Virus record (IMG/VR): IMGVR_UViG_3300005288_000025
Coordinates: 1-35,975 of that record
DNA length: 35,975 bases
Source of the DNA: a virus
Reading direction: 5' to 3' (one strand)
The translations under genes and the position numbers were made by a program. Below, piece after piece: positions 1 through 35,975 of the stretch; the first letter of the stretch is position 1; the number at the start of each line of letters is the position of its first letter. Under the pieces are notes generated by a model. The model worked only from the letters and a program-made list of their open reading frames with translations. It had not been told where the DNA came from and searched no databases.

Positions 1-9
1 ATCCATCAT
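1..9. other. Candidate left attachment core (attL)
   Basis: The nine bases atccatcat at the window edge recur at 35868-35876, and both copies are followed by a short G run. Between them lies the whole phage gene set, and the phased repeats expected of integrase arm sites lie on the inner side of each copy. The repeat is short and could be chance; a longer core might extend outside the window. Confidence 0.3.
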
Positions 10-74
10 GGGTGCAACACTAAAGCGCCGAGACAGCGTAGGCATTGGTTTTACTGGGCTAAGGCTCTGATTCT

Positions 75-177
75 GTACCATTTTACTCAACGTGTTTTCG
101 GCGTGTTTTAGGGCGTTTTCAGGCGTTTTTTAGGTCTCGGTGGTACGATGTACCACTTCAAAACTGACGCGTACCAC
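75..177. repeat. Phased repeats upstream of the integrase; probable Int/Xis arm sites
   Basis: Four imperfect 11-bp units of the form cgtgtttt-ngg run head to tail at 91-134, one per DNA turn. GTACCA/TGGTAC occurs at 75-80, 141-146, 150-155 and 171-176. The middle two form a perfect 7+3+7 inverted repeat at 140-156, and gtaccactt is repeated directly 21 bp apart (150-158 and 171-179). Two more TGGTAC copies, 11 bp apart, sit at the other end of the element (35790 and 35801). Helical phasing next to the integrase gene fits arm-type binding sites or integrase autoregulation; this is inference. Confidence 0.45.
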
Positions 178-184
178 TTTCGAT

Positions 185-1336
185 ATGGCAGCTATCAGGG
201 CAAGAAAACTGGCGGATGGGTCTGTGAGCTACACCGCTCAGATCCGCATCAAGCGTGCTGGAGTGCAAGTCTACCAAGAGAGCCAGACCTTCGCCCGGAA
301 ACAGGCTGCGCAGGCGTGGGCGCGTAAGCGTGAATCGGAACTTGATGAGCCTGGTGCGATCGAGCGGGCGAGCCGCAAGGGCGCCACTGCTAAAGAGATG
401 ATTGATCAGTACCTGCGTGAAGTCGAAAAAGCGCGGCCGTTGGGCAAGACCAAAAAGGCTACGCTCACGGCCATCGGTGCCAGCTACTTCGGCAAGCTCA
501 ACGATACCGACATCAATACGCAGTGCCTGGTGGACTTCGCCCTGTGGCGGATGAGTAGCGAAGGGGGAGGCGTCCAGGCGCAGACCGCCGGCAATGATCT
601 GGCTCACTTGGGCGCTGTGCTTTCCATCGCCAAGGATGCGTGGGGTTATCAGGTCGATCCCTTGGCCATGGCCGGCGCTCGGCGAGTGCTGCGAAAACTC
701 GGCTACAACCTCAAGAGTCGCGAGCGGGACCGTCGTCCGTCACTGGATGAGTTGGGCAAGATCATGACCCACTATGAGGACATGCAGGCGCGGCGTCGAA
801 GTGTCACCAACATGCTGAAGGTCGTAGGCTTCGCCCTGTTCTCAACCCGCCGCCTTGATGAAATCACCCGCATTCGTTGGGCGGACGTAGACGAGGCTGG
901 CCAGCGAGTCCTTGTCCGGGACATGAAGAACCCCGGGCAGAAGATCGGCAATGACGTCTGGTGTTACTTGCCAGATGAGGCGTGGCAGATACTCCAGACA
1001 ATGCCAAAGGCCGGCGACGATATTTTCCCGTACAGCCCCGAGTCTATTTCCACTTCCTGGGCAAAGGCCTGCAAGTTTTTGGGTATCGCTGACCTGCACT
1101 TTCACGACCTTCGCCACGAGGGTGTCAGCCGCCTGTTTGAAATGGACTGGGATATCCCGCGCGTAGCGAGCGTGTCGGGGCACAGGGACTGGAATTCGCT
1201 GCGACGCTACACCCACCTGCGTGGTAAGGGTGATCGGTATGTGGGGTGGGAGTGGCATGAAAAGATATTGAGGGCGCCCGTCCAACTGGGCGCCGCATCA
1301 ATGAAGTGGCTCAATAGGCGGGTTTTAAGCCGTTGA
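185..1336 (+). CDS. int: Phage site-specific tyrosine recombinase (integrase)
   Basis: This 383-aa integrase catalyses integration and excision between phage and host attachment sites. The N-terminal part (about 1-75) looks like an arm-binding domain. A SAM-like core-binding domain follows (about 75-175), then the catalytic domain. The catalytic residues can be read directly: Arg223 in an STRRLDEI context, His307 and Arg310 in HDLRHEG, His333 in SGHRDW, and the nucleophile Tyr342 in RRYTHL. The ATG at 185 is preferred; a GTG at 140 is in frame but lies inside the inverted repeat and would add 15 unlike residues. The gene points into the prophage, and its 3' end overlaps the convergent PrtN-type gene by 26 bp. 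Family assignment is secure; target site is unknown. Confidence 0.93.
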   Translation: MAAIRARKLADGSVSYTAQIRIKRAGVQVYQESQTFARKQAAQAWARKRESELDEPGAIERASRKGATAKEMIDQYLREVEKARPLGKTKKATLTAIGASYFGKLNDTDINTQCLVDFALWRMSSEGGGVQAQTAGNDLAHLGAVLSIAKDAWGYQVDPLAMAGARRVLRKLGYNLKSRERDRRPSLDELGKIMTHYEDMQARRRSVTNMLKVVGFALFSTRRLDEITRIRWADVDEAGQRVLVRDMKNPGQKIGNDVWCYLPDEAWQILQTMPKAGDDIFPYSPESISTSWAKACKFLGIADLHFHDLRHEGVSRLFEMDWDIPRVASVSGHRDWNSLRRYTHLRGKGDRYVGWEWHEKILRAPVQLGAASMKWLNRRVLSR

Positions 1337-1586
1337 GCTGATTGTTTTCTTTCACTGCAGCGGCGCGCTGGAGATCGAGGTAAGCCGCCAGATCGCCGAT
1401 GTGAATGCCCTTGGCGGACTTCTGGCTCGGCTCCAGCCGGGTGATGGGGATCTTGATCTGACCACTCAACACCTTGCGCTGGAACATGTCGGGCGTCAGG
1501 TGAGTGAAGTAGTCACGACACACCCGATCAAGCGGGATGATCGCCTGGCCGTCGTACTGGGCCATCAGAATGAAAGCTGTGTTCAT
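1311..1586 (-). CDS. prtN: Pyocin activator PrtN-family DNA-binding protein
   Basis: A 91-aa protein that matches the PrtN family along its length: the start MNTAFILMAQYDGQAIIPL, the central CRDYFTHLTPDMFQRKVLSG, and the SQKSAKGIHI-GDLAAYLD segment. In P. aeruginosa, PrtN activates pyocin genes through upstream P boxes after the PrtR repressor is lost in the SOS response. Here it is the last gene of the early operon and converges on int with a 26-bp overlap. In that position such proteins may instead act as excisionases or directionality factors; that is inference. A strong Shine-Dalgarno (gaggggag) lies four bases before the ATG. No P box was recognised in the window. Confidence 0.85.
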   Translation of the reverse strand: MNTAFILMAQYDGQAIIPLDRVCRDYFTHLTPDMFQRKVLSGQIKIPITRLEPSQKSAKGIHIGDLAAYLDLQRAAAVKENNQLNGLKPAY

Positions 1587-1596
1587 GATGCTCCCC

Positions 1597-1848
1597 TCAC
1601 ATCCGAAACGATTGATGAATGAACCTCGGCCGGGCTACTTCTTCCGCCGGCTTTGAGTTGTCCGTCTGGATCTCGCAGATAAACCGGTGCCGCTTTCGGT
1701 TGGTAGCGGTCAGGGCTTTGGTCAGGCCGGGAACAGCATTGAGGCATTGCTCGTAAGCTGTATCTCCAATCCATTGTTGAGCCGGAAACACTTGGCAATC
1801 CGTCCGAGTCGCATCCGCGCACAAGTACAGCAGCAGGAAAACAGTCAT
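1597..1848 (-). CDS. Small early phage protein of unknown function (83 aa)
   Basis: The protein starts MTVFLLLYLCADATRTDCQVF. The first ten residues are hydrophobic but not a full signal peptide. Three cysteines occur between positions 10 and 35, and a fourth lies in the RFICEIQTD segment. A gggag ribosome site precedes the ATG, and the start overlaps the stop of an 18-codon ORF (ATGA), suggesting translational coupling. It sits between that ORF and prtN in the early operon. An overlapping reading frame on the same strand (1583-1873) lacks this coupling and is taken as a shadow. Function not recognised. Confidence 0.6.
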   Translation of the reverse strand: MTVFLLLYLCADATRTDCQVFPAQQWIGDTAYEQCLNAVPGLTKALTATNRKRHRFICEIQTDNSKPAEEVARPRFIHQSFRM

Positions 1849-1901
1849 AGCCTGGCTCCCTGCTGCAAAACACTTGGTTCTATCCGTTTTGGCATTTGCA
1901 T
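1845..1901 (-). CDS. Very short ORF (18 aa), possible leader peptide
   Basis: MQMPKRIEPSVLQQGARL, ending in a TGA that overlaps the ATG of the next gene. It starts with the same initiation cassette (aaggaNaagcaccATGcaa) that precedes the genes at 2518 and 2894, which argues that ribosomes do start here. It may serve to couple translation of the 83-aa gene. It could also be a decayed copy of a duplicated gene start. Protein function unknown. Confidence 0.4.
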   Translation of the reverse strand: MQMPKRIEPSVLQQGARL

Positions 1902-1964
1902 GGTGCTTTTCCTTTGCAGGCGATGGGTAGTTGCTGCTCCCCGTTGCTCGCTCTGTGATTCAGT

Positions 1965-2186
1965 TCAGCGCGCGTAACGCCGTGGTTTGTTATTTCTCTC
2001 TTCCTCCCGTGCAGCCATCAGTTCGGCCCACTCGGCAGACTTGCGCTGCTGCCGAATCCGACTACAGGTCTGATGCTTGCGGGTGGATCGGGCTTTGCCG
2101 CAGATGTCGCAGCAACTGGGGAGGTCCAGGCGGTGGCTCGCCATGGTCGGGCGTGTGCGAGGAATAGGATCGGGGCTTGGGTTCAT
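1965..2186 (-). CDS. Small Cys-rich phage protein (73 aa), possible zinc-binding
   Basis: The centre reads CCDICGKARSTRKHQTC, a CxxC followed by a His and Cys 11-13 residues later, which could hold one zinc ion. The tail is basic (KPRRYAR). The start at 2186 is chosen because its ATG overlaps the stop of the upstream gene (ATGA) and has gaggg four bases before it; an internal ATG at 2144 has no ribosome site. Such small zinc-finger ORFs are common in Pseudomonas phages, usually without known function. It belongs to the early operon. Confidence 0.6.
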   Translation of the reverse strand: MNPSPDPIPRTRPTMASHRLDLPSCCDICGKARSTRKHQTCSRIRQQRKSAEWAELMAAREEERNNKPRRYAR

Positions 2187-2518
2187 GGCGCCCTCACTTT
2201 GCCCGCGCCTACGCCAATCGCGGTCAGCCTTACCTCATCGAGAAATTTGCACATCTGCAACTGGGTCTGCCTAGTTCGATTTTTCGGGTTTTCACAGGTC
2301 TGCTTGACCGAGTCCCTGAACTGTCTGAGTTGTTCCACCTCACGCAACAGCGTGTCGAAGTCAGCCAGAGTGACGAAGCGAAGCGTCGGGTTGAGATTTG
2401 ATTCGACTAGGCCGGCAACTTGATAGCTTTGTACGTCGTCCAGACGGCGGGTGACGCCGATTACCAGTGGGTTCGTGGTAGCCTTTGTGCCGCTGCCACT
2501 TGGGTTTTGTGCTTGCAT
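2183..2518 (-). CDS. Early phage protein with QLQMC-FLD motif (111 aa), unknown function
   Basis: Residues 61-96 form an amphipathic helical stretch, VEQLRQFRDSV followed by QTQLQMCKFLD. The same block recurs in the 119-aa gene at 25780-26139 of the lysis region, with about 20 of 36 positions identical, so the two are paralogous over this segment. The first 50 residues are Ser/Thr/Pro-rich and unrelated to the second copy. The ATG follows a gggagaagcacc initiation cassette, and the stop overlaps the next start. Function not recognised. Confidence 0.6.
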   Translation of the reverse strand: MQAQNPSGSGTKATTNPLVIGVTRRLDDVQSYQVAGLVESNLNPTLRFVTLADFDTLLREVEQLRQFRDSVKQTCENPKNRTRQTQLQMCKFLDEVRLTAIGVGAGKVRAP

Positions 2519-2541
2519 GGTGCTTCTCCCTTGGGGTGGTC

Positions 2542-2579
2542 GGTGTCGAGGGATTGCAGTCCCTCGACACCACTTTTTT
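2542..2579 (+). terminator. Strong hairpin with U tract on the + strand, inside the minus-strand early operon
   Basis: A perfect 12-bp stem (2542-2553 pairing with 2560-2571) with a 6-base loop is followed by ac and six T on the + strand. It would end rightward transcription, for example read-through from int, opposing the early operon. On the minus strand the hairpin is preceded by an A run and followed by no T run, so it should not stop the early operon. Confidence 0.6.
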
Positions 2580-2597
2580 CCTGTGATAATTCGCTGG

Positions 2598-2894
2598 TCA
2601 GCCCGCTTGGCTTACCAGGTGAATCACCAAGCCTTTAAGCTGCTCCTTCCCAGCAGCCTCCTTCTGCCACTGCAAAACCTCTTCGATCTGTTTGCTCGAG
2701 CAGTCATCGACAAGCAGCGTCCGCTCACCGCGCTCTAGCCTGACTTCCATGATTCCGAGCAGACCGTGATGCGAATACGCATCCGCATGAATGATCCCGG
2801 CCTGTTTGCCTTCAGCCAGTTGCTGGGCCTCGATCGTTCTCAGCTTCGTCGTCTTGCCCGTGCCGGCGTCGCCGGTGATGACGTGTACTTGCAT
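2598..2894 (-). CDS. Small P-loop NTPase-like protein (98 aa)
   Basis: The protein begins MQVHVITGDAGTGKTTKL. GDAGTGKT (residues 8-15) is a canonical Walker A motif after a beta strand. A possible Walker B strand, RTLLVDDCSS, follows around residue 60. At 98 aa it is too short for a complete AAA+ or RecA fold, so it may be a minimal P-loop protein or a remnant of a larger ATPase. It lies immediately after the primase-helicase gene, 48 bp from its stop, which hints at a replication or recombination accessory role (inference). An aaggagaggcacc ribosome cassette supports the start. Confidence 0.65.
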   Translation of the reverse strand: MQVHVITGDAGTGKTTKLRTIEAQQLAEGKQAGIIHADAYSHHGLLGIMEVRLERGERTLLVDDCSSKQIEEVLQWQKEAAGKEQLKGLVIHLVSQAG

Positions 2895-2942
2895 GGTGCC
2901 TCTCCTTTTGAATGTGCCCAGCGTTGCAGCGCTGGTTGCGGT

Positions 2943-5657
2943 TTACGCGCTCTGAAAAATCCAGCAGCGCACGGTGGTAGGTTTGTTGAACATCGCGTTG
3001 CCGGCCGCTTGTGAGGCGCGCACGGCGCTGTACACGGCCTTGTTGGATTCCAGCCATTTGTGGCTGCGGCTGTTGACCAGCAGCCCGCGTAGGGTCTTGA
3101 GGTCGGCGAGGTTCTGCCGATGCTCGCTGGCCTTTTCGGCGAACTCGTTGAGGTTGATCGCGATGAGTTTCGGGTCGGTGCTGTGGTTGACCTGCGGGCC
3201 TTCGCCCAGGCTTTCGAGGTATTCGTAGACTTCCCAAAATTCGGCAACCAGCGGGTGGTCAGCACTAATCGCGGCTTGCCGCTCAAGCGCCATGACCATC
3301 AGGGCCTGATGGGTCGTGGCGACGTGGTTGTCATCGAGCGGGCAAACCAGGCGCAGGCAATCCACCAGAGCCATCAACTGGCTGTGGTTCTTGATGATCC
3401 GTTCCACGCGAATTTCTTTGAGCCTGCGCAGTTGCTGCTCATGGACCAGTACGCGTTCGGAGAACTTGGCCATCACCTGCGCTTCAGCACGCACGGCGAG
3501 CAGCAGGAAGTGGCTCAGTTGCTCGACCGGGATCAGGTTCAGGTTGTCAGCGGCAGCACGGCTTTCAGTGGTGACTTCCGGACGCGCAAAGTGGGATTTA
3601 ATAATCCGGGTCAGGATCGCTTCTGACGCGCTGACATCGGCGTTCTGGCTGATCGCAATCGCACCCCGGAACGGCGGTTCGTAGGTCTCGTTGCCACTGG
3701 TCTTCATACCCTTTGTGCCGAGCGTGCCGCCGCCGTAGAAGTCTTTCAGCTCGTCCCAGTCGAAACCCTTGGCGTGCGCCTTGTCCGGCTCGTTGCGGTC
3801 GCCTTCGATCAGCACGACAGGCATGTTGGAGACCTGGCCCATGGCGCGCTGACGGCCGGCGCGGGTCGATTTCGACGGGTCAAAACCTTCATGCTCACGG
3901 CCCAGCAGTTTCCACAGGAACGTGAGCAGCGTGGTCTTGCCGGCGCCGGCTTCACCGGTGACTTCAAGGAACGGAAAGGATTTGTACTGCGAGCGGATCT
4001 GCTCGGCGAACAGCGAGCCGAACCAGAACGCCAAGGCGACGATGCCCTTCGCACCGAAGCATAGCCAGAGCAATGGCAGCCAGTCAGTGCGGTACTGCTT
4101 GCTGTCGCGCTGGATGTGCATGGCGATCGACTTTTGCAGCGTCTTCAGTCGCAGCTTGCCGAACTCGAAAAAGTCCTCCTTGTTGACCACGCTGACGATG
4201 CCACCACGTACCGCGAGATCGCCAAAGACGTAGCAGCCGTGCAGTTTGCTGTAGCCGATGAAGTCGATGGTCTCGACAGTCTTCAGGCCGAACAGCTGAT
4301 CCTTCATGATCTTGTCGAGCTGCTGCCCGCTGCCGGTGAATACGGCGCCGGCGGCCATGCTGAGCAAACGCTTTTTAAACTCGCTGGCGGCCGCGACTTG
4401 GCCACCGGTGAAGGTGTTCTTCACGCTGCCGCTGTCGTGCGGGAAATCGACGCGGAAGTAGTACCAGGATTCGTCGGTGACTTCGTTGCGTTGGAAGTAC
4501 AAGGCCTGTGGGTAGCAGTTGGCGATTTCCACCACGCCACCGCATTGGCGTAAGGCCTTTTCGCGACGCTGCTTTTCGTTCAGCAGTTGGTCTTCGTGGC
4601 GCTCGGAGGACTCCAGCGCCTGCATGGCCTTGTTGAATTTCTCCAGGTCCATCTTGAACCAGTAGAGTCGGCTGTCGAAGCCGAAGTGAAACTCGTGGCG
4701 CTCGCGCCATTCGTACATCAGCACGCCTTTCTCAGACGCGCTTTCGGCGATCAACAAGGAGCCGTGATAGCGAGCGGTGGCCAGATCCTTTTCGATCTGC
4801 TCAACACGCTCGCTTTCGCCATCAATGAACGCCCAGCGCTGATGCAGATCGTTCCAATCGACCTTGCGACTGTCCGATTGCGGGATCTGCGCTGCTTCGC
4901 ACTCGTAGCCCAAGGCGCGAGCCTGACGCACCCAACGCTTGGTGTATTTGTGCGCGCCGGGTTCGTTATCCAGTGCCCAAATGAGCTTGGGCAATTTGCC
5001 GCCGCGCTGCCGGGCCAGCTCTTTCAGAGACTCTTCAGGGAAGAAGGCCGACGACATCGCCGACACTGCTGCAATACCGTTATGCACCAGAGCGATGGCG
5101 TCGAAGATGCCCTCGACAATCCACAGCTCTTTGACGTCCAGCAGCTCGACACATGGCGGGCACCACCAGTACCCACGCGGGCTATCACCGGGCTTGAACC
5201 GCGCCTTCATCTTGCCGAACCGGTGCGGCCGGTCGATCAGGCGTTCCCAGTAGCCACCTTTCTCCAATGCAAAGCGCACCGTCGCGCTACCAGCATTCAG
5301 TTCGCCGGAGAAGTACGTTTCCTGCGTAAACCAGCCTTGAATCAGATCGAGCCGAAAGCCACGGGCAAATTCCAGATACGCACGGGCGGTGGCGCTGGGG
5401 TGTTGCTCGCTCGCTGGGGCGCGCTTGCTCCAGTCTTCGAACAGGTCCTCATAGATTTCTTTGACGTGCCAGGTCTGGCCACACTTGCCCCGGCCGCAAC
5501 GGATCATCCACGGGTCATCGTGGAAGGCGTACAGCTCCTTTTTCTTGCACGCTGGGCATTCGCCCTGGCGCATGTATTTGCCGGCCTTGTGCTTGAGGCC
5601 GTAGTCGGACTCAAGGCGTTGCAGGATATCGGCGCGCAAATCGTGCTTCATGTTCAT
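2943..5657 (-). CDS. Phage replication protein: zinc-finger primase, TOPRIM and superfamily-3-type helicase in one chain
   Basis: A 904-aa multidomain replication protein. The N-terminus has a zinc-finger pattern (Cys34, Cys37, Cys54, Cys59, His64) typical of DNA-recognising primases. A TOPRIM-like core follows: LWIVEGIFDA near 179-187 with Glu182, then IWALDNEPG with Asp230. The C-terminal half is an ATPase with Walker A GEAGAGKT (568-575) and a Walker B-like strand VVLIEGD (614-620). The architecture resembles P4-alpha-type primase-helicases, not the HUH nickase gpA of P2, so replication probably starts by origin unwinding and not rolling-circle nicking. It is the largest early gene and sits in the middle of the operon. 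A second in-frame ATG at 5651 is possible. Confidence 0.88.
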   Translation of the reverse strand: MNMKHDLRADILQRLESDYGLKHKAGKYMRQGECPACKKKELYAFHDDPWMIRCGRGKCGQTWHVKEIYEDLFEDWSKRAPASEQHPSATARAYLEFARGFRLDLIQGWFTQETYFSGELNAGSATVRFALEKGGYWERLIDRPHRFGKMKARFKPGDSPRGYWWCPPCVELLDVKELWIVEGIFDAIALVHNGIAAVSAMSSAFFPEESLKELARQRGGKLPKLIWALDNEPGAHKYTKRWVRQARALGYECEAAQIPQSDSRKVDWNDLHQRWAFIDGESERVEQIEKDLATARYHGSLLIAESASEKGVLMYEWRERHEFHFGFDSRLYWFKMDLEKFNKAMQALESSERHEDQLLNEKQRREKALRQCGGVVEIANCYPQALYFQRNEVTDESWYYFRVDFPHDSGSVKNTFTGGQVAAASEFKKRLLSMAAGAVFTGSGQQLDKIMKDQLFGLKTVETIDFIGYSKLHGCYVFGDLAVRGGIVSVVNKEDFFEFGKLRLKTLQKSIAMHIQRDSKQYRTDWLPLLWLCFGAKGIVALAFWFGSLFAEQIRSQYKSFPFLEVTGEAGAGKTTLLTFLWKLLGREHEGFDPSKSTRAGRQRAMGQVSNMPVVLIEGDRNEPDKAHAKGFDWDELKDFYGGGTLGTKGMKTSGNETYEPPFRGAIAISQNADVSASEAILTRIIKSHFARPEVTTESRAAADNLNLIPVEQLSHFLLLAVRAEAQVMAKFSERVLVHEQQLRRLKEIRVERIIKNHSQLMALVDCLRLVCPLDDNHVATTHQALMVMALERQAAISADHPLVAEFWEVYEYLESLGEGPQVNHSTDPKLIAINLNEFAEKASEHRQNLADLKTLRGLLVNSRSHKWLESNKAVYSAVRASQAAGNAMFNKPTTVRCWIFQSA

Positions 5658-5663
5658 CGGGGC

Positions 5664-5897
5664 TTACTTCACTTCGCCGAAACTGTGTTTAAGGGCGCCA
5701 ATCAGGCGTTTTTGCGCGGCCATCACGGGGAAGGCCGACAGCAGAGAGCCGTGCCGTAAACCCTCGGGGATCATGCGAAACCGGTCGTCATACCAGTACT
5801 CGTTGAACTGCATCGAGTACTGAGCGCGCAGTGCCTGGAGCAGCGCTTCGGCCTGCTCGCGCGGCAGTTTTGCGGTAATGGCGATGTCGATTTCCAT
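5664..5897 (-). CDS. Small early protein of unknown function (77 aa)
   Basis: MEIDIAITAKLPREQAEALLQALRAQ suggests a beta strand followed by an amphipathic helix, then an aromatic segment (FNEYWYDD). There are no catalytic motifs and no membrane segment. A good ribosome site (gaggtggatc) precedes the ATG, and the stop lies 6 bp before the primase-helicase start, so the two are very likely co-translated. A replication accessory role is possible but unsupported. Confidence 0.65.
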   Translation of the reverse strand: MEIDIAITAKLPREQAEALLQALRAQYSMQFNEYWYDDRFRMIPEGLRHGSLLSAFPVMAAQKRLIGALKHSFGEVK

Positions 5898-5972
5898 GAT
5901 CCACCTCGGATTTCAGGCAAAGCTCACCCAAACCCACGGGAAGCGGGGCAGGGCGGGGTGTTTAAAAAGGGA

Positions 5973-6344
5973 TTACTGAGGGTGGTGCTTGTGCGCGGAG
6001 TCGCGCTGAGCGAGCAGGGTCTGCGGCAGCAGCCTCGCCGGTACCGGGTAGCGCAGATCGGCGCGGGTGTCGATCAAGTGCACGACCGTGCAGCCGGGGC
6101 TGTTGCCCCAGTCCACGCCGATCCACTTGCGCTGATTGATCACCTGCAATTCAGTCCATGCGTTGTGCACCAGTCGCTCCGCCATGAAGACAGGCACCTC
6201 CAGCGACGTGGCCAAGTGGCGAACGCAGTTTTCATAGAGCAGGTCCGAGTCCACCAAGTACTGCGCTTCGTGCCGTTGCAGGTAAGCGAACGCGGCACGT
6301 TGCATGCTGCTGCGGTAATCGTGGGTCAACTGATCGTGGTTCAT
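5973..6344 (-). CDS. Early phage protein of unknown function (123 aa)
   Basis: A mostly helical protein (SSMQRAAFAYLQRHEAQYL, then HLATSLEVPVFMAERLVHNAW) with a possible beta segment WIGVDWGNSPGCTVVHLID. The ATG at 6344 overlaps the stop of the Ogr-like gene (ATGA) and has ggag eight bases upstream; a GTG at 6353 is a weaker alternative. Its position between the late activator and the primase operon genes is its only functional hint. Family not recognised. Confidence 0.65.
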   Translation of the reverse strand: MNHDQLTHDYRSSMQRAAFAYLQRHEAQYLVDSDLLYENCVRHLATSLEVPVFMAERLVHNAWTELQVINQRKWIGVDWGNSPGCTVVHLIDTRADLRYPVPARLLPQTLLAQRDSAHKHHPQ

Positions 6345-6631
6345 TGCGCACACTCCATTTCCATTTGGTCGAGCAGGTCGGGTTGATCGTTGGCGGTCTT
6401 CATTGCAGCGCGGCGCAGGGCGATGTCGGCAATCGGCAAACGCACCGATGGGTTGGCCATGCCGCTGGGGCTCATTTCGTGAGTCATTTCGAACTCAGCA
6501 CGCACCGACCAGCCGCAAGCCTCGTTGGTGCATTGCAGGTAGGCCACGCGCAGGAAGATGTGTGTGCCTTCGCTGGTGCGGATGCGCATGCGGCCGAGGC
6601 AGTGCGGGCAAACCAGTTTGTATGTACTCAC
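6341..6631 (-). CDS. ogr: Ogr/Delta-like zinc-finger late transcription activator
   Basis: A 96-aa protein opening YKLVCPHCLGRMRIRTS and continuing to YLQCTNEACGWS: Cys8, Cys11, Cys34 and Cys39 make the CxxC-N22-CxxxxC zinc finger of the Ogr/Delta family. These activate P2-type late promoters by touching the RNA polymerase alpha subunit while bound to a short dyad near -55. The GTG start at 6631 overlaps the upstream stop (GTGA), which settles it. Four copies of a TGTA-N11-TACA dyad elsewhere in the window (16718, 21114, 22303 and 30016) are its plausible targets. In P2 ogr lies next to gene D; here it is in the early operon. Confidence 0.85.
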   Translation of the reverse strand: MSTYKLVCPHCLGRMRIRTSEGTHIFLRVAYLQCTNEACGWSVRAEFEMTHEMSPSGMANPSVRLPIADIALRRAAMKTANDQPDLLDQMEMECAQ

Positions 6632-7101
6632 CCAGCGATCCCCCGACCGTGCAGTTGAATGGTGGCCAGCACTTCGCTGTAGCGGGCGGACATGTAGTGC
6701 ATCAACGCGTTGATGATTGCCTGGGCTTCGCAAGACTCGATGACACCGTCATCGAGTGCTTTGGCAATGATTTGATCGACCATCCCGCGCTTGGCGGCGG
6801 CTTTGACTGACCGGTTGTACAACTCGACGTTGTCCAGATCTGCCGATGCGGTGAACGGCACGAACATGCCGCCGTATTTCGCTGCGATGTAGTCTGGCAG
6901 GAAGGTCGTGCCTGCGACTTGCTCAAGGCGGTGAATGTGATCATCGCTCAGCGGACGGCTACCCGCGTTTTCGTAAGCCTGGTTGTCGAACTTTTTGAGT
7001 GGCATTCCCAAGTCGGCAGCGGCGTAGATGCGGCCTCCCTGATAGGCGCCGATTACTGCGCTGACTACATCTTTCCTGTTGGCTAGAACTGGACGTTTCA
7101 T
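6628..7101 (-). CDS. Phage regulatory protein, YmfL/CII-like
   Basis: A 157-aa protein starting MKRPVLANRKDVVSAVIGAY. The pattern of a helix-turn-helix-like start, KKFDNQAYENAGSRPLSD, and HRLEQVAGTTFLPDYIA is what is seen in YmfL/CII-type phage regulators, usually found second in the early operon after Cro. The C-terminal third is helical. The ATG at 7101 has ggagg eight bases upstream and is preferred over one at 7125. It probably tunes the lysis-lysogeny switch or early transcription by binding DNA. Family assignment is from memory of the motif pattern and is moderate. Confidence 0.65.
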   Translation of the reverse strand: MKRPVLANRKDVVSAVIGAYQGGRIYAAADLGMPLKKFDNQAYENAGSRPLSDDHIHRLEQVAGTTFLPDYIAAKYGGMFVPFTASADLDNVELYNRSVKAAAKRGMVDQIIAKALDDGVIESCEAQAIINALMHYMSARYSEVLATIQLHGRGIAG

Positions 7102-7130
7102 CTTCTGGTTTCCTCCCTGAGCCAACAGGC

Positions 7131-7343
7131 CTAGTTTTCAATCACGTGGTCTTTGATACCCAGAAGCACTGCGGCGCGGTGAGCCTCACCGCGTAGGCAC
7201 TTCTTTTGCCCGTTCAATACCGCGTATACGGTTGAAGGGTGCAGATCGTTCTGAAGGGCAAAGTCTTTTACGGACATGCCTTTGCGTTCCAGGCGCGTTC
7301 TAGCGGCCTGGCAGGCTTGCTCGGGTGCGTAGGTGGCGTGCAT
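7131..7343 (-). CDS. Cro-like DNA-binding regulator (BcepMu gp16-like)
   Basis: A 70-aa protein with one helix-turn-helix: MSVKDFALQNDLHPSTVYAVLNG, then QKKCLRGEAHRAAVLLGI. This C-terminal block matches the BcepMu gp16-type phage-associated DNA-binding family. It is the first gene of the leftward early operon and divergent from the repressor across 85 bp, so by position it is the Cro/Cox analogue. It likely represses the repressor gene and favours early transcription (inference). Confidence 0.8.
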   Translation of the reverse strand: MHATYAPEQACQAARTRLERKGMSVKDFALQNDLHPSTVYAVLNGQKKCLRGEAHRAAVLLGIKDHVIEN

Positions 7344-7344
7344 A

Positions 7345-7424
7345 GTTCAAATTCGTGTGATTTCGCGTAATGATTTGATGATATTGGTTCAGTTATTTGG
7401 ACCTGTCAACGCTTGAGGTTCAAA
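7345..7424. promoter_or_regulatory. Divergent operator region between Cro-like and repressor genes
   Basis: The 85-bp gap has GTTCA three times in the same orientation: 7345-7351 (GTTCAAA), 7387-7391 and 7418-7424 (GTTCAAA). The middle copy lies in the spacer of the early promoter, and the outer ones flank the two gene starts, as expected of operator half-sites. No convincing rightward -10/-35 pair for the repressor was found. Which protein binds is not shown. Confidence 0.5.
7381..7409 (-). promoter_or_regulatory. Leftward early promoter
   Basis: On the minus strand there is a perfect -35 TTGACA (7409-7404), a 17-base spacer, and a -10-like CAATAT (7386-7381). Transcription would start near 7374, about 30 bases before the Cro-like ATG at 7343. 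It drives the whole early operon down to prtN. Confidence 0.65.
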
Positions 7425-7428
7425 AAAT

Positions 7429-7758
7429 ATGACCATTGGTGAGCGGCTGAAGGAAGAAAGGTCGCGTCTAGGCCTCAGCCAGACTGATTTAGGTGCTGCT
7501 GGCGGTGTTGGTAAAACCACCCAAATAAATTATGAGAAAGGCTCGGGGAGTCCCGACGCCAAGTACTTGGCCGCAGCCGCTGAATTGGGTGTGGATGTTC
7601 TGTACGTTGTGACGGGAGAGAGAAAGCCCACAGCTGCCGGAAGCCTCAATGCCGAGGCCGCAGAATTTTTTGAGATCTACCAGCACATTGGCGAGCCAGA
7701 TCGCGAGGTGCTGTTGCGTATGGCCTCGGCTTTTGCGAAGGCCGCGAACATGGTGTGA
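7429..7758 (+). CDS. Prophage repressor, XRE-type helix-turn-helix
   Basis: A 109-aa protein with an N-terminal XRE domain: MTIGERLKEERSRLGLSQTD, then LGAAGGVGKTTQINYEKG and the usual PDAKYLAAAAELGVDVLYVVTG ending. The remaining 40 residues are helical and could dimerise. There is no LexA/CI-type Ser-Lys autoprotease domain, so induction is unlikely to occur by RecA-stimulated self-cleavage; a Cro-like or anti-repressor route is more likely. It is divergent from the Cro-like gene and followed at once by a strong terminator, so it is a single-gene unit that maintains lysogeny (inference from position). Confidence 0.85.
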   Translation: MTIGERLKEERSRLGLSQTDLGAAGGVGKTTQINYEKGSGSPDAKYLAAAAELGVDVLYVVTGERKPTAAGSLNAEAAEFFEIYQHIGEPDREVLLRMASAFAKAANMV

Positions 7759-7808
7759 AGGAGAACTACTGACCTGAAGGACACTGATCAGGTTAGTGCA
7801 CGCAATAC

Positions 7809-7832
7809 GCCGGCCACGATGGCCGGCTTTTT
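7809..7832 (+). terminator. Rho-independent terminator after the repressor
   Basis: A perfect 7-bp GC stem (gccggcc at 7809-7815 pairing with ggccggc at 7821-7827) with a 5-base loop is followed by five T. It ends the repressor transcript and separates it from the accessory gene starting at 7859. Confidence 0.85.
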
Positions 7833-7858
7833 CATGGATAGTGAAAGGAGCAGCACGA

Positions 7859-8638
7859 ATGGCATTGAAACCCTGTAAGTCATGCAAGCACAAAATACAT
7901 ACATCGGCAAAAGTCTGCCCGAGCTGTGGCGTTGCCAATCCTGGCGTCACCGTAGGCCAACAAATCGGCGGTTTCGTGATTCTGGCGATCATCATCGCCG
8001 TGACCATTTCGATGTGCTCAGGTGGAAGCAAAGACGAGCCTGTTGCAAAGGCAGCCCAGAGCGTAGTTCCCAAATCCTATTCCATCACCAAGGATGAGTT
8101 CCAAGAGGGGCGGCCCCGAAAAGTAGAAGTCACGTTGCCAAAGCGGGTCAGTGATGCAGAGCTGGCTCAAGTCGCGCAGGCGGTGCGCGCCGATACCAAG
8201 TTCAAGCCCAAGATCACGTTCATTGGGTTTCGAATCGAGGGCCAAACTGATAAATCCTACTGGGCAAACGCAAGTTTTTCCCCTGAGTTCAAAAGCACTC
8301 TCATTGGCCTCAGCGCGCAGGATTATCAGACCCTGAAGACCATGGATTTGAAGGCGTACCCAGACAAAGTTGGGAGCTGGTTACGCGATGGCGCTCTTGG
8401 TCACGTGATGGTTCTGTACAAGCGAAATGGCAAATATTCCATCGATTCGATTTTCCCAAATGGCGGAAAAAATACAGAGAACTATTCAGCGAAGAAGCTA
8501 CCGGAGGGCGGCCTGCGCCTGGATGAGCCTGAGAACAGTTTCGGTGAGTATTACGTGGTGGATGCCAGCGGAAACCTACAGGGCTGGGGTGAGAACGGCA
8601 TGTACATGACCTTGCCACTGATTGCGCCTGCGCCGTAA
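7859..8638 (+). CDS. Zinc-ribbon, single-pass membrane protein of unknown function (259 aa)
   Basis: The N-terminus is a zinc ribbon with Cys6, Cys9, Cys20 and Cys23 (CKSC and CPSC). A transmembrane helix follows at about 36-55 (GGFVILAIIIAVTISMC), then about 200 residues with no recognised domain. The topology is probably an N-terminal cytoplasmic zinc ribbon with a large domain outside the membrane; this is a prediction. The ATG at 7859 has aaaggag eight bases upstream and is preferred over earlier in-frame starts that overlap the terminator. Placed behind the repressor and its terminator, it is a lysogenic-conversion candidate, for example superinfection exclusion. That role is inferred only from position. 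Confidence 0.65.
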   Translation: MALKPCKSCKHKIHTSAKVCPSCGVANPGVTVGQQIGGFVILAIIIAVTISMCSGGSKDEPVAKAAQSVVPKSYSITKDEFQEGRPRKVEVTLPKRVSDAELAQVAQAVRADTKFKPKITFIGFRIEGQTDKSYWANASFSPEFKSTLIGLSAQDYQTLKTMDLKAYPDKVGSWLRDGALGHVMVLYKRNGKYSIDSIFPNGGKNTENYSAKKLPEGGLRLDEPENSFGEYYVVDASGNLQGWGENGMYMTLPLIAPAP

Positions 8639-8839
8639 CCCGGGCGTAACTGCTACTTACATTTCCTAAATGGTGCATGACTGCGGGAGCAACCATCTGG
8701 AGGGCGACACCCATTCATCCAGATCCAAATGATTTTGGGGCTGGTGACACGTGAAAACGTGCTGAGAATGGGTGACTCCCGGGCGGTTCAGGTATTGCGG
8801 ACAGTACCCCGCCCATCACAAGGAAATGGAGTACGCACG
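8639..8839. other. Intergenic stretch of about 200 bp
   Basis: No convincing gene. It holds a hairpin-forming inverted repeat (ATCTGGA / TCCAGAT, about 8696-8725) and a second GC-rich inverted pair (gggcgg / ccgccc, about 8779-8815). Neither is followed by a T run, so they are not called terminators. Confidence 0.35.
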
Positions 8840-8956
8840 ATGGAAAACCTTACCCCTTTGGAGCACCTCTTTTTGCAGCTTCTCGCGAAGTTAGATGATC
8901 AGCAGCGGCAAGATGTGCTGAGGATCATGGAGGTGCTTGTGCAGTCATCGAAGTAA
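8840..8956 (+). CDS. Very small protein (38 aa), unknown function
   Basis: MENLTPLEHLFLQLLAKLDD is followed by a helical tail; the whole chain would form one or two amphipathic leucine-rich helices. The ATG at 8840 has aaggaaatggag upstream; the open frame extends back to 8729, but that part looks non-coding. It lies between the zinc-ribbon membrane protein and the AT-rich two-helix protein. No family recognised. Confidence 0.5.
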   Translation: MENLTPLEHLFLQLLAKLDDQQRQDVLRIMEVLVQSSK

Positions 8957-9058
8957 GGCAAATTTAAAGTAGGGTCTCGGCATTTTGCTGGGGCCTTAAA
9001 ATTGGACTTATGACGAATCTTGTATGCGGATTCTCAACTAATAAAGAGCGTGTACCTA

Positions 9059-9934
9059 GTGGAAGAAGAAATAAATCATAAACCACTTTCTCAAACGGTT
9101 TCTTTTTGGCTGGCTCTTGTTATACCAATAGTTTGTGGGCTTGTGCTTGGGGTGGTAATTGGAGTTAGTTCTTCGTTGGGTGGTGTTTGTTTAACGTCTG
9201 GCTGTGTTAACTATTTTATTGAGATATATAAAGTTCCAATAGCAATTGCAGGTTTTTCCGTACCTCTTGTCGCTATGGTAGCTGCTATTCAGCGGTCAAA
9301 AGAAGCTTTTGTACAGATAAGTTATGGTCAAAAGCAGTATTCAGAAGCTGTGAGTAATAATATGGCGGGAAATTACCTCAAGCATCGAGAAGGATTTTAT
9401 AAACTTATAGAGAACTTTTGTGATATAGAATCAAATAATCGAGTGTCTTGTACGGTACGGGTCGACGTTGGTTATCTTTATATGAGGTTGTTTCCGAAGA
9501 ATAGCTTTAAGTTCTTAGAGTTTAACCAAAAGCGTACTGGTGTGTGGGAAAGGCTGCATGGCAGATTTCAAAAAATGGATGATAATATAAGTGTAGGGAT
9601 GAAGTCTCCGGGGGCTTTCGATTTGGGTGATTTTCTTTCAGAACTCCAAAGGATTCAAAATATTCTGACTATGCGTTTGACTCCTTCAATTTTTTGCGGG
9701 TATGAACGTGATGGTGAACAGCTTGGTTCGGTTATTCGTGGGGCTGAAGAGGATATTAATAACGTTAGTGAGACTGCTGCATTAGTTTTGAGGTTGTACT
9801 TGGCATTGAGTTCATATGCTGGGTTTGAAGTTGCTCTTGGGTCTCATAATGTTTTTTATAGTCAAAAAATCCCTGAGATGCTTGAACTCTCTAAAGTTAA
9901 TGTGAAGTTCGAGCCGGTTAATCACTCTATATAG
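9059..9934 (+). CDS. AT-rich cargo gene: two-helix membrane protein, possibly related to retron Ec48-type effectors
   Basis: A protein of about 291 aa with two N-terminal transmembrane helices (VSFWLALVIPIVCGLVLGVV, and after a short Cys-containing loop, VPIAIAGFSVPLVAMVAAI) and a large, probably cytoplasmic helical domain. The order of a short loop ending CVNYFIEIYKVP, the second helix, then QRSKEAFVQI and NYLKHREGFYKLIE resembles two-TM effectors such as that of retron Ec48. This is pattern memory, not a search. Codon use is strongly AT-rich, unlike the phage backbone, so it is recent cargo. The start is uncertain: GTG 9059 has aaagag upstream, while TTG 9020 would add 13 residues. A defence or exclusion role is plausible but unproven. 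Confidence 0.7.
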   Translation: MEEEINHKPLSQTVSFWLALVIPIVCGLVLGVVIGVSSSLGGVCLTSGCVNYFIEIYKVPIAIAGFSVPLVAMVAAIQRSKEAFVQISYGQKQYSEAVSNNMAGNYLKHREGFYKLIENFCDIESNNRVSCTVRVDVGYLYMRLFPKNSFKFLEFNQKRTGVWERLHGRFQKMDDNISVGMKSPGAFDLGDFLSELQRIQNILTMRLTPSIFCGYERDGEQLGSVIRGAEEDINNVSETAALVLRLYLALSSYAGFEVALGSHNVFYSQKIPEMLELSKVNVKFEPVNHSI

Positions 9935-9997
9935 TCTTGGCGCGGGGGCGGTTGTAGCTCAGGAACTGCTCAAAATGCAATAGAGATGCGAGCCAAT

Positions 9998-11260
9998 TTA
10001 TAGCTTTGCTTCTCTTTGCCATTCTCGGGCAACAGCTCGTGTGGCCGTTTTTTTTGTGGAGTATAGCCAACGTAGCCGCCGCGGCCTGGTCTGGTCCCCA
10101 GCTGTCACCGTCTTTTCACTTCCCGACTTCTCATCGCGGTAGTACGCGATGATCCCCGTGAAATCCCCCTTGTTCTCTTCTGCTAGGTCTTCAACGGTAT
10201 CTTCCGGTAACTTACTTTCCAGCTCCAGACTGACGGCGTAGCCGTTGTCCGCGCTGAGCGTGTGTTGCACATTCCCGCCGTACCAGATGATCGCGTCAAT
10301 CTCAGGCTTCACGCCTTCAAGCGTGTAAGTCAGCTCTGGAATCAAATCCGGCCGGCCGATGGCGAGGGTATAGCTGAGTGTTGCGCTTCCACGTTGCAGG
10401 CGATTGAACTCGGCTCGCGCGGCTCTCAGGGCTGATTGGCGGTCGCTGTAGGTGTGGCGCAGATCTTTGAGGTTTTCCCCACCTCCGGCGATGGCTTCCT
10501 GTTTCTTCGCGCTGTTCACGTCGTAGAAGTAGGCACGCACGCCGTCGTAGCTGTCGCGGTCGGCTTGCAGGTACCGGTGCTGGTCGCCGTCCGCGCGAGT
10601 TAGGGTGATGTGGGGAAGCTCGGCACCGCTGGCGGTCTTGCCGCCGCCGGCGGGCAGGCACAGTAAGCAGCCGGCTTTGACGGTGACCACGGCATCGAAT
10701 TCTTCGCCGACGCGGCTGATCAGGTTGGCATCGGATTCATTGGCCTGGTCCAGTTGCAGGATCGGTAGGCCGTCGAGCGCGCCGGCGATGGTGGCGGTCA
10801 GACCGTTGCCTAGGGCGATATCGCCCAACACGTCACCGAGCGTGGTGTTGCTCCAGCTGCGCTCGCGTTTGGTTTTCAGGCCTTTGCGCAGATCTGCGGA
10901 TCGGGCGCGGATACTCAGCACGTCGGGCGCGCCGGAATGCTCGGTTTCATCAACGGTGTAAGTGCCCTTGTCGACCAGTCCGGTATCACTCCAACCGAGC
11001 CACAATCGAACCACCGCGCCCTTGGGCGGGATGGCGAGCAGTCCGTCGTGGTCGCTGAGGGTGATGCTCAGTTGATCGGCCTCGATGCCGCGATTGTCGG
11101 TCAGGTCGAGGCTCATCAGGCGCGGGCTGATCAGTTGGGCGATGTCGTTGCCGTCCACGGTGATACGGAACGCTGGCACCGGGTAAGCCGCCTCGCGTTT
11201 ATAGCGCTCGATGGTCTTGTCCAGAAAACCGGTGACGTGGGAGAGGGCGGCATCGATCAC
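9998..11260 (-). CDS. D: Tail protein gpD (late control D family)
   Basis: A 420-aa protein of the P2 gpD / phage late control D family, related to the T4 gp27-type spike-hub fold. Recognisable parts are the N-terminal AFRITVDGNDIAQLISPRLM, then SLDLTDNRGIEADQLSITLSD and the mid-region LQLDQANESDANLISRVGEE. In P2, gpD is needed for tail assembly and late gene control. It is the last gene of the late tail operon and overlaps U by four bases (ATGA). The C-terminus ends in a basic helix. The 63 bp beyond it toward the AT-rich cargo gene hold no clear terminator. Confidence 0.9.
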   Translation of the reverse strand: MIDAALSHVTGFLDKTIERYKREAAYPVPAFRITVDGNDIAQLISPRLMSLDLTDNRGIEADQLSITLSDHDGLLAIPPKGAVVRLWLGWSDTGLVDKGTYTVDETEHSGAPDVLSIRARSADLRKGLKTKRERSWSNTTLGDVLGDIALGNGLTATIAGALDGLPILQLDQANESDANLISRVGEEFDAVVTVKAGCLLCLPAGGGKTASGAELPHITLTRADGDQHRYLQADRDSYDGVRAYFYDVNSAKKQEAIAGGGENLKDLRHTYSDRQSALRAARAEFNRLQRGSATLSYTLAIGRPDLIPELTYTLEGVKPEIDAIIWYGGNVQHTLSADNGYAVSLELESKLPEDTVEDLAEENKGDFTGIIAYYRDEKSGSEKTVTAGDQTRPRRLRWLYSTKKTATRAVAREWQREAKL

Positions 11261-11697
11261 AGCAGCGCCCTCATAATGCTGACGCCAGCGCTGGTACCGG
11301 CGCCGATCAGGTCGATACGGTCGTCATCGATGCGCTTGAGGCTGAGAGTGAATTCGATGCGGCGTGGCGTGCCGTCGCGGAAGAATATCGTCTTGGTTTC
11401 GCTCAAGCTTTCGATGATCCACAGCCCGTAAATGCGGCCGCTTCCCTCGACCATTGGCCACGCCTTGCCGGTGTTGGCCATCAGGCGCAAGGCGTCGAGG
11501 CTGAGGGCGCTGCCGGCAAGTTCCGGCAGGATGATGCCGGGCAGGGTGATGGAGTCATCACCACGGCCGACGAACTGGCGAGCGGGTGCGGCGCCGACGC
11601 GGTTGCTGCTGGCGTGGCGCCATTCGGTTTGGCGTTGCAATTCCTGGTAGGCGGCGGTGGAGAGACTGAAAACGAACATGCCCAGGGCAAGCATCAT
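11257..11697 (-). CDS. U: Tail protein gpU
   Basis: A 146-aa member of the P2 gpU family. It begins MMLALGMFVFSLSTAAYQEL and contains the typical LPGIILPELAGSALSLDALR, GLWIIESL and RRIEFTLSLKR segments. In P2, gpU acts late in tail completion. It is placed between tape measure T and D, as in P2. Its start lies 6 bp after the T stop and its end overlaps D by four bases, so it is tightly coupled. Confidence 0.9.
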   Translation of the reverse strand: MMLALGMFVFSLSTAAYQELQRQTEWRHASSNRVGAAPARQFVGRGDDSITLPGIILPELAGSALSLDALRLMANTGKAWPMVEGSGRIYGLWIIESLSETKTIFFRDGTPRRIEFTLSLKRIDDDRIDLIGAGTSAGVSIMRALL

Positions 11698-11703
11698 GGC
11701 GGG

Positions 11704-14427
11704 TTACTCCAGGTCGGACAGTTTGCTGCGCTGGCGGGCGCTCTTTTCGCTGGAGACGCGGGCCAGCTCGGCGCGCACGGCGCGGGCGATGGCGCGCTCA
11801 TCCATGCCGGGCGTGGTGTGGATGTTGATTTCGTAGGTGTCGTGGCTGTCGTAGGCAGCGGCCGGCGCTGGGCTGATGGGGGCGCGATTGTCGATCGACA
11901 CTGAAGAGGATGCGGCAGCGCCGGTTGGTAACTGCGGCAGCCCGATGGCGCCGAGCGGGCCAGCCACGGCGCCAAGTGCACGTTGCCCAGCAGACACGAC
12001 TTGTTTGCCCATGTCAGTGATGGCGCCCAGCGGGCCATCCTGGCCACCTTGCAGACCTTGCGTCAGCCCGGCCATGGTGAAGCCGCCGAGCGCGGTGAAC
12101 ACGCGGGAAGGGCTGTGGATGCCGAGCTTTTCCTTGAACATGTTGATGGCCGAGTCAGCAATAGAACTGACGGCACTCGTGATTTGCCCTAACCCAGCGA
12201 GCAGTCCGTTGACCAGGCCGTTGACCAGCATGTTGCCGAACTCGGTAAAGCGGCTCGGCAGATCCACGCCGAGGTAGCTCAGTACGCCGGCGAAGGCCTG
12301 GTAGATCAGGCCGATGGGGCTGAAGTTGGCGAGCGTGTTGAGGATCCCGCCGATGCCGCCACTGAAGCCGGCTTTGATCTCAGTCCAAGCGTTGCTGAAG
12401 TAGAGTTTCACCGCGTCCCAGTTGCTGTAGATCAGGTAAGCCGCACCGGCGAGCACGGCAACGACGGCACCGATGGCCAGCGCGACCGGGTTGGTAGCGA
12501 GGCCCCACAGGGCAATGCTGACGGTTCGCAGGGCGGTTACCAGTGCGCCGCTGAGTGTGCTGGCCAGCGTGCGAAGGCCTTGGCCCAGCATGGGGAGTGC
12601 ATTGCGGGCCAGACCGGTGATGGTGGGGGCGAGCTTTTGCATGATTCTCAGCGTGCCACCACCCTGCATGCCGAACATTGCCATGCCGTAACGAATCACT
12701 GCAAACGGGCCGAGCAGGCTGGCCATCCCGATGGCCAAGCCACCGAAAACGAACGACAGTCCCGCGACCAGCGCCACGACTTTGACCAGGCCGCCGGCGA
12801 GTTTTGGGTTTTCCCGCGCCCAGGCGCCGACGTTGTTGGCGACTTCACCAAGAGTGTTGATCAGCTCTTTCAGCTCCGGCGCGACGGCGGCACCGAACTC
12901 GGCCATGGCGTTGGTGAAGCTGCCTTCGGCGGCTTCCATGACATTGGTCAAGGTGCTGAGTTGCTCATTGACGCGCGTGCGCAGGTCGGCCTGATTCTGC
13001 AGCTTCTGCTGCACCTCTTTGTAACCCGCCAGCCCCTTGTTCATCATCGTGTTCAGGGTGGTCATGGTTTCCGAGTCATCACCGAACAAGTCCTTGATGG
13101 TCTCGGTACGGTCTTCGTCGTTCAGCCCCTTGAGCTTTTCGACCTGGGCGAACAGGTTCTCCAGCCCGGCGAAGTTGCCTTCCTTGTTGGTGAAGCTGAA
13201 TTGAATCTTCTGGCCCTTGAGTTGGCGGATCTTGTTGACGTCGTCGACCTTGTCCTTGTTCAAGCCCGCCTGAAAGATTTTGCGGAAGGCGTTACCGGCA
13301 GCGCCGCCTTCCATACCGGCCTGATCCATCATGATCAGCAGCGGGGCCAGTTCATTCGCGGCCTCGATCCCTGATTTCTTGATGGTGTCCATCACCGGGG
13401 CAATTTTGCTGAAGCCCTGCAGCATGTTGGTTGAATCGACACCGGAGTAGAACCCGCGCTGAATGGTGTCCATCAACGCCATCATGTCCTTCTCGGAGGT
13501 GCGCGTGGCGTCCTGCATCTTGGCCGCGAACTCGGCGGCTTCGGCCACCGGCATTTTCAACTGCACGCCCAGATAAGCGGCAGCTTCGCCGGTACCGCCG
13601 AGGATGCTTTGCGCGCTGAGGCCTTGGCGCCGCAACATGGTCATCATCTCTTGAAAGTCAGCGGTGGTGCCAGGCAAGCGGTCGCCGAGTTTGGTGGCGA
13701 GGTCGGTGATCTTCTGGAAGTCTTCGGCGACCTTGCCGGTGTTGTCCATCATCGACACTTTCAACTGCGTGGCTGAGTCTTCGTTCGGTGCGAATGCGCC
13801 CACGGCTTTGGCTATTGGGCGGCTGGCCGCGTAACCAACGCCCAACCCGGCCGCACCGTTGACCGCCATGTCACTGGCAAGGCTTTGTGTCTTAGCCAGT
13901 TTGGCGCGCTCGGCGGCCATGCGTTTATGCTGGGCATTCAACGCAACCAGCCGTTTGCCCTGTTCGCTGATCGTTGCATTGGTGGCGCCGATCTGCTCAC
14001 GCAACTGGCGTTCGTGGGTGCCGAGGTCTTTGGTGCTGATCCCTGCGCTGTACAGCTTCGAACGCAGGGTCTGCAACTGTTCGGACTGCTGCTGGTGCTG
14101 TTCCTTGAGCCGCTGAGCCTCACGCACGGCCGTGCGGAAATCCTTGGCCATGGCCTTGGTCGGAACGCCTGTGGCGGCAAACTGCTGACTGAGCGCGCGC
14201 ACTTTGTCGCGGGCCGAGGTGAGGGCGGTTTTGGTTTGTTCGGCGGCAGCGCGCTGGACCCGCCAAGCGCTAACGTCTTTCTGCTGGGCGTTGAGTTCCT
14301 TGAGGCGGTCGCGAGCGTCCTTAAGGGCGCGGGCAGCGCCGATGCTGCCCTTGTCGATGGCCTTCAGAGGGCCGCTCGCCCGGTCAATCGCGTTGAGCAG
14401 TACCTGAAGTTTTAAATCATTCGCCAT
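11704..14427 (-). CDS. T: Tail tape measure protein gpT
   Basis: This 907-aa protein sets tail length and is ejected with DNA. Residues about 20-190 are long heptad-type coiled coil (ALKDARDRLKELNAQQKDVS onward). A conserved tape-measure block follows with the TGTGEAAAYLGVQLKMP-like region around 290. Hydrophobic helices occur near 545-590 (VVALVAGLSFVFGGLAIGMA) and 640-675 (AIGAVVAVLAGAAYLIYSNW). It is somewhat longer than P2 gpT (about 815 aa), implying a slightly longer tail. It lies just after the E+E' frameshift pair, as in P2, and its ATG overlaps the end of E'. Confidence 0.92.
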   Translation of the reverse strand: MANDLKLQVLLNAIDRASGPLKAIDKGSIGAARALKDARDRLKELNAQQKDVSAWRVQRAAAEQTKTALTSARDKVRALSQQFAATGVPTKAMAKDFRTAVREAQRLKEQHQQQSEQLQTLRSKLYSAGISTKDLGTHERQLREQIGATNATISEQGKRLVALNAQHKRMAAERAKLAKTQSLASDMAVNGAAGLGVGYAASRPIAKAVGAFAPNEDSATQLKVSMMDNTGKVAEDFQKITDLATKLGDRLPGTTADFQEMMTMLRRQGLSAQSILGGTGEAAAYLGVQLKMPVAEAAEFAAKMQDATRTSEKDMMALMDTIQRGFYSGVDSTNMLQGFSKIAPVMDTIKKSGIEAANELAPLLIMMDQAGMEGGAAGNAFRKIFQAGLNKDKVDDVNKIRQLKGQKIQFSFTNKEGNFAGLENLFAQVEKLKGLNDEDRTETIKDLFGDDSETMTTLNTMMNKGLAGYKEVQQKLQNQADLRTRVNEQLSTLTNVMEAAEGSFTNAMAEFGAAVAPELKELINTLGEVANNVGAWARENPKLAGGLVKVVALVAGLSFVFGGLAIGMASLLGPFAVIRYGMAMFGMQGGGTLRIMQKLAPTITGLARNALPMLGQGLRTLASTLSGALVTALRTVSIALWGLATNPVALAIGAVVAVLAGAAYLIYSNWDAVKLYFSNAWTEIKAGFSGGIGGILNTLANFSPIGLIYQAFAGVLSYLGVDLPSRFTEFGNMLVNGLVNGLLAGLGQITSAVSSIADSAINMFKEKLGIHSPSRVFTALGGFTMAGLTQGLQGGQDGPLGAITDMGKQVVSAGQRALGAVAGPLGAIGLPQLPTGAAASSSVSIDNRAPISPAPAAAYDSHDTYEINIHTTPGMDERAIARAVRAELARVSSEKSARQRSKLSDLE

Positions 14428-14593
14428 CGGTGGAACTCCGCACCCTGGCGCGCTCGCGCCAGTCCATCAATTCTCGCAGGCCGAGCTGATCCATATCAGC
14501 CGGCGCCCAGTGAAAAACCACGGCCAGATCGGCCATGGCGTCCTCTACGCAACGAGGGAGGCGTCCGTCCTCACCGACTTCTGCAACAAAAAA
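14417..14593 (-). CDS. E': E' extension, made as an E+E' fusion by -1 frameshift
   Basis: This frame continues from E after the slippery site and encodes a conserved GpE-type tail, AMADLAVVFHWAPADMD and LGLRELMDWRERA. Read through a -1 slip, E joins E' as AHF-FVAEVGEDG and gives a fusion of about 153 aa. In P2, the E+E' product is a tail assembly chaperone made the same way. The stop at 14417 lies inside the tape measure start. No independent ribosome site was seen for E' alone. Confidence 0.85.
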   Translation of the reverse strand, partial: FFVAEVGEDGRLPRCVEDAMADLAVVFHWAPADMDQLGLRELMDWRERARVRSSTDGE

Positions 14594-14877
14594 TGCGCGA
14601 CCTTGTTGCCGCATGCGAGCAGGTCAGCCGGGTCCATGCCGGCGGCTTCGGTGGCGGTGATGCTTGGCGACGTGATACGCGGCAGTACCTTGAGTAGGGC
14701 TGCGACATCGAGGTTCAGCAGGTCCACCAGGTGCACGCCGCGCAGTTCGCCGGAACAGGGTTTTCGCAGGGTGAGGCTGTCGATCTGATTCTTGCCGCGC
14801 AGGATCGGGGTATCGAGGATGACAGTGTTGTCATCGACTGCCGGCAGAGCTTCAGTATTGGTTTCTTCGGTGTTCAT
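14545..14877 (-). CDS. E: Tail assembly protein gpE
   Basis: A 110-aa protein of the phage tail assembly (gpE) family: the segments DDNTVILDTPILRGKNQIDS, LTLRKPCSGELRGVHLVDLL and LPRITSPSITATEAAGMDPA are typical. It acts as a tail assembly chaperone for the tape measure, together with its frameshifted form E+E'. The ATG at 14877 is preferred because ggag sits six bases before it; a TTG at 14889 overlaps that ribosome site. It lies between tail tube FII and tape measure T. Confidence 0.9.
   Translation of the reverse strand: MNTEETNTEALPAVDDNTVILDTPILRGKNQIDSLTLRKPCSGELRGVHLVDLLNLDVAALLKVLPRITSPSITATEAAGMDPADLLACGNKVAHFLLQKSVRTDASLVA
14587..14593 (-). promoter_or_regulatory. -1 ribosomal frameshift slippery site
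   Basis: The minus strand reads T TTT TTG in the E frame (codons CAT TTT TTG), the X XXY YYZ arrangement for -1 slippage. The -1 frame from here is open and encodes E'. P2 is reported to use the same type of heptamer in its E gene. Confidence 0.85.
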
Positions 14878-14910
14878 GTGTTGCTCCAAGTAACGGTTTC
14901 AGGGAGTGGT

Positions 14911-15426
14911 TCAAAGGCCAATGGCGGAGCGCTGTTTCTCCAGCATGTCCACGCCGTTGACCTTCTCGATGAAGTTGAGCAAGTCGATTTCGATGATGTC
15001 TTCGTTGTCGACGATCAGCTTGTAGTAGCTGCAGGTGGTGGTGATGCTGTGTTCGGTGTCTTCGCCAGGCTGGGCGTCGCCCATCTCGATGGTTTCGTGA
15101 CGGCCGCGCACGATGATTTCCACGGCGCTGACTTCACCGGTGTCGTCTTGCTGGAATGAGCCAGCGAAGCGCAGTTGCACGCCGGACGCGTTGACGCTGC
15201 CGAACTGTTTGAGCGCGATCAGATCCAGCCCGCCGGTTTTCCATTCGAACTGGATGCCGTCATCGGAGAAGCCGAGGTCGGCCTTGACCGGGCCGTTCAT
15301 GCCACCGCCGCGATAACTTTCCATCTTGCGACCGAGCGGGGGCGGGGTGACGCTTTTGGCAACGCCCTGGTAGGTGTTGCCGTCGTTGAACAGGTTCATG
15401 TTTTTGAGTTTGCGAGGCATGGCCAT
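14911..15426 (-). CDS. FII: Major tail tube protein gpFII
   Basis: A 171-aa tail tube protein that polymerises into the inner tube of the contractile tail. It starts MAMPRKLKNMNLFNDGNTYQ and shows the family's PPPLGRKMESYRGGGMNGPV and SVNASGVQLRFAGSFQQDD segments. Length is that of P2 FII (about 172). It follows sheath FI and precedes E, the usual order. An alternative start two codons in is possible. Confidence 0.93.
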   Translation of the reverse strand: MAMPRKLKNMNLFNDGNTYQGVAKSVTPPPLGRKMESYRGGGMNGPVKADLGFSDDGIQFEWKTGGLDLIALKQFGSVNASGVQLRFAGSFQQDDTGEVSAVEIIVRGRHETIEMGDAQPGEDTEHSITTTCSYYKLIVDNEDIIEIDLLNFIEKVNGVDMLEKQRSAIGL

Positions 15427-15472
15427 GGCGTTGGTCTCCGGGGTACGGACTCCCCCGCAGGGGAGCGCCGAT

Positions 15473-16642
15473 TCAGGCGTTCACTTTGCTGGCGAACTGG
15501 ATCAGGTAGCGGTCGGTGATGCGCTGGCGAAGGGTCAGGTCTTCCAGCGGCGGCACGGGCGTGTAGTCGTAATCGAGGTAGAGCTTGCCGGCCTTGAGCG
15601 TGTCCTTGTCGTTGATGTCTTCCGGGTACCAGCAGTCGCCGCCGATCAGGTAGCCGCTGCCGACCATTTCGCGGAACTTGGCTTTGATGCTCTCGATCAT
15701 GTCGCGCACCAGGGACGGGTGCATGGGCTTGTCCACGGCCCACATCTGCGCTTCGGCCATGGTGTCGGCGAGAATCTGCGCCGTGCGGGTGTAGTTCTCG
15801 AAAGCGAACAGCGGATCGTCACTGCACGTGCGGCTGCCCCAGAATCGGAAACCGCCCTCGTTGATTAGGGTGGTGACTTCGTTACCGTTGAGGTAGTTGG
15901 CATCGGTGGCCGGGTTTTGCAGGTCCCAGAACACGTCGGCGCTGATCCCGGTTACGCCGTTGACCGCGACGTTGGACAGGGTTTTGTGCCAATCCACTTC
16001 CTGGTCAATCTTGGCGCGCAGGCCCAAAGCACGGGCGACGGCAGAGGCTTTCACGGTGGCGTTGGTGACGGTGTCCCAGTTCTGGAAGTCTGGCCAGATC
16101 ACCATCACTTCGCGGGCGCCAAAGTTCTCGCGGTAGGCGACGGCTTCTTCCTTGGTTTTGCAGTCCCAGGCGCTGACGTAGCAGAAGGCGCGTAGCTGCT
16201 GGGCGATGCTCGCCAATGCAGTGCCCACCGGTTGGCTGTCGAGACCTGGCACGCCGAGGATGCGCGGCACCATACCGACCTTGGCCTTGGCGGCGAGCAG
16301 GGCTTTCATGCCGGTGTATTTGCCGTCGGCGGTGGTGGTGCCGATCAGGGCGCTGTTGGTTTCCGCCTCGGTGGCGCCTTCCTTGACGCGCACAACGATG
16401 GTGTAGGGCTTGGTCTGGTCGGCAATGGCTTGCAGGCTGGCGGCGAGGGTGCCGGTGGTGCCGGCCTTGCCGACAGCGGTTTGCACGTTGGTGAGCAGCA
16501 CCGGCGTATCCAGCGGGAAAACGGTAGCGTCGGCATCGTCGGCCGTGCAGACCATGCCGATGACGGCGGTGGGAATGGTGCGAATGGGGCGGGTGCCGTC
16601 GTTGAGTTCGAGCACCCGCACGCCGTGAAGATAATCGGCCAT
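15473..16642 (-). CDS. FI: Tail sheath protein gpFI
   Basis: A 389-aa contractile sheath protein, similar in length to P2 FI (396). It starts MADYLHGVRVLELNDGTRPI with the conserved TAVIGMVCTADDAD and TPVLLTN. Mid-protein segments ASIAQQLRAFCYVSAWDCK and SADVFWDLQNPATDANYLN, and the C-terminal block with FRFWGSRTCSDDPLFAFENY and MHPSLVRDMIESIK, are typical sheath-fold signatures. The ATG at 16642 fits the family start; an upstream 12-residue extension does not. An Ogr-type dyad lies 86 bp upstream (centre 16728), marking a late promoter for FI-FII-E-T-U-D. Confidence 0.94.
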   Translation of the reverse strand: MADYLHGVRVLELNDGTRPIRTIPTAVIGMVCTADDADATVFPLDTPVLLTNVQTAVGKAGTTGTLAASLQAIADQTKPYTIVVRVKEGATEAETNSALIGTTTADGKYTGMKALLAAKAKVGMVPRILGVPGLDSQPVGTALASIAQQLRAFCYVSAWDCKTKEEAVAYRENFGAREVMVIWPDFQNWDTVTNATVKASAVARALGLRAKIDQEVDWHKTLSNVAVNGVTGISADVFWDLQNPATDANYLNGNEVTTLINEGGFRFWGSRTCSDDPLFAFENYTRTAQILADTMAEAQMWAVDKPMHPSLVRDMIESIKAKFREMVGSGYLIGGDCWYPEDINDKDTLKAGKLYLDYDYTPVPPLEDLTLRQRITDRYLIQFASKVNA

Positions 16643-16717
16643 GGTTTTGCCTGCGCAGTAAATGAGATGACAGTGCACAGGCTGCCGCGCGCGCGCCGGA
16701 TGGGCGAGCGCGTGGGT

Positions 16718-16738
16718 TTGTAGTGTTAACCGTTACAG
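16718..16738 (-). promoter_or_regulatory. Ogr-type late promoter box upstream of FI
   Basis: TTGTA-N11-TACAG on the + strand (CTGTA-N11-TACAA on the minus). It shares exact spacing with boxes upstream of V, the duplicated V fragment and P/O. It lies in the gap between the fibre assembly gene and sheath FI, where P2 has its F late promoter. Confidence 0.65.
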
Positions 16739-16765
16739 GGAGTCGGTGTTTTGGTGGATAGCGAC

Positions 16766-17170
16766 TTAAGCAGGCTCAATGGGATGGTTTGGCCAAACGG
16801 GATCGGGCAATGAGGTATCAACGCGGTTCACGTCCACCCGGAACTGCTTCCACTGTCGCAACCGTGCTGCCTCTTTTTCAGTTTCGGTACCTAGGTCTAC
16901 CGCGTCCTGCAGTGGATCTATCTGAGTGGTTGCTTCTCGCAGCAGCTCGTTGCGTTGAGCTATTGCTCCGGCGAGAGCCTGCTCGGGCGAGCGCACGAAA
17001 TCCCGAGCGACAGGCGGTTCAACCTCATAGTCGATGACCTTACCGTCTACTTGGGCCTGTTGCAGTGAGCGGTAGGCTTCATGGCTCAGCTCAACGGCAT
17101 CATTTGGCAAATCTGGCGTGATATCCGAGTCATAAAAGCCTTTGTTCGACCGCGAAGAAAACATGGGCAT
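16766..17170 (-). CDS. Tail fibre assembly protein
   Basis: A 134-aa protein of the Tfa/Caudo_TAP type, which helps fold or attach the tail fibre. Signatures are the N-terminal FYDSDITPDLPNDAVELS, then HEAYRSLQQAQVDGKVIDYE and the C-terminal LRQWKQFRVDVNRVD and WP-P. The ATG at 17170 has gaggt seven bases upstream. It immediately follows fibre gene H, with the start just past the H stop at 17179, and ends the fibre transcription unit before the FI promoter. Equivalent to P2 gene G. Confidence 0.85.
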   Translation of the reverse strand: MPMFSSRSNKGFYDSDITPDLPNDAVELSHEAYRSLQQAQVDGKVIDYEVEPPVARDFVRSPEQALAGAIAQRNELLREATTQIDPLQDAVDLGTETEKEAARLRQWKQFRVDVNRVDTSLPDPVWPNHPIEPA

Positions 17171-17178
17171 CTGGCACC

Positions 17179-18630
17179 TCAATATCCGATTGCAATGTAT
17201 TGGCCGACCTCAACCGAAGCCCCAAAATTCTGGAAAATAACCTGCCCATTTGGATCACCACCCGACTGACCAACGAGCATCACCGCATTGCTTCCCAGTG
17301 ACTTCCGCCCACCAATGGCGACGAAGCAGCCATTAGGGAACCTGAGTGGAAATGAAAAAGATTGGTAGGAGCCGCCAGTTGCCGAAACGCTGACCTCTCC
17401 CCACTCCAAGATCAGCCCTCCTGGTAGACGCAGATAACCCACCGATCCGAGAGACCGCGCCGAAAACGCCGCAATGATTGCCGCCTGAACCTGTGCCGTC
17501 GTCGCCAGTTTGGTGGTGTTATCCGTACCCGCTTGAGTCGGCCCGGTGGGCGTACCGGTCAGCGTGGGGCTTGCCAGTGGCGCCTTAAGGCTGATGGCAT
17601 TGGTAACCGTGGTGGCAAAGTTAGGATCGTTACCCAGCGCGGTTGCTAGTTCTTTAAGCGTATCCAGTGCCGCCGGCGATGAATCGACCAACGCGGCCAG
17701 TGCAAGCTGGATGAATGCAGTTGTCGCGATCTGTTGGTTGTTCGTGCCAGGACCTGCCGTGGGGGCTAAAGGCGTACCGGTGAAGGATGGCGAATTAATA
17801 GGCGCAAAGCCCTGAGTAACGTTTTGGAATGCCAGTGGTGTGGTGCCCAGGACGATTGTCCCGTCAGTAATCAGCTGCCACCGGGTATCTGCCAACGTGG
17901 TGCCTTGCTCGACCGACACCAGCAAGCCCGACGTCACCTGGGCGCTGGAATCGGCGTCTGTCGCGCGCGACCAACTGCCCGCTGCCGCAACCCAAATGCC
18001 GTTGTCCTTGGCGACGTTTTGGTTTTTCACCAGCACCCGGTCACCAGCCGCCAACGCGACGCCATCGATGGTCTGCAAACCTGTCAGCGCGACATTGCCC
18101 ATGGTGGCCACCCGCACCGACTGCTTGTTATCGAGTTTATAAAGCTCTTCCAGAATCTTCGCGTCGACGTACTCTCGGGTCGCCAGCACCACCGACGGGT
18201 CAATCTTCAACTGAATGTTCGACGTGCCGCTGGTGATGATGTGCATCCGCACCACCTGATTTCGGCCCGAACCTTGGGTGAGTAATGGCTTGTAGCTCGG
18301 CGCCACGTTGGACACGGCCGAGAACACACCGTCCTTGTCTTCGAGCGCCAATTCGCGGATCCACCATCCGCCAACATCCGGCGGCAGCACCAGTTCAGCG
18401 ATGAGGACGTTGTCGTCTGTTGGTGAAACGCGCAGTTGATTGAGCTGGGCGCGGTAACGCTGATTTATCAATTTGGTTTGTGACGGGCTGGGCACCGGGT
18501 CTGTGTCGTTGGCGTCGCCGATCAGCATGTAGCGCGGTTCCCACGGAATGCCGAGGGCGTCGCAATTGGTTTTCTTGGCGGCGCCCAGCGTGGTCAGCAT
18601 GCCGCCGAAAATAGAGTTCTGATCAACCAT
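17179..18630 (-). CDS. H: Tail fibre protein gpH
   Basis: This 483-aa receptor-binding fibre starts MVDQNSIFGGMLTTLGAAKK, the conserved baseplate-attachment region of P2-type fibres (DUF3751/collar type, about 1-160), with the GGWWIRELALEDKDG strand. The shaft has two imperfect repeats: SPSFTGTPLAPTAGPGTNN-QIATTAF (about 285) and SPTLTGTPTGPTQAGTDN-KLATTAQ (about 355). The tip (about 395-483, GYLRLPGGLILEWGEVSV) looks like a trimeric fibre-tip domain that would set host range. It is shorter than P2 gpH. The start overlaps gene I by eight bases. Confidence 0.9.
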   Translation of the reverse strand: MVDQNSIFGGMLTTLGAAKKTNCDALGIPWEPRYMLIGDANDTDPVPSPSQTKLINQRYRAQLNQLRVSPTDDNVLIAELVLPPDVGGWWIRELALEDKDGVFSAVSNVAPSYKPLLTQGSGRNQVVRMHIITSGTSNIQLKIDPSVVLATREYVDAKILEELYKLDNKQSVRVATMGNVALTGLQTIDGVALAAGDRVLVKNQNVAKDNGIWVAAAGSWSRATDADSSAQVTSGLLVSVEQGTTLADTRWQLITDGTIVLGTTPLAFQNVTQGFAPINSPSFTGTPLAPTAGPGTNNQQIATTAFIQLALAALVDSSPAALDTLKELATALGNDPNFATTVTNAISLKAPLASPTLTGTPTGPTQAGTDNTTKLATTAQVQAAIIAAFSARSLGSVGYLRLPGGLILEWGEVSVSATGGSYQSFSFPLRFPNGCFVAIGGRKSLGSNAVMLVGQSGGDPNGQVIFQNFGASVEVGQYIAIGY

Positions 18631-19249
18631 GGAGATACACGTCCAGTTCGTCGAGGGTGTAAAGGCTCACGCCGCTGTAGGCCCGGATCGAGACATCGAT
18701 GTCCGGGTTGTTCCAGGGGTACACGTCGATTTCGTCGCCGTCGTAAACGGCGAAACCAACGAAGGCGTCGAGTCGGGTTTCAAGAATGATGTCGAGGCCG
18801 GTGAGATGGCGGGTGAGGGGCTTGGCGTCGTCGATCAGCCAGACCAGTTCCTGGTACATCGCTTCGGTGATGCCGGAGTCGAGGACGCCGATGCGCAAGG
18901 TGAACGTACCGGGCGTGCCGGGCGGAACGGTTTGCCACCATTCGGCGACCTCGATCAGATAGCCCAGCGGTTCCACCACTCGACGCAATGCGCCGATGGT
19001 GCCTTTATGGGAGTGCACGTAATACGCGGCTCTGCACGCGGCACGCTTGGCAGCCTCTGGCCATTTGCTGTCCCAGCGATCAACCGAAAACGCCCAGGCC
19101 AGATACGGCAGTAGGGGCAGGGGGCACTCGTCAGGGTTGTAGAGCGTGCGCAACGGAATCGGCACGCGCTGGATTTCTGCCAAGGCTTGCGCTGCTTGGC
19201 GCTCCAGCGGGGTCGAGTTGCCGGGTAGCAGTGGCTGGTAGGTCATCAC
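18623..19249 (-). CDS. I: Baseplate wedge protein gpI
   Basis: A 208-aa protein of the phage tail protein I family. The segments LLPGNSTPLERQAAQALAEI, LYNPDECPLPLLPYLAWAFS and VDRWDSKWPEAAKRA are highly characteristic. It joins J in the baseplate wedge and holds the tail fibre. It overlaps J by four bases and H by eight, in the standard V-W-J-I-H order. Confidence 0.93.
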   Translation of the reverse strand: MMTYQPLLPGNSTPLERQAAQALAEIQRVPIPLRTLYNPDECPLPLLPYLAWAFSVDRWDSKWPEAAKRAACRAAYYVHSHKGTIGALRRVVEPLGYLIEVAEWWQTVPPGTPGTFTLRIGVLDSGITEAMYQELVWLIDDAKPLTRHLTGLDIILETRLDAFVGFAVYDGDEIDVYPWNNPDIDVSIRAYSGVSLYTLDELDVYLHG

Positions 19250-20157
19250 TCAACCCCCAATATCAGTTCTACGCTCGTGCAATACGGCGCCTGATACTTG
19301 GTGGCGACGATGTCTTCCCAGTCTTCCAGCACTACTTTACGCACGCCCTCAACGTGCAGCGCGGCGTGCACGATCGACTCTGAAACCTCCAGCGCCAGGC
19401 GCCGCCGTTGGTGCACGAATTTGAGTAATTGGGCTTCTGCAGCAGCGAGGACAAGTTCGGTTTCCGGTCCGTTGCTGAGCGGGTAGATCTTGGCCTTGAT
19501 CTGGTAATTGATGATTTCCGCGCCTTGGACCGTGAGGCGATCCGCCACGGGGCGGCGGTCGTCGTCACTGAGGTACGTTTTGACCTTGTCGAGCAGTGCC
19601 GGCGAGGCAGTGCCATCGCCCAGCACTGACTGCACGGTGACTACGGCTTCGGCCGGCGCCGGGCTTTCGGCGGTGGCATCGGCGACCTGACCGTCAGCCG
19701 ACCGGGCGTGGAAGATGTAGCTGTTGCGAGGGCCGGCAGTGCTGAGGCCTTCCCATGCCATCTGTGCCCGTTCGCGCAGGCTATCGTCACTTTCCATGAG
19801 CTTGGGGAGCGGCGGCACGGCTGTCGGATTTGCAGCCTGAATCACCAGGCGCTTGACGTTGAAATTGGCGGCGAGCTGTTCGAGGTCGGTGCCTTTGGCC
19901 AGGGCGAGCATATTGGCGACGGATGCTTCATTGACGCGCTGACGCCAGACGGTTTCGCGGTAGGCGTTTTCCTCGAGTAATTTGGTCAGCGGCTCCGACT
20001 CCATGTTGAGGCGTGCAGCGATCTCGGCTTGTTCCTCCGCAGGCCAAAGACTGACGGCGTAGGCCTTACGCTCGGCGAGGATCTGCTCGTAGTCGATCTG
20101 TTCGACGATCTGCGGCGCCGGCAGTTGGCCAAGGTCGATGGCGACGAAAGTATTCAT
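19246..20157 (-). CDS. J: Baseplate wedge protein gpJ
   Basis: A 303-aa baseplate J family protein. Conserved parts are the start FVAIDLGQLPAPQIVEQIDY, RETVWRQRVNEASVANMLAL-KGTDL, and the segment SDDSLRERAQMAWEGLSTAG. It builds the baseplate wedge with W and I. Overlaps of four bases with W and I indicate translational coupling. Confidence 0.94.
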   Translation of the reverse strand: MNTFVAIDLGQLPAPQIVEQIDYEQILAERKAYAVSLWPAEEQAEIAARLNMESEPLTKLLEENAYRETVWRQRVNEASVANMLALAKGTDLEQLAANFNVKRLVIQAANPTAVPPLPKLMESDDSLRERAQMAWEGLSTAGPRNSYIFHARSADGQVADATAESPAPAEAVVTVQSVLGDGTASPALLDKVKTYLSDDDRRPVADRLTVQGAEIINYQIKAKIYPLSNGPETELVLAAAEAQLLKFVHQRRRLALEVSESIVHAALHVEGVRKVVLEDWEDIVATKYQAPYCTSVELILGVE

Positions 20158-20498
20158 ACACTGCCCCCCAGTTGCAGAGGCACGCTCAGGCTCAGCGGCT
20201 GATTGTTGTCGACGATGGTGCCTTCAAACTCCAGCGACGCCTGACCCTGAAGGTTCGCACCGATGAACTGGATACGGCTGAGGCTGATGCGGGTTTCCCA
20301 GCGCATCAGGGCCATGACGGTGGCGGCGTAGACCTGCAAGCGGGTGAAGTCGTTAAACGGCTGATCCACCAACTCAGGGAGCAGGCTGCCGTATTGGCGG
20401 CGCATGACGCGGGTGCCGATGCGAGTGGTCAGGATATCGGTGATGGACTGGGCGATGTGTTCGACCAGGCCGAGGGCTGCGCCGGTTTCTCGGTTCAT
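20154..20498 (-). CDS. W: Baseplate protein gpW (gp25-like)
   Basis: A 114-aa protein of the GPW/gp25 lysozyme-like family: EHIAQSITDILTTRIGTRVM followed by RRQYGSLLPELVDQP and the WETRISLSRI strand. It initiates sheath assembly at the baseplate. It overlaps both V and J by four bases. Confidence 0.93.
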   Translation of the reverse strand: MNRETGAALGLVEHIAQSITDILTTRIGTRVMRRQYGSLLPELVDQPFNDFTRLQVYAATVMALMRWETRISLSRIQFIGANLQGQASLEFEGTIVDNNQPLSLSVPLQLGGSV

Positions 20499-21067
20499 AC
20501 CGGCTTCTCCGTCTTCGCACCGCCGGGCATTACACCGCCGTGCAGGTGCTTCACCAGGCTGATACCGGCCGCGATGACATCTTCGGACACGGTGACCAGA
20601 CCAGTGATGTTCTGGTTGCCGGTCTGGGTGTAGTCGCCCTCATGGGTGATCGGGCCGACGATGTGGATGCCGCCCGTACTCGTCAGATTGGTGGTGCCGC
20701 CTTCGGCCAGGGTGGCATTTAGGTGGTGGGCGACGCTGTCGTACTCGATGACGGTGCCGTCGCGGTAGGTCGTTCGGTGCAGTCCTTCGCGGTCGCCGTT
20801 GGCCGGGATATTGTCGCTGAACAGGCCTGTCAGGACGATGCCATTGCCGAGCTGGCCGGAAGGGCTGAATAGGATGACTTGCTCGTCGATAGTTGGCGGA
20901 TTCCACTCCCGATCGGCTCCGGCACGGGCGGCAATCCATGGGAGCCAGCCGGTGGTGAGGGTGCCGGTTTTGACCTGCACACGCGGGGGCTTCATCTGGA
21001 CGGCAGCGATGGTGCCGAGGCGGATGAGGTTTTCGATCAGGCGGGCGAGGGTGGCTAAATCGTTCAT
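20495..21067 (-). CDS. V: Baseplate spike protein gpV
   Basis: A 190-aa baseplate assembly protein V. An N-terminal helix (MNDLATLARLIENLIRLGTI) precedes an OB-fold domain with GWLPWIAARAGADREWNPPT and DEQVILFSPSGQLGNGIVL, then a beta-helical spike region; His-rich NQNITGL to HLHGG is near the end. It pierces the host outer membrane. It heads the V-W-J-I-H operon, with an Ogr-type box centred 57 bp upstream. Its 5' 230 bp are duplicated, in decayed form, at 22035-22256. Confidence 0.94.
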   Translation of the reverse strand: MNDLATLARLIENLIRLGTIAAVQMKPPRVQVKTGTLTTGWLPWIAARAGADREWNPPTIDEQVILFSPSGQLGNGIVLTGLFSDNIPANGDREGLHRTTYRDGTVIEYDSVAHHLNATLAEGGTTNLTSTGGIHIVGPITHEGDYTQTGNQNITGLVTVSEDVIAAGISLVKHLHGGVMPGGAKTEKPV

Positions 21068-21113
21068 GGCGCCAATGGTGGCTGTACGCGCGAAGAACCG
21101 CAGTTAGATAGTT

Positions 21114-21134
21114 CTGTAAGGATGTCGTGTACAA
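21114..21134 (-). promoter_or_regulatory. Ogr-type late promoter box upstream of V
   Basis: CTGTA-N11-TACAA on the + strand, centred 57 bp before the V start. The same 57-bp distance is seen for the box before P and for the duplicated V fragment. It also lies at the edge of the cargo inserted between V and S. Confidence 0.65.
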
Positions 21135-21234
21135 ATCGTTTGAATGATACTGCCCACGACGTTACGTCGCTGTGTGGTGGAATCCCAATTTTTTGTGCAC
21201 CATGTGACATTGAGTATTTTTGGAAGGGGGTGAT

Positions 21235-21876
21235 ATGGGTTTCGATGCTTCTACACTGGTCTTGTATATGCCAGTTTTGAAAGATGGTGTTATAGCACTT
21301 GCGGCAGCTATAACGGCCGGTATGGCTATATACGGATTGAGAGTCTGGAAGAGAGACCTCGTTGGTAAGGAAGTGTACGAAGTGGTGAAGGAATTGGTCT
21401 ATCAAAGTCACTCAATATCAAGGGCTGCTGCGCGGTGCTTATATCCATTAGCGGCTTCTGAGGCGAGGGTTTTTAGTGATGAGGAGCGATTTCATACTAC
21501 TGAGTACGAACGTCTATTTTTAAGTGAGTCTGGCGCATATCGTGCGCGTTTAGATATATATGTAAGCTCTTTGCGAGAGTTTTCCGATGCCTTGTTAAGG
21601 GCGCGCGTTTTGTTGGGGTCAAAGGTTTTAGGGGCGTATAATCCATATGAAAAAGCTTTAGCTAAACCAATAGTCCTAATTAATGAATATCTTACTGTTA
21701 TAGAAGACCGCACGAATACTCCGCATCCTCAGTCTGAAGATGTGATGAGGTTGCGATCTTTGTTTGCCAGCTTTGATCCTCAAAAACATAATGAAATACT
21801 GTTCTCGGTTTATGAGGCTAGAGAGAAGGCGGAAAAATTCTCGCTTCCATATTTGCATAGAAAGTCTATAAGGTGA
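21235..21876 (+). CDS. AT-rich cargo gene: single-helix membrane protein (213 aa), unknown function
   Basis: A protein starting MGFDASTLVLYMPVLKDGVI. One N-terminal membrane helix (about 15-35, GVIALAAAITAGMAIYGLRV) precedes a helical, probably cytoplasmic domain of about 175 residues with no recognised motif. The ATG at 21235 has a ggaaggggg ribosome site five bases before it, so an upstream TTG is rejected. It runs opposite to the surrounding late genes and is strongly AT-rich. It lies between gene V and a decayed second copy of V's start. It is almost certainly a moron; an exclusion or defence role is only a guess. Confidence 0.65.
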   Translation: MGFDASTLVLYMPVLKDGVIALAAAITAGMAIYGLRVWKRDLVGKEVYEVVKELVYQSHSISRAAARCLYPLAASEARVFSDEERFHTTEYERLFLSESGAYRARLDIYVSSLREFSDALLRARVLLGSKVLGAYNPYEKALAKPIVLINEYLTVIEDRTNTPHPQSEDVMRLRSLFASFDPQKHNEILFSVYEAREKAEKFSLPYLHRKSIR

Positions 21877-22034
21877 CCTTCTGAGAACAGGAGGTGCTTG
21901 TTGGTGTGTGGCTGCTGAATTGAAAGGTTTTGTATTTGTAAAACGATTTTAGTTGCGCGAAATAAATTAGTGGATGATCCCTAATTAGAATTGGATGTTT
22001 TTCGGTTAAACTAAGAATAACGTTTTGTTCGTAT
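21877..22034. other. AT-rich intergenic remnant
   Basis: About 160 bp of low-GC sequence between the 213-aa cargo gene and the V duplicate. No gene, promoter or terminator could be supported here. Confidence 0.4.
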
Positions 22035-22256
22035 TACTCAGCTGGTTGGATGGACTGAACAGGATGACTTGCTCGTCGATGGAGGGAAACTTCCACTTGC
22101 GGTCGGCGCCAGCAAGTGCGGCTATCCATAAGAGCCAGCCGGTGATGAGGGATCCGGTTTTGACTTGCACGCTCTTGGCTTCATCTGGACGGCAGCGATG
22201 GTGCCGAGGCGGATGAGATTTTCGATTAGGCGGGCGAGGGTGGCTAAGTCGTTCAT
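22035..22256 (-). pseudogene. V: Decayed duplicate of the 5' end of gene V
   Basis: This stretch aligns with 20847-21067 (the start of V), including identical runs around the ATG (cgggcgagggtggctaa-tcgttcatggcg) and ggatgacttgctcgtcgat. It encodes MNDLATLARLIENLIRLGTI unchanged, then loses frame: a one-base deletion in the ttggcttcatctgg region shifts it. Only about the first 75 codons remain. Upstream it retains the Ogr-type box at 22303-22323, 57 bp from the old start. It is therefore a remnant of a former V promoter and gene, left when cargo was inserted. Confidence 0.85.
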
Positions 22257-22302
22257 GGCGCCGATGGTGGCGCCATGTGTGCGTGACCGCAGCAGTAGCA
22301 AG

Positions 22303-22323
22303 TTGTAATTCTTTTGATTACAT
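22303..22323 (-). promoter_or_regulatory. Ogr-type box of the duplicated V promoter
   Basis: TTGTA-N11-TACAT, centred 57 bp before the ATG of the V remnant, the same spacing as at the intact V. The flanking bases differ from those at 21114-21134, so conservation of the dyad itself suggests selection or recent duplication. If active it would drive transcription leftward across the pseudogene, antisense to the 213-aa cargo gene. Confidence 0.5.
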
Positions 22324-22342
22324 GAGAGCGGTGAGGAGCTTT

Positions 22343-23161
22343 TTAAAATCCTTGATACCACCCTAGAGCTCTTCCGATGGCCAGCCCAAGCAAGATACAA
22401 AAAATGTATCCAGGGAAATTTAGGAAACCTGCGATAGCACGCAGGCGTGCTCTAATAGTTTCGTATTCTCTCCGGTAATATCTCTTAGATGCCCTAAGTC
22501 CGCGTGATTTTTCTTTTAGTGTCGAAAAATCCCGCCATATGTTATCTAGAGCACTCAGGCCATGGTTTCTGGTTATGTTGGGCCAGTTTGCATAAGGTAT
22601 AAGCTCGGAGATTTTTAGAGTAGGGTCGGATTGACCTCCCATACCCTCAGCACCTTCCCAGATGAATCGTATTCCTGAGTTTGTGTAGAGCTTATTTCGG
22701 CGATCTTTGTTCTCCCCATCTGCATCTCCGGAGATTACTGATATGGGTACAACGGTAAAAGAGGGATCGAACTGTTTTGCCCATGAAACAATCTTGTGGA
22801 ATAGATATGTGCCTACATGTAGTCCACGCATGCTCCCATCAATCATAACTGATCCGTTCGTCAGCTTTACGGACCTTCGACTGTAATTGAGTTCTCCCCC
22901 CATCTCACTGATAAATTGACCTGATCTGACACCACCACGGCTTCCGTAGAGATAAGTGGCCCTGACTGTTATACGGGCACTTGAATTCGGAATACCTTGT
23001 AGAGACCAAGTGCTCGATTTCAGTTTGGTCTCAATAAGTAGGTAGTGAGTATCTTCGGTATAGGTGGTTTGGTATTTTACTTCGATTATCTCGATATTAT
23101 TATTTATCTCTTCGCTGGTGAAGTTTACATTGACTTCAACTGCCGTGTCATCACGCTCCAT
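22343..23161 (-). CDS. AT-rich cargo gene: GNAT-like domain with C-terminal membrane anchor (272 aa)
   Basis: The central region carries features of a GNAT acyltransferase: MRGLHVGTYLFHKIVSWAKQ (111-130) resembles the acetyl-CoA pyrophosphate loop and helix, and RRNKLYTNSGIRF (154-166) resembles the terminal motif. The first 100 residues are beta-rich. Basic helical residues 215-245 lead to a C-terminal membrane helix (about 250-267, GYIFCILLGLAIGRALGW). A membrane-anchored GNAT is unusual. Low GC content marks it as cargo. Ribosome site aaggga precedes the ATG. It lies upstream of the V remnant and is read in the late-gene direction. The GNAT assignment is by motif eye and moderate; the substrate is unknown. 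Confidence 0.65.
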   Translation of the reverse strand: MERDDTAVEVNVNFTSEEINNNIEIIEVKYQTTYTEDTHYLLIETKLKSSTWSLQGIPNSSARITVRATYLYGSRGGVRSGQFISEMGGELNYSRRSVKLTNGSVMIDGSMRGLHVGTYLFHKIVSWAKQFDPSFTVVPISVISGDADGENKDRRNKLYTNSGIRFIWEGAEGMGGQSDPTLKISELIPYANWPNITRNHGLSALDNIWRDFSTLKEKSRGLRASKRYYRREYETIRARLRAIAGFLNFPGYIFCILLGLAIGRALGWYQGF

Positions 23162-23240
23162 TGCTATTCCCTTGTAGTGGCTTTTTGATGCAAAAGCTTG
23201 CTTTATGCCATCTATTGACGTTCAGGGGAACAGGAGCGCT

Positions 23241-23711
23241 TTAAAAACTCAGCTCTTTGCTGAGGTGTGCTAATAGCTCATCTCGTATTGAATCAAGGTC
23301 GCCGGGAGCAAAGCCCAAAATTTCACGTTGGGCATATTTCACTTGGGCTGCTCCGCTCTCGGCACGGTCTCGCAGGCCGTATTGGTGCACTCGGGCAATA
23401 CGTGCAATACGGCCTGCGAATCCAATGCTGATAGCGTTGCCGTCACCCTGAACTTTCAGGAAGGTCGCCGTGCGCAGCTTTTGGAACATCTTCACTTTCC
23501 GTTTCACTCGTCCCTGCTTACCACGTAGGTTGCGTTGTTTGCGCGGCACATACTTGCTGCCATCCGGGTTCTGCTGGGCAATGATTCGTTGCTGCTGGCT
23601 GTGTCGTATCGCTTGACCGAGACTGCGGGCCAGCCTGTGGCGCGATTCCGGCTCAAGCTGCCCAAGCAATCCCGCCGCCCAATCTTCGAGCGCTTCCAGT
23701 CTGTTTGTCAT
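23241..23711 (-). CDS. S: Tail completion protein gpS (virion morphogenesis)
   Basis: A 156-aa protein of the P2 gpS family. It starts MTNRLEALEDWAAGLLGQLE and has RLARSLGQAIRHSQQQRI, QQNPDGSKYVPRK and RIARVHQYGLRD, hallmarks of the virion morphogenesis family. It acts with R in tail completion at the head-tail joint. The ATG at 23711 overlaps the R stop (ATGA), favouring it over an ATG at 23726. In P2 it is followed by V; here 2.2 kb of cargo intervenes. Confidence 0.92.
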   Translation of the reverse strand: MTNRLEALEDWAAGLLGQLEPESRHRLARSLGQAIRHSQQQRIIAQQNPDGSKYVPRKQRNLRGKQGRVKRKVKMFQKLRTATFLKVQGDGNAISIGFAGRIARIARVHQYGLRDRAESGAAQVKYAQREILGFAPGDLDSIRDELLAHLSKELSF

Positions 23712-24184
23712 TTCTGCAGCACCCATTCGCTCCCGGTACCCTGCGCACCTGGTATCCAGTTCGGATCAAGAAAGTCAGCAGACCGCAGTGGCTCTCCGGG
23801 ATGGCAGATGGTGGTGTTGCCCTGGTCGTCCTTGCTCACCACCACCCGTTCAGTCAGCGGAAGCGTCAGGCTCATATCGACCTTGCTGTTGTCGAGGATA
23901 TCGGCCTCGAACTGAATGCCGTCTGAGGCCTTGCTCAGGTTCTCCAGCAGTTCGGACTGGTGGACGCTCAGCCAGCCGAGCAGCGGCAACATGACGCTGT
24001 CGGGGTGGCCGGCGAAGTCGGTGAGGATGACCTGTAGGTCAAAGCTGTACTCAAACGAGAGGGTGTGCGCAGCTGTGCAACGGATCTTGCCGTTGTCGAT
24101 GAAGATCAACAATCTGTCGGGGTTATGCTTGAGTTCGGCCACGGTGGCGAGCAGGTGCGCTTTCAGGCTGTCTGGTTTGTTCAT
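23708..24184 (-). CDS. R: Tail completion protein gpR
   Basis: A 158-aa P2 gpR family protein: MNKPDSLKAHLLATVAELKH, then YSFDLQVILTDFAGHPDSVM and LPLLGWLSVHQSELL. It adds to the head-proximal end of the tail. The start at 24184 overlaps the Rz1 stop (ATGA) and the stop overlaps S, so it is translationally coupled to the lysis cassette. Confidence 0.92.
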   Translation of the reverse strand: MNKPDSLKAHLLATVAELKHNPDRLLIFIDNGKIRCTAAHTLSFEYSFDLQVILTDFAGHPDSVMLPLLGWLSVHQSELLENLSKASDGIQFEADILDNSKVDMSLTLPLTERVVVSKDDQGNTTICHPGEPLRSADFLDPNWIPGAQGTGSEWVLQK

Positions 24185-24438
24185 GGTCGGGCCTGTTGGT
24201 GTTGGTAAACCATATCCACCTGGCTCGCACAGTCTGCCCAAGCGGCTTCGACACGGTCCTGATCGGTCAGTTGATCACCGTTACTGCGCGGGCTGGTCGC
24301 CGGTAACGTGCACGGCACCACGGCCGGACAGCCACTGACGATAAGCGTCGGCGCCGGTGAAGGCGGGGCGCTCGCGCAGCCGGCGAGCAGCATCAGGCAA
24401 AAGCTGGGCAGCCCAATTGCGTAGATCGGCGTTTTCAC
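24181..24438 (-). CDS. lysC: Outer-membrane spanin lipoprotein (Rz1/LysC-like)
   Basis: An 85-aa protein with a lipoprotein signal peptide (KTPIYAIGLPSFCLMLLAGC) and lipobox LAGC, acylated at Cys21. A Pro/Ser-rich stretch follows. It starts inside the Rz gene in another frame and runs past the Rz stop, the classical overlapping spanin arrangement. With the inner-membrane partner it fuses the two membranes at the last step of lysis. The stop overlaps the R start. Confidence 0.9.
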   Translation of the reverse strand: MKTPIYAIGLPSFCLMLLAGCASAPPSPAPTLIVSGCPAVVPCTLPATSPRSNGDQLTDQDRVEAAWADCASQVDMVYQHQQARP

Positions 24439-24724
24439 GTTTCAGAGCCTCGATGGTGAGTTCGCGCTTTGCCAGGCCTTGGCGTAGTTGATCCTGTTGC
24501 GTGCGCAGGTTGGCCTGGGCGTTGCGTTCCAGTTGCAGGGTGTCGCGTAACGCGTTGGCATTCGCTAGGTTGCGTTCTGCTTGTTCTCGGGCGCGGCTGG
24601 CGTCCTGCTCGGCCAGTTGCGTGTCTTTGTTCGCCCCGCTGATGCGCAGCTCCTGGCTCCAGATCAGCAGCCCCAGCGCTGCAAGCAATGCAACACCGAG
24701 CAAGGCCTGCCGCAGGACGCTCAC
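24281..24724 (-). CDS. lysB: Inner-membrane spanin (Rz/LysB-like)
   Basis: A 147-aa protein starting MSVLRQALLGVALLAALGLL at a GTG. A single N-terminal membrane helix (about 4-23) is followed by a long coiled coil (about 28-105, rich in Ala, Gln, Glu, Arg) reaching into the periplasm, then a LPDAARRLRERPAFTGADAY C-terminus shared by many Pseudomonas and P2-type LysB proteins. The GTG overlaps the preceding stop (GTGA). Rz1 is encoded inside its 3' half. Confidence 0.88.
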   Translation of the reverse strand: MSVLRQALLGVALLAALGLLIWSQELRISGANKDTQLAEQDASRAREQAERNLANANALRDTLQLERNAQANLRTQQDQLRQGLAKRELTIEALKRENADLRNWAAQLLPDAARRLRERPAFTGADAYRQWLSGRGAVHVTGDQPAQ

Positions 24725-24927
24725 GCCCGGTACCAGCCGAGCTGATTCATGTCGCCGATATCCATGTGCTGGATCGGGCCACGAATGATGATGACTTTGC
24801 GTTGAGGATTCTGGATTCGGAGCGCATCGCGCAGCTGCACCATGTCCTGCTGATCGCTGTCCTCCGGCACTACCAGCAAATCGCCGTCTTGGACATTCAG
24901 CCGCTGCACCGCGTCGAAGTCGATCAT
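24721..24927 (-). CDS. Small protein in the lysis cassette (68 aa), unknown function
   Basis: MIDFDAVQRLNVQDGDLLVV is followed by a soluble alpha/beta pattern ending QHMDIGDMNQLGWYRA. There is no membrane helix or signal. It is locked between the muramidase (ATGA overlap) and the Rz spanin (GTGA overlap), so it must be co-translated with them. The frame is well supported by these overlaps; no family recognised. Confidence 0.65.
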   Translation of the reverse strand: MIDFDAVQRLNVQDGDLLVVPEDSDQQDMVQLRDALRIQNPQRKVIIIRGPIQHMDIGDMNQLGWYRA

Positions 24928-25769
24928 GCTGCCACCGCCTGCCCACAACCGCAGTCGTCGTGCCGTTCGTAGGCGCGTTGGAGTTTGATGTCGTACAGGT
25001 TTCGCTGGTAATCCGGTCCGTTGTACAGCTTGGCAAACTCGGCCCACTTGCGGCCCTTCAGCGCCTTGTGCAGCACCGGGTCGGTCTCGATGAAGCGGAC
25101 GAATGCATCGAACTGCTGCGACTCGCTGGCGCTCATGGCAGCGACGAAAGCCTGCACGCTGCTATAGCCCAGGCGCTGCCAGTGAAAGCCCATGATCTGG
25201 AACGCACCCCAAGACGTGGATTCCAGTGCGGCGGTGTCATCGATCAAGCGAGCGGTTGCCAGGCGCTGGTGTTCGGCGCTGCCGCCGGCATAGCCACCCG
25301 ATTTCGGATTGACGATTGCAGGGTTGGTCGCCGCCAACTGGTCGGCGTGTAGTTTCAGCGCTGCCGGATCGTCGCCTTCATGCCGAACCTTCGACAGTTG
25401 GCGATACATGATGTGTCTTTCGAACAGAATCACCGGCTTGCCGTTGTCGAGGAAACCATTGCCCTTCGACTCGACTTCATTGACTGCGTAGACGCTTGCC
25501 AGTGGCACGCCAAGGCACTCAGCCGCGCTGATCAGATCGGCGTTTCTCAGCAATTGCTGGCAGTCATTACCGGCGAGTGCGGCCTGCGTCTTGTTGCCGG
25601 CGACGCCGTCTACGACCAGCCCGACTTTGAGCTGATAATCGCGCACGGCGGCTTCGGTGGCATCGCCGTAATCACCGTCGATTTCCAGCTTGGCGCCGTG
25701 TTGGTTGAGGTTCTTTTGCAGGATACGCACCGCTTGGGAGCGATCCCCATGACGTAAAATAGTGGTCAT
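24924..25769 (-). CDS. Endolysin: peptidoglycan-binding domain plus N-acetylmuramidase
   Basis: A 281-aa lysis enzyme. An N-terminal peptidoglycan-binding domain (about 5-65, GDRSQAVRILQKNLNQHGA and DGDYGDATEAAVRDYQ) precedes an N-acetylmuramidase domain (DUF3380 type) with VNEVESKGNGFLDNGKPVIL, the catalytic Glu probably at 100, FERHIMYR, and ESTSWGAFQIMGFHWQ. It cleaves the glycan strands of the cell wall. There is no signal peptide, so release depends on the holin. The ATG at 25769 has gaggg upstream. Confidence 0.92.
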   Translation of the reverse strand: MTTILRHGDRSQAVRILQKNLNQHGAKLEIDGDYGDATEAAVRDYQLKVGLVVDGVAGNKTQAALAGNDCQQLLRNADLISAAECLGVPLASVYAVNEVESKGNGFLDNGKPVILFERHIMYRQLSKVRHEGDDPAALKLHADQLAATNPAIVNPKSGGYAGGSAEHQRLATARLIDDTAALESTSWGAFQIMGFHWQRLGYSSVQAFVAAMSASESQQFDAFVRFIETDPVLHKALKGRKWAEFAKLYNGPDYQRNLYDIKLQRAYERHDDCGCGQAVAA

Positions 25770-25779
25770 GCGTTGGCCC

Positions 25780-26139
25780 TCAGCAGGTGGGTAGGTTATT
25801 GCTGGATGCCTTGGAGCAAAGCCGCCTAGCCTCGGCTCTTGCGACCTCCTGCATGGCCGAGTTTCCGCCGGCCTCCCAAGGTACAAAGCCTGGCTTGTCC
25901 GCCCAACTCTCGTAGATGCGGCGGGCGTCGGCTTCGATCTGCAGCACTTCTGAGTTGTCTGGGCATTTGGAGCGTTCCGCTTCAAGCGCCTGGCTCTTGA
26001 GGCGATCGAGAAAGCTGCACATCTGTAATTGTGTGTGCTTGATTCGGTGCTTGCCGCTCTCGCAAATTGTCAGAACTTCTGCCCGGAATTTCTCAAGTTG
26101 CTCGACTCGTTGCACAAGCGTTTCGTGCGTACTTTTCAT
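25780..26139 (-). CDS. QLQMC-FLD motif protein in the lysis cassette (119 aa), unknown function
   Basis: Residues 12-47 (VEQLEKFRAEV to TQLQMCSFLD) are clearly related to residues 61-96 of the 111-aa early gene at 2183-2518. After that comes a helical segment with IEADARRIYESWADKPGFVP. There is no membrane helix. It sits between holin and endolysin with gagg before its ATG. Its place in the lysis operon suggests late expression, whereas its paralogue is early. Function unknown. Confidence 0.65.
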   Translation of the reverse strand: MKSTHETLVQRVEQLEKFRAEVLTICESGKHRIKHTQLQMCSFLDRLKSQALEAERSKCPDNSEVLQIEADARRIYESWADKPGFVPWEAGGNSAMQEVARAEARRLCSKASSNNLPTC

Positions 26140-26165
26140 GCTGCCTCTTTGGTGAAATAGGGCGC

Positions 26166-26489
26166 TCAAAGCTGTTCTACCTTGCGGGTGAAAAACTTCC
26201 TTGCTGCGGCGCGGGTACCTTCGACTCCCAGCAGACCGATGGCGCCGCCGAAGAATGGCGCGGTCGAGACGGGTATCCCCAGCAGCGACAGCCCGTGGCT
26301 GACGGAAACGGCGAGGGCACCGCAGAGCGGCGCCTCGATCAGCATCCGGCGCCAGGTACCACCACCGTAAATGACGCGAAGGCCGGCGATGACCAAAGCC
26401 AACAAGCCGGCATATAAGGTGGGCCAGTTCTGTTCGAGCCAGGCGGCGAGCCAAGCCCAGGTGTCGGGACGGTCAGGCATGCGTTTCAT
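26166..26489 (-). CDS. Phage holin (lambda-type family)
   Basis: A protein of about 107 aa beginning MKRMPDRPDTWAWLAAWLEQ, with three hydrophobic segments: YAGLLALVIAGLRVIY, APLCGALAVSVSHGLSLLGI and FFGGAIGLLGVEGTRAAA. It ends in a basic tail (RKFFTRKVEQL), the usual holin organisation. It permeabilises the inner membrane at a timed moment to release the muramidase. It heads the lysis cassette after tail gene X. Starts at 26480, 26489 and 26516 are all possible. Confidence 0.85.
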   Translation of the reverse strand: MKRMPDRPDTWAWLAAWLEQNWPTLYAGLLALVIAGLRVIYGGGTWRRMLIEAPLCGALAVSVSHGLSLLGIPVSTAPFFGGAIGLLGVEGTRAAARKFFTRKVEQL

Positions 26490-26534
26490 TCCATGATCCA
26501 GAGTGGTTGGGTTCAAGGGCGCGGTGCGGGCGGT

Positions 26535-26747
26535 TCAGTCCCATAGGTTCACCATCTGCCGTTGTGGGGCGGCGGCTTGGGCTTCTGGCATTTGCACCAG
26601 GAGGCCTTGCGGCAAGGTCGGGCCGTGGTCGGCAAGGCCGGGGTTGCCTTCGAGTACTGCTTCGGTGACGCCAGCGGTTCGGCCGTAGTGACGCCAGCAC
26701 AGAGCATCGACGGTGTCGTTCTGCTGGGCGCGGATGCTGACGGCCAT
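26535..26747 (-). CDS. X: Tail protein gpX (LysM-like)
   Basis: A 70-aa P2 gpX family protein: IRAQQNDTVDALCWRHYGRT and VTEAVLEGNPGLADHGPTLP, ending in a typical P-G-xx-VxMP strand. It carries a LysM-like fold and is needed for tail assembly. The start abuts the stop of L. Confidence 0.92.
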   Translation of the reverse strand: MAVSIRAQQNDTVDALCWRHYGRTAGVTEAVLEGNPGLADHGPTLPQGLLVQMPEAQAAAPQRQMVNLWD

Positions 26748-27217
26748 CAGATCAACTCCACGGTGGTGCGGCCGAGGCCGAGGAAGTCGCGCACGGCCCA
26801 GCGTTGGTCGCGGCGTAATTCGTCGATGCTCGGGGTCAGCTCTCCGGCATTCTGGTTGCCGCTGTTGGTGCTGTCATAGGAGCGGTAACGCTCGCAGATC
26901 TCCGCTCCGGTCGCGGCATAGATCGCTCGTTGGTAGAGGTGAACGAGTTCAGACTTGTCCTCGATTTGCTCGGCCGGTACGTCCGTGAGGGTGGCATAGC
27001 CTTCGGCCTGTTTGGCGCGGCGCCATGTGGCGAACTCGCGGTTCACACTGATGGCGGCGGCGATGGTCGCGGTTTCCAGACGGATCGGTGTGACGCTGGA
27101 GTCAATGCGCAAGGTACCGCGCACGTCGTCGAGGTCGATCGATGGCCAGAAAGGGTCGGTGTTGATGTGGCCACTGGGGGCCGTAGTACCGCTGCCGCCC
27201 GCTACGAATCCGCTCAT
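26747..27217 (-). CDS. L: Head completion protein gpL
   Basis: A 156-aa P2 gpL family protein. Signatures include GHINTDPFWPSIDLDDVRGT, LRIDSSVTPIRLETA-AAISVNREF and HLYQRAIYAATGAEICERYR. It closes and stabilises filled heads before tail joining. It lies between M and X as in P2. Confidence 0.93.
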   Translation of the reverse strand: MSGFVAGGSGTTAPSGHINTDPFWPSIDLDDVRGTLRIDSSVTPIRLETATIAAAISVNREFATWRRAKQAEGYATLTDVPAEQIEDKSELVHLYQRAIYAATGAEICERYRSYDSTNSGNQNAGELTPSIDELRRDQRWAVRDFLGLGRTTVELI

Positions 27218-27265
27218 GAATCTGCGCTCTGTTGTAGGTCGCCGGTGGTCGGGGCTTCACGTTCA

Positions 27266-27290
27266 GGAGGAGCGGCCTGGCCGATCCTCC
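27266..27290. other. Hairpin between M and L
   Basis: A 25-bp near-perfect palindrome (ggaggagcggcc-t-ggccgatcctcc) lies in the 104-bp gap between terminase subunit M and gene L. It has no T run on either strand, so it may be an RNA-processing or stability element and not a terminator. Confidence 0.4.
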
Positions 27291-27321
27291 CCGAGCCGGC
27301 GGGGTGCGTGGGGACGCTCGG

Positions 27322-28020
27322 TTAGCTGCCAGTGGCAGCGATTTTGTTGAGCAGGCGTTCGGCCCGCTCCAGATCCTTCTTGCCACCGCAGGCGTCGTGC
27401 AGGTCGATGGCTCTTTTCAACAGGTCGATGCCGGCTTGCACCTGACCGGGTTGGCCGGGATGCTCGTCGGTGATGCTTTCCAGCGTTGCGCGGCCCAGGG
27501 CAAGGAATAGCTTGGCGCGTGCCTGGTCGGGCATGTCTTCGGCGTCAGTCAGTTCAGCGGTGCGGTGCAGGATGGCCAGGTCGAACGGTTCGCCAACCTT
27601 CTGCGCCTTGAATGCGGCGGTCGCGACTTCTTCGGCGACCAGACAGCCCAACGTGCGGGCGAAGCGGTCCGGCATGACCATCTTGTGTTGCAGCACGTAC
27701 TGGGCGATGTCGAGGCCGCCGGTGAAGTCGCCGGCATCGAAGCGCCAGACCATGATGGTGGTCAGCACTTCGTCTTGGGCGCCTTGGCCGGCGTCCAGCA
27801 CGCCTTGCACGTAGGGGATGTACTCAGGCAGGAGCTGACGTTTGAGTTCGGCCTTGCCTTGGTTCGACTGCACCTGTTTCAGGCGCAGGCGATCTTGCAG
27901 CAATTGGTTCAGCTGATGTTCGTAAGCCGTGGCGCCGGCCATGGTTTGAGTGGGTTCAACGGCTGCCGCCTCCTTGGCGGCAGTGACGCGTTGAAAATGA
28001 CGACGGCAAGGATTGGTCAT
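27322..28020 (-). CDS. M: Terminase small subunit gpM
   Basis: A 232-aa P2 gpM family protein. The N-terminus (MTNPCRRHFQRVTAAKEAAA) and the block LLQDRLRLKQVQSNQGKAEL, LLPEYIPYVQGVLDAGQGAQ and VLTTIMVWRFDAGDF are typical. It binds cos DNA and partners with P in packaging. The start at 28020 has gagg eight bases upstream. It follows capsid gene N. Confidence 0.93.
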   Translation of the reverse strand: MTNPCRRHFQRVTAAKEAAAVEPTQTMAGATAYEHQLNQLLQDRLRLKQVQSNQGKAELKRQLLPEYIPYVQGVLDAGQGAQDEVLTTIMVWRFDAGDFTGGLDIAQYVLQHKMVMPDRFARTLGCLVAEEVATAAFKAQKVGEPFDLAILHRTAELTDAEDMPDQARAKLFLALGRATLESITDEHPGQPGQVQAGIDLLKRAIDLHDACGGKKDLERAERLLNKIAATGS

Positions 28021-28031
28021 GATCGGCATCC

Positions 28032-29039
28032 TCAAGCCAGGGTGATGTTTTCGGCCATGGCTGCACAGCCAAGGTCTTCGATCACATAGCTTTCGTTGAC
28101 CGATTCGAAGTTTTCGATGCGGTCGCGCTTGGCGTTGTCCACGACGGTGCGGCGGCGGGTTCCTTCCTGCCAGTAGATCGACAGGTTATCGAGGCGAGTT
28201 ACCAGCAGGCCGTTGGGTGGGAAGTGCGGCACGCGCACGGCCGGCAGATTGCCCAGACGTTTCTGGCTAGTCACGATGTCGGCAGCGAGCATTTCGGTCG
28301 GTGCCTGCGTTTTGTTGATGATCGGGAAGTATTTGTCTGCCAACAGCTGACGGCCGCAGATGACCACCAGATCCGTGTCTTCCTGATACCACGGGTCAAT
28401 AAATTCGTTGACCATGCTGACAACCAGCGCATCGATATTTTCGAAGTCCTTACCGGCTCCGATTTCGATCTTGCCGCTGCCAGCCGCTACCTCGGCCATA
28501 ACGCGGGCTTCGTTTTCGGTGCGCATTTTTTGCAACCAACCGATGTTGACGTCCTGCAACAGCGGGTTGGTGGCCGGGTTTGACGTGGCGGCACGGCTGG
28601 TGCCGTTCCAGCCGATCATGATCCGGTTGAGTGCCTGGGCTTTGATGATCGCGTCGCGGATACGCGCCTGGAAGTCTTTGAACTTCGCCCACTGATCCAG
28701 CTTCTGGTAACGCAGGCCGGTGTCGAAGTTGGTTTGCGTGCAGGTGTACCCACGATTGTCCAGGCTGCTCGGGTCACGGGGTTCGCGATCCTTCACAGTG
28801 GTGTCGGTGGTGCTGGCAATAGTACCGTCGATACCGATGCCGATCTTCTCGCCGGACTGCTCGGACACGCCGTAGATGTTGATCGAGCTGAGGAACGAAC
28901 TGGATTCCTGAATACGCGTTTCCAGCGTCTGGGCAACGCTCGGTGCGGCGGTGAATTTGGTGGTGACGTCGCTCACGCCGTGCAGCTGAGCAAGCTGTTG
29001 CAGGTAAGCGTTGAACAGAACTCGTGTGTCGTTACGCAT
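28032..29039 (-). CDS. N: Major capsid protein gpN
   Basis: A 335-aa P2 gpN family capsid protein with an HK97-type fold expected. Signatures: MRNDTRVLFNAYLQQLAQLH, PSVAQTLETRIQESSSFLSS, and the C-terminal LSIYWQEGTRRRTVVDNAKR with DRIENFESVNESYVIEDLG. In P2 the N-terminus is trimmed by the scaffold protease O, encoded just upstream. Confidence 0.95.
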   Translation of the reverse strand: MRNDTRVLFNAYLQQLAQLHGVSDVTTKFTAAPSVAQTLETRIQESSSFLSSINIYGVSEQSGEKIGIGIDGTIASTTDTTVKDREPRDPSSLDNRGYTCTQTNFDTGLRYQKLDQWAKFKDFQARIRDAIIKAQALNRIMIGWNGTSRAATSNPATNPLLQDVNIGWLQKMRTENEARVMAEVAAGSGKIEIGAGKDFENIDALVVSMVNEFIDPWYQEDTDLVVICGRQLLADKYFPIINKTQAPTEMLAADIVTSQKRLGNLPAVRVPHFPPNGLLVTRLDNLSIYWQEGTRRRTVVDNAKRDRIENFESVNESYVIEDLGCAAMAENITLA

Positions 29040-29082
29040 GGTGATCGTCCTTCGTTTTTCGGGGCTTTGGTGGGGCTGACTG

Positions 29083-29913
29083 TCAGCAGTCGGTCACGAC
29101 CGAGTTATCGCCGCCGGTAATCGGAGGGCGCGTCTTTTGGTTGTGGTCTTGGGTGGTGGACAGCTTGGTCTTCAACTCGGTGAAGTCCTTGCTCAATTGA
29201 TCCAGTCGGGTACTCAGGCCAGCGGAGAATTTCTTCTCGGCGGTCAGTTGGTCCGGCAGGTCCTTGACGTGTTCGGCGACGGCTTCGACGGCATCACTGA
29301 TCTGGGAAAACTCGCTGTCGTCCTTGGTCTGTTTGCCTTTGAGCAGGTTTTGCACCTTGCTGAAAAGCTGGGCGCCGATGCTCGGCCTTTCCTCGATCTC
29401 TTCGAATGTCAGTTCGGTTTCGACCGCCTCGGTGAACATCGAGGTCGCGGAGTAATGGCGATCCTTGAACGGATTGGCTTCGGGCTTTTGAGCGGAGAAC
29501 GCGAGGACGTCGGTACCCAGGCTGGCAGGCGAGTCGGTCACCGCCAGACCAACGATGTACGCCTCACCCGTATCGGAAAAGCTGTCGTCGATTTCGATGG
29601 AGGTGTAAATCTTTTGCTTCGCCTTGTTCATGGCGATCAGTTCAGGCGTCGGCTCAACCTGGGCGAACAACGCCAGTTTCTTCTGGCCGTTCATGTCCAC
29701 TTCTTCGGTCTTCACTGCCAGCACGTCGCCGTAGGCCTTGAACGGACTGTCGGGCAGCACGCTGCGGTAATGCTCCAGCCAAATGCGGGCGCCATAGGTG
29801 GACGGGTTGAAGTTCTTCGCAGCCTGTTCCAGCCAGCTGCGTTTGATGGTGCGCTTGTCTGAGGTAGCGCCCTCTACGGCGACGCGGAACCAGTTGCTGC
29901 GAAATTTCTTCAT
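29083..29913 (-). CDS. O: Capsid scaffold/protease gpO
   Basis: A 276-aa P2 gpO family protein: an N-terminal serine protease domain and a C-terminal helical scaffold (about 195-265, coiled). It starts MKKFRSNWFRVAVEGATSDK and shows YGARIWLEHYRSVLPDSPFK and GLAVTDSPASLGTDVLAFS, the last containing the conserved Ser region of the protease. It guides procapsid assembly and cleaves N, itself and the portal. It diverges from P, with a shared Ogr-type box in between. The ATG at 29913 is supported by family alignment; ATG 29928 is an alternative. Confidence 0.93.
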   Translation of the reverse strand: MKKFRSNWFRVAVEGATSDKRTIKRSWLEQAAKNFNPSTYGARIWLEHYRSVLPDSPFKAYGDVLAVKTEEVDMNGQKKLALFAQVEPTPELIAMNKAKQKIYTSIEIDDSFSDTGEAYIVGLAVTDSPASLGTDVLAFSAQKPEANPFKDRHYSATSMFTEAVETELTFEEIEERPSIGAQLFSKVQNLLKGKQTKDDSEFSQISDAVEAVAEHVKDLPDQLTAEKKFSAGLSTRLDQLSKDFTELKTKLSTTQDHNQKTRPPITGGDNSVVTDC

Positions 29914-30015
29914 GCCGGGAATCCTCATTGCTTGGGGCGCCTGCTGTTGGGTGAGCAGTGCGTTGCGATGAAGGGCATGGTCGTGACGCGCGCGAGTTGC
30001 GGCAATCAGGCGGGA

Positions 30016-30036
30016 CTGTAGGGAAGAGCAGTACAA
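30016..30036. promoter_or_regulatory. Ogr-type late promoter box between O and P
   Basis: CTGTA-N11-TACAA, centred 57 bp before the P start and 113 bp before the O start. Because it is a dyad it could serve both divergent operons, as the P2 P and O late promoters do. Confidence 0.65.
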
Positions 30037-30082
30037 GGGGCGGTGCTATTGAGTCGCGGGCGCGGGCGGCAGCATCGCGGCC

Positions 30083-31840
30083 ATGACTACGACCGAACTG
30101 CTGCCTATCGACCCGCGCCGCCAATCCAAGTTTCTCTACTGGATGGGTTGGCGTATCTGCGAGATTGCCGAGGCTACGGGCGAAAAGGAAAAAACGCTAC
30201 ACAGCTGGAAGGCTCGCGATGAGTGGGACCGGGCGGACAACGTCGAACGCATCGGCGGGGCGCTGGAAGCGCGGTTGGTGCAACTGATCCTCAAGGAGGG
30301 AAAAAGCGGCGGCGACTTCAAAGAGATCGACCTGCTGCACCGGCAGTTGGAGCGCCAAGCGCGGATCCAGCGCTTTCAGGGGGGCGGTACCGAAACCGAC
30401 CTCAACCCGAACCTGGCCAAGCGCAACGCCGAGCCGAAGAAAAAGGCGGTCAAAAACGAGATTGATGAAGACCAGATCGAGCTGCTGCGCGAGGCCTTCA
30501 TCGATGGCTGTTTCGACTATCAGAAAGACTGGTACCGGGCTGGCAATCAGCGCACCCGCGTCATTCTCAAGAGCCGGCAGATCGGTGCGACTTACTACTT
30601 CGCACGCGAGGCGTTCATCGATGCGCTGGACACCGGGCGCAACCAGATTTTCCTGTCGGCTTCGAAGAACCAGGCCTACCTGTTCCGGGGCTACATTCAG
30701 GCGTTCTGCCGCGAGATTATCGGCGTCGAGCTGACTGGCGATCCCATTGTTCTGCCCAACGGCGCCGAGCTGTTTTTCCTCGGTACTAACGCGCGTACAG
30801 CCCAGGGCTACCACGGCAATTTCTACTTCGATGAGTTCTTCTGGACGTTCAAGTTCGAGGAGCTGAACAAGGTCGCCTCGGGCATGGCGATGCACAAGAA
30901 GTGGCGCAAAACCTACTTCTCCACCCCGTCGAGCATGGCCCACGAGGCGTACACCTTCTGGACGGGCGAGCGCTTCAACAAAGGCAAGCCTGCCGCGCAG
31001 CATACGAAGGTGGACGTGTCCCACGGCGCTCTCCAGCAGGGGCGATTCTGTGAGGATCGGTTGTGGCGGCAGATCGTCACGATCCTGGACGCGGAGCGGG
31101 GCGGTTGCGACCTGTTCGACATCGAGGAGCTGCGCCGCGAGTACAGCCCCGAGGCATTCGCCAATTTGCTGATGTGCGAGTTCGTCGACGACGGCGCGAG
31201 CATCTTTCCGCTGAACCTTTTGCAGTCGTGCATGGTGGACAGTTGGGTCGAATGGGCCGAGGACTACAAACCGTTTGCCATGCGTCCGTTCGGCGACCGT
31301 CAAGTTTGGATCGGTTACGACCCGGCCGAGACCGGCGACTGTTCCGGCATGGTCGTGATCGCGCCGTCACTGGTGCCAGGTGGCAAGTTCCGCATCCTTG
31401 AACGCCACCAGTTCCGGGGAATGGACTTCGCCGCGCAGGCCACGTTCATCAAGAGCGTTTGCGACCGTTACTGGGTGACCTACATCGGCATCGACGTGAC
31501 AGGACTGGGCAGCGGTGTGGCGCAGCTGGTGCGCCAGTTCTTCCCGGCGGTGACCACGTTTAGCTACTCCCCCGAAGTCAAAACCCGCCTGGTGCTCAAA
31601 GCCTATGACGTGATCCACAAGGGCCGGCTCGAATTCGATGCCGGCTGGACCGACATGGCCCAGTCGCTGATGGCGATTCGCAAGACCGTCACCGCCGGCG
31701 GACGCCAATACACCTATACCGCCGGCCGCAACGACAATACCGGCCACGCCGATCTGGCCTGGGCGCTCTTTCACGCATTGCACCACGAACCGCTTGAGGG
31801 GCAGACCACTGCCAACACCGGGCGCATGGAGATTTATTGA
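30083..31840 (+). CDS. P: Terminase large (ATPase) subunit gpP
   Basis: A 585-aa packaging motor, close to the 590 aa of P2 gpP. An N-terminal helix-turn-helix (YWMGWRICEIAEATGEKEKT) is followed by the ATPase with a Walker A-like ILKSRQIGATYYFARE (about 170-185) and Walker B FYFDEFFWTF (about 248-257). The C-terminal RNase H-like nuclease has IGYDPAETGDCSGMVVIAPS and YIGIDVTGLG, with aspartates for metal binding. It cuts cos and drives DNA into the head. Its stop overlaps the Q start. Confidence 0.95.
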   Translation: MTTTELLPIDPRRQSKFLYWMGWRICEIAEATGEKEKTLHSWKARDEWDRADNVERIGGALEARLVQLILKEGKSGGDFKEIDLLHRQLERQARIQRFQGGGTETDLNPNLAKRNAEPKKKAVKNEIDEDQIELLREAFIDGCFDYQKDWYRAGNQRTRVILKSRQIGATYYFAREAFIDALDTGRNQIFLSASKNQAYLFRGYIQAFCREIIGVELTGDPIVLPNGAELFFLGTNARTAQGYHGNFYFDEFFWTFKFEELNKVASGMAMHKKWRKTYFSTPSSMAHEAYTFWTGERFNKGKPAAQHTKVDVSHGALQQGRFCEDRLWRQIVTILDAERGGCDLFDIEELRREYSPEAFANLLMCEFVDDGASIFPLNLLQSCMVDSWVEWAEDYKPFAMRPFGDRQVWIGYDPAETGDCSGMVVIAPSLVPGGKFRILERHQFRGMDFAAQATFIKSVCDRYWVTYIGIDVTGLGSGVAQLVRQFFPAVTTFSYSPEVKTRLVLKAYDVIHKGRLEFDAGWTDMAQSLMAIRKTVTAGGRQYTYTAGRNDNTGHADLAWALFHALHHEPLEGQTTANTGRMEIY

Positions 31841-32874
31841 TGACCGAACAAATGGCCAACCAGATGTTGCCCGCAACTACGCCCGCCACCGGTGCCGGGA
31901 CTCAGGTTTTTTCCTTCGGCGAGCCGACACCGGTCCTGGGCGGTCGGGAGGTGTTCGATTACCTGGAGTGCTGGTTCAACGGGCGGTGGTATGAGCCGCC
32001 GCTTTCGCTGGATGGGCTGGCCCGATCAGTGGGGGCGAGCGTGCACCTGCATTCGGGGTTGATGTTCAAGCGCAACCTGTTGAGCAAGACATTTATCCCG
32101 CATCCGCTGCTGTCGCGGGCTTCGTTTGAGCAGTTTGCGTTGGACTTCCTGTGCCTGGGCAATGGGTACCTTGAGGGCCGACGCTCGCGGTTGGGAGGGG
32201 TGCGTAAGCTGGAAACTCCGTTGGCCAAGTACATGCGCGCCGGGCCGGATGGGCAGTTCTACCAGGTGCGCGGGTGGAAGGATGAACATGCCTTTGAGCC
32301 GGACAGCATTTTTCATCTGCGGGAGGCGGATCTGCATCAGGAGATTTATGGGCTGCCGGAGTGGATCAGCGCGTTGCAGTCGGCGTTGCTGAACGAGTCG
32401 GCGACGCTGTTCCGACGTAAGTACTACGAGAATGGCAGCCATGCGGGGTTCATCTTGTACATGACGGACGCGGCGCAGACCGAGGCGGACATCGATGCGT
32501 TGCGCAAGGCACTGAAGGAGTCGAAGGGGCCGGGGAATTTCCGGAATCTGTTTGTTTACTCGCCGACCGGCAAGAAGGACGGGATTCAACTGATCCCGGT
32601 GAGCGAGGTGGCGGCGAAGGATGAATTCAACTCGATCAAGAATCAGACGCGGGATGACGTTTTGGCCAGCCTGCGCATTCCGCCGCAGTTGATGGGCATC
32701 GTTCCGCAGAATGCGGGTGGGTTTGGATCGATTCGGGAGGCGGCGCAGATTTATGCTGCCAATGAGTTGGAACCTATTCAGACGCGAATGCTTCAGCTAA
32801 ATGATTGGGTAGGGGAGGAGGTTATTCAGTTTAACTTATACAAGTTAAGTGGCTTAGAGTGTGGCGAGAGTTGA
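31840..32874 (+). CDS. Q: Portal protein gpQ
   Basis: A 344-aa portal of the PBSX/P2 gpQ type: EVFDYLECWFNGRWYEPPLS, HPLLSRASFEQFALDFLCLG and the LRIPPQLMGIVPQNAGGFGS block are diagnostic. It forms the head vertex ring for DNA passage. The ATG at 31840 overlaps the P stop. The last 20 or so codons (from about 32800) become AT-rich and the tail LYKLSGLECGES departs from the expected family end, suggesting that the insertion of the neighbouring retron DNA replaced the original 3' end. Confidence 0.94.
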   Translation: MTEQMANQMLPATTPATGAGTQVFSFGEPTPVLGGREVFDYLECWFNGRWYEPPLSLDGLARSVGASVHLHSGLMFKRNLLSKTFIPHPLLSRASFEQFALDFLCLGNGYLEGRRSRLGGVRKLETPLAKYMRAGPDGQFYQVRGWKDEHAFEPDSIFHLREADLHQEIYGLPEWISALQSALLNESATLFRRKYYENGSHAGFILYMTDAAQTEADIDALRKALKESKGPGNFRNLFVYSPTGKKDGIQLIPVSEVAAKDEFNSIKNQTRDDVLASLRIPPQLMGIVPQNAGGFGSIREAAQIYAANELEPIQTRMLQLNDWVGEEVIQFNLYKLSGLECGES

Positions 32875-33000
32875 AGTAAAAGCTGTCTTGTCGATATGGC
32901 TACTTAGTAGTTGTTGGGTCTAAGTGTGCATGCATTCTGCAAATTTTTAATGTGTAATGTAGTGGTTTGCGTCTTTTGAAGAAAATATATTAATCAGGAC
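32875..33000. other. AT-rich gap between portal and retron genes
   Basis: These 126 bp separate the convergent portal and reverse transcriptase genes. They include a tgcatgca palindrome but no clear GC stem with T run, so no terminator is called. Confidence 0.4.
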
Positions 33001-34773
33001 TTATGGGGCAAATATTTTTCCATGGTTGGTAATGATTTTAACTATAGAGTTTAGTAGTGGTTCAAAGCCGGAAAAGTCGATTGTTTTTTGGTTTGCTTTA
33101 ACGACATATTTAGAGAAGTGATTCTTGCTGTATTCAGTTGCAGAGTTGGATTTGTCGGATGGGTTGAATGTTTTTCCATCTAGCACCGTTTTAAGAAGTG
33201 TGGGGTCAAAAAGGTCTTCAATCATACTGTGTTTTTCCTTGCCCAAAGGGGTAGGTAGAACATAAAGATTTTGGCCGATGTAGTGTAGTTCGTCGCTTCC
33301 ATCCGGTTTTGAGCGGAGTTTCTTTATTGCTTGAATTTTGGTGTATATGTCACTCGCTCCGTGATCATTGTCAATCACCATGATCACCGGCTTCATTCCG
33401 TTCGGCGCTTTAAAAAAGGCACACTCTTTCGTGAAGCTAGACATGAACTTCATCAGCTCTCCAGAGCCACCGGTTAACCCCATCAAGCGCTTTATTTGAT
33501 CTGTGTATTTGAATAGCTTTATCTTAAGTTTTTTTGATCCGTCAGCTGAGGTTTCTACAAGTTGTGGGTATTTAGCTGATAAGCTGTAAATTGCGGCGTG
33601 CAGATAAATATTATCGGTTTTTCCCTCGCAAATAATAGTGGGGGTTGTGCTGGCATAGAAGTCTTTATAAAAGATAAATTTTCTATGTGATTGTTCAATG
33701 GCTTTCAGTTTTTCCGGGGCGGCCGTAAAGGCTGGGTTTAATGGGTTTTTTGCTCGCAGCTTTCTGTTGTACTCGTTAATCAAGTAAATGAAGCTAAATA
33801 TGCCATTTAATTGGTGTAGGCTGCCAGCGATTTTTTTTGCTGGACCAATTTTGTCTGCTTTTAATAATTCGAAGCTACCAGTGTGAAATAGACGATGAGC
33901 CATTGCCTTTGCTGTTCGATGATATTCAGCACGAACATGAACTTTTGAGTTGACTACCAATCCCGTCACTGTTTGTCTTGAATCTCTATACTGCAGTCGC
34001 GTCTTTTTTGGGTTTATTTCAAACCAAGAGGATTTGATTGTGTGTTCAAGCGTGGTGCCCGCAACCCATAAATGTGCGTCTGGATCAATGCATCTTGCAA
34101 GATTATTAGAAAAAGCTTTTTTGTTTGTGGAGAAGGTAATGTCGTCAGCGTAACGGGAGTAATTACATTTTTCAGTAAGTGCTAATTTTGCCAAGCGTAG
34201 ATCTAATATGTGTGCAATAAGATTAGATAGGATTGGTGAGCATGGACTACCCTGAGGTAGAGCGTTATTAAAGCATGCAATTTGAGCTAGGACAGTTGCA
34301 ACTTTTGGGTCGAGTTTAAAGTTTTCATTCTTTAAGAAGAAGCCCCTAACGCGTCCAAAGTGAATACTCCCGAAAAAATCTTTTAAATCGATGTTCAACA
34401 CTAGATTTCTATTTCGGTGAGTGACCGCGTTTGTAACTATTGAGTAACCAGGCTTAAATCCATGGGAAAGGGCGGTTTTTTTTGGGGATTTGTATTTAAT
34501 TAATATGGATTTTTTTGCTGCTATTGCTTTGTCAACTTCATCGCTACAATCTTGAAGAAGTGTTGCGACCTGCTTTTGTAAGTATTTCAGCTCCACGCAT
34601 GGAGCCAGTATAGTTCTGGCGCCGCCTGTCTTTTTAGGTATCTCAAACTCTGTGTATAAACTGCTTTTCGATCGTATATACAATAAGTAAGAAATTGACT
34701 TTGCAGGTACTTCTAGTATGTGCGCTAGATCGCTTAGGCTAGATGCCTTCCTTAGCTTTGCCAACCTGGACAT
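33001..34773 (-). CDS. Retron reverse transcriptase fused to a TOPRIM-type effector domain (Ec67-like)
   Basis: A 590-aa fusion, similar in size to the retron Ec67 protein. The reverse transcriptase part spans about 1-320: IPKKTGGARTI (45-55), the retron NAxxH motif (NAVTH, 115-119), LNIDLKDFF with catalytic Asp129, LPQGSPCSP (172-180), the YADD active site (208-211) and the retron VTG motif (269-271). The C-terminal part carries a TOPRIM/OLD-like core: ICEGKTDNIYL with Glu383, VIMVIDNDHGA with Asp468 and Asp470, and a final IEDLF. Retrons pair this enzyme with an RNA to make msDNA and guard against phages. The RNA gene ends 24 bp upstream. The gene is AT-rich, unlike the phage backbone. All key residues are intact. 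Confidence 0.95.
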   Translation of the reverse strand: MSRLAKLRKASSLSDLAHILEVPAKSISYLLYIRSKSSLYTEFEIPKKTGGARTILAPCVELKYLQKQVATLLQDCSDEVDKAIAAKKSILIKYKSPKKTALSHGFKPGYSIVTNAVTHRNRNLVLNIDLKDFFGSIHFGRVRGFFLKNENFKLDPKVATVLAQIACFNNALPQGSPCSPILSNLIAHILDLRLAKLALTEKCNYSRYADDITFSTNKKAFSNNLARCIDPDAHLWVAGTTLEHTIKSSWFEINPKKTRLQYRDSRQTVTGLVVNSKVHVRAEYHRTAKAMAHRLFHTGSFELLKADKIGPAKKIAGSLHQLNGIFSFIYLINEYNRKLRAKNPLNPAFTAAPEKLKAIEQSHRKFIFYKDFYASTTPTIICEGKTDNIYLHAAIYSLSAKYPQLVETSADGSKKLKIKLFKYTDQIKRLMGLTGGSGELMKFMSSFTKECAFFKAPNGMKPVIMVIDNDHGASDIYTKIQAIKKLRSKPDGSDELHYIGQNLYVLPTPLGKEKHSMIEDLFDPTLLKTVLDGKTFNPSDKSNSATEYSKNHFSKYVVKANQKTIDFSGFEPLLNSIVKIITNHGKIFAP

Positions 34774-34797
34774 GGATCATTCCATAAGTTAAGTGGT

Positions 34798-34931
34798 GGG
34801 CCTATAGACACTCATTTGCAAATGTCAATGAATCTCTGAATGGTGAGATTGCAAAAGCTATGTAGGGGCAATACCTGCCACCCTTGATGTCACATATCGC
34901 GATTCGCGATAAAAAATCTGTCTATAGGCCC
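34798..34931 (-). ncRNA. Retron msr-msd RNA
   Basis: Perfect 13-bp inverted repeats, gggcctatagaca and its complement (34919-34931 and 34798-34810), form the a1/a2 stem that brackets a retron RNA. Reading the minus strand, a1 is followed by G34918, the likely 2'-5' branch base, then a U run and a 6-bp hairpin (34896-34910, ATCGCG-loop-CGCGAT), then a second hairpin with one bulge (34864-34884): the msr. The msd holds a 6-bp stem with an 8-base loop (34831-34850) extended by a tttgc/gcaaa outer stem. The layout is that of the Ec67 RNA with a different sequence. Exact ends of msDNA are not determined. Confidence 0.88.
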
Positions 34932-34937
34932 GCTTGC

Positions 34938-34966
34938 ACAATACCAATGTGGCTTTCTGATGTCAT
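34938..34966 (-). promoter_or_regulatory. Promoter of the retron operon
   Basis: On the minus strand, -35 ATGACA (34966-34961), a 17-base spacer and -10 TATTGT (34943-34938) place transcription start about six bases later, exactly at the outer end of a1. One transcript would cover the RNA and then the reverse transcriptase. Confidence 0.6.
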
Positions 34967-35290
34967 CTCCTTTGTAGGTGGACAGATGTCGCCTCCCTGC
35001 GCGGCATCCATCGAACCTCGTGCGTTGATGGATAGCTGCTCTCGGATGGGATATTCATCAGCGCGCGCCGTCGTCCCCCCACCTCGCCTGCGGGCTAAAT
35101 GGGTCTTTTTTTCCGCAGTCCTGCACCTGGTCAGGCGCGGCCAAGGCCGGGCGATGTAGTGGTGGTTCCGAGAGTCAAAAAGCCTGCGGATCCCTGCGAA
35201 GGGTGGGCCGTTTGATAGGGCAGATCTGGCAAAGCGGGAGGCATGTAGACGAAACCATTCGATGCGTGTTTTCAGGAACACCATCGGAAA
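34967..35290. other. Non-coding stretch containing the cos region
   Basis: No gene could be supported. Open frames here are short, lack ribosome sites, and resemble no family. It holds the probable cos site (35070-35088). Similar non-coding DNA surrounds cos in P2-type phages. Confidence 0.5.
35070..35088 (-). other. cos: Probable cohesive-end (cos) site
   Basis: The minus strand reads ggcgaggtggggggacgac. P2's 19-base cohesive end, as I recall it, is ggcgaggcggggaaagcac, so the first 12 bases match at 11 positions. It lies beyond the 3' end of portal Q, where cos sits in P2 and phiCTX. The cut positions are not proven. Confidence 0.6.
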
Positions 35291-35567
35291 AAAGTAATGT
35301 GGTAATTCGAATATCGGAACACCGGTGAAAGCCCCGTATTCATTGGCTTTGCTGGCTTACTTCAGAAAGTAATTTTGAGTAATTAAAAAGGTAATATGTC
35401 TGTAAGTGACTGATTTATAAGGAGTGTATAGAAAGAAAAATTACTTCCTTAAAAGGTAATTACCTTACCTCTAAATTACTCAAATATTACCTTGTGCCGA
35501 TCCTTTGCAGGCCAGTGAAATCAAGGCTCTCAGCCGGATTGATCGTTCAGCTTACCAAAATTACCTT
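35291..35567. repeat. Cluster of GTAATT-type repeats (iteron-like)
   Basis: About ten copies of (A/G)(A/G)GTAAT(T) occur in both orientations: 35291, 35300, 35366, 35377, 35388, 35439, 35453, 35474, 35486 and 35559. A perfect 14-bp palindrome, aaggtaattacctt, is at 35453-35466. The stretch is markedly AT-rich. No gene is present. It looks like a protein-binding array, for example a replication origin or integrase arm region; which one is unknown. Confidence 0.5.
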
Positions 35568-35789
35568 TTTCCGATGCCGTTCCCGAAAAAAGGGCATCAC
35601 CTATCAGGCGGTATAGCCGATGGCCTCACCACTTACTCATGCGAATGACGAAGAAACACTCTCGCGCAAGTCGTTGTTGCCCGCACGGAAACGCTTGTAG
35701 GGAGTGCTTGGGATTGGAGCGACAGGCGTGTGTGCCGACTATGCGAGAGGAACGTCGCTTGTCCTGCCTGGGGGGAAAAAGAAAATGGG
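35568..35789. other. Non-coding stretch between repeat cluster and right arm
   Basis: No gene, RNA gene or clear regulatory motif could be supported in these 220 bp. Confidence 0.35.
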
Positions 35790-35806
35790 TGGTACGAAAA
35801 TGGTAC
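35790..35806. repeat. TGGTAC pair; probable right-arm integrase sites
   Basis: Two TGGTAC copies, 11 bp apart (35790 and 35801), match the GTACCA/TGGTAC cluster at the other end of the prophage. The ten bases aaaatggtac occur at 35797-35806 and, inverted, at 76-85. Confidence 0.4.
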
Positions 35807-35867
35807 GCGCGTTTCTTGATGATGCTGGAGGCCAGAGATTTAGCGGCCTATAGGATTAACCGTGCCA

Positions 35868-35876
35868 ATCCATCAT
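35868..35876. other. Candidate right attachment core (attR)
   Basis: A second copy of atccatcat, matching the window's first nine bases. It lies 62 bp outside the right TGGTAC pair, so DNA after it would be host. No tRNA gene is visible here. Short, so tentative. Confidence 0.3.
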
Positions 35877-35975
35877 CGGGGCGACGGAGAAGCGGCGGGA
35901 GAGCGGGGCGGGTGTGGCGGCGATTAGGGGCATTGGCGGTTCTGAGATGGGTGAGGCTGGGAGGTGGGGAGTTTA

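What the first reader, a model, noticed from the sequence alone, without database searches (positions are those of the whole stretch)
34798..34966. Retron RNA with its own promoter aligned to a1, divergent in sequence but not in layout from Ec67
The a1/a2 stem, a candidate branch G (34918), a U run plus hairpin, a second bulged hairpin and an msd stem-loop can all be read. A -35/-10 pair with a 17-base spacer places the transcript start at the a1 end. The msd is short, so the msDNA is expected to be well under 100 bases.
Basis: partly seen in the sequence, partly recalled or inferred. Interest (0 to 1): 0.7.

Follow-up and report, generated by a model that had tools for sequence, protein, structure and literature searches.

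The report
Eco2-type retron in Pseudomonas phage
A Pseudomonas-type P2-like phage carries a complete anti-phage retron of the known Ec67/Eco2 kind, and comparison with 43 relatives confirms its RNA, which makes this a new member of a known kind rather than a new system.

Summary
The reading is right. The minus strand at 34931-34798 carries a retron msr-msd RNA. A covariance model built from 43 homologues, with the window left out, finds exactly this stretch (100.4 bits, E 2e-29, only hit in the window). The gene behind it (33001-34773, minus strand, 590 aa) is an RT-Toprim fusion of retron type I-C (Ec67/Eco2). The sigma-70-like promoter ends its -10 box 6 bases before a1, the commonest position in the family. 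By homology with Ec67 the branch is G34918 and the msDNA should be 71 nt (template 34882-34812); the same rule returns exactly 67 nt for Ec67. Two corrections: the 'second bulged hairpin' lies inside the msd (Eco2 has a single msr hairpin), and the msd stem-loop is neither significantly stable nor conserved. The retron lies tail to tail with the portal gene, the known cargo hotspot of P2-like phages, as in E. coli Ec67 prophages. Ordinary in kind: a divergent member (at most 47% RT identity found) of a known type.

The parts
34938..34966 (-). sigma-70-like promoter: -35 ATGACA 34966-34961, 17-base spacer, -10 TATTGT 34943-34938 with TG one base upstream; -10 ends 6 bases before a1
   Evidence: consensus match, not more than chance by itself; position shared by the family, 26 of 44 within 3-10 bases of a1 against 24% in shuffles
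34919..34931 (-). a1 arm of the msr-msd RNA, 13 bases, perfect complement of a2
   Evidence: covariation; model hit
34918..34918 (-). predicted branch guanosine (2'-5' priming site), equivalent to rG15 of Eco2; G in all 44 relatives
   Evidence: (invariant column), PMC12405507; chemistry inferred
34895..34911 (-). msr hairpin, 7 pairs, loop AAU as in Eco2 (rA30-rA31-rU32)
   Evidence: 98.7% of cells paired, 6 of 7 pairs with changes on both sides
34883..34894 (-). single-stranded spacer between msr hairpin and msd, the last 9 bases in register with Eco2 ssRb
   Evidence: alignment A3; PMC12405507
   Evidence: same rule gives exactly 67 nt for Ec67; G at the stop column in 41 of 44
34798..34810 (-). 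a2 arm, preceded by the conserved GAG (34813-34811)
33001..34773 (-). RT-Toprim fusion, 590 aa, retron type I-C (Ec67/Eco2 family)
31837..32874 (+). P2-type portal gene (gpQ), tail to tail with the retron: marks the cos-proximal cargo hotspot
   Evidence: hotspot described in PMC9122126

Best explanation
This is a complete type I-C retron (Ec67/Eco2-like) carried as cargo next to the portal gene of a P2-like Pseudomonas-type phage. One transcript starts at or next to a1 and carries the msr-msd RNA followed by the RT-Toprim gene. a1 and a2 pair, and the RT primes at the 2'-OH of G34918 and copies A34812 up to G34882 into a branched msDNA of about 71 nt. The RT-Toprim/msDNA complex holds the Toprim domain off. 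When an invading phage damages or changes the msDNA, the Toprim domain is released, cuts RNA and stops the infected cell. Shown here: RNA layout, covariation, family of the RT, catalytic residues, hotspot position. Inferred from Eco2: branch chemistry, msDNA length, autoinhibition, RNase activity, defence against competing phages.
For: Model of 43 homologues hits exactly 34931-34798, 100.4 bits. 96.8% paired, covariation 0.806 against 0.293 in shuffles. The same layout was found by a blind inverted-repeat search in nearly every full-length RT-Toprim locus. Blind model hits in genomes all precede an RT-Toprim. RT-Toprim_I-C 734.6 bits, NF038237 707.6 bits, Eco2 structures E 5e-133. YADD, Toprim acidic residues and most RNA contacts of Eco2 are conserved. 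The msd rule recovers 67 nt for Ec67. Portal-side hotspot.
Against: No expression, msDNA or defence data exist for this copy. The promoter hexamers are not better than chance apart from their position. Eco2 trimer-loop residues D331/R332/Y333 and metal ligand S513 are not conserved, so assembly may differ in detail. The msd hairpin is weak.
Confidence: 0.93

Rival explanations
1. A decayed retron: the RNA and gene are remnants in phage cargo and no longer make msDNA or defend.
For: The retron region is AT-rich and foreign to the phage (40-41% against about 60% G+C), and no close relative of this copy was found.
Against: The 590-codon frame is intact, catalytic motifs are kept, a1/a2 is a perfect 13-bp stem, and invariant positions of the RNA are all kept.
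Confidence: 0.05
2. A type I-C retron in sequence that works differently from Eco2 in assembly or trigger, for example not as the R332-dependent trimer, or with another phage trigger than DenB.
For: RT identity to Eco2-like proteins is about 41-43%; trimer-loop residues and S513 are not conserved; the msd sequence is unrelated to that of Ec67.
Against: RNA-contact residues and the single-hairpin msr with the AAU loop and the same 9-nt spacer to the stop G are conserved. In Eco2 the loop alone was not sufficient for the trimer (PMC12405507).
Confidence: 0.2
3. Chance inverted repeat or an intrinsic terminator/attenuator in front of an RT gene, without msDNA function.
For: A stable stem with a U run nearby can resemble a terminator.
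Against: No terminator-like site in the region; strong covariation across 44 loci and an independent model hit.
Confidence: 0.01

Closest known systems
Retron-Eco2 (Ec67), type I-C, E. coli
   Same: RT-Toprim fusion; one msr hairpin with AAU loop; branch G directly after a1; 13-bp a1/a2; stop G; 9-nt spacer; GAG before a2; place next to the P2 portal gene
   Different: RT about 42% identical; msd sequence unrelated and 71 instead of 67 nt (predicted); trimer-loop residues and S513 not kept; host phage of the Citexvirus kind instead of a coliphage
Type I-C retrons of other P2-like phages (e.g. L017, L119, L032)
   Same: same RNA layout and same convergent place behind the portal gene
   Different: L017 has a portal 87% identical to the window's but an RT only 44% identical, so related phages carry different I-C cassettes at the same place
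RT-TIR retrons, PADLOC type XII (L040, L052)
   Same: weak matches of the I-C RNA model just in front of two RT-TIR genes (L040 20.3 bits E 9e-4; L052 15.8 bits E 0.022); related RT domain
   Different: TIR effector instead of Toprim; RNA only remotely alike

Membership tests
retron (general) | RT with retron motifs NAxxH, YADD, VTG | tested here: met
   NAVTH 115-119, YADD 208-211, VTG 269-271 in the 590-aa product; PADLOC and NCBIfam hits
retron (general) | adjacent msr-msd RNA with a1/a2 inverted repeats and a priming G after a1 | tested here: met
retron (general) | production of msDNA with a 2'-5' branch | not testable with these tools
   needs RNA/DNA extraction; only predicted
type I-C (Ec67/Eco2) | RT fused to a C-terminal Toprim domain of this family | tested here: met
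   PDLC02963 734.6 bits over residues 1-585; NF038237 707.6 bits against a cut-off of 450
type I-C (Ec67/Eco2) | Toprim acidic catalytic residues | tested here: met
   E374, D378, D460, D462, E515 of Eco2 correspond to E383, D387, D468, D470, E519; S513 is M517
type I-C (Ec67/Eco2) | msr with a single hairpin, as in Eco2 | tested here: met
   consensus fold of 44 sequences shows only a1/a2 and one hairpin; Eco2 from PMC12405507
Eco2-like trimer assembly | trimer-loop contact R332 (needed for Eco2 defence) | tested here: not met
   R332 aligns with N346, D331 with L345, Y333 with P347; the loop is variable and the alignment there is uncertain
Eco2-like trimer assembly | RNA-bridged 3:3 complex | not testable with these tools
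   needs protein work
anti-phage defence | protection against phage, dependent on RT and Toprim | not testable with these tools
   inferred from Eco2 (PMC12405507, PMC11555353)
Rfam RNA families | match at gathering threshold | tested here: not met
   no Rfam 15 match; PADLOC distributes retron RNA models (PMC9252829), which were not available here

The most novel reading that the evidence does not exclude
The retron assembles or senses differently from Eco2 (no R332-type trimer contact, unrelated msd). In addition, the I-C RNA architecture shares ancestry with that of RT-TIR (type XII) retrons, so that effectors were swapped on one RNA-RT chassis.
Probability: 0.15. Interest if true: 0.4.

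Novelty: new member of a known kind. Interest (0 to 1): 0.25.

Why it matters
It adds a well-supported, divergent type I-C retron in a P2-like Pseudomonas-type phage. It gives a covariation-tested consensus RNA for the type, which Rfam 15 lacks. It also shows that I-C retrons sit in the portal-side hotspot of P2-like phages well beyond E. coli. It is of practical use (msDNA length and branch site predicted to the base) but not surprising.

Tried and rejected
Rfam 15 at gathering and relaxed thresholds found nothing useful: SECIS_3 at 20.1 bits over 23 bases, far below its cut-off, is chance. A single-sequence scan of viral contigs found no relative; alignments as queries did. No DNA-level relative of the cassette is in the phage collection. 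The idea of a conserved msd hairpin was dropped: DNA-fold z averages -0.6 over 44 members, 5 of 44 below -2. A terminator reading was rejected. A search for direct repeats of 12 or more bases between the first 600 bases and the last 1.07 kb of the record, as att sites, found none. The lysine that PMC12405507 calls K562 could not be placed with the printed numbering (D562 in the alignment); the lysine invariant among 18 relatives is K550.

Full report
WHAT IS THERE. On the minus strand, 34931-34798 holds an RNA-coding stretch of 134 bases bounded by a perfect 13-base inverted repeat. a1 is GGGCCTATAGACA (34931-34919) and a2 is TGTCTATAGGCCC (34810-34798). Between them lie G34918, an A and six T, the hairpin ATCGCG-AAT-CGCGAT, and further bases that end in GAG. 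24 bases after a2 begins a 590-codon gene, 33001-34773.

THE PROTEIN. The gene product is an RT-Toprim fusion: PADLOC RT-Toprim_I-C 734.6 bits, NCBIfam retron_Ec67_fus 707.6 bits against a cut-off of 450, and Eco2/Ec67 of known structure (9i2f, 9lm3) E 5e-133 over nearly the whole length. The retron RT motifs NAxxH, YADD and VTG are present. The Toprim acidic residues are conserved, as are most residues that in Eco2 touch the RNA: F46, R56, K66, R184, K245, R247, S253 and H281 correspond to F43, R53, K63, R193, K257, R259, S265 and H293. The Eco2 trimer-loop residues D331/R332/Y333 are not kept (roles from PMC12405507).

THE RNA, TESTED BY COMPARISON. Relatives came from genome contigs, viral contigs, sampled genomes and E. 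coli. In the 260 bases upstream of each RT, a plain search for the longest inverted repeat, blind to any motif, returned one layout in nearly every full-length RT-Toprim locus: a1 (9-20 bp), then typically GATTT, then about 100-120 bases ending GAG, then a2, then the start codon 5-57 bases on. L027 had a longer spurious repeat; the expected one is present there too. 44 sequences remained after removal of near-duplicates and were aligned. RNAalifold, given no structure, proposed the a1/a2 stem and the msr hairpin; 17 of its 20 pairs have compensatory changes. Counting the named structure gave 96.8% of cells paired against 72.2% in shuffles, a covariation score of 0.806 against 0.293, and 0.08-0.20 with the partners slid by 1-3 columns. 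A covariance model of the other 43 sequences hits the window once, end to end, 34931-34798, 100.4 bits, E 2.2e-29. In 299 sampled genomes of one phylum the model hit four; each hit lies directly in front of an RT-Toprim gene, one of them the Psychrobacter locus already in the training set. Over some 50 loci with mostly other RT types and related phages it gave only weak hits (20 bits or less) besides I-C loci.

THE MSD. E. coli NZ_CP027440 holds the Ec67 RNA, and its numbering fits the Eco2 structure paper: branch G15, loop A30-A31-U32, stop at G52, 67-nt DNA (PMC12405507). Taking the A of the GAG before a2 as first template base and the G of column 53 (G in 41 of 44) as last gives exactly 67 nt for Ec67 and 71 nt for the window, 34812-34882. 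The spacer before the stop G aligns without gaps to the 9 bases of Eco2's ssRb. The msd stem-loop is not well supported: z -1.26 in the window and -0.6 on average.

THE PROMOTER. ATGACA-17-TATTGT with TG before the -10 is one of five such matches in 2.4 kb, where 4.0 are expected, so the match alone proves nothing. The position does carry weight: the best promoter-like pair ends 3-10 bases before a1 in 26 of 44 members, against 24% in shuffles, and the commonest distance, 6, is the window's. This supports a start at or next to a1; it does not prove it.

SURROUNDINGS. The record is a P2-like phage related to the Citexvirus phages Dobby and Sirocco (31-33% of the structural block covered at about 77% DNA identity). 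The retron is 40-41% G+C in a roughly 60% phage. It lies convergent with the portal gene; Dobby and Sirocco have other, unnamed genes there. In 24 of 25 RT-Toprim loci with a P2-type portal in reach, the portal is convergent behind the RT, mostly within 32-211 bases, including E. coli Ec67. This is the Q-A hotspot described for E. coli P2-like phages (PMC9122126). L017 has a portal 87% identical to the window's, but its RT is only 44% identical.

MECHANISM. By analogy with Eco2 (PMC12405507), the msDNA-bound RT-Toprim is held inactive, and a phage function that attacks the msDNA (DenB is suggested for Eco2) frees a Toprim RNase that stops infection. For this phage the likely benefit is protection of the lysogen against competitors. 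This step is inferred.

VERDICT. A real, complete, divergent member of a known retron type in a known cargo position. Interest is low to moderate. Searches may leave out very near records of the same genome, so 'nearest relative 47%' holds for what was searched.

Noticed in passing
window 20843-21103 and 22033-22292: Partial duplication (79% and 88% identity over 138 and 116 bases, spacing about 1190) of the start of a baseplate-region gene (ORF 20495-21067, minus strand). The two copies enclose a low-G+C ORF (21220-21876) with no Pfam or PADLOC match; this looks like a cargo insertion with a duplicated gene start.
   Followed up: partly
window 9020-9934 (+): 304-aa protein in a 39.5% G+C island with a weak match to the type IV retron effector model 2TM_IV (PADLOC, E 2.3e-8) but with no RT gene recognised beside it; a stand-alone two-helix membrane protein, possibly a second defence cargo.
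   Followed up: partly
window 22343-23161 (-): 272-aa ORF in a low-G+C stretch of the tail region with no Pfam or PADLOC match.
   Followed up: partly
L040:2617-2756 and L052:2614-2751: The I-C RNA model gives weak hits (20.3 and 15.8 bits) just in front of two RT-TIR (PADLOC type XII) genes, suggesting a shared RNA layout between the two retron types.
   Followed up: partly
L017 (IMGVR_UViG_3300017792_000039): Phage with a portal 87% identical to the window's carries a type I-C retron at the same place whose RT is only 44% identical: possible cassette exchange within the same retron type.
   Followed up: no
L098:3988-5928 (NZ_CP027440 1034461-1036401): The annotated Ec67 CDS starts upstream of the ncRNA, so the annotated protein reads through the msr-msd; the annotated start is likely too far upstream.
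   Followed up: no
L006/L010 and L013 (Psychrobacter genome G003): The RT-Toprim of this genome appears split over two contigs (RT part on C128, a Toprim-region match on C96), probably an assembly break or disruption.
   Followed up: no
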